DNA from: an uncultured Candidatus Saccharibacteria bacterium
GTDB lineage: Bacteria; Patescibacteriota; Saccharimonadia; Saccharimonadales; Saccharimonadaceae
Direction of reading: 5' to 3'
DNA length: 46,218 bases
NCBI GenBank assembly: GCA_947302355.1
Contig: CAMYUU010000007.1
Span: 1 to 46,218 of the forward strand
The first letter of the stretch is position 1. Each line of letters starts with the position of its first letter. Below the pieces are notes generated by a model, which had not been told where the DNA came from, ran no database searches, and saw only the letters and a program-made list of their open reading frames with translations. The translations under genes were made by a program, and so were the position numbers. This document shows positions 1-46,218 of the stretch, piece after piece.

Positions 1-295
1 TAGTGTATCCTATAGTATATATAGAAAAGCCATTACTATCATTACAATAAGCTTTAAGTGTGGTAGTACCTATATCTGCAGTATATGTACCATTAGTAAT
101 TTCTGCAGTATGAGAGTTCATACCAGTGCCGGTCATAGTACAGGAGACTGGAACTGTGATATTTATCTCATCTACTATGGAATCGTCAGCAGAGACAGTA
201 CTAGAATTAAGTATGATTCCGGAAAGAAGTGTAAAGCTAATTAAGACCACAAAAATATATAATGAAAAGTTAGCTTTACTGTATGACTTTAGCAT
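1..295 (-). CDS. Secreted surface protein, N-terminal part (cut by window start)
   Basis: The first 98 codons of a larger gene that continues past the window start. An N-terminal hydrophobic signal segment ends in a VSA-DDS type signal-peptidase site near residue 35. The mature start (IVDEINITVPVSC) and the block after it are almost identical to the protein at 23211-25043, so this is a paralog of that InlB-repeat/FISUMP-type protein. The ATG at 295 is the first possible start because an in-frame TAG lies two codons upstream. There is no Shine-Dalgarno; the -10 box ends 6 bases before the ATG, so the mRNA is probably leaderless. An export role is inferred from the signal peptide. Whether it carries the same C-terminal domains cannot be seen here. 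Confidence 0.8.
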   Translation of the reverse strand, partial: MLKSYSKANFSLYIFVVLISFTLLSGIILNSSTVSADDSIVDEINITVPVSCTMTGTGMNSHTAEITNGTYTADIGTTTLKAYCNDSNGFSIYTIGYT

Positions 296-301
296 AAGCT
301 A

Positions 302-330
302 ATTATATATAACGAATTTGGAACAGTCAA
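302..330 (-). promoter_or_regulatory. Strong promoter of the first surface-protein gene, leaderless
   Basis: On the minus strand TTGACT (325-330), a 17-base spacer and TATAAT (302-307), ending 6 bases before the ATG at 295. This is one of the two best sigma-70 type promoters in the window. Initiation about 7 bases after the -10 would fall on the start codon. Confidence 0.75.
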
Positions 331-354
331 GAAGCATTTAATGTTGCGAACTCC

Positions 355-1134
355 TTATTCATCCGCCAAAGTTAACACTTCATATCCATCACTCGTCACT
401 AGAATCGTATGCTCACAGTGACATCCGATCGAACCATCCTTCATCTTTACGCTCCATCCATCATCCTTATCTACGTAATTAGCCGGCTTGCCCAGGCACG
501 ACATCGGTTCAATACAAATCGTATCCCCTTCTACTAGCTTATAACCATGTCCCTTCTTGCCATAATTAGGAACCTCCGGCGCTTGATGCATTTTTTTATC
601 AATTCCATGTCCAATATAATTCTCTATTACGCCAAGATGTCCTTTCCTTAAAACTGTTTCCACTGCATGTCCAATATCTCCAATATGTGCCCCTGGCTTT
701 ACCTGCTCAATCCCCGCCCACAGCGACGATTCCGTCACTGAAATCATCTTTTTCACGGCTGGCGAACCAGTGTCACCAACTAGCATCGTAAATGCTGCAT
801 CCGTAAAATAGCCTTTATAGCCAATCACAAGGTCAAAAGAAACCTTATCACCTTCTTCAAACGGTTCATCCTTCGGCGCTCCATGTACTAACTCGTCATT
901 TATCGAAATACAAATCGCACCGGGGAATTCTTCTTCTAACGAGTCGTAAGCCACCGTTGTTCCCCGCGCCACAATTTCCTTGCGTACCCAAGCATCTACC
1001 TCTTTGCCGGTCATACCAGGCTTTACATAATCCTTCAAATCTCTCAGCAGATTCCCCAAAATTTTGCCACCTTCGCGCATGGCAATGATTTTTTGCTCAA
1101 GAGTCTTAGGGTCAGAATTCTCTTTATTCACCAT
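355..1134 (-). CDS. map: Methionine aminopeptidase, type I
   Basis: Cytoplasmic metalloprotease that removes the N-terminal methionine from new proteins. The 259 residues match the type I family length. The conserved His is H84 (ELVHGAP) and the metal ligands D101 (SFDL), D112 (TDAAFT), H186 (GHGI), E209 (CIEP) and E241 (CEHT) are all present. The start overlaps the end of adk by 11 bases, so the two are probably translationally coupled. The adk-map pair is the usual tail of the spc ribosomal operon (secY-adk-map), but here the gene upstream of adk is rpsU and no secY is nearby. Identification is secure. Confidence 0.95.
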   Translation of the reverse strand: MVNKENSDPKTLEQKIIAMREGGKILGNLLRDLKDYVKPGMTGKEVDAWVRKEIVARGTTVAYDSLEEEFPGAICISINDELVHGAPKDEPFEEGDKVSFDLVIGYKGYFTDAAFTMLVGDTGSPAVKKMISVTESSLWAGIEQVKPGAHIGDIGHAVETVLRKGHLGVIENYIGHGIDKKMHQAPEVPNYGKKGHGYKLVEGDTICIEPMSCLGKPANYVDKDDGWSVKMKDGSIGCHCEHTILVTSDGYEVLTLADE

Positions 1135-1717
1135 AGCTCTTCTCTATCTCTCCGCCGTTTACGTCATCCTTTTGCACTGTCGCATCAGGCGCAATTCTTT
1201 CAACAATCTCCACTAATCGCTCTGTCACTTCTTCCACTGCGCCCACGCCATCTACATATTCAACCGGTATATTTTTAGCTTCAAACAAAGGCAAAATTAA
1301 ATCTATGTTATCTTCAAAAACCGCAAAACGCCTATCTATACTCTCCCTTTCCAAATCATCATCTCTCCCACGCAAAGCCAACCTTTCATACAGCTCTTCC
1401 TTTGGTACTTCTAATACTATCGCTCCATCAATTTTATCCGCCATATGTTCCACTAGATAATCAGCCTGCACCTTGTCTCTAGGATATCCATCCAAAATCA
1501 CATTAAATCCCTCAGACTCGGCTTTTTGAATCTGCTTATCCATCAGTTTAATCACTTCTTCATCAGGTACCAGCTCACCCCGATCCGTTATCTCCTTAAA
1601 TGCTCCCGTCTGACGAATAGCCTCTCCTACAGACAACCAACGCCAACCAAAAATCTCAGACAAAGCCTTTCCTTGCGTGCCCTTACCAGAGCCAGCTAAA
1701 CCAAACAATATTATCAT
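1124..1717 (-). CDS. adk: Adenylate kinase
   Basis: Converts ATP + AMP to 2 ADP in the cytoplasm. The P-loop GLAGSGKGTQ is at residues 6-15 and the family signature DGYPR at 76-80 (usually DGFPR). At 197 residues it is of the short type, without the long zinc-binding LID insertion, and it carries an acidic C-terminal extension of about 15 residues. The start is fixed by an AAAGGAG Shine-Dalgarno 5 bases before the ATG. It is the first gene of a two-gene unit with map and has its own promoter directly behind the rpsU terminator. P-loop kinases of the UMP/CMP group are related, but the DGYPR context fits adenylate kinase best. Confidence 0.92.
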   Translation of the reverse strand: MIILFGLAGSGKGTQGKALSEIFGWRWLSVGEAIRQTGAFKEITDRGELVPDEEVIKLMDKQIQKAESEGFNVILDGYPRDKVQADYLVEHMADKIDGAIVLEVPKEELYERLALRGRDDDLERESIDRRFAVFEDNIDLILPLFEAKNIPVEYVDGVGAVEEVTERLVEIVERIAPDATVQKDDVNGGEIEKSYGE

Positions 1718-1734
1718 ATTAACTCCTTTCCTCT

Positions 1735-1743
1735 ATTATATCA
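1735..1743 (-). promoter_or_regulatory. Extended -10 promoter of adk-map
   Basis: TGATATAAT on the minus strand (TATAAT at 1735-1740, TG at -15/-14). It lies just downstream of the rpsU terminator hairpin and 17 bases before the adk start, leaving room for a short leader with the AAAGGAG ribosome site. No clear -35 was found. Confidence 0.6.
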
Positions 1744-1753
1744 TGGGCGCTAT

Positions 1754-1777
1754 AAAAAATCCCCCTAGGGGGATTTA
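1754..1777 (-). terminator. Rho-independent terminator after rpsU
   Basis: On the minus strand, perfect stem AAATCCCC/GGGGATTT around a CTAG centre, followed by TTTTTT (1754-1759). The stem begins within the rpsU stop codon, so termination follows translation immediately. It separates rpsU from adk-map. Confidence 0.8.
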
Positions 1778-1993
1778 TTTAAGTCCTAACTTGATGCGTT
1801 CGGTTTTTTCAGCCTTGCGCGCCTCGCGAATGATGGCCTTTAAGCGGCGTTCGCGCTTAGAAATAGGCTTACTAAAACGCATTTGCGACTTCTTAAGAGG
1901 CATCATACCACTCTGAAGGACTTTGCGATTAAAACGACGGATAATGTTTTCGTTTGCCTCGCCCTGATCTTTTCTAGTAACTTTAATTGACAT
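1775..1993 (-). CDS. rpsU: 30S ribosomal protein bS21
   Basis: Small basic protein of the 30S platform near the mRNA exit and anti-Shine-Dalgarno region. The 72 residues from the ATG at 1993 (MSIKVTRKDQGEANENIIRR) match the bS21 pattern: a short N-terminal strand, an RRFNRKVLQSG helix, then an Arg/Lys-rich helical tail. A longer reading from 2032 adds 13 residues with no family similarity and would run through the promoter, so the internal ATG is preferred. The -10 box ends 10 bases before that ATG and there is no Shine-Dalgarno. The gene stands alone, followed by its own terminator. Confidence 0.88.
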   Translation of the reverse strand: MSIKVTRKDQGEANENIIRRFNRKVLQSGMMPLKKSQMRFSKPISKRERRLKAIIREARKAEKTERIKLGLK

Positions 1994-2003
1994 ATCGGTG
2001 TGT

Positions 2004-2032
2004 ATTATAGCATAGCTAACACAAAAACACAA
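2004..2032 (-). promoter_or_regulatory. rpsU promoter
   Basis: Minus strand TTGTGT (2027-2032), 17-base spacer, TGC-TATAAT (TATAAT 2004-2009). The -10 ends 10 bases before the ATG, giving a leader of only a few bases. Confidence 0.65.
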
Positions 2033-2045
2033 GAGTAGGCCAGTT

Positions 2046-2834
2046 CTAATTGATTATTCCGTTAAGAAGGTCCGACAAAGCCAAAACAATCACTAATGCC
2101 ACCACCAAAAACGGCCCAAAATAAATCTTACTATTCTTCCTCTTTAACACGAATGGTAGCATCACAATGCAGGCAATCGCGTTAGCCAAAAACAGCTCAA
2201 TTAGCGCCAACCACGGTTCAAATAGTACCATTCCTATCGCTACCCCAAGTAACCAATCTCCATCCCCCACCCATTTTCCTTTCGATACCAAATACAGTAC
2301 AAGATAAAGTCCGCCCAGTATTAGCATCGCCAAAATTGGCTTATAAACCAAATCTATCGTAAAGCCGACAGAAGTTATAATGCTAATCTCATTCAAAATC
2401 AGAATTACCCCTGCCCACACAATGCCAATTATCAAAAATAAAAGTGGTAATTCCCCATACAGCCCGTCGTAAATCGCCAAAAAGCACATCACGGTTACAA
2501 AACCTAGCAGCAAGACAAATCCAACCCAATCCAATATACCCGCCGCCATGATATCTATTGTCGTTCCTATGGCAAGAAACGCCAACGCCACACCGACCTC
2601 CGATAGCAACTCCGCCACCCCGATTTTATGATGACATTTTCTACATTTCCCTCTCAATATCAGCCAAGAGATAATTGGTATATTATCATACCATCTCAGC
2701 TGCATTCCACAATCCAAACATACCGAACGAGCACCCAACTTTTTATGGTGCGATGTTTTTAAATGCAAACGTCGTGCCTGACAGCACAAAAAAGATCCAA
2801 TACACGCACCAAGCACAAACAACAAAACTAACAT
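2046..2834 (-). CDS. pilD: Prepilin peptidase / N-methyltransferase (A24 family)
   Basis: Inner-membrane aspartic protease that cleaves the prepilin leader after glycine and methylates the new N-terminus. In the 262 residues, the N-terminal cytoplasmic domain keeps the two zinc-binding pairs C39/C42 and C64/C67, followed by about seven hydrophobic segments. The catalytic aspartates are D123 (IYDGLYGELP) and D193 in the GxGD motif (G190-D-G-D193). It lies divergent from the pilin gene at 2872 and beside the rest of the pilus cluster, whose pilins are its substrates. The -10 (TGG-TAAAAT) ends 6 bases before the ATG and there is no Shine-Dalgarno, so translation is probably leaderless. Confidence 0.92.
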   Translation of the reverse strand: MLVLLFVLGACIGSFLCCQARRLHLKTSHHKKLGARSVCLDCGMQLRWYDNIPIISWLILRGKCRKCHHKIGVAELLSEVGVALAFLAIGTTIDIMAAGILDWVGFVLLLGFVTVMCFLAIYDGLYGELPLLFLIIGIVWAGVILILNEISIITSVGFTIDLVYKPILAMLILGGLYLVLYLVSKGKWVGDGDWLLGVAIGMVLFEPWLALIELFLANAIACIVMLPFVLKRKNSKIYFGPFLVVALVIVLALSDLLNGIIN

Positions 2835-2871
2835 ATTGTTATTTTACCATAAATAATTTATAATATTAGAC
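2835..2871. promoter_or_regulatory. Divergent leaderless promoters of pilD and a pilin gene
   Basis: Only 37 bases separate the two start codons. Minus strand: TGG-TAAAAT (TAAAAT at 2841-2846), ending 6 bases before the pilD ATG. Plus strand: TTGTTA (2836-2841), 17-base spacer, TATAAT (2859-2864), ending 7 bases before the pilin ATG. The plus -35 overlaps the minus -10, so the two should compete for polymerase. Confidence 0.65.
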
Positions 2872-3423
2872 ATGAAAAAGGGTGAGTTGAAAAACGGCTT
2901 TACCATGATTGAGCTATCACTAGTAATCGCAATCGCAGGACTAATCTTTCTAATGGTTTTTATAGCTCTCCCTTGGCTCAGAGCTACACAAAGAGACACC
3001 AAAAGACGTGAGGACTTACTCAGTTTTATTGACGAAGTTAAAACATACCAGCAAAAAAATCGCGGCACACTCCCTGGAATGAGCGATGATGATAAAGAAG
3101 ACATATCTGTCGATTGGACCGCCATTCCATCTGACGCCGAAGCGACGACATGGGCCGGATTTTACCGTGATTATCTAAGAGGGAACTTTATGGATCCAGT
3201 TGGAGAAAACTACAGCCTAATGGTGACCAATTGCGGCAGAGACGTAGCCGGTCGAGACTGCAATATCAACACCGAAAATATGTTCTATCCAAATAATTAC
3301 CGAATAACCGTCATTAGGACATCCACCTGCTCCAATGGCAGACCTGTCCAATCAAGCAATCCAAGAAAGCTTGCCGCCATTTATGTTTTAGAAACCGGTG
3401 GGTTCTATTGCGCCAATTCCTAA
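2872..3423 (+). CDS. Type IV pilin-like protein
   Basis: A 183-residue prepilin with a nine-residue leader ending KNG, cleavage before F10, the conserved glutamate at mature position +5 (E14), and a hydrophobic N-terminal helix of about 22 residues followed by QRDTKRREDL. The globular part contains several cysteines, including a pair near the C-terminus that could form a pilin-type disulfide loop. It should be processed by the adjacent PilD. It shares the helix AIAGLIFLMVF and the (Q)RDT-RR-DL segment with the pilin at 3473-4054, but the globular domains differ, so one is probably major and the other minor. Which is which cannot be told from the sequence. The gene has its own leaderless promoter. 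Confidence 0.88.
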   Translation: MKKGELKNGFTMIELSLVIAIAGLIFLMVFIALPWLRATQRDTKRREDLLSFIDEVKTYQQKNRGTLPGMSDDDKEDISVDWTAIPSDAEATTWAGFYRDYLRGNFMDPVGENYSLMVTNCGRDVAGRDCNINTENMFYPNNYRITVIRTSTCSNGRPVQSSNPRKLAAIYVLETGGFYCANS

Positions 3424-3430
3424 ATTAGAC

Positions 3431-3462
3431 AAAAAAATATCCCCTCCTGGGGATATTTTTTA
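3431..3462. terminator. Bidirectional terminator between convergent pilin genes
   Basis: AAAAAATATCCCC, loop TCCT, GGGGATATTTTTT. The A-tract and T-tract flank a strong GC stem, so it can work for both the plus-strand pilin gene ending at 3423 and the minus-strand pilin gene ending at 3473. Confidence 0.85.
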
Positions 3463-3472
3463 TTAGCTAATT

Positions 3473-4054
3473 CTACTGATCGTCGATGCAGTAAGTGCCA
3501 GCACCTTCAAGACGATAAATGATCGCGAAATGGCGAGCAGTATCACCTACGGCTACCTCACCATTACATCTAGCACCATTCAAAACATATATAATATGGT
3601 TCATCTGCGTAGTATTAGCCACAGATTGGTAATTAAACCCATCTGGATATGTAGTTGCATTAAAATCAATTATTTGCATACCATAATACGTACCATCAGG
3701 ATCCTGGAATGTATTCGTAGTAGTATCAGTCCCAGCATTCATATAATTACGAACGAACCTACACGCTGTATTGGAACAGTTGTCATTATTAAATGTCGCA
3801 GTACCTTCCCACGGTGAACCAGATGCAATCGGTAAATTCGATCCATTATTAGTACCTTGGTTATTTGTGTGATACTGCACCAAAGAAGTATCTACACGCG
3901 CCAAATCATTACGACGTGCCGTATCACGCTGGGAACGTTGCAAAGCCGGAAGTGCAACGAATACCATCAAGAAGATCAAACCCGCAATCGCAAGCACGAG
4001 CACGACTTCGATAATGGTGAAGCCAGTTTTAGTGTTAATATTTGCTTTAGCCAT
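3473..4054 (-). CDS. Type IV pilin, probably the major pilin
   Basis: A 193-residue prepilin with leader ending KTG, cleavage before F12, E16 at mature +5 and a hydrophobic helix up to about residue 36. The globular domain is rich in Asn, Thr and Gly and contains five cysteines, the last near the C-terminus. It lies directly downstream of pilC but has its own -35/-10 promoter, a leader of about 28 bases and a good AAAGGA ribosome site, unlike the leaderless genes around it. A separate strong expression signal fits a major subunit, which is inference. The gene ends at a shared bidirectional terminator. Confidence 0.88.
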   Translation of the reverse strand: MAKANINTKTGFTIIEVVLVLAIAGLIFLMVFVALPALQRSQRDTARRNDLARVDTSLVQYHTNNQGTNNGSNLPIASGSPWEGTATFNNDNCSNTACRFVRNYMNAGTDTTTNTFQDPDGTYYGMQIIDFNATTYPDGFNYQSVANTTQMNHIIYVLNGARCNGEVAVGDTARHFAIIYRLEGAGTYCIDDQ

Positions 4055-4088
4055 AATAAATCCTTTCTAGATTTTTATTCTTATGGTT

Positions 4089-4117
4089 ATCATAACTTAA
4101 TTTAACATAAAAATCAA
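4089..4117 (-). promoter_or_regulatory. Promoter of the putative major pilin gene
   Basis: Minus strand TTGATT (4112-4117), 17-base spacer, TATGAT (4089-4094). Start predicted near 4082, leader about 28 bases with AAAGGA. A perfect 14-base palindrome, CTGTTATATAACAG (4142-4155), lies 24 bases upstream of the -35 and could be an operator. Confidence 0.6.
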
Positions 4118-4170
4118 GTGTTTTTCTAGAAAGTATCACCCCTGTTATATAACAGATAACCCCAAATTCG

Positions 4171-5376
4171 CTAAGCGGCCACCGAGTTTACTAATGAGTA
4201 AATCGGGAGCAACGTACCGCCAATCACTACACCAATTAATCCAGCCATAATCACCATCAAAATCGGCTCAATCATTGTAGAAATCGAATTAATCTGCTCA
4301 TCTAGCTCATTCTCATAGACTTGTGCGGCCTTCCCTAACATCTCATCAATCTTGCCCGACTCTTCACCAATAGATGCCATCTGTGGTACAAGCGGCAACA
4401 TATAATTACGCTCTTTTATCGATTCAGATAATGGCTTGCCACCCTTAATCGGCTCCAAAGATTTAGAATATTCTTCCTCAACTACCACGTTGCTCGTTGC
4501 ATTAATTGCAATCTTCACCGACTCCAACATTGGTACACCAGTAGCTAACATCATTTCCGCTGTCCTAGCAAAACGCGAGACATATAGTTTACGGAACAAT
4601 CCGCCAAAAAGCGGCGCATGTAATTTGAAATTATCCATAATATGCCTACCAGTCGGAGTTCTCTTTACTGCATACCAAATACCACCAACAGCAGCCACTA
4701 CTATTATTAGTACTAGCCACCAAAAATTACCAAAGAAATCCGAAAGATTCACTAAAATCTGAGTTAGCTCCGGCAGTTCTTCACCCATATCTTCATAAAG
4801 CCCCTTCACCTGTGGTACCACCATCACCATCATAAATGCCAGTACCGCAATGATTACTACCAAGATAATCCCTGGATATACTAAAGCTCCTCTAATCTTG
4901 CTCATCATCGCAGCGTCCTTTTCTTCTTGATCCGCAAGACGTTTGAGCGCCAAATCTAGCGTACCAGATACTTCGCCTGCCTTAATCAAAGCTAGATATA
5001 CCCCATTAAACACATCCGGATATTGCGAAAAAGAATCAAACAGTGTCTTACCAGACTCAATACTGGCAAGGATTTCCTCAACTATAGATTTCATAGCTTT
5101 ACTCTGGGTCTGCTCGGATACCGTCCGTAGGCTTACCGCGAGTGGCAACCCAGCACCAATCAAAGTTGAAAGCTGTCTCGTAAACATGATACGATCTTTA
5201 GTAGTAACTCTACTTTTACTCGCAAAAAATCCAGTCCCCTCCTCAGTTATCGACTGCGGAATATAGCCCTGATCGATTAGTAGGCGCCCAGCAATACTTT
5301 CCGTCTCGGCTTGCACACTGCCTTTGACGATTTTTCCCGTCTCTTTCTCTTTAGCTTTATAATTGTATCGCTTCAT
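4171..5376 (-). CDS. pilC: Type IV pilus inner-membrane platform protein PilC
   Basis: A 401-residue protein of the GspF/PilC family, the membrane platform on which the PilB and PilT motors act. It has two T2SF repeats (about residues 65-190 and 270-390), each followed by long hydrophobic segments (about 165-190, 215-235 and 370-395). The N-terminal YNYKAKEKETGKIVKGSV is typical of the family. The ATG follows one base after the pilT stop, with an AGAGGAT ribosome site at the end of pilT. Last gene of the pilM-to-pilC operon. Confidence 0.93.
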   Translation of the reverse strand: MKRYNYKAKEKETGKIVKGSVQAETESIAGRLLIDQGYIPQSITEEGTGFFASKSRVTTKDRIMFTRQLSTLIGAGLPLAVSLRTVSEQTQSKAMKSIVEEILASIESGKTLFDSFSQYPDVFNGVYLALIKAGEVSGTLDLALKRLADQEEKDAAMMSKIRGALVYPGIILVVIIAVLAFMMVMVVPQVKGLYEDMGEELPELTQILVNLSDFFGNFWWLVLIIVVAAVGGIWYAVKRTPTGRHIMDNFKLHAPLFGGLFRKLYVSRFARTAEMMLATGVPMLESVKIAINATSNVVVEEEYSKSLEPIKGGKPLSESIKERNYMLPLVPQMASIGEESGKIDEMLGKAAQVYENELDEQINSISTMIEPILMVIMAGLIGVVIGGTLLPIYSLVNSVAA

Positions 5377-5377
5377 C

Positions 5378-6463
5378 CTATCCTCTCACTAGCCGATCTA
5401 GCTCAGTAATATCTACCGCAAATTCCCTAGCCGATTCATAGGTAATTACTCCAGTCTGTACCAATTTAGCCAAAGTTCGATCCATCGTCTGCATTCCTTG
5501 TTCGGCACCAGTTTGAATCGCCGTATCGAGTTGATGCGTCTTGCCGTCACGAATCAACGCGCGAATCGCTGAATTCGCTACCATAATCTCAGCCGCTACT
5601 ACTCGTCCACCACCAATAGCGGGGACCAACCTCTGTGCACATACCGCCATCAGCATGTTCGAAAGCTGCGTCCGTACTTGAGGCTGCTGGTGGGCCGGAA
5701 ATACATCAATCATACGATCTATACTTTGTGCCGCCGAATTAGTGTGCAAAGTCGCAAACACCAAGTGGCCAGTCTCAGCAATCGTAATAGCCGCTTGGAT
5801 AGTCTCTAGATCTCGCATCTCACCAATTAGTACCACATCCGGATCTTCACGTAGTACCGAACGAAGCGCCGCCGCAAAGCTAAAAGTATCATAATGCACT
5901 TCCCTCTGCGCAATCACAGCTCGTTGAGATTTGTGTGTAAATTCAATTGGGTCCTCAATAGTCACAATGTGACATGCCTTTTCGCGGTTAATCTTATCCA
6001 CTAATGCTGCCAGCGTAGTAGACTTACCCGACCCCGTAGGCCCAGTCACTAACACCAAACCTCGTGGATATTCTGCAAAAGTTTCTACAATTGTTGGCAT
6101 TCCAAGATCATTTATTCCCTTAATTTGATTAGGAATCAAACGAAATGCTGCCGCCAGTTTACCACGCTCATGAAAAGCGTTCACACGAAATCTAGCAATA
6201 TCACCAAACGCGAATGAATAATCAAACTCTTTATCTTTTATCAAAATTTTCTGTTGCTCTTCATCTAAAGTTGAAAAGATCAGCCGCTTTACCATCTCTT
6301 CATTCAGATTAGGTAAACCTGCAATTGGTGCCAATACTCCATCCACGCGCAAAATAGGTGGCAACCCATATTGCAAATGAAGATCCGAAGCATTTCTACG
6401 TACGCATTCCTCAAGTAAAGATTCAATTCTTAGATTATTTGTTATCTGCCCACTATCCTGCAT
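5378..6463 (-). CDS. pilT: Type IV pilus retraction ATPase PilT
   Basis: Hexameric ATPase that depolymerises the pilus. From the ATG at 6463 it has 361 residues, the usual PilT length. It keeps the ASDLHL motif, Walker A GPTGSGKS (141-148), the Walker B region LIGEMRD, the His box ATLHTNSA and a C-terminal IRDGKTHQL segment close to the IREGK-type signature of PilT. A TTG at 6481 would add six residues, but the ATG fits better with the TGGTACAAT -10 box that ends 6 bases before it. That box overlaps the end of pilB, so pilT may have both operon transcripts and a private leaderless one. A retraction motor implies active twitching or host-pulling pili. Confidence 0.92.
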   Translation of the reverse strand: MQDSGQITNNLRIESLLEECVRRNASDLHLQYGLPPILRVDGVLAPIAGLPNLNEEMVKRLIFSTLDEEQQKILIKDKEFDYSFAFGDIARFRVNAFHERGKLAAAFRLIPNQIKGINDLGMPTIVETFAEYPRGLVLVTGPTGSGKSTTLAALVDKINREKACHIVTIEDPIEFTHKSQRAVIAQREVHYDTFSFAAALRSVLREDPDVVLIGEMRDLETIQAAITIAETGHLVFATLHTNSAAQSIDRMIDVFPAHQQPQVRTQLSNMLMAVCAQRLVPAIGGGRVVAAEIMVANSAIRALIRDGKTHQLDTAIQTGAEQGMQTMDRTLAKLVQTGVITYESAREFAVDITELDRLVRG

Positions 6464-6469
6464 AATAAT

Positions 6470-6478
6470 ATTGTACCA
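6470..6478 (-). promoter_or_regulatory. Internal leaderless promoter for pilT
   Basis: TGG-TACAAT on the minus strand (TACAAT 6470-6475), starting just after the pilB stop and ending 6 bases before the pilT ATG at 6463. No good -35 and no Shine-Dalgarno. Could give separate control of retraction relative to extension. Confidence 0.45.
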
Positions 6479-6484
6479 CAAGCA

Positions 6485-8245
6485 TTATGATAAATCACTA
6501 GCTACGCGGTTTACCTCCTCTATTGTCGTAATGCCAGCGAGTGTTTTCAAAATGCCATCCTGACGCATGGTAACTGTACCTTTAGACTTAGCCAGTCGCA
6601 TAATTTCACCCGCAGTAGCTTGCGAAATAATTAATTTTTGTATATCTTCATCTACTACTATCGACTCATAAAGACCAGTTCGCCCAGAATATCCACCAGG
6701 AGTTTCCTTTGAGCTTACCCCACGAGCCAACATATAATGATCATCACTTTTTACTGGAAGTCCAGGATATCCCAGATCTTCACTTACCTTAACAGCCTCT
6801 TCCTTTGTCTGCGGCAAAAGATCACCGACAATAGAATTAATTCCCTCCGTTTCAATCTCGGATGATTTATACATTTCACGTTTTTCAGTAATTCTACGCA
6901 CCAAGCGCTGACCAATCACCACGTTCAGAGTTGAAGATAGCAAGAACGGCTCAATTCCCATATCAAGAAGACGCGGCAAAATCCCAGCCGCCGAGTTTGT
7001 GTGCAAAGTCGAAAACACCAAGTGGCCAGTCAGTGCAGCCTGCACTGCTAAAGATGCCGTTTCCGAATCACGAATCTCACCTACCATCACCACATCTGGA
7101 TCTTGACGCAAAATCGACCTCAGCCCCGAAGCAAAGGTTAGTCCCGCATCCACATTCACTTGAATCTGATTAATACCATCCATCTTATACTCAACCGGAT
7201 CCTCAAGCGTCACAATATTAATCTGTTCCGTTTTAATCTTTTGAATCAATGCGTATAAAGTAGTAGACTTACCAGAGCCCGTAGGGCCAGAAGTCAGAAT
7301 CATACCATTAGGGCGGCCAATTCCTTCAAGCACATCACGTAGAGCCCGTCCGGTCATACCCATTTTTTCAATTTCCATAGATACGCCAGTCTTATCAAGC
7401 AAACGAATCACCACCTGCTCGCCCCACGTCACTGGCGAAGTTGCAATACGAAGGTCAATCTCCTCACCATCCACCATTACCGTAAACTGACCATCCTGAG
7501 GAATCCTATGCTCATCAATCTTTAGATTCGACAAAATCTTCACGCGAGACACTAAGGCTGGTGCCACAGTTTTTGGCAATTCCATAATTTTACGCAAAAC
7601 TCCATCTATACGACACCTAATTATTAGTGAATTTTCAAGTGGCTCAATATGGATATCCGACGCCTTAGTCTTCGCTGCGTAGCTAAGAATCGTAGTCAAA
7701 GCCTTAGAAATCGGGGAATCCTGTACAATAGTCTTTACGTCTTTTTGCTCAGACTCTGCCTCTTCATTAGTCTCGCGCACCGCCTCATTTACGCCAGAAA
7801 AATCGCCATGGTATTGTTCGAGTGTCTCTCTAATTCCGCGTTCCGAAGACATCCATACACGAATTGGACGATTGACAAGGCTAGACAAATAATCAGTAGA
7901 CTGAACATTTGTCACGTCAACCATTGCTACATTTAATATTCCATCCTTCTCACCAAGCGGTACCGCTAATACTCTAGACGACGCCTCACTCGGAATCAAA
8001 GACAAAATATCCTGATCGATAGTAATATTCTTTAGCTCCATATAAGGCACGCCAAGAATAGCAGCAGTCGCTCGGGCTACCATATCATCATTTATAATTT
8101 TACGCTCAACCAACTCTTTTAATGCAGATTCATCTTCCGATTCATTCTGTTGTTGAATCGGATAAACCAAATTAGCATCAGCCAGACCTTCACTGAGTAG
8201 AAGGTTTATGATTCTATTTTCAGCTTCCTTAGTTAAAAGGGCCAT
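6485..8245 (-). CDS. pilB: Type IV pilus assembly ATPase PilB
   Basis: The extension motor, 586 residues. An N-terminal MshEN/GspE-type domain (about 1-150) is followed by the secretion ATPase core: Walker A GPTGSGKST (320-328), Walker B region VMVGEIRDSE and the His box STLHTNSA. The cysteine pairs that bind zinc in most PilB/GspE proteins are absent: the only Cys is C211, and the matching region (about 440-510) is a cysteine-free insertion. The start codon overlaps the stop of the small upstream gene (TAATG) with an AGGAAA ribosome site. Operon order and motifs make the call secure. Confidence 0.93.
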   Translation of the reverse strand: MALLTKEAENRIINLLLSEGLADANLVYPIQQQNESEDESALKELVERKIINDDMVARATAAILGVPYMELKNITIDQDILSLIPSEASSRVLAVPLGEKDGILNVAMVDVTNVQSTDYLSSLVNRPIRVWMSSERGIRETLEQYHGDFSGVNEAVRETNEEAESEQKDVKTIVQDSPISKALTTILSYAAKTKASDIHIEPLENSLIIRCRIDGVLRKIMELPKTVAPALVSRVKILSNLKIDEHRIPQDGQFTVMVDGEEIDLRIATSPVTWGEQVVIRLLDKTGVSMEIEKMGMTGRALRDVLEGIGRPNGMILTSGPTGSGKSTTLYALIQKIKTEQINIVTLEDPVEYKMDGINQIQVNVDAGLTFASGLRSILRQDPDVVMVGEIRDSETASLAVQAALTGHLVFSTLHTNSAAGILPRLLDMGIEPFLLSSTLNVVIGQRLVRRITEKREMYKSSEIETEGINSIVGDLLPQTKEEAVKVSEDLGYPGLPVKSDDHYMLARGVSSKETPGGYSGRTGLYESIVVDEDIQKLIISQATAGEIMRLAKSKGTVTMRQDGILKTLAGITTIEEVNRVASDLS

Positions 8246-8481
8246 TATTGATTTTCCTGATTATTATCCGTTGAGTCACCGACATACACTTCAACCGTAG
8301 GATTCAATGCTTCATAATTAAATATTTCTGGATCAGGATTACTAGGCTCAGCACTAACCCCAGTAGTCACAACGCTAAATGTATAATCCTCAATCGAACT
8401 TATGAAAATATTACACACAAAATAAGCTATTAACACACCTACAATTGCTATACCAATAGAAGAAGCTAAATCAGTCTTCAT
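8245..8481 (-). CDS. Small single-pass membrane protein between pilO and pilB
   Basis: A 78-residue protein with one N-terminal hydrophobic helix (about residues 5-28) and an acidic, Pro/Asn/Ser-rich tail that should lie outside the membrane. I do not recognise a family. Its place, starting next to the pilO stop and overlapping pilB, is where PilP or other small alignment-complex parts are often encoded, so a role as a reduced accessory subunit of the PilMNO complex is plausible. No lipobox or signal-peptidase site is evident. Confidence 0.7.
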   Translation of the reverse strand: MKTDLASSIGIAIVGVLIAYFVCNIFISSIEDYTFSVVTTGVSAEPSNPDPEIFNYEALNPTVEVYVGDSTDNNQENQ

Positions 8482-9360
8482 TTATTTACCCTCCGCTTTT
8501 ATAGTTTTCTTAGTTTCCATAATAGTCGAAACAGTCGTGTAATATGCCGCAGCCTGAGCTGATAGCTCCAAATTGTCATCATCTTTCCATTCGATGGTGG
8601 CACGCTGAACATCTATCTGACGAATCGAATGCTCCAAATTCTTTAGAACATTCATCGTCACCTTAGAATCTGCTTTAACCGCAACATTGACCGTAATAGT
8701 ATTCAAATTACTACCGAGAGTAGAAGCGGAGGAATCCTGGGTTGTACGCAAACTTTCCGGCTCTTGGTCAGCAATACGATATAGCATATCAATGCTAGCC
8801 ATCAAAGCCTCTTCATTCTTAAAGGCTGGCAAAGCATCCGGAATCACACGCAAGGCCGAACAACTCTTAATCAGCTGACTAGCTTCCTTTAGCTCCTCTG
8901 AGCCCTTACTCTGCGCTTCCCGATAGTTTTCCATCAATTGACTATATGTGTAATTCTTCGTGGTTTCAGGATCGATACAATTAGTAGAATCATCTTCCTT
9001 GGGTACAGAATTCAACGCCTCATTAGATGCAGTTTTCTCCAATATATTAGAACGTAACGTATTCGGTATCTGCGATAATTCTATATTATCAGGATTACAT
9101 TTTTCTAATTCCCCTAGGGAATAAATTTCACCTTCAGGTTTTTTGCAAACCCCAACTGTTTTTATAACGTTCGAATAACTAACGATGGATTTTTCTTGTT
9201 CCTCTATTACCTTGATATTAAACTCAATCTGTTTCACGAAATGCATAATCAGCGAAATCGCGACGCCCAAAAACAACGAAGCTACTAGTACCGCAAGAAG
9301 CATATATTGCTGAGCTTCACTAATCTTTGCTCTTTTACCAATTGCAATTTCTTTAGCCAT
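8482..9360 (-). CDS. pilO: PilO-like inner-membrane alignment protein
   Basis: A 292-residue bitopic protein: short basic cytoplasmic start, one transmembrane helix (about residues 20-45), a coiled-coil-prone stretch (about 46-70) and an extracytoplasmic domain with four cysteines. This layout and the position after pilN match PilO, the partner of PilN in the alignment complex, although sequence similarity to classical PilO is not obvious. The start overlaps pilN by 8 bases and its ribosome site (GGAGG) lies inside the codons for the Asn/Gly-rich end of PilN. Longer than classical PilO (about 200 residues). Confidence 0.7.
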   Translation of the reverse strand: MAKEIAIGKRAKISEAQQYMLLAVLVASLFLGVAISLIMHFVKQIEFNIKVIEEQEKSIVSYSNVIKTVGVCKKPEGEIYSLGELEKCNPDNIELSQIPNTLRSNILEKTASNEALNSVPKEDDSTNCIDPETTKNYTYSQLMENYREAQSKGSEELKEASQLIKSCSALRVIPDALPAFKNEEALMASIDMLYRIADQEPESLRTTQDSSASTLGSNLNTITVNVAVKADSKVTMNVLKNLEHSIRQIDVQRATIEWKDDDNLELSAQAAAYYTTVSTIMETKKTIKAEGK

Positions 9361-10510
9361 TGTTACCTCCGTTATTCGTAGTATCAGATTTACAATCTAC
9401 ATCGTCTTCCGCACAATCAGCTGCTCTCTCTCCAAACATAGCCTGAACCTGGATGTACGAATCAGTAACGTTCTTTCTTCCAGAAGGCGGTATCGCCATT
9501 AGATGCGAATTCGAGAATCTATAAGCTTCAGGAGACAAATAAATGATTGACGAAAAACGTAGTACCAATTCATTTGAAGCATCTCTACCGTTCGACGACT
9601 CTGTAATCTTAATTCCATCGTCACCATTCGGCACCAACAAACAAGTATCATTAGTATCAGTCCACTTCGGATTTTCACTAGATTCACTAGCATCCCCACT
9701 ATAAGTTATACATTTACTATTAAAGTGCGCCACATTAGTAATCTGACCGCTTAAAGTCATATTTGGCTTACCCTCTACTGGTTCCTCATGATACCAGTCA
9801 TCAAATTGTGGTGTCCTCCATATTTTCACAACTTGTCGTCCGTCATCATATTCCTCAGTTTCATAATTTTCAGATTTAGTCTCATTGCATCCATCCTCAT
9901 TAATCGTCCAATAAGCATAATATCCATTCGAAGAATCGCTAAAGAAGTTACCATCGCTATCGGTCTCTATCATACAATAAGCCGGGATTTTCGCCCCTTC
10001 CCTAGTAACATAATCCCCGTAATCATATCGCATGTACTTCATGCTTTTCTTAAACGAATCCAGAACATTATAATCAATATATGGTTCTTTATTAGCATTC
10101 GCCTGCGCATCAAATGTAAAGGTCGGTTGCTCAGAGGCTAGATTCACCGCTAACTCAGAAATCGTAATCGTATCAACTCCGACAGGATTTAATGCTAGCA
10201 ATATGTCAAAGGTGCGCGAAAACACTTTCTTATTACTGGTCAAAGTCGCTATATTGCTCAACTGGTCTTTAATTGTCAAGAAATCACTAAGATCACTATA
10301 AGAATTAAGCTTAGAAGAAAGTTGTTTGATAGTTTGATCTTTATTATCAATTGCCAGCTGCTGCCCGCCTGCAATAATTCCAAAGAACAACGTCACACCA
10401 ACACTGGCAACAGCGACCACAATACACAGAAAGAAAATAAAATTCCTTAATTTCAACGTCTTAATCATCTCTTCTTTAATATCAGGAACGAGGTTAATTT
10501 CTTTCGACAT
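9353..10510 (-). CDS. pilN: PilN-like inner-membrane alignment protein
   Basis: The N-terminus EINLVPD (residues 4-10) matches the INLLP-type motif by which PilN docks on PilM. It is followed by a transmembrane helix (about 25-48), a coiled coil (about 55-75) and a large extracytoplasmic domain. At 385 residues it is almost twice the length of classical PilN; the extra part (about 150-340) is rich in aromatic, acidic and Asn residues with four to five cysteines. The acidic tail ends in Asn/Gly repeats that encode the pilO ribosome site. It overlaps the pilM stop codon. The PilN call rests on the motif, topology and operon order. Confidence 0.8.
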   Translation of the reverse strand: MSKEINLVPDIKEEMIKTLKLRNFIFFLCIVVAVASVGVTLFFGIIAGGQQLAIDNKDQTIKQLSSKLNSYSDLSDFLTIKDQLSNIATLTSNKKVFSRTFDILLALNPVGVDTITISELAVNLASEQPTFTFDAQANANKEPYIDYNVLDSFKKSMKYMRYDYGDYVTREGAKIPAYCMIETDSDGNFFSDSSNGYYAYWTINEDGCNETKSENYETEEYDDGRQVVKIWRTPQFDDWYHEEPVEGKPNMTLSGQITNVAHFNSKCITYSGDASESSENPKWTDTNDTCLLVPNGDDGIKITESSNGRDASNELVLRFSSIIYLSPEAYRFSNSHLMAIPPSGRKNVTDSYIQVQAMFGERAADCAEDDVDCKSDTTNNGGNNG

Positions 10511-11556
10511 TAATCATTACTCCTTTCCGATAAGCCAATCGCCACTGCAAATTCACCAGCCACACTAGCCAATGCTTTTTGTTGAGCATCCGTAGTCCGT
10601 ACAAACTGCCATGGATTTCCACGCATAGTTGGAATATTAATTCTCGATTCGATAAACTCAGCAAATAGCGGAACCATTCCACCGTAGCCAGAAAGAATTA
10701 TGCCACCAACCTTACCATTGATATACTTCGTCTGGAAGAATCTTATAGACTTCGCGAGCTCTGACGAGAAGGTCTCAAGATGCGAACTCAAAATCTTAAA
10801 TACCTGGCCTTCAATCTGATTTTGATCAAGGCCAAACTTAAGTATAAACTGCTTAGATTGGTCTTCTCGGGTATTTAGACCACTCGCTACCGCTTTCACT
10901 AGCACCCCAAACCCGCCAGGAATAGAGCGAACCAAACGCGGTTGGTCTTTAAACATAATTACAATATCGGTAGACTGTTCGCCAAAATCTACAATCATAT
11001 TCGCGTCAATTGATCCAGGTACATTCAAAGACCTAGCAGCCGCCAGCGGCTCCGGCTCCATTGCGATAATATTAAGACCAGTCTTTTCAATCAATTCCAT
11101 ACTAGATTCCGCATAATCTTTCGCTACCGAAGATACTAGCACTTCAGTTTTAGCTGGATCATTAGGATTTGGACCAAGTATAATGTAGTGCGCCTTAGCA
11201 TCACTCATCGCCATCGGCACATACTTATCTATCTCGTACTTGAAAGACTTTTGCAATTCTTTCTCTGGTAAAGTCTCAGTCTCGACAATCGAGGTAAATG
11301 TCTTACTAGCCGGCAAACCAAGAGCGACATTCTTCGTTTTTATTCCAGCCTGTTCCACAGCCCCCATAATGGCTTCACCAAAACGCTTCTTACCTAGTTC
11401 AGAAGAGTCTTGCGTTAACCTACGATCAATAGGAACATACGCAAACTTCTGCAACGTCCAACCACGTTGGCTACCACCTGATAATTGTACTATGCGCATT
11501 GAATTTGTCCCTATATCTAGGGAAAAGAAATCGCCCACGCCACGTAATAAGTTCAT
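10510..11556 (-). CDS. pilM: Type IV pilus assembly protein PilM
   Basis: Actin-like cytoplasmic ATP-binding protein, 348 residues, that binds the N-terminus of PilN. The first phosphate loop DIGTNSMRIVQL (about 15-26), the mid-protein MIVDFGEQSTDIVI and the C-terminal IILSGYGGMVPLF are the three actin-fold nucleotide signatures of the PilM/FtsA group. It is the first gene of the pilM-N-O-x-B-T-C operon. No Shine-Dalgarno; a near-consensus promoter ends 7 bases before the ATG. Confidence 0.92.
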   Translation of the reverse strand: MNLLRGVGDFFSLDIGTNSMRIVQLSGGSQRGWTLQKFAYVPIDRRLTQDSSELGKKRFGEAIMGAVEQAGIKTKNVALGLPASKTFTSIVETETLPEKELQKSFKYEIDKYVPMAMSDAKAHYIILGPNPNDPAKTEVLVSSVAKDYAESSMELIEKTGLNIIAMEPEPLAAARSLNVPGSIDANMIVDFGEQSTDIVIMFKDQPRLVRSIPGGFGVLVKAVASGLNTREDQSKQFILKFGLDQNQIEGQVFKILSSHLETFSSELAKSIRFFQTKYINGKVGGIILSGYGGMVPLFAEFIESRINIPTMRGNPWQFVRTTDAQQKALASVAGEFAVAIGLSERSND

Positions 11557-11563
11557 ACAATTA

Positions 11564-11592
11564 ATTATATGCTTATGCTCTTAAAAAGTCAA
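11564..11592 (-). promoter_or_regulatory. Promoter of the type IV pilus operon, leaderless
   Basis: Minus strand TTGACT (11587-11592), exactly 17 bases, TATAAT (11564-11569), then 7 bases to the pilM ATG. One of the strongest looking promoters here. Initiation is predicted at or within one base of the start codon. Confidence 0.8.
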
Positions 11593-11600
11593 CGAAAAAT

Positions 11601-12200
11601 TTATTTTTCTGTCTTCTTTAGCCAATAAAACCGTTCTCTATTTCCAGACTTACCAGTTAATTCGTTATCGCGTTTTTTTATAATAATAAAATCGTTCTGC
11701 TTTAGCCAATACTCAAAATCCTTAATTATCTCACGACGCATAGCTTCATTCTTCACTACGCCTCTATTTAGTTGTTTTTCCCTAGCCTCAAATTGCGGCT
11801 TCATCATCACTAGAAAATCAGTATGTCTATCCGCCAGATAACGCTTCGCATGTTCCAATACTTTTTTCAACGAAACAAAAGAAACATCCGCCACAATTAC
11901 ATCCGGAGCTTCCTTAACAATCTCGTCACCTACTTTCACATCAAAAATATCCGTTTTTTCATGCAAGTCAACTTTTGAATTAAACCGAAGTGGTATCTTC
12001 ATTTGATTGCTACCCTTTTCAATCGCGATAGCTTTTCTTGCCCCTTTCTCCAAAGCATATTCCGTAAAACCACCAGTAGAAGACCCAATATCAAGTATCA
12101 CTTTATCTCGAAAATCAAAATTGAAGGCACGTGCAGCGCCTTCAATTTTGTAATACCCTCTATTTTTTTCGTTCACGATAGTTATAAGTCTCCGTGTCAA
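11601..12200 (-). CDS. TlyA-like RNA 2'-O-methyltransferase domain lacking the S4 domain
   Basis: A FtsJ/RrmJ-type SAM methyltransferase domain of up to 199 residues. Motif I is LDIGSSTGGFTEYALEKGA, followed by the TlyA-type VADVSFVSL and KPQFE...GVV segments. TlyA/hemolysin-A proteins methylate 16S and 23S rRNA and normally start with an S4 RNA-binding domain of about 65 residues; here only a dozen or so residues precede the methyltransferase domain, so that part is missing. The start is unclear: TTG at 12200, or GTG at 12176 with GGAG 13 bases upstream. Both overlap the end of efp, so expression should be coupled to efp. Confidence 0.78.
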   Translation of the reverse strand: MTRRLITIVNEKNRGYYKIEGAARAFNFDFRDKVILDIGSSTGGFTEYALEKGARKAIAIEKGSNQMKIPLRFNSKVDLHEKTDIFDVKVGDEIVKEAPDVIVADVSFVSLKKVLEHAKRYLADRHTDFLVMMKPQFEAREKQLNRGVVKNEAMRREIIKDFEYWLKQNDFIIIKKRDNELTGKSGNRERFYWLKKTEK

Positions 12201-12720
12201 TCGAAACGATATCGCCCTCTTTAATAAAAGCTGGAACTTTTACCACCACTCCAGTTTCAAGAGTAGCATCTTTCATCACGGAAGTAGAAGTGTCACCCTT
12301 TACAGCATTTTCAGTATATTCTACTTTCAGCCAAATATTCTTAGGCAACACAAGGTTGATTGGCGTACCATTATAGAATTGTATTTCCATCTCATCGCCA
12401 TCTTTCATGAAATCTTTCGAATCACCAACCATATCGTTGCTTAGTTCATATTGTTCAAAACTCTCCGGATCCATGAAATAGAATTTCTCATCATCCTTAT
12501 AAAGGTATTGGACTTTTTTCGTAGTAACTTCCGCTGGCTCAATCTTCTCTTGCCCCTTAAAAGTTTTCGGCAAAAGCGACCCCGAAATTAGATTTTTCAC
12601 CTTCACGTTTACAATCGAACCACCTCTACCCATAACTTTTTGTGAGTACTCCACTACCTTATATGGTTGTCCATCCAAAGTAATTAAAGTGTTCTTTTTG
12701 AGATCTGTTGGTCCGTACAT
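12160..12720 (-). CDS. efp: Translation elongation factor P
   Basis: Relieves ribosome stalling at proline stretches. The 186 residues contain the three beta-barrel domains: an N-terminal KOW-like domain (1-62), a central OB domain (about 67-125, with VQYLYKDDEKFYFMDPES) and a C-terminal OB domain with the signature ATLETGVVVKVPAFI. The tip residue that is a modified lysine (K34) in E. coli is R32 here (VMGRGGS), as in the Arg-type EF-Ps. The GGAGG ribosome site lies just before the ATG. It sits in an operon after rpsR, where rplI is found in many bacteria. Confidence 0.94.
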   Translation of the reverse strand: MYGPTDLKKNTLITLDGQPYKVVEYSQKVMGRGGSIVNVKVKNLISGSLLPKTFKGQEKIEPAEVTTKKVQYLYKDDEKFYFMDPESFEQYELSNDMVGDSKDFMKDGDEMEIQFYNGTPINLVLPKNIWLKVEYTENAVKGDTSTSVMKDATLETGVVVKVPAFIKEGDIVSIDTETYNYRERKK

Positions 12721-12732
12721 TACGCCCTCCTT

Positions 12733-12930
12733 TTAACTATTAGATACAAATGGCAAAAGTGCTAGATGACGAGCACGCTTTATTGCAACCGCAAGCTGAC
12801 GCTGTTGCTTAGCAGAAAGCCCAGTCTTAGAAATTGGCTCTATCCTACCATAAACGTCAATGTAACGCTGAAGCGTCTTCACGTCTCGGTAATCGAAATA
12901 GAGATTTGGATCACTCTTAATCCGTTTCAT
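12733..12930 (-). CDS. rpsR: 30S ribosomal protein bS18
   Basis: A 65-residue ribosomal protein that pairs with bS6 on the platform. The segment [14 protein letters not shown]...[19 protein letters not shown] is the family signature, and the basic [13 protein letters not shown] end is typical. Third gene of rpsF-ssb-rpsR, the common bacterial order, with efp 12 bases downstream. A TTCTCCT-complement Shine-Dalgarno precedes the ATG. Confidence 0.95.
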
Positions 12931-12966
12931 ATTTTATATTCTCCTTCGTTTTCCTTAATCTTACTA

Positions 12967-13416
12967 TTAAAATGGTACTTCACTAAGGTCTATCTCACCC
13001 TCAGGAATATCATCAGGTACACTGGATTCCGGCATATCGACCGCTGCACTACTGCTGCTAGCTCCGCCATCGCCATTATCACGTGCGTTACCGATGAAAT
13101 TAAAGTCTTCCACTACAATTTCAACTCGTGAACGTTTTTGTCCAGTAGCCTTATCTTCCCAACTACGTTGTTCGAGGCGGCCAGAAATCAAAACTCCCGT
13201 CCCCTTCTTTGCATACTGGTTTATTGTTTCACCTAACTTATTCCAAGCCGAACAATCGAAAAACGAAACCGATTCCTTTTGCTCGCCACTAGAATCACGA
13301 TAAACACGATTAACTGCTACTGAAAAGCCGCAAACATTGCTTCCACCAGTAGTAGTACGAAGCTCTGGATCACGGGTTAAATTACCTGCAATCACTACTT
13401 TCGAAAATCCACGCAT
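12967..13416 (-). CDS. ssb: Single-stranded DNA-binding protein
   Basis: A 149-residue SSB with an N-terminal OB fold (about 1-110: KVVIAGNLTRDPELR, FSVAVNR, FDCSAWNKLGE, GVLISGRLEQRSW), a Ser/Asp/Gly-rich linker, and an acidic tip ending EVPF in place of the usual DDIPF. The tip binds replication and repair partners. It lies between rpsF and rpsR, spaced 3 and 36 bases. Single copies of this form serve both replication and repair. Confidence 0.94.
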   Translation of the reverse strand: MRGFSKVVIAGNLTRDPELRTTTGGSNVCGFSVAVNRVYRDSSGEQKESVSFFDCSAWNKLGETINQYAKKGTGVLISGRLEQRSWEDKATGQKRSRVEIVVEDFNFIGNARDNGDGGASSSSAAVDMPESSVPDDIPEGEIDLSEVPF

Positions 13417-13419
13417 TTT

Positions 13420-13782
13420 TTACTCTCCTTTTTCCGCTACTATTTTCTCTTCTTCATTTGCTGCCTGCTCAGCACGACGAGCTGCAAATTTCGCTCTACG
13501 CTCATCAACACGCACCAGAAGATATCTCAATACCTCTTCTGCGATGTTGAGAGTAGATGAAATCTTGCTCGGAGCATCGGCTGGCAAAGATATATCGAGG
13601 AAATAATAGAGAGCAAAATCTTGACCAGAAATGGAATAAGCTAAACGCTTCTTACCCTCATTTTCTTCTTTTGTAATTTTGCCACCAAACGATTCGATGA
13701 TACCTTTCACCTTATCGATGGCAGGGTCCGGATTCATCTCGAGATCGGGATGAAATAGGACTGTGAGTTCATAGTCTTTCAT
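13420..13782 (-). CDS. rpsF: 30S ribosomal protein bS6
   Basis: A 120-residue bS6. The start KDYELTVLFHPDLE, the centre GKKRLAYSISGQDFALYYFLDI and the RYLLVRVDER strand are the family pattern of the ferredoxin-like fold; a charged tail of about 20 residues follows. First gene of the rpsF-ssb-rpsR-efp-tlyA-like operon, with an AAAGGAG ribosome site and a structured leader. Confidence 0.94.
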   Translation of the reverse strand: MKDYELTVLFHPDLEMNPDPAIDKVKGIIESFGGKITKEENEGKKRLAYSISGQDFALYYFLDISLPADAPSKISSTLNIAEEVLRYLLVRVDERRAKFAARRAEQAANEEEKIVAEKGE

Positions 13783-13800
13783 AAAACTCCTTTGGTTAAA

Positions 13801-13829
13801 GCAGGCGCTACTCTTACTGGCACACCTGC
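13801..13829 (-). promoter_or_regulatory. Candidate bS6:bS18 autoregulatory hairpin in the rpsF leader
   Basis: In the rpsF 5' leader, GCAGGTG (minus strand, 13823-13829) pairs with CGCCTGC (13801-13807) as a 7-bp stem, one pair G-U, around a 15-base loop. Many bacteria control this operon through a bS6:bS18-binding leader RNA. Position and size fit, but I did not verify the conserved bulge of that motif. Confidence 0.4.
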
Positions 13830-13847
13830 TGAGCTAATATTAAGATA

Positions 13848-13876
13848 ATTATAGCACAAATTAAGGTCAAACTCAA
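13848..13876 (-). promoter_or_regulatory. Promoter of the rpsF operon
   Basis: Minus strand TTGAGT (13871-13876), 17-base spacer, TGC-TATAAT (TATAAT 13848-13853). Leader of about 60 bases. It directly follows the groEL stop at 13881; no terminator is seen between them. Confidence 0.75.
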
Positions 13877-13880
13877 GAGA

Positions 13881-15497
13881 TTAATACATTCCGCCACCCA
13901 TGTCCGGTGCAGCAGGTTTTTCCTCTGGAATTTCGCAAATCAAAGCCCCCATCGTAATTGCCGTAGCCGCAATGGATGTCGCATTCTTTACAGCCTCTTT
14001 AGTTACCTTTGCCGGATCAATCACGCCAGATTTCTTCAAATCCACCAAGCCTTTTTCTGGGTTCATCACATTTACACCCATACCAGCTTTTGCCGATTTG
14101 ACCTCCGCTAGTAACGCTTGCGCATTTAACCCTGCATTTTCTACGATATGCACAAACGGTGCTTCTAGCGCATTCTTTACAATCCTAGCTCCTGCTTCAG
14201 TTTCATCCAACTTTGTCGCAGCATTTATTAGTGTTACGCCACCACCAGTCACAATACCTTCCGCTAGCGCCGCCTTGGTCGCCGCCACTGCATCATCTAC
14301 GCGGAATTTCTTTTCGTCAATCTCTGTCTCGGTTGCACCACCTACCTTAATTACTGCTACTTTTCCAGACAACGCCGCAGCTCTCTTCTCAAATTCTTCC
14401 CTTTCATAATCGCTCTTAGCATTCTTAGCAAAAGTATGAATTAAGTCGATTCTCTTCTCCACAGCCTTTCTGTCACCAGCGCCCTTGATAATCGTAGTTT
14501 CATCCTTAGTTGCAATAATCTTAGATGCAGAACCTAACACTTCCATTCCGACTTCTTCAAGCTTCATCCCTTTATCTTCGCTTACCACCGTAGCATCAGT
14601 CAAAATGGCAATATCTTCCATTACTTCTTTACGTCGATCGCCAAATGCTGGAGCTTTTAGCACTAGGGAATTAAATACGCCCTTTAGTTTATTCAGTACT
14701 AATAGCGACAAAGCTTCACCACTTACTTCTTCTGCAATAATCACTAAATCCTTTTTTCCACTCTGTGCAATCTGCTCCAGAAGTGGCAAAATATCACTCG
14801 CCGCCGTGATTTTCTTCTCGGTAATAAGAATTAACGGTTTTTCAAAAATAGCTTCCTGGCGATTAGTATCCGTAATAAAGAAAGGGGAAGCGTAGCCCTT
14901 ATCATAGCTAAATCCTTCCACAATCTCTTGCTCCATTTCCAGACCTTGCCCAGCTTCAACCGTCACTACACCATCCTTACCAATCTTCGAAATTACCTCG
15001 GCAATTAGCTTACCGATCTCTGCATCTCCAGCCGAAATTGTCGCGACTTCCGCTACCTTCGAAGAATCACCCTCGATTTGCTCCGCGACTTTATCAATTT
15101 CAGACACAATCTTCGCACCAGCTTTTTCAATCCCTTTACGTAGCTCCATCGGATTCACGCCCGCCGCAATCAACTTATTCGCTTCATTCAAAATATTATA
15201 AGTCAGCACCGTTACAGTAGTAGTACCATCACCAGCCGCCTTATTCAATTTCTGTGCGGCAGTTTTAATTAGCTTCGCACCTACTGCTTCACCAAGCGAC
15301 TCCTCTTTATTCGGCAATTCCACAGCCTCTGCTACCGTTACACCATCATGTGTAATCACTGGAGCACCATATTCTTTCTCAATAATTACATTCTTGCCTT
15401 TTGGCCCAAATGTTACCTTTACTGCATCATATAACTGCTTAGCACCAGATAACACCTTCTCACGCGCCTCAGATTCATAATAAATTTTCTTTGCCAT
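13881..15497 (-). CDS. groL: Chaperonin GroEL (60 kDa)
   Basis: The tetradecameric cytoplasmic chaperonin that folds proteins with GroES. It has 538 residues with the ATPase motif GPKGKNV (31-37), the D51 region THDGVTV, GDGTTT (89-94), the late DAVAATKAALAEGIVTGGG segment and a short C-terminal tail DMGGGMY in place of a long GGM repeat. Second gene after groES with an AAAGGAAG ribosome site. Controlled through the CIRCE element upstream of groES. Confidence 0.97.
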   Translation of the reverse strand: MAKKIYYESEAREKVLSGAKQLYDAVKVTFGPKGKNVIIEKEYGAPVITHDGVTVAEAVELPNKEESLGEAVGAKLIKTAAQKLNKAAGDGTTTVTVLTYNILNEANKLIAAGVNPMELRKGIEKAGAKIVSEIDKVAEQIEGDSSKVAEVATISAGDAEIGKLIAEVISKIGKDGVVTVEAGQGLEMEQEIVEGFSYDKGYASPFFITDTNRQEAIFEKPLILITEKKITAASDILPLLEQIAQSGKKDLVIIAEEVSGEALSLLVLNKLKGVFNSLVLKAPAFGDRRKEVMEDIAILTDATVVSEDKGMKLEEVGMEVLGSASKIIATKDETTIIKGAGDRKAVEKRIDLIHTFAKNAKSDYEREEFEKRAAALSGKVAVIKVGGATETEIDEKKFRVDDAVAATKAALAEGIVTGGGVTLINAATKLDETEAGARIVKNALEAPFVHIVENAGLNAQALLAEVKSAKAGMGVNVMNPEKGLVDLKKSGVIDPAKVTKEAVKNATSIAATAITMGALICEIPEEKPAAPDMGGGMY

Positions 15498-15527
15498 TTT
15501 CTTCCTTTCTTAGATTAATAAGTCAAC

Positions 15528-15549
15528 TTTTCCACAAGTTTTCCACAAG
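15528..15549. repeat. Tandem 11-base repeat in the groES-groEL spacer
   Basis: Two exact copies of TTTTCCACAAG (15528-15538 and 15539-15549). Each contains TTTTCCACA, one base from the DnaA-box consensus TTATCCACA. Meaning unknown. Confidence 0.6.
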
Positions 15550-15550
15550 A

Positions 15551-15805
15551 CTACATTGTAGCCAACACATCCTCTTCTTTTAGGATAATATAATCCGTGT
15601 CGTCAATTTTTATATTAGTAGTCGAATACTCTTTATATACAATCTTATCGCCTTTTTTCACCGAAGACACATCTGGCCCTACAGATTCTACCACCGCATA
15701 TGCCGGCTTCTCTTTTGCCTCACCTAATAGTATTCCAGATTTAGTCTTCTCTAACGGTTTTTCTACTACCGCTACTACTCTATCTTTCAATGGTTTCAGT
15801 GTCAT
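15551..15805 (-). CDS. groS: Co-chaperonin GroES (10 kDa)
   Basis: The heptameric lid of GroEL. At 84 residues it is shorter than the usual 94-97 but keeps the N-terminal LKPLKDRVVA, the mobile loop TKSGILLGEAKEKP (about 21-34), and VKKGDKIVYKEY. First gene of groES-groEL with a GGAG ribosome site. The promoter overlaps a CIRCE operator. Confidence 0.95.
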   Translation of the reverse strand: MTLKPLKDRVVAVVEKPLEKTKSGILLGEAKEKPAYAVVESVGPDVSSVKKGDKIVYKEYSTTNIKIDDTDYIILKEEDVLATM

Positions 15806-15828
15806 TTTTATACTCCTTTTCTGGCCTC

Positions 15829-15870
15829 ATTATAGCACAAAAATTAGCACTGTAAACCCCCGAGTGCTAA
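15829..15870 (-). promoter_or_regulatory. groES-groEL promoter with CIRCE operator (HrcA site)
   Basis: CIRCE at 15844-15870: TTAGCACTC, 9 bases, CAGTGCTAA; one arm has a single mismatch to the TTAGCACTC-N9-GAGTGCTAA consensus. The promoter TTTACA-16-TGCTATAAT overlaps it (-10 at 15829-15834), so bound HrcA would block polymerase. hrcA itself is not in this window. Confidence 0.88.
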
Positions 15871-15876
15871 TATCCC

Positions 15877-16443
15877 CTAATACATCAACTTCCCTAATCT
15901 ATCATTAATCGTCAAAGTAAGATACATGATGTCCTCCTCTATCCTCATTAATAAATGCTCAGAAAAGCCATCTTCTTGCCACCCCTTTATCACTCCACAC
16001 ACTTCACATACATATATATCAAATACCCTATCATTTTTTTCCGTCAAATACCCAGACAAAACTATCCTATTCTTTAATACCCTCACCATATAATATATGA
16101 TTAAATAATTATCTTTTATAGCTATCACTTCTATTACTTTTTTATTTATAACGATAAATATCAGCATCAGATGCACGGTCTGCCTAAAATCAACCCCATT
16201 ATAATCCGCCTTCACAAACCGCCTAAACCTCTCCATAATCATCTCTTCATAATCATGAAGTAGCCCGTTAATGCTCTTATGATGACGATAAAAAGTCGAA
16301 CTAGATATTCCAGCCTTCTTTACTACTACCTCTAAACTGATCCCATCATCCAGCTTAGCAAATACATCAAAAATCACTTCTTCAGTGCCACAGAATCGTC
16401 GATCACCAGATTTATCAAAAACCAGCCCACTCCGTTCTATCAT
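15877..16443 (-). CDS. TetR/AcrR-like transcriptional regulator
   Basis: A 188-residue protein with an N-terminal helix-turn-helix at about residues 20-66 (SLEVVVKKAGISSSTFYRHHKSINGLLHDYEE), the TetR_N pattern including the conserved xFYxHxxS. The C-terminal ligand domain is all-helical and not recognisable. The start lies one base after the stop of the methyltransferase gene (TAGAATG). There is no Shine-Dalgarno, and a TATAAT ends 8 bases upstream, so it may be read by coupling or as a leaderless mRNA. It ends 6 bases before the CIRCE element of groES. Its target is unknown; autoregulation of the ackA-tylF-tetR unit is the simplest guess. Confidence 0.75.
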   Translation of the reverse strand: MIERSGLVFDKSGDRRFCGTEEVIFDVFAKLDDGISLEVVVKKAGISSSTFYRHHKSINGLLHDYEEMIMERFRRFVKADYNGVDFRQTVHLMLIFIVINKKVIEVIAIKDNYLIIYYMVRVLKNRIVLSGYLTEKNDRVFDIYVCEVCGVIKGWQEDGFSEHLLMRIEEDIMYLTLTINDRLGKLMY

Positions 16444-16444
16444 T

Positions 16445-17020
16445 CTATATTATTATAATGCCAAGGCTCTGATATTCCTTAAACTTCACATCCTTATCTT
16501 TTTTCCACTCATCTACCGCCTTAGCTACCCCAGGCAAAGCCTCGTTTTTATAGTCATGCACCATAATTACACCGTTTTTTGCCATTTTAGATTCCACCAA
16601 CTCCAAACTATCCTTAATAGATTGATAAAAATCCCCGTCCAGAAAAGCAAAACAAATCTCGGACGGTAAATCTTCGTACCTAAGTTCATTAAACCACGCT
16701 TTCTTAATTATTGGTACTGGCAACCCTGCTCTTAAAAATCTTTCTTTGACCTCTCTTTTTGTCACCATCAAAGCCCCAGCCTTAAAATTCTCTCCAATCA
16801 CCGACTCATCTTTTTCCGATTTCTCCGGCAGCCCCTCAAAAGAATCATAAATCCAAAGCTTTTTATCAGTTCCACGAATGACTTCGGCTAGCATCAGGGA
16901 AGTATCACCCTTATAGCATCCTAGCTCCACCATGTCGCCAGAAACTATCAAACATTCCCTTGCAACCTTAATTATCCTGTCAGTTTCGTATTCTGAAACT
17001 TGATCGTTACGCCACGCCAT
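16445..17020 (-). CDS. TylF/MycF-family O-methyltransferase
   Basis: A SAM-dependent methyltransferase of the macrocin-O-methyltransferase family, 191 residues. Motif I is MVELGCYKGDTSLML, followed by the family hallmarks WIYDSFEGLPE, FAFLDGDFYQSIKDSLE (metal-binding acidic cluster) and GVIMVHDY...PGVAKAVDEW. Family members methylate sugar hydroxyls in the presence of Mg. Here a glycan or sugar nucleotide is a reasonable substrate guess, given the surface-glycan genes elsewhere in the window. Overlaps the end of ackA by 14 bases. Confidence 0.85.
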   Translation of the reverse strand: MAWRNDQVSEYETDRIIKVARECLIVSGDMVELGCYKGDTSLMLAEVIRGTDKKLWIYDSFEGLPEKSEKDESVIGENFKAGALMVTKREVKERFLRAGLPVPIIKKAWFNELRYEDLPSEICFAFLDGDFYQSIKDSLELVESKMAKNGVIMVHDYKNEALPGVAKAVDEWKKDKDVKFKEYQSLGIIII

Positions 17021-18206
17021 CCAGCAGTTCCCCTGCCTTCTTTATCATGTAAGCCGCTTCGTTTGTAGGAATAATATAAATTGGTTTCGAATCTTCTTCC
17101 GCTACATTCGCATAGCCCTTAGTCTTATCAAGCACGGCATCATTCTTCGCCTTAAAGCCCATAAATCCTAACTTAGTAATAATTGAATTTCTTACCGGAA
17201 TAGATCTCTCACCAATCGTCGCCGTAAACACAATCGCGTCAATTCCCCCCATCTTAGCTGCAAATTCACCAATTTTACCAGCTACTCCATCAATAAATAG
17301 ATCATACGCCTTCGCTGATTCTAGATTTCCATCCTCAGCTCCTGCAATTATTTCCCTCATGTCATTCGACCCAGCCATCGCCAGTAACCCAGATTCTTTG
17401 TTCATTAGTTTAATTGCTTCACCAGCCCCCAATTTCTCCCCGAGTAGCGCCCCAATCGTTGGGTCTATCGAACCAGTTCTAGTAGACGACATTAATCCCT
17501 CTAGTGGTGTCTCGCCCATAGAAGTATAAGCCGGCTCACCATTCACTAACGCCGTCACCGAGCATCCTGACCCTAGATGGCATACCACCATCTTCTTTTC
17601 GAGCAACCCAAGTTCCGGAATTCGCCCCATCATATAGCCATATGACGCCCCGTGTGCACCCCAGCGTCCCAAATCAAATTCTTCTATTATCTCCTTCGGT
17701 AGAGCATATTCTGTATCTTTTCTTGACTCCCGCGTTAAAGCCTCCGAATCAGACATAATCACCACGGGCACATCCTTAAAGGTATTTTTAGCGTTCTTAA
17801 TTCCCCTCACTGTACCAGGTACGTGCAAAGGATTTGTAACCTGAACCTTTTCAAGTTCTTTCATCGTTTGTTCATCTACAATATGATTCTGCGAGAAATA
17901 CTTCCCCGCCGCCACTACTCGCACTAGAATCCCATCCAGCGGATGTGCTTCATTAATGAATCCTTCTTTTTCAAAAATCACCTTTGCTTCTTTAAACGCC
18001 TCGTTCAAAGAATCCCATTTCTTGTTCACTACTTCTTCACTACCATCTGCTCTTGTAATCGTACAAATAAACTTTTTCTTTCCATTTTCCTCTATCCCCT
18101 CAAAATATAGCGAGCAGACTTCATCTTCTCCCTCATATAGCGAAAATTTCTCGCTACTAGACCCAGAATTCAAAACTAAGAAAATCTTTGTATTATTTGT
18201 TGCCAT
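17007..18206 (-). CDS. ackA: Acetate kinase (divergent)
   Basis: Acetyl phosphate + ADP to acetate + ATP, the usual last ATP-yielding step in fermentative Patescibacteria. It has 399 residues and an ASKHA fold. Equivalents of the known active-site residues are visible: N13 (LNSGSSS), R96, H128 (NPLHVPG), D153, H185 (GAHGASY), the TRTGSIDP arginine and the C-terminal NEAAYMI glutamate. Some motifs deviate: VRVVAAG replaces the usual HRVVHGG, and FTATIGERS replaces FTAGIGENS. A related carboxylate kinase is possible. AAAAGGAG ribosome site. First gene of an ackA-tylF-tetR unit; pta is not seen. Confidence 0.87.
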   Translation of the reverse strand: MATNNTKIFLVLNSGSSSEKFSLYEGEDEVCSLYFEGIEENGKKKFICTITRADGSEEVVNKKWDSLNEAFKEAKVIFEKEGFINEAHPLDGILVRVVAAGKYFSQNHIVDEQTMKELEKVQVTNPLHVPGTVRGIKNAKNTFKDVPVVIMSDSEALTRESRKDTEYALPKEIIEEFDLGRWGAHGASYGYMMGRIPELGLLEKKMVVCHLGSGCSVTALVNGEPAYTSMGETPLEGLMSSTRTGSIDPTIGALLGEKLGAGEAIKLMNKESGLLAMAGSNDMREIIAGAEDGNLESAKAYDLFIDGVAGKIGEFAAKMGGIDAIVFTATIGERSIPVRNSIITKLGFMGFKAKNDAVLDKTKGYANVAEEDSKPIYIIPTNEAAYMIKKAGELLDGVA

Positions 18207-18226
18207 AAAAATAACTCCTTTTCCTC

Positions 18227-18235
18227 ATTATAACA
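18227..18235 (-). promoter_or_regulatory. Extended -10 promoter of ackA
   Basis: TGT-TATAAT on the minus strand (TATAAT 18227-18232), about 20 bases before the ATG. A TTGACT lies upstream but at only 14 bases spacing, so the extended -10 probably dominates. Confidence 0.5.
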
Positions 18236-18257
18236 TATCTGTAATCAGTCAAAGCTC

Positions 18258-19628
18258 TTACTTTTCCATCCCTAGTCTATTCGCTATTTTATTACATTCT
18301 TCATATACTTCTTCTTCGTCAAACTTCGTTATTTTTCTATCCTCCATCACCACGTCGCCATTAATCAGCATCGTCTTGACTTCCGACCCATTTGCACTAT
18401 AGCAAAACGCACTCACTATGTCATTTCGCGGCACAAATTCTGGCACATTTAAATCAAGTAAAATTATATCTGCCAACGCCCCCTCTTTTATTACCCCTAA
18501 TTTCCCGTCCATGCCTAATGCTTTTGCGCCACCTAGCGTAGCAAACTTCACCACTTCTCTCGCATCTACACATTTTGCTTGCCTTTCGCTCCCCTTGTAT
18601 ACTAAGCTCGCGAATTGCATCTCCTGAAACATATTCTGCGTATTATTGCTTCCACTACCATCCGTCCCTAGGCACACATTCAGCCCAGCGTCAATAAACT
18701 TCTGTACCGGTGCAAATCCATTCCCGAGCTTCATATTACTTCGCGGATTTATCGCTACACTTACGTTTTTTTCTTTGAGGAGCTTAATATCCTCATCTGT
18801 GGCCTTTACTAGATGTGCCGCGATTGTTGGCAAGTCAAACAGCCCAGATTTCGCCACATATTCCACCGGCGTCATTCCATCGTATTTCTCCGCTATCACC
18901 TTCATTTCCGAATCGCTCTCCGAAATATGTATCATGGCCATCAAATCATTTTTCACCCCAGTGTCACGTACTAGTTTCAGCATACTTTGCTCACAAGTAT
19001 ATGGTGCATGTGGTGCCAAAATGAATTTTATTCTATCACTTCCCTTATGGAGCTCATAATCCATCAAAAATTCATTCAGCCTTCTCAGCGAACTCTCATC
19101 ACCATCCTCGCCTACTACTCCTCTACCTAGATATGCTCTCATTCCGCTATCATTCACGGCACCAGCTACCGATCCCTTAGGCCCCGTCTTTACCCCATCT
19201 ACGCTAGGGCGTATATACATATCTACAAAGCAAGTCGTCCCCGTCTTTATCATCTCTACGATTGAAAGCATTGTAGTCCAGTAGCAATCCTCGCCTGTCA
19301 TCTGGTCTTCTATCGCATCCACTTTATCTAACCAGTCAAAAAGTTCCATATCGTCCGCATAATTTCTAAATAAGCTCATATACGCATGCGTATGCGCATT
19401 AATTAGCCCCGGCATCACTAGCGTACCAGTCGCATCAATCACCTTATCAAAACCAACATCATCATTTTCTTTCGTCGCGCCCACATTATCAGAATCCTCA
19501 CCAACCGCGATTTCTCTTACACGCACTTCCTGAATTATCGTCCCATCTATCACCACATCCCCACGCTTCACTACCAACTTTCCATCTTCACTAAGTAGCA
19601 CTTCCCCATTCTTAATCAAAGTCTTCAT
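18258..19628 (-). CDS. Amidohydrolase of the MTA/SAH deaminase (TrzA/AtzB) family
   Basis: A 456-residue metal-dependent deaminase of the group that includes 5'-methylthioadenosine/S-adenosylhomocysteine deaminase MtaD. It has metal ligands H79 and H81 (NAHTHAYMSLFR), a later His in APHAPYTC, another in ISES/AAHLV segments, and the Asp in LGTDGSGSNN. An acidic insert of about 20 residues (about 41-60) lies in the N-terminal beta-sandwich. Several methyltransferases in the genome would produce SAH, and deamination would allow salvage as a purine; guanine or other aminopurine deaminase is an alternative. GAGGAGAG ribosome site; stands alone. Confidence 0.85.
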   Translation of the reverse strand: MKTLIKNGEVLLSEDGKLVVKRGDVVIDGTIIQEVRVREIAVGEDSDNVGATKENDDVGFDKVIDATGTLVMPGLINAHTHAYMSLFRNYADDMELFDWLDKVDAIEDQMTGEDCYWTTMLSIVEMIKTGTTCFVDMYIRPSVDGVKTGPKGSVAGAVNDSGMRAYLGRGVVGEDGDESSLRRLNEFLMDYELHKGSDRIKFILAPHAPYTCEQSMLKLVRDTGVKNDLMAMIHISESDSEMKVIAEKYDGMTPVEYVAKSGLFDLPTIAAHLVKATDEDIKLLKEKNVSVAINPRSNMKLGNGFAPVQKFIDAGLNVCLGTDGSGSNNTQNMFQEMQFASLVYKGSERQAKCVDAREVVKFATLGGAKALGMDGKLGVIKEGALADIILLDLNVPEFVPRNDIVSAFCYSANGSEVKTMLINGDVVMEDRKITKFDEEEVYEECNKIANRLGMEK

Positions 19629-19655
19629 TTAACTCTCCTCATTTCTTATCTTCCT

Positions 19656-19686
19656 ATTATATTATATTTAACCATGAAAAGTTCAA
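19656..19686 (-). promoter_or_regulatory. Probable promoter region of the amidohydrolase gene
   Basis: Two overlapping TATAAT boxes on the minus strand (19656-19661 and 19661-19666) with TTGAAC at 19681-19686. Spacings of 19 and 14 bases are not optimal, so the exact start is unsure. Confidence 0.45.
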
Positions 19687-19721
19687 CCTCACCAGTACAC
19701 CAGAACATCAATACGCCAATC

Positions 19722-19750
19722 TTTACTATTTTCGCTATCCGTGCTACAAT
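19722..19750 (+). promoter_or_regulatory. Promoter of a candidate small RNA
   Basis: Plus strand TTTACT (19722-19727), exactly 17 bases, TACAAT (19745-19750) with an extended TGC before the -10. No plus-strand gene follows for 5 kb; only the hairpin at 19757-19806 does. Confidence 0.5.
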
Positions 19751-19756
19751 TAAAAC

Positions 19757-19806
19757 ATTGAGAGCGACCTGGTGGTTTAGTCCGCGAGGCCAAGCTCTCT
19801 TTTTTA
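19757..19806 (+). ncRNA. Candidate short structured RNA with intrinsic terminator
   Basis: About 50 bases downstream of a good promoter. GAGAGC (19760-19765) pairs with GCTCTC (19794-19799). Inside this, CCT pairs with AGG and GTGG with CCGC around a TTTAGT loop, making one rod-like hairpin. It is followed at once by TTTTTT. Not part of any protein gene; its end just overlaps the stop of the minus-strand toxin remnant. I do not recognise a known RNA family; it could also be just a terminator-like hairpin. Confidence 0.45.
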
Positions 19807-20079
19807 TTTACGATATTCAAATACTTCACCACTCTCAGTGATCAAAATCATTACTTCGAAAGAATCTTTATTACAAAATCTTTTAATTACGTCTTTTTCT
19901 ATCTTATTATAATTCTTTTTCACCCTTCGTAAATCCACAATAATACGAGTAGCCTGTTCCGAAGCCTCATACATACGTTTCTTTATAGTTTTTAAATTTG
20001 AAGTAGTGGGTGATTTCGTTTCCCAAATCGAACCACCTATCAAGTAGTCAGGATTTCTGACCTTCGGTGTATACGATTT
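19804..20079 (-). pseudogene. Remnant of a CdiA-CT-like (BECR-fold) nuclease toxin domain
   Basis: The open frame from 20079 to 19804 encodes NPDYLIGGSIWETKSP followed by a helix with TIKKRMYEASEQATRIIVDLRR. This matches my memory of the C-terminal tRNase toxin domains of contact-dependent and other polymorphic toxins, with a PDxxIxGxxWExKSP motif and then a K-TI-R...QA..IIIDLRR helix. An in-frame TAA precedes it and no ATG or GTG is available; only a TTG at 20043, which would cut off the PDY part. No delivery domain or immunity gene is adjacent. I read it as the cut-off end of a larger toxin, left behind next to uvrA. A short functional protein from the TTG is less likely. Confidence 0.55.
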
Positions 20080-20115
20080 TTAAAAAATAAAGTCAGACTA
20101 ATTAAATTACTGTCA

Positions 20116-22998
20116 CTATCCCAAATATTTTCTCAAATATTCCCCCGTCGGCGTCTTCGCAGATTTCGCCAAATCCTCCGGCGTACCCTCAGCGCACACT
20201 AAGCCTCCCTTCAACCCCCCTTCTGGCCCCATATCAATAATCCAATCTGCCGACTTAATTACATGTAGATTATGCTCAATAATAATCATCGAATTCCCCC
20301 CATCCACTAGCCGATTTAGAATCGCGAGTAGCCTCTTCACATCATCCGAATGCAGCCCAGTCGTCGGCTCGTCTAGGATATAAAGCGTCCGCCCAGTAGA
20401 TCTCCTAGCTAATTCCGTCGCCAGTTTAATCCTCTGCGCCTCACCGCCCGAAAATGTCGTCGCTGGCTGCCCTAATTTAATATATCCAAGGCCAACCTCT
20501 TGAATCGTCCGTAATTTGCTAGCAATCGAAGGAATATTACCAAAAAACTCCACCGCCTCATCAATCGTCATATCTAGCACCTCAGAGATATCCTTACCTT
20601 TATACTTTATCTCCAATGCTTCCGCATTATATCGTTTTCCATGACATTTCGGACAAGTCACATACACATCCGGAAGAAAATGCATCTCAATCTTATTTAC
20701 TCCATCGCCTTGACAATGCTCACATCTTCCGCCCTTTACATTGAATGAAAACCTTCCAGCCTTATATCCTCTTACTTCTGCTTCTGGTTGCGCAGCAAAT
20801 AATTCCCTAATCGCCGTAAACACGCCAGTATAAGTCGCCGGATTAGAACGCGGCGTTCGCCCAATTGGCGACTGATCAATTACAATCGCCTTATTAATAT
20901 TTTCTATACCATCAATTCTCTCATGCGTCCCCGATACCGTCTGTGCCCGATGCAGTCTCGCCAGTAATTCATTAGCCAGAATCGAATTCACCAAGGTTGA
21001 CTTCCCCGACCCACTCACTCCAGATACCACCGTCATCACTCCTAGCGGAAAATGCACATCAATATTCTTCAAATTATTCTCGCGCGCCCCCACTACTACC
21101 AATTCAGCACCTTTTTTAGCTTTTCGTCTCTTTTTTGGCGTCGGAATTTTCATCTCGCCAGACAAATACTTACCAGTAATTGAATCTGGATTCTTCATAA
21201 TTTCTTCTGGCGTACCAGCCGCCACTAAGCGCCCACCTTGTTTACCCGCTCCCGGCCCAATATCTATAATATAATCAGATTCCAACATTGTATCTTCGTC
21301 ATGCTCCACCACTAGCACCGTATTCTTGAGATCCCGAAGATGCTTCAGGGTCGCAATTAATTTATTATTATCTCTTTGATGTAAGCCAATTGATGGTTCG
21401 TCCAGTACATAAAGTACACCAGTTAATCCCGAACCAATCTGCGTAGCCAGCCTAATCCTCTGCGCTTCACCACCAGATAGCGTATTAGCCGCTCGCCCTA
21501 ATTCCAAATACCCCAGCCCCACATCCTGCATAAATTTCACCCGCTCGCGAATCTCCTTCAAAATTGGCGCCGCTATCATATTTTCAGCTTCCGTAAATCC
21601 CAAATCCTGGTTTAATACTTCTAACGTCGCATCCACATCCAGATTACACATATCTACAATATTTAAATCATGAATCGTTACCGCTAGTACCGCAGGCTTT
21701 AATCTAGCTCCATGACATTCCTGACATTCACGCACCCGCATAAATCGTTCGATATCTTTCTTCATAAATTCCGAAATTTTCGGGTCGTTATATCTGCGTT
21801 CCAGAGTCGGAATCACTCCCTCGTATGTCGTCTGATATACAGTACCGTCCGCAAATCGTCCCGACCCACTAATCTTCATCTCGTATTTTTCGTCACCCGT
21901 GCCATACATAATTAGCTGTCTTTGCTCTTCTGTCAGCTCTCCAATTGGTACATGTACCGAAAATCCATGTTTTTGTGCTACCTGCATCAGCCTTTTCATC
22001 CACCAAGAGTCCTGTTGTACCCTATTAAATGGCCGAATTCCACCTTCTGCTATCGTTAAATTTTTATTAAACACTAGTCCCGGATCAATCTCCATTCTCG
22101 ACCCAAGCCCCGTACATACCGGGCAAGCCCCCTCCGGTGCATTAAAACTAAAGAGTCTAGGAGTTAATTCTGGAATTAACTCATCAGGATGATCAGGGCA
22201 AGCATAACGCTGTGAATAAGTTAATACTTCGGTATTCTCTGCCGAAATTCTAGATTCCCCCACCGCAGTAGAATTATCTACTACGCGAAGTAGCTGAATA
22301 ATTCCCTGTCCCATCTCAAGAGCCTGCTCGATTGAACTAGTAATCCGGCTCCTTAACTCCGGATTTAGCACGAACCTATCTACCACTATTTCTATATCAT
22401 GACGTTCATTTTTATTTAATTCCGGAAATTCGTCTAAAGCATAGATAATTCCATCTACCCTAACTCTTGAATAACCCTTAGCTATATATTGCTCTGGAAT
22501 ATGCAAAAACTCACCTTTTTTCGCCGATACAATTGGAGCAAGTAGCATCAGTTTAGCTCCAAGCGGCAGTTTCATTACCTCATTTACGATATCCTCCACA
22601 CTACGCCGACTCACCTCTTTATGACAAATCGGACAATGTGGTACTCCTACGCGCGCGAATAATAATCTCAAATAATCATACACTTCCGTCACCGTCGCCA
22701 CTGTAGAACGCGGGTTTCTCGACGTCGACTTCTGGTCAATCGATATTGCCGGGCTGAGCCCCGTAATAGAATCCACCTCAGGCTTATCCATCACCCCAAG
22801 AAACATCCTAGCGTATGAACTTAAAGATTCCACATACCGCCTCTGGCCCTCGGCATAAATGGTATCAAAAGCAAGAGACGACTTCCCCGACCCAGACAAC
22901 CCAGTAATAATTACCAGCTTATCCCGTGGAATATCTACGTTGAGATCGTCTAGATTATTCTGCCTTGCTCCTCTTACTTTTATAAAATCATCATCCAT
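20116..22998 (-). CDS. uvrA: Excinuclease ABC subunit A
   Basis: Damage-sensing ATPase of nucleotide excision repair, 960 residues. Two ABC modules: Walker A GLSGSGKS (33-40) and GVSGSGKS in the second half, each with an LSGGEAQRI or FSGGEAQRI signature and a DEP Walker B. The first zinc site reads CPDH...CPVC instead of CxxC...CxxC; the second is CEHCQGDG...CPKC. UvrB-binding and insertion domains are of normal length. AAAAGGA ribosome site and its own promoter (TAGACA-17-TATAAT). No uvrB or uvrC nearby. Confidence 0.97.
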
Positions 22999-23033
22999 TA
23001 TTAATCCTTTTTACTGCAAATTTAAACGCATAT

Positions 23034-23062
23034 ATTATACACCGAAAATCAATCTTTGTCTA
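23034..23062 (-). promoter_or_regulatory. uvrA promoter
   Basis: Minus strand TAGACA (23057-23062), 17-base spacer, TATAAT (23034-23039). Leader of about 30 bases with AAAAGGA. No LexA-like box was recognised. Confidence 0.65.
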
Positions 23063-23073
23063 TGACCCGACCC

Positions 23074-23100
23074 AGTAATCCGCCTTAATGGCGGATTACT
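23074..23100. repeat. Perfect hairpin downstream of the surface-protein gene
   Basis: AGTAATCCGCC, 5-base loop, GGCGGATTACT: a perfect 11-bp stem. A short T-run (TTTT) follows only on the plus strand, which has no gene to terminate. Lies between uvrA's promoter and a larger inverted repeat. Confidence 0.7.
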
Positions 23101-23103
23101 TTT

Positions 23104-23181
23104 CCTGGTTAAAGTGATCCCAGAATTACTCATGAGCCCTTAAAGGGCTCTTGAAGTAATTCTGTAACCACTTTAATCAGG
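23104..23181. repeat. Large three-tier inverted repeat (78 bases)
   Basis: Outer arms CCTGGTTAAAGTG / CACTTTAATCAGG (12 of 13 pair), middle arms AGAATTACT / AGTAATTCT (perfect 9), inner arms GAGCCCTT / AAGGGCTC (perfect 8) around one base, with short unpaired bulges between tiers. It lies 30 bases after the stop of the surface-protein gene. It could fold as RNA in the 3' end of that mRNA or extrude as a cruciform; it may be a MITE-like or recombination element. Confidence 0.75.
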
Positions 23182-23210
23182 AGTGTCTTTCTGGAATAAG
23201 AAGGCGCACC

Positions 23211-25043
23211 TTAAGTGTCGACCGTACACCTAATACTACTGCCGTAGAACTTATTGTAGCCATTCTTACCTGGAGTCACGCCAGACATAGTCAGGACCAG
23301 GTAGTACGAATTGTAATCACTATACACAGTAGACGACCAATAGTAGCCGTAGAAGCCTATATTATTCACCGACGACGTATCGAAGAGGCCGGTATAGAGG
23401 AAGTTATTCGGGAAAGCTCTAATCTTTTTACTAGCAGTAGAATTGGTTACATCAGAATCATTATTAATCTTGTAGTTTAGATTATAGAATCCCCCAGCTG
23501 TAGCACCATTACCAGAGCTTTTGCCATATGGTAATTTCCAACCAGTTGGGCATAGAGATGTAGTGTCATAATCCCCACTCGCGTAGTGTGTGGTATCCGC
23601 AACTGCAGCATGCCAAGTGTAATAGTTACCATAGCTATACATGTAAGCATTAGTAGTGTTATTGAAAGCACTGTTAGATGTGGGGTTCTGCGGACGATTA
23701 GCAGAAGTAGATTGGTTATTCCAGTTATTATAGCGTGGGAATCTATAAGCTTGGTAATTTCCAGAAATAGTTTTAACAGTAGAACCATCTATACTATATA
23801 GACTATTGGCTGTAGTGGAGTATGTAAAATTATCAGATTCTGTCGTAGCGAGACCAGCAAAGCTAGAATTATAGCCTTGAGCGAGAACGCCAGTAGAGTT
23901 GTCGCTATTGGTACTTTCTAGTCTCAAGTTTTCAATCATCCAACACTTACCATCAGCTAGTTTAGCGATAGCATATGTATTGTTGTCTCTGCTATCAGTA
24001 AGAGCAGAGACACTAGATAAGTTAGCAGTGCCATCAGTAGGAGCAGTAGTTAGGCTTCCTGACCCAGTGCCACAAAGTTGTGCTACCTTAGTAGAATCTT
24101 GTAATGATCCAGCTGATGGTACCCATACAGCGTAAAGACTTAAACCATTAGCAGTAGTACCAGTAGGTACTGTAATGGTTTCTTGTGGACCATAGAAATG
24201 AGCGTTTTGGTTAGTAGCATAATCAAAGGCATCAGACCAACCAGCAAAGCCATAGCCAGATCTAGAGAAGTTAGAAGCAAGAAGTTCTTTTGTTTGTCCA
24301 TCCGAGGCAGACTGACACCCCATAGTACCTACTACATTAGAGCCATTCGGGAAGTAGTTAATACATCTTGCTGTAGCTGGTTGTGGACTTAGCGGCGCAT
24401 CAGCATCCTGTGGGTGCACTAATGTATATTTAACTTTACCTTCATATGTATCAGCAGGTTGGGTTCTGGATATATAAGCTGCATATGTAGTAGTAAGAGT
24501 TGAGCCTTCTGCATTGGTTCCTATATCAGTACCAGAATCTCTATGTGCTACTTTAGTATAAGTAGATGGTACTATACTATAGCTTCCATAACCATTGTCT
24601 AGTGTAATAGGATATGTAGGTGTTGGAGATGATACTGCTGTTAGTTTCATAGCCCAGTTAGATGTGTCAGGATTACCTGCAGATGTAGCTGTTCCTGTAA
24701 CTATAGTATTACTAGTACTTTGTCCTATTAGTGTAGTAGTACCATATGTATCATTAGTGTATCCTATAGTATATATAGAAAAACCATTACTATCATTACA
24801 ATAAGCTTTAAGTGTGGTAGTACCTATATCTGCAGTATATGTACCATTAGTAATTTCTGCAGTATGAGAGTTCATACCAGTGCCGGTCATAGAACAAGAT
24901 TCTGGCACGTTGATGGTCACTTGGTCTACTATGGAGTCGTCAGCAGAGACATAAGAAGAACTTAAAATCATTCCAGTCAGTACGGTTAGGCTAACTAGAC
25001 TAATAGTCATAATCATTGGTTTATTTATGCTTACTTTACTCAT
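23211..25043 (-). CDS. Secreted InlB-repeat / FISUMP-domain surface protein
   Basis: A 610-residue exported protein. Signal peptide about 1-34 (cleavage near VSA-DDS); a Thr/Ser/Asn-rich beta domain about 36-215; a Listeria-Bacteroides (InlB B-repeat type) domain about 230-312 with the pattern FSRSGYGFAGW...LYAVW; then a C-terminal domain of about 290 residues with DSRDNNTYAIAKLADGKCWMIENL and a YWSST...SSIRC end, matching the Fibrobacter major paralogous (FISUMP) domain. No LPXTG, SLH or C-terminal membrane anchor is seen. A surface or host-contact role is inferred. Paralog of 1-295, sharing a 138-base block. Has a weak AAGG ribosome site. Confidence 0.85.
   Translation of the reverse strand: MSKVSINKPMIMTISLVSLTVLTGMILSSSYVSADDSIVDQVTINVPESCSMTGTGMNSHTAEITNGTYTADIGTTTLKAYCNDSNGFSIYTIGYTNDTYGTTTLIGQSTSNTIVTGTATSAGNPDTSNWAMKLTAVSSPTPTYPITLDNGYGSYSIVPSTYTKVAHRDSGTDIGTNAEGSTLTTTYAAYISRTQPADTYEGKVKYTLVHPQDADAPLSPQPATARCINYFPNGSNVVGTMGCQSASDGQTKELLASNFSRSGYGFAGWSDAFDYATNQNAHFYGPQETITVPTGTTANGLSLYAVWVPSAGSLQDSTKVAQLCGTGSGSLTTAPTDGTANLSSVSALTDSRDNNTYAIAKLADGKCWMIENLRLESTNSDNSTGVLAQGYNSSFAGLATTESDNFTYSTTANSLYSIDGSTVKTISGNYQAYRFPRYNNWNNQSTSANRPQNPTSNSAFNNTTNAYMYSYGNYYTWHAAVADTTHYASGDYDTTSLCPTGWKLPYGKSSGNGATAGGFYNLNYKINNDSDVTNSTASKKIRAFPNNFLYTGLFDTSSVNNIGFYGYYWSSTVYSDYNSYYLVLTMSGVTPGKNGYNKFYGSSIRCTVDT
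24755..24892 (-). repeat. Near-identical 138-base block shared with the paralog at 1-138
   Basis: 137 of 138 bases match positions 1-138 in the same orientation (single difference at 29 versus 24783) and the match probably extends past the window start. Flanking codons for the signal peptide diverge strongly, so the identity has a sharp edge at 24892/138. Confidence 0.95.
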
Positions 25044-25054
25044 ACAGTATGACC

Positions 25055-25072
25055 TTAAGCTTAACGTTAACG
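25055..25072. promoter_or_regulatory. Adjacent palindromes upstream of the surface-protein gene
   Basis: TTAAGCTTAA (25055-25064) directly joined to CGTTAACG (25065-25072), both perfect palindromes, with TTAACG also repeated in tandem. They sit between a possible TATAAC -10 and the start codon, so a repressor site is possible. Confidence 0.4.
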
Positions 25073-25113
25073 GTTATACTAAGCATATCATAGTTTCAAA
25101 ATATTACAATAAT

Positions 25114-25149
25114 ACTAAAACTTATACTAAAACTTATTCATGATATAAT
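25114..25149 (+). promoter_or_regulatory. Promoter of a glycosyltransferase gene with a 12-base tandem repeat
   Basis: Extended -10 TGATATAAT (25141-25149), 28 bases before the ATG at 25178. Just upstream are two tandem exact copies of ACTAAAACTTAT (25114-25125, 25126-25137) covering the -35 position. No convincing Shine-Dalgarno. Confidence 0.45.
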
Positions 25150-25177
25150 ACTATTCATATAAATCCTAAGATACATT

Positions 25178-26131
25178 ATGAAGAAAAATAATCCAACCAT
25201 CTCTGTTATCGTACCCGTTTATAACGCAGAAAAATACCTTAAAACCTGCCTTAATTCCATCGTTAATCAGACTTACCCCAATCTCGAAATCATCTGCGTC
25301 AACGATGGCTCACCCGATAATTCCTTGGAAATCCTCAAATCTTATAGCAAAAAAGATTCCCGTATCAAGCTTATCAATCAAAAAAATCAAGGCCTTTCCG
25401 GCGCCCGCAACTCTGGCCTCAAAATTGCTACTGGCGACTTCATTACTTTTGTCGACTCTGATGACGAAATTAATCTCAAAATGCTAGAAGAAATGCTAAA
25501 TATTCTTGAGAATACTCATGCCGATATCGCCACATGTTCTTTCAAAGAAACTTTTCCAAACGGCAAGACAAAAAGCTTTGGCAAAAATTATTCAAAAAAA
25601 GTTTATGACACCGAAAATGCCCTTAGAGCCATGCTCAAAGAAACTGGCTTCAATGTTACTGCCACCATGAAATTGTTTTCTAAAAATACCTTAAAAAACG
25701 TCAAATTCCCAGTTGGCAAACTCCACGAAGATGTGGGCACCACCTATAAAGCCATTCTTAATGCCAAGAAACTAGTTTTCGTACCTAATGATTATTACAT
25801 TTATCACCATCATCAATCGTCGATTATTTATAATTTTAACGACCAAAAATTCGACCTTATTAAACTAACAGACCAAATGTGCGACGATATCGATTCTAAA
25901 TACCCTGATTTAATAAATGCCACCAACGAACGTCGCATCCGCGCCAGATTTTCAATCCTTCGCCAAATTCCGCCTAGCCACCCACAAGTCAAAACTATTT
26001 TAAAATATCTAAAAGAGCATAGAGACTACATTACTAAAAACCCCGAAGCTACCACCGCCGACAAAATCGCCCTCACGCTCGCGCTAACTAATGTCAAGTT
26101 ATTTCAATTTGCCTATAAACTCAAATCTTAG
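25178..26131 (+). CDS. Family 2 glycosyltransferase
   Basis: A 317-residue GT-A fold transferase. N-terminal ISVIVPVYNAEKYL, nucleotide-binding CVNDGSPDNS and the metal-binding motif D93-S-D95-D96. The C-terminal half is helical with no transmembrane helices, so it is a cytoplasmic, membrane-associated enzyme that adds one sugar to a lipid-linked glycan. Donor and acceptor cannot be told from the sequence. It converges with, and overlaps by 11 bases, the next gene's end on the other strand. Confidence 0.88.
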   Translation: MKKNNPTISVIVPVYNAEKYLKTCLNSIVNQTYPNLEIICVNDGSPDNSLEILKSYSKKDSRIKLINQKNQGLSGARNSGLKIATGDFITFVDSDDEINLKMLEEMLNILENTHADIATCSFKETFPNGKTKSFGKNYSKKVYDTENALRAMLKETGFNVTATMKLFSKNTLKNVKFPVGKLHEDVGTTYKAILNAKKLVFVPNDYYIYHHHQSSIIYNFNDQKFDLIKLTDQMCDDIDSKYPDLINATNERRIRARFSILRQIPPSHPQVKTILKYLKEHRDYITKNPEATTADKIALTLALTNVKLFQFAYKLKS

Positions 26132-26930
26132 ATTTTAACCAAGAAGCGCGCCATTTTAGATATATCAAAGCCAACAATCTTTTCTCTTCAAAGCTAGCCT
26201 TCCCCACCCATTTTTTCAAATTATCAAAACAACGCTGCCAATTTTTCCATTCTTTCTCCATTTTTTTCGCCGTACTAGTTGGCGTTCCAGCATTGTAAAC
26301 ATATAGAGGTTCTAATACGAATTGAATTTTACCCTCTGCCACCGTCAAATAATCTAGCACAAATTTAGTATCCTCACCAAATTTCATCAATTCATCAAAT
26401 TTCAAACCATTCTTTTTTACGACTTCAGACTTAAAAATCTTATTAAACGCCGGGTACATTCTCCCGTCATGTAGCAAACTTCTTAATGCTAAACTTTTAT
26501 TATTTTCGTTTTCTTTATACGGAAAGCTATCTAAATATACATTTTCTTCACTCTGCATCCATAACTTCCTATATTTTACCCCACATACGGTCAAAGCCAC
26601 ATCATCGGTCTTAATCGCTTTCAACATTTTTTCTACAAACCCAGCTTTCACATCATCGTCCGAATCGACGAACATTAAATATTTTCCTTCAGCCTTTTCT
26701 ATGCCATAATTCCTAGCAGCGCTCGGACCACCATTTTCTTTTTGATATTTCTTTATCCGCTTATCGCTCAAGCCTTGCAAAATTTGCCAAGAACCATCCG
26801 TCGAACCATCATCCACCAAAACCACTTCTAGTCCCTTGTTACCTTTAAGCAACTTCTCTGCTAGTTTTACTGCTGTTTTGCCAGTATTATACACTGGTAT
26901 TATAATCGAAACTTCCACTTGTTGCTTCAT
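26121..26930 (-). CDS. Family 2 glycosyltransferase
   Basis: A 269-residue GT-A transferase: VSIIIPVYNTGK start, LVDDGSTDGS, GGPSAARNYG and D89-S-D91-D92. Short for the family, ending soon after the catalytic domain in a Trp-rich helix. Divergent from the exporter genes at 26997, with leaderless promoters for both. Monocistronic on the minus strand. Confidence 0.87.
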   Translation of the reverse strand: MKQQVEVSIIIPVYNTGKTAVKLAEKLLKGNKGLEVVLVDDGSTDGSWQILQGLSDKRIKKYQKENGGPSAARNYGIEKAEGKYLMFVDSDDDVKAGFVEKMLKAIKTDDVALTVCGVKYRKLWMQSEENVYLDSFPYKENENNKSLALRSLLHDGRMYPAFNKIFKSEVVKKNGLKFDELMKFGEDTKFVLDYLTVAEGKIQFVLEPLYVYNAGTPTSTAKKMEKEWKNWQRCFDNLKKWVGKASFEEKRLLALIYLKWRASWLKSKI

Positions 26931-26936
26931 GCCTAT

Positions 26937-26988
26937 ATTATATAATAATTCCCGCAGATTTCACAGAATCCCGCATATATGATAAAAT
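26937..26988. promoter_or_regulatory. Divergent leaderless promoters: glycosyltransferase and ABC exporter
   Basis: Minus strand TATAAT (26937-26942) ends 6 bases before the ATG at 26930. Plus strand TTCACA (26960-26965), 17-base spacer, TGA-TAAAAT (26983-26988) ends 8 bases before the ATG at 26997. No Shine-Dalgarno for either gene. Confidence 0.65.
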
Positions 26989-26996
26989 AAAACATT

Positions 26997-27809
26997 ATGA
27001 GTATACCTCGAGTATTAAATCGTAGAAATAGAATTCTCTTAAAAGAACTCACCAAGACCGATTTTAAACTCCGTTATCAAGGTTCAGTTTTAGGCTACAT
27101 GTGGGCCTTACTTCGTCCACTTATGATGTTTGCTATTCTCTATGTTGTATTTGTTAAACTCCTAAAAATCGGCAGCGACATTCCTCACTACCCAGTTTAC
27201 CTTCTTTGCGGTACTAGTATGTGGAGCTTCTTTACAGAATGTACCTCACAAGGTATCCAAGCTATAGTCAGCCGTGGAGATCTTCTTCGCAAAATCAGCT
27301 TTCCGAAATACATCGTCGTCGTTTCTGCTACTCTAACTGCAGTTATTAATATGCTAATTAATCTCTTTGTCGTCATTATTTTCGCTTTTATTAATGGAGT
27401 CACGCCAGACTGGAGCTGGTTCTTAATTATTCCTGCAATTATCGAACTCTACATCCTATCTCTCGGAATTTCATTCCTACTTGGTTCTATCAATGTCAAA
27501 TACCGCGATATTACATCCATATGGGATGTAATCGTTCAAGCCTTGTTTTACGCCGTGCCTATTATCTATCCTATATCCATGGTTGCCTCAACTAGCCCCT
27601 TAGCCGCCAAAGTCATTTTGTTGAACCCCATCTCCCAAGCCATTCAAGATATACGCTTCGGTCTCATCACGCACGAAACTATCACCACCTGGAACTACTT
27701 TAATAATATTGCCTTTGCATTTATCCCTATATTTCTAACACTCTTGACCCTTATTATCGGCTCAATCGTTTTTCGTAAAAAATCTAAATTCTTTGCGGAG
27801 GAGGTTTAA
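26997..27809 (+). CDS. Polysaccharide/teichoic acid ABC exporter, permease
   Basis: A 270-residue ABC-2 type permease with about six transmembrane helices and the family-typical start LLKELTKTDFKLRYQGSVLGYMW, as in TagG, Wzm and RfbA. It pairs with the ATPase that overlaps its stop codon. Together they move a lipid-linked glycan across the cytoplasmic membrane. This is the only exporter seen in the glycan region, so it probably serves the products of the surrounding transferases. Confidence 0.92.
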   Translation: MSIPRVLNRRNRILLKELTKTDFKLRYQGSVLGYMWALLRPLMMFAILYVVFVKLLKIGSDIPHYPVYLLCGTSMWSFFTECTSQGIQAIVSRGDLLRKISFPKYIVVVSATLTAVINMLINLFVVIIFAFINGVTPDWSWFLIIPAIIELYILSLGISFLLGSINVKYRDITSIWDVIVQALFYAVPIIYPISMVASTSPLAAKVILLNPISQAIQDIRFGLITHETITTWNYFNNIAFAFIPIFLTLLTLIIGSIVFRKKSKFFAEEV

Positions 27810-28585
27810 TGAAACGCCAAATTGGTTCTCGCACCGAAATACAGACCGACAGCGACATTGCTATTAGCGTCAAAAATCTTCACAAAAGTTTTAACCTACC
27901 TACCGAGCAAGCCTTTGGCCTCAAGCAAGCCATTTTTAATCGTATACGCGGCATCAAAGGTTACAAAGAGCAAAAAGTCCTTCGTGGTCTTAATTTCGAA
28001 ATCAAAAAGGGGGAATTCATCGGCATCATCGGACGCAACGGCTCTGGTAAATCGACCCTACTTAAAATACTTGCTGGTATATACTATCCAGAAAAGGGCG
28101 AAATAACCGTCAACGGAACCCTCGTTCCTTTCATCGAACTTGGCGTAGGTTTTAATCCTGAACTTACCGGCCGTGAAAATGTCTATATGAATGGTGCACT
28201 ACTCGGCTTTAGTAACGAAGAAATGGATGCCATGTATGATGATATCTGGAAATTCGCAGAACTCGAAGATTTCCAAGATCAAAAACTCAAAAACTATTCA
28301 TCCGGCATGCAGGTGCGCCTCGCTTTCTCAATCGCTATTCGCGCCCAAGGCGATATCCTTTTGCTTGATGAAGTCCTTGCTGTCGGCGACGCCGCTTTCC
28401 AACAAAAGTGTAACGACTATTTTGCTAGCCTCAAGGATAGCAATCAGACAGTTATTCTAGTCACTCACTCAATGGAAAACGTACGCAAATTCTGTAATCG
28501 CGCACTCCTCTTAGAAAACGGCGAAATCATCAAAGAAGGTAATCCAGACAAAATCGCCGATGCCTATCTCAAACTCTGGTCCTAG
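27809..28585 (+). CDS. Polysaccharide/teichoic acid ABC exporter, ATP-binding subunit
   Basis: A 258-residue ATPase of the TagH/Wzt/RfbB group. Walker A GRNGSGKS (75-82), signature YSSGMQVRL, Walker B ILLLDEVLAVGD with the characteristic DAAFQQKC that follows, and an H-loop THS. It ends soon after the nucleotide domain, so it lacks the C-terminal carbohydrate-binding domain of Wzt proteins that read a capped chain end; this is more like TagH-short or RfbB types. The start overlaps the permease stop (TAATG) with a GGAGGAGG ribosome site. Confidence 0.93.
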   Translation: MKRQIGSRTEIQTDSDIAISVKNLHKSFNLPTEQAFGLKQAIFNRIRGIKGYKEQKVLRGLNFEIKKGEFIGIIGRNGSGKSTLLKILAGIYYPEKGEITVNGTLVPFIELGVGFNPELTGRENVYMNGALLGFSNEEMDAMYDDIWKFAELEDFQDQKLKNYSSGMQVRLAFSIAIRAQGDILLLDEVLAVGDAAFQQKCNDYFASLKDSNQTVILVTHSMENVRKFCNRALLLENGEIIKEGNPDKIADAYLKLWS

Positions 28586-28587
28586 TA

Positions 28588-29532
28588 TCACTCGTGTTTT
28601 ATCTTCCTAAATACAGTATATAACTTTCCATCCCTAGTAGTTAATAAATAATTATAAAGCTTCAACTTTTTTGTCATGTATTTATTATTTTTATATTTAT
28701 CTAGATTATTCTTTATCCATTCCTCGGCTTTTTTGCCATACTTTTCTTCAATCCGCCCGCTAATCGCAAAATCTACAAATGCATATTTTGCAAGAAGCAA
28801 AGACACCCAAGCCGCTTCGACTAAATCCTTATCATCCTCCAAATATTTTATTGCTTCTTTTGCCGCTTTCTCCCTCTTGTTCAATCTTTCTACTACTTTT
28901 TCCTTCTTTGTTATACTATCGCTTCTATCCACATATTGGTATAACGACTTATCAATATAAGACACCGTTTTTGCTTTTGAATAGACTTTATACGTTGTCA
29001 GCAAATCCTCGTGGTTTTCTCCTTCAGGAAACCAAATATCATTTCCTAAAAACAGCTCTTTTTTATATAGTTTATTCCACGCCAAAATATCAATATTTAA
29101 TTGCTTCGTTAATAACCGAACCGTAGCTTCATCGCCACTTAAAGTCTTATCAATTTCCGACTTTTCCAAATTGTATCCGCAAACCACTATATCCGCCCGC
29201 TCTTGCCACATTTTTTCATACATATCAGAAATATATTCTTTCTTCACAAAATCATCACTATCCACAAAAGCTACTATTTCACCTTTTGATTTCTTGAGAC
29301 CATAATTTCTTGCACTAGATAGTCCGCCATTCTTCTTATGAAAAACCTGCACATTCTTTTCTTTTTTTGCAAAATCATCACAAATCAATCCAGAATCATC
29401 CGTCGAACCATCGTCTACTACGATTATTTCGATATTACTATATTCCTGTCTTTTTAAAGAAGCCAGACACTTCAACACGTAGTCTTGCACATTATATACT
29501 GGTACAATAATTGAAATTAGTGGTTTACTCAT
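28588..29532 (-). CDS. Family 2 glycosyltransferase
   Basis: A 314-residue GT-A transferase: ISIIVPVYNVQDYV, VVDDGSTDDS, GGLSSARNYG and D91-S-D93-D94. The basic C-terminal third may lie on the membrane surface. Last gene of the minus-strand operon starting at 34636; the start overlaps the galE end by 8 bases (ATGAGTAA). Donor unknown, but UDP-galactopyranose or UDP-galactofuranose is plausible from its operon partners. Confidence 0.88.
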   Translation of the reverse strand: MSKPLISIIVPVYNVQDYVLKCLASLKRQEYSNIEIIVVDDGSTDDSGLICDDFAKKEKNVQVFHKKNGGLSSARNYGLKKSKGEIVAFVDSDDFVKKEYISDMYEKMWQERADIVVCGYNLEKSEIDKTLSGDEATVRLLTKQLNIDILAWNKLYKKELFLGNDIWFPEGENHEDLLTTYKVYSKAKTVSYIDKSLYQYVDRSDSITKKEKVVERLNKREKAAKEAIKYLEDDKDLVEAAWVSLLLAKYAFVDFAISGRIEEKYGKKAEEWIKNNLDKYKNNKYMTKKLKLYNYLLTTRDGKLYTVFRKIKHE

Positions 29533-30529
29533 TTTTTAAATGTTTTAAATAATTAATTGTATCGTTCATCGCGTCATCAATAGTTAGTTCAGCTTTCCAT
29601 CCCAACTCTCTCTCAGCTTTCGATGGGTTAGCATATATTTCCGCCAAATCGCCAGCTCTTCGTCCAACTACTTCATAAGGTAACTTCTTCCCACTTGCTT
29701 TTTCAAATGCTGCCACCATTTCAAGTACCGAAGCTCCCCTACCAGTACCCAAATTATAAATCGACACCCCCTGTTTCATCTTTTTTATCGCAGCCACATG
29801 CCCCTTAGCCAAATCCACTACATGGATGTAATCTCTTACGCCGGTCCCATCAACCGTATCATAATCATCACCAAATATCCTCAATTTCTCAATTTCTCCA
29901 GTTGATACCTTCATAATTATTGGCATCAAATTATTTGGAATACCATTTGGATCTTCGCCAATTAGTCCAGAAGGATGCGAACCTACCGGATTAAAGTATC
30001 TAAGTATCGTAATTTCAAACTCCGGATCCGCTTCGGCCACATCTTTCAGAATCTCTTCAATCATATGTTTTGTTTCACCATAAGGATTTGTGATACCTAC
30101 ACCAGTCTGCATTTCTTCTGTAAGCTCCGCTACACCCTGATCGCCATACACAGTCGCAGACGATGAAAAGACAATCTTTTTCACATCATATTTCTTCGTA
30201 CATTCTAGTAAATTAATTGTCCCACCAACGTTGTTTTCATAGTACTTTAATGGCTTTTCTACTGATTCACCTACCGCCTTAAGTCCCGCAAAATGTATCA
30301 CGAGGTCATATTTGCCTTCGGCAAACATCTTGTCCATACCATCCTTATCAAGCAAATCTATCTTATGAAACTTCGGCTTCTCGCCTGCTATTTTCTCAAT
30401 TTTATCCAGTACCTCAATCTTGCTATTAAACAAGTTGTCCATTATTTCCACATCATGGCCAAGTTTTATTAGCTCAATCGCAGTATGCGATCCAATATAT
30501 CCAGTTCCACCAGTTAGCAATATTATCAA
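29525..30529 (-). CDS. galE: UDP-glucose 4-epimerase
   Basis: A 334-residue extended SDR enzyme interconverting UDP-glucose and UDP-galactose with bound NAD. NAD motif GGTGYIGSH (7-15), catalytic Ser in FSSSATVYGD and YxxxK in NPYGETK, and the family-typical NPVGSHPSGLIGEDPNGIPNNLMP. TTG start with a strong GGAGG site at the right distance. It supplies UDP-galactose to the mutase encoded just upstream. Confidence 0.95.
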   Translation of the reverse strand: MIILLTGGTGYIGSHTAIELIKLGHDVEIMDNLFNSKIEVLDKIEKIAGEKPKFHKIDLLDKDGMDKMFAEGKYDLVIHFAGLKAVGESVEKPLKYYENNVGGTINLLECTKKYDVKKIVFSSSATVYGDQGVAELTEEMQTGVGITNPYGETKHMIEEILKDVAEADPEFEITILRYFNPVGSHPSGLIGEDPNGIPNNLMPIIMKVSTGEIEKLRIFGDDYDTVDGTGVRDYIHVVDLAKGHVAAIKKMKQGVSIYNLGTGRGASVLEMVAAFEKASGKKLPYEVVGRRAGDLAEIYANPSKAERELGWKAELTIDDAMNDTINYLKHLKNE

Positions 30530-30563
30530 ATCTTCCTCCCTTTCTCACTTAAATTTCCGTTCA

Positions 30564-31697
30564 TTACAACCTTTCGGCTAACTCCAGTGCATTTTTTATC
30601 GCCTTATCCATATCCCAATATTGATAAGCTCCAAGTCTTCCGCCTAAAACCATATTCGGATATCGTTCTTTACATAGTGCAACGTATTTTTCATACAGCT
30701 TTGCAGATTCTGCATTGTTTACTGGATAATATGCTTCCCCACCCTTACTAAAATCTGCTGGATATTCTCTTGCTACATATGAAATCTTCTGCCTAATTAC
30801 CTCTGGCTGATGAATTTGATAGTATTTATAATCATGTGATCTAGTATAAGGCACACTTTTATCGGCTTCATTTATTACTGCTTCACCTAGCCCATTCTCT
30901 GTCTTTTCGGTTTCAAACCTTAATGACCTCCAAGGCAAAACCCCCAACTCGTAATCTAATAGTTCATCGACTTGGCCACAATAAATTATCTTTATATCAT
31001 TAGGTAAATCTCCTTTGATATCTTTAAAATCCGTACTCAACTTCACTTCAATATTCTTAGAATTAAGCATATTTTCAACTATTCTAGTATATCCTTCTTT
31101 TGGAATTCCCTGATGTTTAGCCGTCATGAAGTACCGATTATCATGCGAAAATCTCACTGGTATTCGACTAAGAATTTCCGCCGACAGATTAGTCGCTAGA
31201 GTATTCCATTGTTTTTCCGTATAATTTTTCAAAAACGCTTCATATAATTTTTCACCAACTAAACTAATTCCTTTTTCTTCGAAATTTTGTGGCTCAACTA
31301 TTCCATATTTTTTTCTACCTGCTTCAGCTTCTTTAACCACAAATTCTTCCGCTTCATCCGCCGACATATTTGTACCATACAGCAAATTAATCGTATCAAG
31401 GTTAATCGGCATTGGATATAGCTTCCCCTCATGTCGAGTATTTACAGTATGCACATAATCATTAAATTCAGCAAATTGCGCAATATAATCCCAAACCTCA
31501 TCCATTTCTGTATGAAAAATATGTGATCCATATTTATGGACTTCAATCCCAGTCTCTTCATCTGTGTATGAATATATGTTTCCCGCTAAATGCGGGCGTC
31601 GATCAATCACTAAAACTTTTTTTCCAGCACTAGACAATCTTTCTGCCATCGTCGCCCCGAATATTCCAGCTCCCACCACTAAATATTCATAAGTCAT
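30564..31697 (-). CDS. glf: UDP-galactopyranose mutase
   Basis: FAD enzyme that converts UDP-galactopyranose into UDP-galactofuranose. From the ATG at 31697 it has 377 residues, starting TYEYLVVGAGIFGATMAERL with the dinucleotide-binding GxGxxG, then RPHLAGNIY, HKYGSHIFHT and the Arg/Tyr-rich substrate region. A longer start at 31721 (GTG or similar) adds only basic residues and lies inside the upstream gene; the ATG has a GGAGG site. With galE it implies galactofuranose in the surface glycan. Confidence 0.94.
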   Translation of the reverse strand: MTYEYLVVGAGIFGATMAERLSSAGKKVLVIDRRPHLAGNIYSYTDEETGIEVHKYGSHIFHTEMDEVWDYIAQFAEFNDYVHTVNTRHEGKLYPMPINLDTINLLYGTNMSADEAEEFVVKEAEAGRKKYGIVEPQNFEEKGISLVGEKLYEAFLKNYTEKQWNTLATNLSAEILSRIPVRFSHDNRYFMTAKHQGIPKEGYTRIVENMLNSKNIEVKLSTDFKDIKGDLPNDIKIIYCGQVDELLDYELGVLPWRSLRFETEKTENGLGEAVINEADKSVPYTRSHDYKYYQIHQPEVIRQKISYVAREYPADFSKGGEAYYPVNNAESAKLYEKYVALCKERYPNMVLGGRLGAYQYWDMDKAIKNALELAERL

Positions 31698-31698
31698 T

Positions 31699-32772
31699 CT
31701 ATCCCTCCTTCTTCTTATCACGTTTTGTCAATTTCTTGTAGACATTCAGTAGCTTTATCTTTGCCTTGTCATTTAATTCATACCAAAATCTTAACTTTAT
31801 AAACTTATCCGGATTCACAATTGCCAAATTGTTTATAATGAATGCCGCGTCTTTTTCTAATCCTTTGGCATCTAAATATCCAGCCTTCTTATACCTCGAA
31901 TAATCCTCTTTTACCACCTTGCCAAATTCTGAAGCGGCCTCCTTCGTCAATCTCCGCATATTCCAAATATATCCACTCATCCTCACAATCGCAAGCGTCG
32001 TCCCATACTCACCCATTAGTCTTCGTTCTTTCAAATATTTTTCTACCTCATCATATTCATCTTTTACTGCATATATCTTCCCTGCGGACTTCACGGATGA
32101 ATTTGGATTATCCTGCCGATAATACAAAAACGCCTCGTTCATAAAAAATACCTTCTTGGCCATAGCAAATACTTTAAAGTTAAACCCAGCATCTTGATAT
32201 GATGCCCCAGCCGAGGGTAAAAACCTTATTTTATTATTATTCAGAAAACTACGCCGATATATTGCACTCCAAATACTCGGCTGTTGATAAAAAATATGTC
32301 TATGCTCTCTAGGGTCAATTACTTTTCCAACTTCACTTTCCAAAAACAGTTTACTAACCCCAACACTTCCACCTTTTTCTGTCATGTATTTATGAAAATT
32401 CGCCTTTACGACATCAACATCATTTGCCTTCGCGTTCTTATACATCTTTTCAAATGCATCCTGCGCTACGAAATCATCCGATTCTACAATTCCGACATAT
32501 TCACCAGTAGCTTTATCTAGCCCCATATTCATGCTCTTGCCATATCCAGAATTCTTCTTATCGATTATAACTATTCGCTTATCTTTTTTTGCAAAACTCT
32601 TTATAATCTTCAATGAGTCATCCGTCGAGCCATCGTTTATACAAATTATCTCGATTTCTTTTAAAGTTTGCTCCACTAAACTACTTAAGCATTCACTCAA
32701 AAACTTCTCTACATTATATATCGGTACCAAAACCGACACTTTTGGCTTTGATGTTTTAGAATGTTTTACCAC
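31699..32772 (-). CDS. Family 2 glycosyltransferase
   Basis: A 357-residue GT-A transferase: VSVLVPIYNVEKFL, CINDGSTDDS, SGYGKSMNMGLDKATGEYVGIVESDD. The acidic motif reads E97-S-D99-D100 in place of DSDD. The C-terminal part resembles capsule transferases that have YRRSFL and YYRQDNP segments. Second gene in the galactofuranose operon: it overlaps the end of the upstream gene by 17 bases and is one base from glf. Confidence 0.88.
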   Translation of the reverse strand: MVKHSKTSKPKVSVLVPIYNVEKFLSECLSSLVEQTLKEIEIICINDGSTDDSLKIIKSFAKKDKRIVIIDKKNSGYGKSMNMGLDKATGEYVGIVESDDFVAQDAFEKMYKNAKANDVDVVKANFHKYMTEKGGSVGVSKLFLESEVGKVIDPREHRHIFYQQPSIWSAIYRRSFLNNNKIRFLPSAGASYQDAGFNFKVFAMAKKVFFMNEAFLYYRQDNPNSSVKSAGKIYAVKDEYDEVEKYLKERRLMGEYGTTLAIVRMSGYIWNMRRLTKEAASEFGKVVKEDYSRYKKAGYLDAKGLEKDAAFIINNLAIVNPDKFIKLRFWYELNDKAKIKLLNVYKKLTKRDKKKEG

Positions 32773-34636
32773 GCAATCTCCTTAGTGTTCGCCACCTTTT
32801 TGATCCATAAGGGATAACTGCAAAATAAGCCTTTACCGCTTTATCCTTCATCTTTCCCTTAATTCCACTTCGCATCCGCCCGCTATTTATCTTCTCCATC
32901 TTCAACCAAAACTTCGTAATATGCTGCAGAAGTTCTTCATAGTAAACCGTCTTCCTCGCATATTTCCAGAATTCCTGCGCGTAATCTTCAGTCGGGTCAT
33001 ACCATGGCTTTTTGAAGCCAGCATAGTGAATAATCATTGGATTAGCATGAGCTATCGCATATTCTTTCTGAACTTTATCTGGCGCATAACTAATAACATC
33101 CCTAACTCTACTATGATTATGGTCGACAATCATCCCCCACTTCATATCAATATATTTCACTTCACCCTCGCATTCCAAATTCAATACATCCTGATCATTA
33201 TACAAGTGTGGTATCGAAGCAAGATCCAGCCACTCCGCCAAAGAATGCTTTTTGCGCATTCTATCTTCATTGAATAACAAGACGCCAGCCTGGAAATAAT
33301 TATATGGATCTTTCATCTTAAAATCAGTTTTAACATATTCCATCGTTTCTCGATTGGCGCCATTTATTTGGCCCAGAAAATCAGGATCACGAGTCGCAGC
33401 CAAAATATAATCGCTAATATCGGTTTCATATAACTCTGCGATGTCACCATTTATCACTAAATCGCTGTCTAGATATAATACCTTCTCATAATCTGGCAAC
33501 ACCTCTTGAATCAAGAATCTGTAATATGTCTCTTCACTAATATGTGCATTTGCCTTTAGTTTGTATCCAGACAGTAAGCATGCCGCGTCGAAAAATCTAA
33601 GCGACAAGTTGCTATATGGCTCACACATCCCCTGCAAAATTCGTTTATTATCGTCATTTACGTCAGTCTGAATCAAGACTACATCATAGTTATATTTCTT
33701 ATTCAAATGCTCTATTAGTGACTGCAAGCAAGTCGCAAAAATTGCCATATAATTATTACCAGCTGCAAAAACTATCGGAATTGTCTTCTTTTTATCACTA
33801 AAAGCTGGAGCTAGTATTTCTTGTGGTTTCGTTTTCTCAAAATAGACGGTCTGTAGTTCAAACACCTTCAAGTCAGGGTTGTCTTGTTCAAGTTTCAGGA
33901 GAAAAATATTAAATAACCTTTCCGCTAAATGACCAGGTGTCCTCAAAGCCTCCGTGTCATATCGATCCATATCGGCTTGCTTGCAAAACTCTTCCAAAAC
34001 TCCAAACACAAACTCTGAATATTTAAAGAATATATCCTTCTTTAAGATATACATATTACAAAAACACATCGTATGTCCTCTTGCAAAATCATGCGCAATC
34101 TTGCTATACTCTGGATATTTTTTATCAATAATGTCAAGCATCAAATCGAAATCTTCGACGTGCAGATGTGGCGCTTTTTCATAATGTTCCCGAACAGTAC
34201 TCCATGGTTCCGCCATTCTTCTTAAATCTTTTCGTTCTGGTATTATCACATCGTATTTTTGCACCATAGACTTAATCGTATCTTGATCGAGACTATATTT
34301 TTCCGCCATAGCATCACTCGGATAAGACTCTATCACATTACCATATTCATCTTCTATAAATCTCTTTTTATTAAAATTGAGATACCGTCTATAATGGAAA
34401 AACCCATAATAATCCAAATCGACATTTTTCCATGCATAATACTGTGCAGTCATCTCACAATACATAGAATTTAATTCCGAAATATTGTCCCCTTCGTTGT
34501 CCCGAATCACCCCTTTCATTTTCGTTTTGGCATTTGAAGCACCCAACTGAATAGGAACAAGATAATCATTCAAAATAAGCTTTGCAGGCTTATGACATGA
34601 AATAAAGATTTTTAATCTCAACTCACTCTCACTCAT
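32756..34636 (-). CDS. Two-domain transferase: DUF4422 + family 8 glycosyltransferase
   Basis: A 626-residue fusion. N-terminal DUF4422-type domain (about 8-265) with ISCHKPAK, the YCEMTAQYYAWKN helix and YYGFFHYRRYL, a set seen in putative glycosyltransferases of capsule loci. Then a GT8 (LgtC-like) domain (about 275-600) with FAAGNNYMAIF, the metal motif D390-S-D392 (YLDSDLVI), NDQDVLN and IIHYAGFKKPW. First gene of the five-gene minus-strand operon to 28588. Two active sites in one chain suggest two consecutive sugar additions. A TGATATAAT box ends 7 bases before the ATG. Confidence 0.88.
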   Translation of the reverse strand: MSESELRLKIFISCHKPAKLILNDYLVPIQLGASNAKTKMKGVIRDNEGDNISELNSMYCEMTAQYYAWKNVDLDYYGFFHYRRYLNFNKKRFIEDEYGNVIESYPSDAMAEKYSLDQDTIKSMVQKYDVIIPERKDLRRMAEPWSTVREHYEKAPHLHVEDFDLMLDIIDKKYPEYSKIAHDFARGHTMCFCNMYILKKDIFFKYSEFVFGVLEEFCKQADMDRYDTEALRTPGHLAERLFNIFLLKLEQDNPDLKVFELQTVYFEKTKPQEILAPAFSDKKKTIPIVFAAGNNYMAIFATCLQSLIEHLNKKYNYDVVLIQTDVNDDNKRILQGMCEPYSNLSLRFFDAACLLSGYKLKANAHISEETYYRFLIQEVLPDYEKVLYLDSDLVINGDIAELYETDISDYILAATRDPDFLGQINGANRETMEYVKTDFKMKDPYNYFQAGVLLFNEDRMRKKHSLAEWLDLASIPHLYNDQDVLNLECEGEVKYIDMKWGMIVDHNHSRVRDVISYAPDKVQKEYAIAHANPMIIHYAGFKKPWYDPTEDYAQEFWKYARKTVYYEELLQHITKFWLKMEKINSGRMRSGIKGKMKDKAVKAYFAVIPYGSKRWRTLRRLRGKTF

Positions 34637-34643
34637 ACCTCTT

Positions 34644-34652
34644 ATTATATCA
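34644..34652 (-). promoter_or_regulatory. Leaderless promoter of the galactofuranose operon
   Basis: TGA-TATAAT on the minus strand (TATAAT 34644-34649), 7 bases before the ATG at 34636. No recognisable -35. Confidence 0.6.
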
Positions 34653-34733
34653 CACGTTTAACTCTTTATATGGCACCTAAATTCACAACATCTTACAATT
34701 ATTATTTTTTTATAAACCAATCCAATAGAAGTG

Positions 34734-34742
34734 TGATACAAT
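34734..34742 (+). promoter_or_regulatory. Promoter of the first sulfatase-fold gene
   Basis: GTGTGATACAAT: extended -10 TGA-TACAAT (TACAAT 34737-34742), 9 bases before the ATG at 34752. Nearly the same sequence recurs before the paralog at 36484. Confidence 0.55.
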
Positions 34743-34751
34743 GAAATATAC

Positions 34752-36404
34752 ATGAAGGGAGTTATCAGAATAAAAGAGCTATTCTACGCATGCATACTAT
34801 CATGCGCCATCAGCTTTATGGTTTTTCTATACGAACCAATCACGCTTTATGCAAACAACGTAAACGATTTTTGGTTTGATTTCTACGTACTCATATCTCC
34901 ATCACTATTATTCTTTGCACTATCCACCGTAGCACTCTTTATCATTTTTACTATAGCTTTTTTCTTATCAAAAAAGACACGTTTAAAAAACATTTATTAT
35001 TGGACTCTTCTCTTGGCAACATTCTGTTTTCTCTGCGCATATATTCATAGTAATTTTCTCGCCGAATTTTTACCTTCACTAGACGGCACCAACCCAGACT
35101 GGAGCAGCAAAACTGCAAACATAGTCTCAATAGCAATCTGTATTATAATCGCCATCACATTGATAATCTTAGTGAAAAAAACAGGTTACCAAAAATCCCT
35201 CAAGTACACATCTATCCTCAATCTAGCCATAGTCTTCATCTTATTCTTATCTCTAGCTTCTACCGCTATCACCACCGATGTCTTTAAGCCAAAAGAGTTT
35301 ATCGCTACTTCTACCACCAAAAATATCAATCTCGTTTCCAACAATAATAATTTCGTTATATTAATGCTTGATGCTATCGATTCGGTGCAATTCAATAAAG
35401 TTGTTTCGGCTAATAAATCCTACCAACAAACGCTTAAAGATTTTTCTTATTATCCTGATACCGTATCTGCGTATTCTTTCACTAGAGACTCAATCCCATT
35501 CATCTTTTCGAGTACTTGGAACGAAAACCAAACATCATTCGCTGAATACTCCACCAACGCCTATAATAATTCTGAATTTTTCAAAAAATTATCAGAAAAA
35601 CAATACAATAAGAATTTTTACGAATACCAACTAACTTGGAACGACCAAAAGGCCACAGAATTCAGTAATATAGAAAGCCCATCAAGCGGAGCCATCAAGA
35701 AAAAGGCACTGCTAAAGCAAGAGATTAAATATATCCTTTACAAAACACTGCCATTCCCGCTCAAGCGTCTTTCCAAAATTGAAACCTTAGATTTCTCAGT
35801 GACGCAACCAGCCAATGACATCTTCCAATGGGATAATCTAGTCTTTTATAATGACTATCTCAAAAGACCAGTAGAAAAAACCGACCAAAACTACTTTGGA
35901 TTCGTTCATATCGAAGGCGGCCATACTCCATTTGATATTACCGAAAATTTCGAATCTATCCCAGATAGTAACGGCACCTACGGTCAAAAACTTGAAGCAA
36001 GTATGAAAATCATCGAAGCATATCTAAACAGATTAAAAGAAAACAACGCATACGATAACTCTACTATTATCATTATGGCCGATCACGGATTCTGGTACGA
36101 AACAAACAGTCGCGCCAACCCAATTCTTTACATAAAAGGAGCTAATGAAAAACACGACAAGATGACAGTATCAAACAAACAAATATCCTTCGAAGATCTT
36201 AGTGCTGCATTCATAGAATTACTTGATAATAAAAAGAGCGATGAGATATTCAAAGATATTCCAACTTCAGGCCGCACCAGACGACATATCTATAATGAAT
36301 TCGGATCAGAAGAAGTTCTAGTCGAATACAATCAAACAGGCAATGCCTGGGAAGGCAGTAAATTACAACCAACCGGAAATGTATATAGACTACCGTCCTC
36401 CTGA
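34752..36404 (+). CDS. Membrane sulfatase / phosphoglycerol-transferase-like protein, copy 1
   Basis: A 550-residue protein with about five N-terminal transmembrane helices (to about residue 180) and an extracytoplasmic alkaline-phosphatase-superfamily domain (about 195-530). Visible motifs: NFVILMLDAIDSVQF (first metal site), YYPDTVSAYSFTRDSIPFIFS with the likely Thr nucleophile, HIEGGHTPF, and IIMADHGFW (second metal site). This is the layout of LtaS, MdoB and EptA, which transfer phosphoglycerol or phosphoethanolamine outside the membrane. Sequence is far from any of them, so donor and acceptor are unknown. Tandem paralog of the next gene. Confidence 0.8.
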   Translation: MKGVIRIKELFYACILSCAISFMVFLYEPITLYANNVNDFWFDFYVLISPSLLFFALSTVALFIIFTIAFFLSKKTRLKNIYYWTLLLATFCFLCAYIHSNFLAEFLPSLDGTNPDWSSKTANIVSIAICIIIAITLIILVKKTGYQKSLKYTSILNLAIVFILFLSLASTAITTDVFKPKEFIATSTTKNINLVSNNNNFVILMLDAIDSVQFNKVVSANKSYQQTLKDFSYYPDTVSAYSFTRDSIPFIFSSTWNENQTSFAEYSTNAYNNSEFFKKLSEKQYNKNFYEYQLTWNDQKATEFSNIESPSSGAIKKKALLKQEIKYILYKTLPFPLKRLSKIETLDFSVTQPANDIFQWDNLVFYNDYLKRPVEKTDQNYFGFVHIEGGHTPFDITENFESIPDSNGTYGQKLEASMKIIEAYLNRLKENNAYDNSTIIIMADHGFWYETNSRANPILYIKGANEKHDKMTVSNKQISFEDLSAAFIELLDNKKSDEIFKDIPTSGRTRRHIYNEFGSEEVLVEYNQTGNAWEGSKLQPTGNVYRLPSS

Positions 36405-36465
36405 TTGCATTACTCCAGTAGTAATCAAATTAATCGTATTATCGACCACAAATCTATCAAAAATG

Positions 36466-36474
36466 TGATACAAT
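36466..36474 (+). promoter_or_regulatory. Promoter of the second sulfatase-fold gene and its operon
   Basis: TGTGATACAAT: extended -10 TGA-TACAAT (TACAAT 36469-36474), 9 bases before the ATG at 36484. Duplicate of the signal before copy 1. Probably drives 36484-42061. Confidence 0.55.
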
Positions 36475-36483
36475 TTAACTAAT

Positions 36484-38124
36484 ATGAAGGGAGTTATAAG
36501 AATAAAAGAGCTTTTTTGCGCGTGTATATTATCATGCGCTATTAGCTTTATGGTTTTTCTATATGAACCAATCATATTATACGCAAACAATTTAAATGAT
36601 TTCTGGTTTGATTTTTACACGATTTTCCCTTCCCTCCTTCAATTCTTTTTTATCAGCTTCCTTTTTATATCTATTATTAATTTGTCCGTTTTTGGATTGT
36701 CTAAAATAATTAAGAAACCAAGCTTATTTAATATTTATTATATTGCACTTATTGTTGTTTTTCTTATAGCTTACATTCATGGTAATTTCTTTTCAGGCTC
36801 TCTACCCACTCTAACTGGTGATCCGATAATCTGGAGTGATTATACCGTCGAATATATCATTTCTATAATCATCTGTCTCGTTATTATCGTCACTACTATT
36901 ATTCTTGCAATCAAGTTTAAGCCAGTTCGTATTATTAAATACACTACATATCTTACGGTGGCTATCTTCGCTATGTTGGTAATTTCATTCTTAAGCACTA
37001 TTTTTACAACTGATGCCCTTAAAGAAAAATCAATTATAACCTACGCCACCAATGACAATATTAATACTTATTCCAATGATCGTAATTTCCTCATCCTCCT
37101 TCTCGACGCCGTCGATTCAGAACGTTTTTACAAAGCTGTTAATGAAATGCCGCTATACCAAGATACCTTTGCAGATTTTACCTATTATCCAGATACCGTC
37201 GGCGCCTACAATCTAACCCGTGATTCTATTCCCTTTATTTTCTCTGGTAAGTGGGATCGTAACGAAACAGATTTCATTACCTATTCCACCGACGCATTCG
37301 ATAATTCTCCTATTTTCGACAAATTACAATCCGATGGATATAATATGAATCTCTACGACGAAGACTTCACATGGCAAAGCCGCAAAGCACTAAATTTTAC
37401 CAATATTGATAGTCAAGCCAAGAATATTAATCAAACTGCCTTCCTAAAACAAGAAATCAAATATGTTCTCTTTAAATACTTACCGTACCCTCTTAAAAGT
37501 TTTTCAAAGCCCGACTCTATAGATTTCGCCAACACCCAATCCTCCGACGAAAAAGAGTCTTTCGCATGGGAAGATCTCACATATTATAATAACATGTTGG
37601 AAAATCCAATCGAACTTACCAATCAAAAAGTCTTTCAATACATTCATTTAGAAGGCGCTCACGTCCCTTATAATTTAGATGAGGATTTTAACTCCATCGA
37701 TCCAGAATCCGGCACATACGAACAAAAATGCATTGTCACTCTAAAAATCATCAATACCTACATTAATCGATTAAAAGAAGCAAATGTATATGATAATTCT
37801 TCCATTATCATTATGGCAGACCACGGAGTTAATCATACCGCCAACCCAAACCCCATCCTCTACATCAAAGGAGTTAACGAACATCACGCTTATCAGGCCT
37901 CAGACAAAGCCATCTGGTATCCAGATTTGCTAGAAGCCTATAACGAGCTATTAAATAATAAATCATCTTCCGAGGTGTTTTCCAACGTTTCAGACGAGCA
38001 CCGCGATCGCATTATCATCCAAATACCATTCGGGCATGAAGAACATATGATAGAATGGGTTCAAACCGGCAAAGCTTGGGATCAAAAAACATTAAGTAAA
38101 ACAGGAAAGGAATTTGATTTATGA
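36484..38124 (+). CDS. Membrane sulfatase / phosphoglycerol-transferase-like protein, copy 2
   Basis: A 546-residue paralog of the previous gene with the same architecture: about five transmembrane helices, then the sulfatase-fold domain with FLILLLDAVDSERF, YYPDTVGAYNLTRDSIPFIFSG, HLEGAHVPY and IIMADHGVNH. The first 45 residues are nearly the same in both copies even at the DNA level, while the periplasm-side domains have diverged clearly, so the copies probably act on different substrates or steps. The stop overlaps the start of the YidC fusion (ATGA), with an AGGAAAGG site, so the two are coupled. Confidence 0.8.
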   Translation: MKGVIRIKELFCACILSCAISFMVFLYEPIILYANNLNDFWFDFYTIFPSLLQFFFISFLFISIINLSVFGLSKIIKKPSLFNIYYIALIVVFLIAYIHGNFFSGSLPTLTGDPIIWSDYTVEYIISIIICLVIIVTTIILAIKFKPVRIIKYTTYLTVAIFAMLVISFLSTIFTTDALKEKSIITYATNDNINTYSNDRNFLILLLDAVDSERFYKAVNEMPLYQDTFADFTYYPDTVGAYNLTRDSIPFIFSGKWDRNETDFITYSTDAFDNSPIFDKLQSDGYNMNLYDEDFTWQSRKALNFTNIDSQAKNINQTAFLKQEIKYVLFKYLPYPLKSFSKPDSIDFANTQSSDEKESFAWEDLTYYNNMLENPIELTNQKVFQYIHLEGAHVPYNLDEDFNSIDPESGTYEQKCIVTLKIINTYINRLKEANVYDNSSIIIMADHGVNHTANPNPILYIKGVNEHHAYQASDKAIWYPDLLEAYNELLNNKSSSEVFSNVSDEHRDRIIIQIPFGHEEHMIEWVQTGKAWDQKTLSKTGKEFDL

Positions 38125-40019
38125 TTTTTATAGATTTTCTCGGCTGGATTATGAAACTTTGTTACGACATTGTTGGAAACTACGGCGTTGCCATTATTCT
38201 ATTTACATTCGTAAGTAAAATCATCCTCCTTCCTATTTCAATTTGGGTTCAAAAGAACTCTATCAAGATGGTTAAAATGCAGCCCGAAATTAACTCTCTT
38301 AAAGTTAAATACTTTGGCGACAAAGACACTATCGCTGAAGAAGAATCAAAAATATATAAAAAATACAAATATAATCCCCTAGCATCACTCGTACCATTAG
38401 TTGCACAAATTATACTTCTTTTAGGCGTAGTAGAAATCGTCAAAAATCCCACACTTTATATCGGGGTCGAAAATCTAGATTATAATTTTCTCGGTTTCGA
38501 TTTACGCTGGATTGCTTCCGAAAACGGCGGCATGGCTATTTGGATACCAATCATCGCTGGTCTCTCTGCCCTTGCGCTCTGCATTAGCCAGAACATCATG
38601 AATGTCCTTCAAGCTGAACAGTCCAAATGGAATAAATACGGTATGCTCGTTTTATCTGTTGGTTTATCGGTCTACTTGGGTACATTCGTTACTGCAGGAG
38701 TTGCCCTTTATTGGACCGCAAGTAACCTCATGGCAATCCTTCAACAATGGCTTCTTAATATCGCGATTAACCCCAAAAAGCACGTTAATTACAAAGCACT
38801 AAATAAATCTCGCCAAGAGCTAAAAGAACTTCAAGATATCGCTAAATCTCATAAACGCACCAAGGAACAAATCAGAAAGGAGAAAGACGATTATAAAAAA
38901 TTCTTCTCTATCGCTAACAAAAAGCTCGTCTTCTATTCCGAAAGCAATGGTTTCTATAAATATTACAAAGGTATAATAGAATACATCCTCAACAATACTA
39001 ATCTTACAATCCACTATATTACTAGCGATTACAATGATCAAATCTTTGAGCTCGCCAAAACCGAAAAACACATCAAACCATATTATATCGAAGAGAAAAA
39101 ACTTATTACCCTAATGATGAAAATGGATGCCGATGTCGTTGTAATGACTATGCCAGATATTAATAATTATCACATCAAACGCAGTTATATCCGAAAAGAT
39201 ATCGAATATATTTATGTGCCTCACGGAATTGATAGTCTAAATCTCACCATGCGTAAAGGGTCAATGGATAATTATGATTCCATTCTTGTAACCGGTAAAC
39301 ATCAACGCGAGGAATGCGAAAAGACCAATGAGGTCTACAATTTGAAAAATCGCAAAATTATAGACTGGGGTTACTCACTACTAGACGACATGATCTCAGA
39401 ATATAAGAAAACCAAGAAAAAATCCAGCAAAGAGAAAACTGTCATGATTGCTCCATCGTGGCAAAAAGATAATATTATCGACTTGTGTTTGGATAAAATA
39501 TTAAAATCCGTCAAAGGTAAAAAATATAAAGTCATTGTAAGACCGCACCCTCAACAAGTTCGCCATATGAAAGATCTATTTGAAAAGATGAAAGAGAAAT
39601 ACAATAATACCAATATCGTCATTCAGACAGATTTTTCCAATACGGATTCAGTGTTTAATGCAGACTTATTAATTACGGATTGGTCTAGTATTGGATACGA
39701 ATATGCCTTCACCACCAAAAAGCCAGTTATATCTATAGATACGCCCATGAAAGTCATGAACCCTGAATACGAAAAAATCAAGGTTGAACCATTCAATATC
39801 TGGGCGCGAGAACAAATCGGCGAAGTCATCAAGGTCAAGGACGCTAAGAATATTGACTCTATTATTAAAAAAATACTCAAAGATCCCACAAAATATCAGA
39901 AAAAAATATCCGCCCTTAGGAAGAATTCGGTATATAATATAGGGAATAGTGCGGAAATAGGCGCTGAATATATTATCAAATGCGTGCAAGCTAAAGTAAA
40001 AGAAAGGAAGAAAAAATGA
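38121..40019 (+). CDS. Fusion of a YidC/Oxa1-type membrane domain with a TagB/TagF-type CDP-alcohol phosphotransferase
   Basis: A 632-residue two-domain protein. Residues 1-212 are a YidC/Oxa1 domain: NYGVAIILFTFVSKIILLPIS, KMVKMQPEINSLKVKYFGD, the YKKYKYNPLASLVPLVAQI signature and a last helix ALYWTASNLMAILQQWLL; about five transmembrane segments. The groove Arg of insertases is K33. A charged helical linker (about 215-260) leads to a CDP-glycerol glycerophosphotransferase domain with VPHG (H368), IAPSWQ, RPHP (H476) and ITDWSS (D520). Those enzymes build teichoic acid chains from CDP-glycerol or CDP-ribitol. YidC normally inserts proteins; here it may anchor or help pass the polymer. Overlaps both neighbours by 4 bases. 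Confidence 0.88.
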   Translation: MIFIDFLGWIMKLCYDIVGNYGVAIILFTFVSKIILLPISIWVQKNSIKMVKMQPEINSLKVKYFGDKDTIAEEESKIYKKYKYNPLASLVPLVAQIILLLGVVEIVKNPTLYIGVENLDYNFLGFDLRWIASENGGMAIWIPIIAGLSALALCISQNIMNVLQAEQSKWNKYGMLVLSVGLSVYLGTFVTAGVALYWTASNLMAILQQWLLNIAINPKKHVNYKALNKSRQELKELQDIAKSHKRTKEQIRKEKDDYKKFFSIANKKLVFYSESNGFYKYYKGIIEYILNNTNLTIHYITSDYNDQIFELAKTEKHIKPYYIEEKKLITLMMKMDADVVVMTMPDINNYHIKRSYIRKDIEYIYVPHGIDSLNLTMRKGSMDNYDSILVTGKHQREECEKTNEVYNLKNRKIIDWGYSLLDDMISEYKKTKKKSSKEKTVMIAPSWQKDNIIDLCLDKILKSVKGKKYKVIVRPHPQQVRHMKDLFEKMKEKYNNTNIVIQTDFSNTDSVFNADLLITDWSSIGYEYAFTTKKPVISIDTPMKVMNPEYEKIKVEPFNIWAREQIGEVIKVKDAKNIDSIIKKILKDPTKYQKKISALRKNSVYNIGNSAEIGAEYIIKCVQAKVKERKKK

Positions 40020-40222
40020 ATATAATATCAACTTTTGGCTATATCGATCCATCAGTTATGACCTATGCCATTCAAGCTGGGGCCGGCATCATTATCGCAG
40101 TTGGCGCGTTCGTTGGTCTCTACTTTAGAAAGGCAAAGAAGAAAGTCAACAAAAAACTTGGCGTCGACGAAAACAAGAAAAAGGAAGTCGAATCCGACGA
40201 TATCGAAATTAAGAAAAGGTAA
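40016..40222 (+). CDS. Small membrane protein of the phospho-polymer module
   Basis: 68 residues: a short start GYIDPSVMTYAIQA, one transmembrane helix (about 17-37), then a strongly basic and finally mixed-charge tail predicted in the cytoplasm. Family unknown to me. Translationally coupled: its ATG overlaps the stop of the YidC fusion, and the next gene follows 6 bases later. The position suggests a subunit or scaffold of the membrane complex formed by its neighbours. Confidence 0.7.
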   Translation: MNIISTFGYIDPSVMTYAIQAGAGIIIAVGAFVGLYFRKAKKKVNKKLGVDENKKKEVESDDIEIKKR

Positions 40223-40228
40223 ATTACT

Positions 40229-42061
40229 ATGCAAGCGTTAATTCTAGCCGCCGGCATGGGCAAGCGTCTCGGCAAGTATACGTCCGACAACACAAAATGC
40301 ATGTTGAAAGTAAATGGTAAAACACTAATCGAACGCGCAATTGAAGCTCTGGTGGGCGCCGGAATTAATAAATTAATTTTAGTCCTAGGATATAAAGGTG
40401 AAAACGTCAAGCAATTCCTTTTGCATGACTGCGATAATCCAGCAGTTAAGCAAATGAAATTAGTTTTCATTGATAACCCTATTTATGATAAAACTAACAA
40501 TATTTGCTCATTATTCTTAGCAATTGATGAATTCAAAAAAGAAGACACTGTCCTCCTAGAATCTGACTTAATTTACGAGCCAGAGCTAATCAAAAGAATT
40601 GTCGAAGATGAAGAACCAAATCTGGTTTCTGTAGCCAAATATGAACAGTGGATGGATGGAACCGTCGTAAAGCTCAACCAAGACACCAATAGCATTGTAG
40701 AATTTATTGAGAAAAAAGATTTCAACTATCATGATATTGAAAAATATTATAAAACCGTCAATATCTACAAATTTAGCAAACATTTTATCAACAAGGAATT
40801 CGTTCCTTTTCTTAAAGCCTATATTGAAGCGTATGGCGAAAACGAATATTACGAATTAATCCTTAAAATCATTGCACATCTATCCAGAAGTAGCCTAAAA
40901 GCATTGGACGTTTCCGACTTAAAATGGTATGAAATTGACGATTCTCAAGACCTAGATATTAGTACCTGTCTCTTTTCGGAAGGCGAAACCAAACTTAATA
41001 ATCTTCAAAAACGTTTTGGTGGTTATTGGCGTTTCGACGAGCTACTAGACTATTGCTATTTAGTTAACCCATATTTCCCTACCAAAGGTTTACTTAATAA
41101 AATCAATTATTTCTCCCAAACTCTCATTTCAGAGTATCCTTCTGGACAAAAAGTGAATTGCATTTGCGCAAGCCGTCTATTTAACGACGTAGATATTAAC
41201 CACCTCGTGGTTGGTAACGGCGCCGCAGAATTAATATCAACCCTCGGTAATATCCTTACTGGTAAAATGCTCCTTTCAAAGTCCGTCTTTAATGAATATG
41301 CTCGTTGTTTTAATAAGTGTAAACTACATAAATTAAACTTAGCGAAAACTAATTACTCATACGATATTGACGCCCTAAAAGAAGCTCTTCAAAACCATGA
41401 TTGTTTGTGCATTGTAAATCCAGATAATCCTACTGGAGCTTTCATAAAAGAAAAAGATATGCTTTCTCTTTTAAACCAAGCTAAACTCCAAAACAAAACC
41501 ATCATTTTCGATGAATCGTTTATTGATTTTTCCGAACCCGACAAACGCTATACTTTCATTACCGACGATATTCTCAATTCATTCCCCAACCTAATCGTTA
41601 TTAAGAGTATCAGCAAATCTTACGGAGTACCAGGTATCCGCTTGGGCGTTTTAGCTTCTAGCAACGAAGCTCTCATCCAAGAAATTAAACAGAAAATACC
41701 AGTCTGGAACATCAACTCTTACGGCGAATACTTCCTACAAATCGCCAATCTATACAAAAATGATTACATTCTATCCTGCGATAAAATCGCCGAAGAACGA
41801 AAGCGCATGATAAAAAAGCTACAAGAAGCGCTCCCTAAAAAATGTCATGTTTACTCATCAGAAGCTAACTTCCTAATGGTAGACCTAGGCAATATCGATT
41901 CCACAAAGTTAGCCATCGAGCTGCTAAACAAGAAGATATTCATTAAAGATCTCAAAACTAAAGATGCATTTAAAAACAAAAACTTTATTCGACTCGCAGT
42001 CAGAACCGATAAAGAAAACGATAAGCTAATTCATGATATCGTATCAACTTTAAATATATAA
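40229..42061 (+). CDS. Fusion of a LicC-like nucleotidyltransferase with a fold-type-I aminotransferase
   Basis: A 610-residue bifunctional enzyme. Residues 1-240 are a sugar-/choline-phosphate nucleotidyltransferase: LAAGMGKRLGKYTSDNTKCMLKV and the metal-binding D113 (LLESDLIYE), closest in style to LicC and PntC cytidylyltransferases. Residues about 250-610 are a HisC-like PLP aminotransferase: NPDNPTG (397-403), DESFIDF, the PLP lysine K463 in SKSYGVPGIRLG, and a late FIRLAVR. Fused PntC-aminotransferase enzymes that make CMP-aminoethylphosphonate are known, so an amino-alcohol phosphate or aminophosphonate product is plausible. It would supply the transferase fused to YidC. The substrate is inference. 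Confidence 0.85.
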   Translation: MQALILAAGMGKRLGKYTSDNTKCMLKVNGKTLIERAIEALVGAGINKLILVLGYKGENVKQFLLHDCDNPAVKQMKLVFIDNPIYDKTNNICSLFLAIDEFKKEDTVLLESDLIYEPELIKRIVEDEEPNLVSVAKYEQWMDGTVVKLNQDTNSIVEFIEKKDFNYHDIEKYYKTVNIYKFSKHFINKEFVPFLKAYIEAYGENEYYELILKIIAHLSRSSLKALDVSDLKWYEIDDSQDLDISTCLFSEGETKLNNLQKRFGGYWRFDELLDYCYLVNPYFPTKGLLNKINYFSQTLISEYPSGQKVNCICASRLFNDVDINHLVVGNGAAELISTLGNILTGKMLLSKSVFNEYARCFNKCKLHKLNLAKTNYSYDIDALKEALQNHDCLCIVNPDNPTGAFIKEKDMLSLLNQAKLQNKTIIFDESFIDFSEPDKRYTFITDDILNSFPNLIVIKSISKSYGVPGIRLGVLASSNEALIQEIKQKIPVWNINSYGEYFLQIANLYKNDYILSCDKIAEERKRMIKKLQEALPKKCHVYSSEANFLMVDLGNIDSTKLAIELLNKKIFIKDLKTKDAFKNKNFIRLAVRTDKENDKLIHDIVSTLNI

Positions 42062-42083
42062 ATACAACTTAGACTAAACAAGC

Positions 42084-44279
42084 TTAATCTATAATTATGT
42101 CAAGAAATGCTTGCCATGAGTGACGTTTATTCAGAAGCCTCTGTGCTGATTTTGCTAGTTTACTTAGTTTTTTAGGATTCTTCGAGATTTCATTAATACG
42201 CTCAATGTATTCTTTAGGATTCTTATAATCCTCTACTAAGATTCCGGTCTTTTCGTTCTGCACAAACTCACCCACCCCTCCATCGTTACTTGCCAAAATT
42301 GGTATTCCAGCCGCTGCCGCTTCCAAAACAACATTTGGCATACCATCAGATAACGAAGTATATAATAATAAATCATATTCAGAAATCGGAAGTGACTCAA
42401 ATCCATTATATACTCCATAATATTTTAATGCTGGAATATCATCAAATATATCTTTATTGACAGTTTTATCAATTTCACCATAGACGCTTATTGTTACCTT
42501 ATTTTCGTCCAAACGCTTTCCTATTTCTGCCACCAATTCCGGCATTTTCACCGAAGTTACACGACCAGCCCAAAGAATCTTAATCTTTCCTTCCTCTACC
42601 AATTCTTCATGCGGAGAGACAACTTCCATGTCTTTAATTGGTTGATATAGTACTTTTATCTTCTTTTCATCAAAAGCATTTACATCTATCAAATAATCCT
42701 TCATATTCTGATTGTCAGTAAAAATATATCTAACCGCCGAATAGATATCAAATAAACGAGGATTAGCATACGATTCTACAGCCTCAAAATTGCTTCCCTC
42801 AATATATCCCCATGCAAAAATTGATACATCTAAACGATATTCCGCTTCAATCAGCTTTTTATGTTTCTTAATCCATAGATATCCAAAATCAGAATTTATT
42901 ATATGTAATTTATTGCATTGCAGTTGGACTATCAGTCTTGACATTAATTCATCTCTCGCTTCATCAGACCAAAGCTCGGCGGCCACATTTCCATAATCAA
43001 TGAAATCGACACAATCCGGAAGTTTATCGGCCCAAGTGTTTTTTACTGGCAACGTAGAAATAACCGCAAAATGCCATTCAGGATGCTTTTCTTTTAGAGC
43101 TTCAATATAATTGAATAATACTTTATCCGCACCACCACGCACTACCCACGGCACAATAAAGACATAATCCGGTTTCTTTTTTACCATTTTTGCCAATCTG
43201 CAAAAAGCTTCACCAATTAATGATTGTGCGTCTGCTTCGTATAAAGTAGCATCTATAAGCAATTGCTTATATGGATATAATAGAGGTTCGATATGGTTTG
43301 CAGCTACCCACTCCTTTATCACCCAGTCCGGCACTATCGTTTTAAAACTGCCTATTTGCGAATCGTCTTTCGGCAAACGACCCATCGTCCACAACATAAA
43401 CTTTGCTACGGGCGTAATGAAAAAATTCAGATATTTATTATTTCTAATTCCCTTGTATACTCTTCTCGCCGTCCATTTCTTTTTAACTTGATCTTCGTCT
43501 TGCTCCGCTTCTGCACGATTTAGTCTCTCATCCATTTCCGGTGTCGGCACAGTAGCCATCTGCTTCAAATCAAACAAATCCATGGCGGGTATCACTACCC
43601 CATCATTATTTCCAGACGATAATCTCGAGTTTTCCGAACGACGATAAAAAAGTACCGTATTACCCGCAATCCTATGCGGGATATTCTTTTGAATAGTATC
43701 GATATTAAAAATCCAATCCTCATGACCATAACCAATACCTAACCTTCTATATGGAGTCGAAATAAAAACACTGCGCCTCGCAAGTGAGACAGAGCACCAT
43801 AAATTTCCACTAGCCAGTATAGTAGCTTCTTCTTTAGGTAATCTTGAGTTGCGTTGAATTGTTAAAATGTTAGGCTGATCCATCCCGAATGTTAAAATTG
43901 CTTCCGGATGCACGATAATATCTTTTTTTGATTTCTTCACTAGTTTTAAAGCTTCCAAGAACCAATTTGGAGAAATCAAATCATCCCCATCCATAAACGC
44001 AATCATATCGCCCCGTGCTTTATTGGCGGCGAAGTTCCTGGAAGAACCAGTATCGCCAAAACTATTCTGAAAAATCCTAATTCTTTTATCACTCTTATAT
44101 CTATCCAAATAGTTTATCGTTGCATTATCCCCATTATCAACATGGATAACAATCTCATAACCGTATCCAGATTCTTCTACCCTATCCAACGCTTCAAAAA
44201 TACTCATCATTGTTTTGTGTAATATTAGGCCCTCAGTATGTGTAGTTATCGCAACGGTTAAATCAATCTTTTTCCTCAT
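42084..44279 (-). CDS. Two-domain glycosyltransferase (GT2 + GT4)
   Basis: A 731-residue protein. N-terminal GT2 domain (about 1-240) with VAITTHTEGLILHKT, IHVDNGDN and D97-G-D99-D100; a linker with charged helices (about 245-370); and a C-terminal GT-B fold GT4 domain (about 375-731) with VPWVVRGGADKVLFNYI, ILWAGRVTSVKMPEL and the donor-binding DGMPNVVLEAAAAGIPI. Two transfers by one polypeptide are likely. Its start overlaps the end of the neighbouring glycosyltransferase gene by 4 bases, forming a two-gene operon. Confidence 0.9.
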   Translation of the reverse strand: MRKKIDLTVAITTHTEGLILHKTMMSIFEALDRVEESGYGYEIVIHVDNGDNATINYLDRYKSDKRIRIFQNSFGDTGSSRNFAANKARGDMIAFMDGDDLISPNWFLEALKLVKKSKKDIIVHPEAILTFGMDQPNILTIQRNSRLPKEEATILASGNLWCSVSLARRSVFISTPYRRLGIGYGHEDWIFNIDTIQKNIPHRIAGNTVLFYRRSENSRLSSGNNDGVVIPAMDLFDLKQMATVPTPEMDERLNRAEAEQDEDQVKKKWTARRVYKGIRNNKYLNFFITPVAKFMLWTMGRLPKDDSQIGSFKTIVPDWVIKEWVAANHIEPLLYPYKQLLIDATLYEADAQSLIGEAFCRLAKMVKKKPDYVFIVPWVVRGGADKVLFNYIEALKEKHPEWHFAVISTLPVKNTWADKLPDCVDFIDYGNVAAELWSDEARDELMSRLIVQLQCNKLHIINSDFGYLWIKKHKKLIEAEYRLDVSIFAWGYIEGSNFEAVESYANPRLFDIYSAVRYIFTDNQNMKDYLIDVNAFDEKKIKVLYQPIKDMEVVSPHEELVEEGKIKILWAGRVTSVKMPELVAEIGKRLDENKVTISVYGEIDKTVNKDIFDDIPALKYYGVYNGFESLPISEYDLLLYTSLSDGMPNVVLEAAAAGIPILASNDGGVGEFVQNEKTGILVEDYKNPKEYIERINEISKNPKKLSKLAKSAQRLLNKRHSWQAFLDIIID

Positions 44280-45226
44280 TTCAGTTTCTCCATTATTCTC
44301 TTAAGTTTCTTTCTTATTTTACTTCGCCTCGTTTCACTTAAGATTGCAATCTCAGTTTTCAGCTTTTCATTATCCGCCATTAAATCTTCATTATACCTCG
44401 TTAATCTTTCTATTTCCTCATTCAAACTATAATATTGCTTTTCTAGCCAATCCTTCCCCTCTTGTAGCTCTGCTAGTACCTCGAATAACTGCCGAATAAT
44501 ATCCATATGATATTCATCAAACACCCCACCATATCGTTTTATTAATTCTTCTCTAAAAATTTTATCGTCTTCTTTTTTACCAATATGCGACAATGATGTT
44601 TCAACTTGCCTATAATAGAACAAAGGTTCTTCGACTAATCCCAATTTCCAATTATTCTTCAACATAGCATTCCATCTATTCCAATCGTATCGAGTCCTCA
44701 TCGGCCAATCTAGATTTAAGCCCTCCAAAGCCTCTCGTCGCATCAAAGAAGATCCTAACATATTGCAAGATACAAGCATATATGGGAATTTCATAGTATT
44801 CTTGTCGTACTTTTTCTCGTAATAATAATCGCTTGGATTATCGCGAAACAATCGCAAATTTGTGCACACAGCGCCATATGAAGGATGCTTATCTAAAAAC
44901 TTTACTGTTTTTTCAAGAAAAGTCGGGTCCAAAACATCATCACCACAAAAATCTATTATATACTTATTTTTCATCAGTTCATCACACTGCCTACGACGTT
45001 TCGGACTTCCAAGATTCGTTTTGTATAAACGTTTCTCTGAAATTTTGTCATATTCTATCGACTGTAACTTTTCTCTCGTAAATCCATCATTAGAACCATC
45101 GTCAATCAATATAACTTCAAAATCTTGAAAAGTTTGTTTTTTTAATGACTCAATAGCGTCGTCAACAAACTTTCCCTGGTTATAGGCAAGTAAAGCAACA
45201 CCAACCTTTGGTTTTTTCTTCTCCAT
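44276..45226 (-). CDS. Family 2 glycosyltransferase with C-terminal coiled coil
   Basis: A 316-residue GT-A transferase: VGVALLAYNQGKFV, LIDDGSNDGF and a G95-D-D97 acidic motif. The last 60 residues (about 255-316) form a heptad-patterned coiled coil ending in a very basic helix, which may tether it to the membrane or to the two-domain partner encoded next. First gene of the two-gene operon; TGT-TATAAT ends 7 bases before the ATG. Confidence 0.87.
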   Translation of the reverse strand: MEKKKPKVGVALLAYNQGKFVDDAIESLKKQTFQDFEVILIDDGSNDGFTREKLQSIEYDKISEKRLYKTNLGSPKRRRQCDELMKNKYIIDFCGDDVLDPTFLEKTVKFLDKHPSYGAVCTNLRLFRDNPSDYYYEKKYDKNTMKFPYMLVSCNMLGSSLMRREALEGLNLDWPMRTRYDWNRWNAMLKNNWKLGLVEEPLFYYRQVETSLSHIGKKEDDKIFREELIKRYGGVFDEYHMDIIRQLFEVLAELQEGKDWLEKQYYSLNEEIERLTRYNEDLMADNEKLKTEIAILSETRRSKIRKKLKRIMEKLK

Positions 45227-45233
45227 TGTTTAC

Positions 45234-45259
45234 ATTATAACACACCAATATGATATAAT
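45234..45259. promoter_or_regulatory. Divergent leaderless promoters: glycosyltransferase operon and nitroreductase
   Basis: Minus strand TGT-TATAAT (TATAAT 45234-45239) ends 7 bases before the ATG at 45226. Plus strand TGA-TATAAT (TATAAT 45254-45259) ends 6 bases before the ATG at 45266. Only 39 bases separate the two starts. Confidence 0.65.
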
Positions 45260-45265
45260 TACGTA

Positions 45266-45805
45266 ATGGAAAACGATATATATCAAGAAAGATATCTAAA
45301 ACACCAACTAGATAAAAAAGAAGAACTCATAAAGATTATGAAGGAACGTCACTCGAATCGTCGTTTTGATGATAAGCCAATACCACAAGAAATAATCGAT
45401 GAGTTAATTTCCGTCGTAGAATTAGCCCCTTCAAGTTGTGATCGTAAAGCAATCAAAGTCGAAGTTATAACCGATCGAGACAAAAAAGCACTTCTTGGAG
45501 GAATTCTAGTTGGTGGAGTAGGTTGGATTCATAGAGCACCAGCCATCTTGCTAATTACAGCAGATCCCAAAGCTTACAAAGCCGAAGGCGAAATAAAGTT
45601 TATGCCTTATCTAGATGGCGGAGTCGTTTCTCAGCAACTTGCACTTACCGCCACTTCACTCGGAATTCACGGCTGTTTTGCCAATCCAAATATCAGAGAT
45701 TTTAATGTAGATCATTACCATAAAATTTTTGGTCCAAATATCCTTACGATGGCATTCGCTATCGGATATCCTATCGAAGAAGACTCATCCGATAAAGAAA
45801 AATAG
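45266..45805 (+). CDS. Nitroreductase family flavoprotein
   Basis: A 179-residue FMN-dependent oxidoreductase of the nitroreductase family: the FMN-binding ERHSNRRFDDKPIP near residue 29, APSSCDRKAIKVEV, and a second FMN loop in the C-terminal half (MAFAIGYPIEE). Physiological substrate not predictable; NAD(P)H-dependent reduction of quinones or nitro compounds is the usual activity. Its end overlaps the convergent SLH gene by 35 bases. Confidence 0.85.
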   Translation: MENDIYQERYLKHQLDKKEELIKIMKERHSNRRFDDKPIPQEIIDELISVVELAPSSCDRKAIKVEVITDRDKKALLGGILVGGVGWIHRAPAILLITADPKAYKAEGEIKFMPYLDGGVVSQQLALTATSLGIHGCFANPNIRDFNVDHYHKIFGPNILTMAFAIGYPIEEDSSDKEK

Positions 45806-46218
45806 CAATCTGTCGTCTTGTAATTATTACACCGTCTGCAAATTCACCTTCTCTGGTGTAATACTTTGTTATTCCTTTAGTGTAAGCCCAGTTTATAGCA
45901 TTCGCCATTTCAATATTGCTTGGTAAATCTTCCAAATTGCTATCATAAGCCAACGGTTCATCTTCGTATCTCCATAAGAATATCGCAACTTCTCTTCTAG
46001 TTATCTGCGTATATGGTGCATATTCACCAGGCGAACTATAGTATTTTGTAATACCGTTGTTGTAAGCCCAAATAATAGCCTTTGTTCCCAACTCATCATT
46101 AACTGATAAATCATCAAATATTTCACTAGCATTTGTAATATTAACATCTGGTGAACCAGCAAGTCTCCATAAGAATATCGCAACTTCTCTTCTAGTTATC
46201 TGCGTATATGGTGCATAT
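45771..46218 (-). CDS. C-terminal SLH repeats of a surface protein (start beyond window)
   Basis: The last 149 codons of a gene whose start lies past the window end; the frame stays open to 46218. The sequence consists of S-layer-homology type repeats of about 65 residues: AIxWAYxxGITKYY..GE(Y/F)A....ITRRE(Q)VAIFLWR, two full copies and part of a third. SLH domains bind secondary cell-wall polymers, so this protein should be held on the cell surface, possibly by the glycan made from the genes next to it. The stop is a TAG at 45771, inside the convergent nitroreductase gene. Confidence 0.8.
   Translation of the reverse strand, partial: YAPYTQITRREVAIFLWRLAGSPDVNITNASEIFDDLSVNDELGTKAIIWAYNNGITKYYSSPGEYAPYTQITRREVAIFLWRYEDEPLAYDSNLEDLPSNIEMANAINWAYTKGITKYYTREGEFADGVIITRRQIAIFLYRMSLLR
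45969..46023 (-). repeat. 55-base exact direct repeat within the SLH coding region
   Basis: Identical to 46164-46218, which reaches the window edge. The period is 195 bases, exactly 65 codons, so the repeat keeps the reading frame. It covers the ITRREVAIFLWR motif. Confidence 0.95.

Follow-up and report, generated by a model that had tools for sequence, protein, structure and literature searches.

A long three-tier hairpin behind a Saccharibacteria FISUMP gene as a probable DGR target-site hairpin

The gap between a surface-protein gene and uvrA in an uncultured Candidatus Saccharibacteria bacterium holds a large bulged palindrome and a second, perfect hairpin, raising the question of what such a structure is for. 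We analysed the window (the whole 46,218-nucleotide stretch, contig CAMYUU010000007.1), together with its own genome and those of relatives. With a probability of roughly 0.8, the large hairpin is an unusually long target-site hairpin of a diversity-generating retroelement (DGR), on an orphan or remote target. In a DGR, a reverse transcriptase (RT) makes cDNA from the RNA of a template repeat (TR), introducing errors at adenines, and this cDNA takes the place of a variable repeat (VR), immediately 3' of which a structure marks the target site.

The hairpins and their neighbourhood

The features under discussion are as follows.

20116–22998, minus strand: uvrA, a neighbour outside the system (NF001503, 1447 bits)
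23034–23062, minus strand: uvrA promoter-like site (TAGACA-17-TATAAT), just outside the shared block
23074–23100, minus strand: small hairpin, 11 perfect pairs and a 5-nt loop, near the end of the block common to contig C49 of the relative G062 (G062:C49)
23103–23182, minus strand: large three-tier hairpin, 34 pairs in 80 nt, candidate DGR target-site hairpin, homologous and covarying in relatives
23183–23199, minus strand: box TTATTCCAGAAAGACAC, lying between the FISUMP gene and the large hairpin and overlapping the putative VR at the VR's end, candidate IMH site
23191–23403, minus strand: putative VR, at the FISUMP gene's 3' end (213-column alignment to the G062:C49 template repeat, A-biased mismatches)
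23211–25043, minus strand: FISUMP (Fib_succ_major) surface-protein gene, 610 aa, proposed target (TIGR02145 E 5.8e-14, above cut-off; the PF09603 match is below cut-off)

The 141-nt region holding both hairpins has a gene-strand folding energy of -68.0 kcal/mol, lower than that of any of 200 dinucleotide shuffles (mean -31.1, sd 3.7; 0/200 as low; z -9.9), and in a fold scan of the contig (2,714 overlapping 85-nt segments, step 17) the four lowest segments all overlap the hairpin element. The innermost loop of the large hairpin is TTA. A T-run on the transcribed strand after the stem, the criterion for an intrinsic terminator, is absent from both hairpins, whose tails on the minus (gene) strand are AAAAGTAATCC and GGGTCGGG; on the plus strand, TTTTCC comes after the small hairpin. 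The uvrA promoter-like site, read from 23062 to 23034, begins ∼10 nt past the small hairpin, and similar sites stand upstream of uvrA in relatives among the matches listed. The original prediction described a three-tier palindrome and a perfect 11-bp hairpin in the gap up to the uvrA promoter, with no T-run to end the minus-strand mRNA and a shape beyond that of a simple terminator, and in each of these respects it is upheld. The relevant feature probably extends further, into the gene as far as the putative VR at 23191–23403.

In G062:C49 the counterpart of the small hairpin is followed by TGGTTTTG, so that the small hairpin may be a decayed transcription terminator. Several other genes of the own genome have ordinary hairpins with T-runs at their ends. 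No Rho gene was found in the own genome by a TIGR00767 profile search, which gave matches in 12 of 14 control genomes (8 above cut-off). A search of the element against Rfam returned below-gathering-score matches only, mostly microRNA precursors, which we regard as a hairpin artefact.

Elsewhere in the window, two adjoining sulfatase-like genes (34716–36618) have starts that are 81% identical and form a tandem duplication, and an exact 55-nt direct repeat (45969–46023 and 46164–46218) reaches the contig end, perhaps as an assembly-end effect. The gene end at 8930 of locus L086 also carries a three-tier hairpin, whose stem leads into TTATTT; among the gene ends it ranks second in the strength of its gene-strand fold.

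Copies and covariation among relatives

In its own genome the hairpin element is single copy, both by DNA similarity (query of 141–156 nt) and by covariance model. DNA similarity in 59 relatives gave short matches alone, nothing convincing among the seven inspected; those in G025 (E 0.001) and G010 are attributed to chance and lie inside one alanyl-tRNA synthetase-like open frame. Outer arms of identical type with differing inner arms stand behind other FISUMP genes of G062, and a right-arm pattern (≤3 mismatches) occurs at four places in the 174 genus genomes, each time after a FISUMP stop, while the reversed control pattern occurs at none. R2, a covariance model of six seed copies run against the 174 genomes (own genome included), recovered nine loci at E≤1.2e-4, namely the seeds and three new ones (G192:C31, G143:C15 and G063:C1). 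All nine stand 3' of a FISUMP gene, at a distance of up to ∼160 nt and on the strand of that gene, and where a locus matches on both strands the gene strand gets the higher score. The original prediction's advice to seek copies beside FISUMP genes was borne out, both by these loci and by the four arm-pattern matches. Weak copies may be missed in the genus searches, because Infernal was run with stricter filters and part of the candidates were scored.

The window copy was the only one in 453 kb picked irrespective of FISUMP ends. Seventy-eight named FISUMP loci, all from Candidatus Saccharibacteria and many from ruminant guts, yielded five known copies and two weak gene-end copies, L182 (E 1.2e-4) and L203 (E 0.0012). 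The left arm of the copy at G068:C19 is ruined. Set aside were a weak R2 match at L210 (E 0.11), away from FISUMP ends, and weak R1 matches in G034, G079 and G130 (E 0.002–0.007) with no FISUMP gene adjoining. Nor is such a hairpin a feature of all FISUMP gene ends: a strand-mean fold of ≤ -40 kcal/mol is reached at 10 of 109 of them (the window's among these) and at 1 of 231 ends of other genes (Fisher p 7e-5), where the 109 span many genomes and the 231 come from the own genome, exclude ORFs below 100 aa, ends at stretch borders and the window gene, and retain at least one FISUMP end (L089:13050).

Across the six aligned copies pairing holds in 90.3% of cells, and both sides have changed in 18 of 33 pairs, levels that no shuffle reached (0/500 each); 6 of 500 shuffles reached the observed number of pair types. 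When the structure is slid by 1–3 columns, pairing is 36–55%, a comparison that favours the original register since the structure was derived from the same sequences. The inner arms vary between copies while their pairing is kept. Most of the odd cells, read on the gene strand, are G.U, and in the outer helix G.U is found in 12 columns and A.C in three (two-sided p 0.035, for copies that are related to one another). Strong FISUMP hairpins (mean ≤ -35) are more stable on the gene strand than on its complement in 13 of 15 cases, in segments picked without regard to strand. This preference fits RNA as well as DNA and is suggestive at most, because the own genome's other strong gene ends are biased likewise (8/11).

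The hairpin is not shared by itself. The block common to the window and G062:C49 consists of the FISUMP gene end plus the hairpin, with the BLASTN match ending at 23072, the small hairpin's end; the match to G062:C14 ends at 23077 and that to G068 at 23080, the latter interrupted between 23115 and 23200. Past the block the genes are unrelated: uvrA in the window, and an NYN-domain-like gene, a tRNA region and a ruvB-like gene in relatives (names, except uvrA, assigned by eye). Matches to the seed copies L184, L170 and L173 end inside the gene, so that their hairpins are tied to the window through the structure model alone. The N-terminal part of the window gene is closest to a different relative, L160 (88% over 23916–24997), whose match stops at 23199, short of the hairpin; the FISUMP gene is therefore a mosaic, its end and the hairpin travelling together.

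Two further observations concern repeats. At L151 (∼1380–1450), TTGCAATGAACCCC is found in both orientations between the FISUMP stop and the hairpin, as if the duplication had arisen by template switching. Separately, 286 kb of the own genome contain an ∼80-bp GC-rich structured repeat with unrelated flanks, in seven near-full copies of 79–100% identity (L084:5333–5417, L085:10087–10162, L095:14772–14853, L092:14143–14217, L088:9771–9855, L089:6755–6834 and L087:12897–12973) and two partial ones, none inside the window; it is an unexplained MITE-, REP- or RNA-like family.

Template and variable repeats

Because FISUMP C-termini resemble DGR variable repeats, an RT search (PF00078) was undertaken in 12 genomes that had been picked because they carry FISUMP genes or hairpins. 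Five were positive (G062, G068, G078, G152 and G192), with 10 RT loci, and no match was obtained in the own genome (G000), G010, G143, G063, G106, G060 or G136. Genus-wide, 97 of 174 genomes match PF00078 at E≤1e-5; an RT is present in 4 of 7 genomes with the hairpin and in 93 of 167 others (p=1). The DGR case depends on the RT loci themselves, not on a genome-level association.

The G062 RT matches both PF00078 and phrog_1423 (E 1.9e-73) and carries IGNLTSQ, a motif of DGR RTs. Directly ahead of it is an ORF of 337–339 aa with a Cro/C1-type HTH and no Avd family match, possibly a fused accessory protein; ORFs of this length precede the DGR RT at L248:3727–4740 and L249:5502–6521, the N-terminal HTH coming from a scan of L248 only. 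A brute-force scan located a TR at nine of the 10 RT loci, the tenth (L257) having no FISUMP C-terminus to serve as query; self-BLAST missed the template repeats. With A as the free base the scan returned 260 windows, compared with none for C, none for G and one for T. Across the nine TR/VR pairs a neutral local alignment covers 2,018 positions, 590 of them TR adenines, and contains 204 mismatches, of which 189 fall on those adenines. This supersedes an adenine-tolerant extension with 174 of 177 mismatches at A, in which A changes pass freely and by which VR homology extends 18–48 nt beyond the stop. In seven of the nine cassettes TR and RT are on opposite strands, and in seven of nine so are the TR and its VR (loci L248–L254, L258 and L260, in G062, G078, G192, G152 and G068); an 'inverted' DGR type is given as rare in PMC3521204.

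The end of the VR, and not that of the TR, carries the strong structure. On the gene strand the stretch after the VR folds at -35.1 to -71.1 kcal/mol, against -6.7 to -37.6 after the TR (TR-side stretch of 103 nt for L253, 120 for the others), and the VR side folds lower in all nine pairs on both strands. The largest RT-linked hairpin has 33–38 pairs at six of the nine loci and 15–16 at three (L253, L254 and L258). It starts 0–20 nt from the VR end in eight of nine cases and 60 nt away at L254, where smaller hairpins precede it. In G062:C49 the homology can be traced by eye up to the hairpin base (TR TTCCAGCAAGACACTG, VR TTCCAGAAAGACACCC). G062:C23 and G062:C49 are the only R2 loci (2/9) with an RT on the examined stretch; one more RT-linked hairpin, at L251, is the weak copy L182, the majority of the rest are dissimilar in sequence, and on the gene strand none of the nine innermost loops reads GRNA. 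Relatives thus have VRs paired with TRs, changes directed at adenines, and hairpins on the VR side. For remote FISUMP genes (L255, L256, L259 and L261), no TR was found in the examined sequence of their genomes, and the sole match to the L255 query was the FISUMP gene of L256.

Compared with the G062:C49 TR, the window gene differs at 25 of 69 A and 19 of 144 non-A positions (one-sided p=0.00015), while the equivalent test for C, G and T gives p≥0.65; A stands on the TR side of 25 mismatches and on the window side of three. The other G062 TR gives 18 of 45 A against 11 of 70 other bases (p 0.004), and with the remaining seven TRs the bias is weak or absent, or the alignment too brief, so that a bias measurable solely against relatives' TRs is clear only with G062's two. 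It suggests that the window gene was formerly rewritten by a DGR. The window and G062:C49 hairpins are alike (80 nt and 34 pairs each), and the VR-to-hairpin gap is 8 nt in the window, equal to that of G062:C49 if the VR ends as aligned. The 17 bases of the box are identical in G062:C49, and TATTCC[TA]GAAA or close variants recur ahead of the hairpin in other copies; the box is a candidate site for the initiation of mutagenic homing (IMH).

A-bias at p<0.05 is seen in 10 of 19 own-genome FISUMP C-termini, the window's included (one-sided, best of nine TRs, p uncorrected). Nine of these ten ends were folded (L022 left out), and only the window's reaches -35 kcal/mol or lower, with L009 at -32; VR-like divergence therefore exists without a strong hairpin. 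The own genome (96.5% complete, 17 contigs) gave no RT by PF00078 (0 candidates), and no TR was found in the window, in 12 stretches or in the FISUMP loci, all 13 TR-like matches in own sequence falling in other FISUMP genes. Several contigs end inside FISUMP genes (window 1–265; ends of C2, C8, C9, C13, C14 and C17), which implies that the assembly breaks at this repeat family. Given these ends and 96.5% completeness, a DGR cassette may sit in an assembly gap of the own genome. The predicted C-terminal model of the target protein has a pLDDT of 36.7, and structure comparison of the whole-protein model gave mainly N-terminal, pilin-like matches of middling Z; no C-type lectin, the fold expected of the VR domain in a DGR target protein, is among the structural matches listed, a weak test since the N-terminal domain fills the list.

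In the proposed mechanism the FISUMP gene would be the target, with its last ∼190 coding bases and 20 bases past the stop serving as VR, and the large hairpin would mark this VR for replacement by adenine-mutagenized cDNA. The window copy would be an orphan or remote target, with gene end, landing box and hairpins kept as one block without an RT. The candidate phyla radiation is rich in DGRs, and scans near the RT overlook remote targets (both from PMC8144416). A further proposal, tentative and on balance doubtful, is that gene end, landing box and ∼34-pair hairpin form a portable unit that is rewritten in trans, is orphaned where the machine is missing, and acts through a gene-strand hairpin rather than a cruciform. 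Such a block would move between Saccharibacteria genomes and be rewritten in trans by any matching DGR present; its hairpin would have lengthened to this size and would form in single-stranded DNA or RNA, and the excess of G.U over A.C would record this.

Competing explanations and known systems

The strongest competitor is a hairpin in the mRNA 3' UTR, serving protection, processing or slow termination, with the DGR link mere neighbourhood. The greater stability of the gene strand (13/15) and the G.U to A.C ratio (12 to 3, p 0.035) fit it, the L252 hairpin leads into TTTTG, RNA hairpins may carry more work where no Rho gene is found, and hairpin presence is unlinked to RT presence by genome. 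However, the window hairpin has no T-run, the strand bias is unspecific (8 of 11 other own gene ends are alike), and a strong fold stands at the end of nine of nine VRs and not of their TRs, which is more than a pure mRNA element would need. As a complete account we consider it improbable, although the mRNA and DGR readings can both hold, and the long hairpins possibly also act in mRNA.

Insertion of a mobile repeat, such as a MITE or REP element, into the gap that separates uvrA from the FISUMP gene is far less probable still. The palindrome has the size of a MITE and the region upstream of uvrA varies among relatives, but there is one own-genome copy where a dispersed repeat should have several, the inner arms diverge between copies with pairing kept, and the block common to G062:C49 takes in the FISUMP gene end. 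We give least credence of all to an integron attC-type single-strand recombination site with the FISUMP gene as cassette: a bulged hairpin at a gene's 3' end, shared with that end as one block, would suit it, yet no array of such hairpins exists in the own genome, and the arm ends stand in reverse order relative to the attC consensus. The original prediction likened the palindrome to recombination sites and MITEs; its view of a structure for DNA recombination is retained under the DGR reading, whereas the single own-genome copy disagrees with a MITE, and a DGR target-site hairpin is a specific kind of element that it had not named. It had also held that a single-copy stem conserved only at mRNA 3' ends would speak against it; the element is indeed single copy, but in RT-bearing relatives the hairpins lie where TR homology ends.

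As a DGR target-site hairpin, the puzzling palindrome in very small bacteria would be accounted for. Together with the landing box, the hairpin could reveal remote or orphan DGR targets from sequence alone, and the long covarying hairpins offer natural variants for studying the role of DGR hairpins and the question of strand. These bacteria may rely on such surface proteins for contact with the cells of their hosts.

Literature searches on DGRs, directed at hairpins, at Saccharibacteria and the CPR, and at Fibrobacter succinogenes, found no description of these hairpins in the accessible texts, supplements aside, and searches for FISUMP, or for Saccharibacteria with FISUMP, found no publications. 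Among human-microbiome DGRs the Fib_succ_major target family is shared (nine proteins in a table), although the hosts differ and the word 'hairpin' is absent from the main text (PMC4159848). I-shaped terminators, which lack a U-tail, likewise place a stem without a T-run in the 3' UTR (PMC8919778), but the window hairpin greatly exceeds them in length, is nested and is linked to VR ends. Nanoarchaeal DGRs share uncultivated, small-genome hosts and a hairpin tied to the VR; they differ in their GRA loops and in a hairpin within the target gene, the window's being 3' of the stop (PMC4372165).

The closest parallel is the Bordetella phage BPP-1, whose efficient retrohoming requires a hairpin/cruciform immediately downstream of the VR; there, stem pairing and loop sequence matter and stem sequence is free to vary (PMC3240598, also for the phage DGRs below). 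As in BPP-1, the window has an inverted repeat directly 3' of the VR, outside TR/VR homology and near the target stop codon, and pairing is kept while stem sequence varies; the VR-hairpin distance is 4–34 bp in phage DGRs and 8 in the window, given the putative VR end. Phage DGRs have GC-rich stems of 7–10 bp and 4-nt GRNA loops, a description not stated for all DGRs, in contrast to the 34 pairs, three tiers, 80 nt, AT-rich outer arms and TTA loop seen here. By analogy, the long hairpins may work as in BPP-1. On the best reading, the large hairpin is a DGR target-site hairpin of far greater length than that of BPP-1, in a multi-tier form without the published loop consensus.
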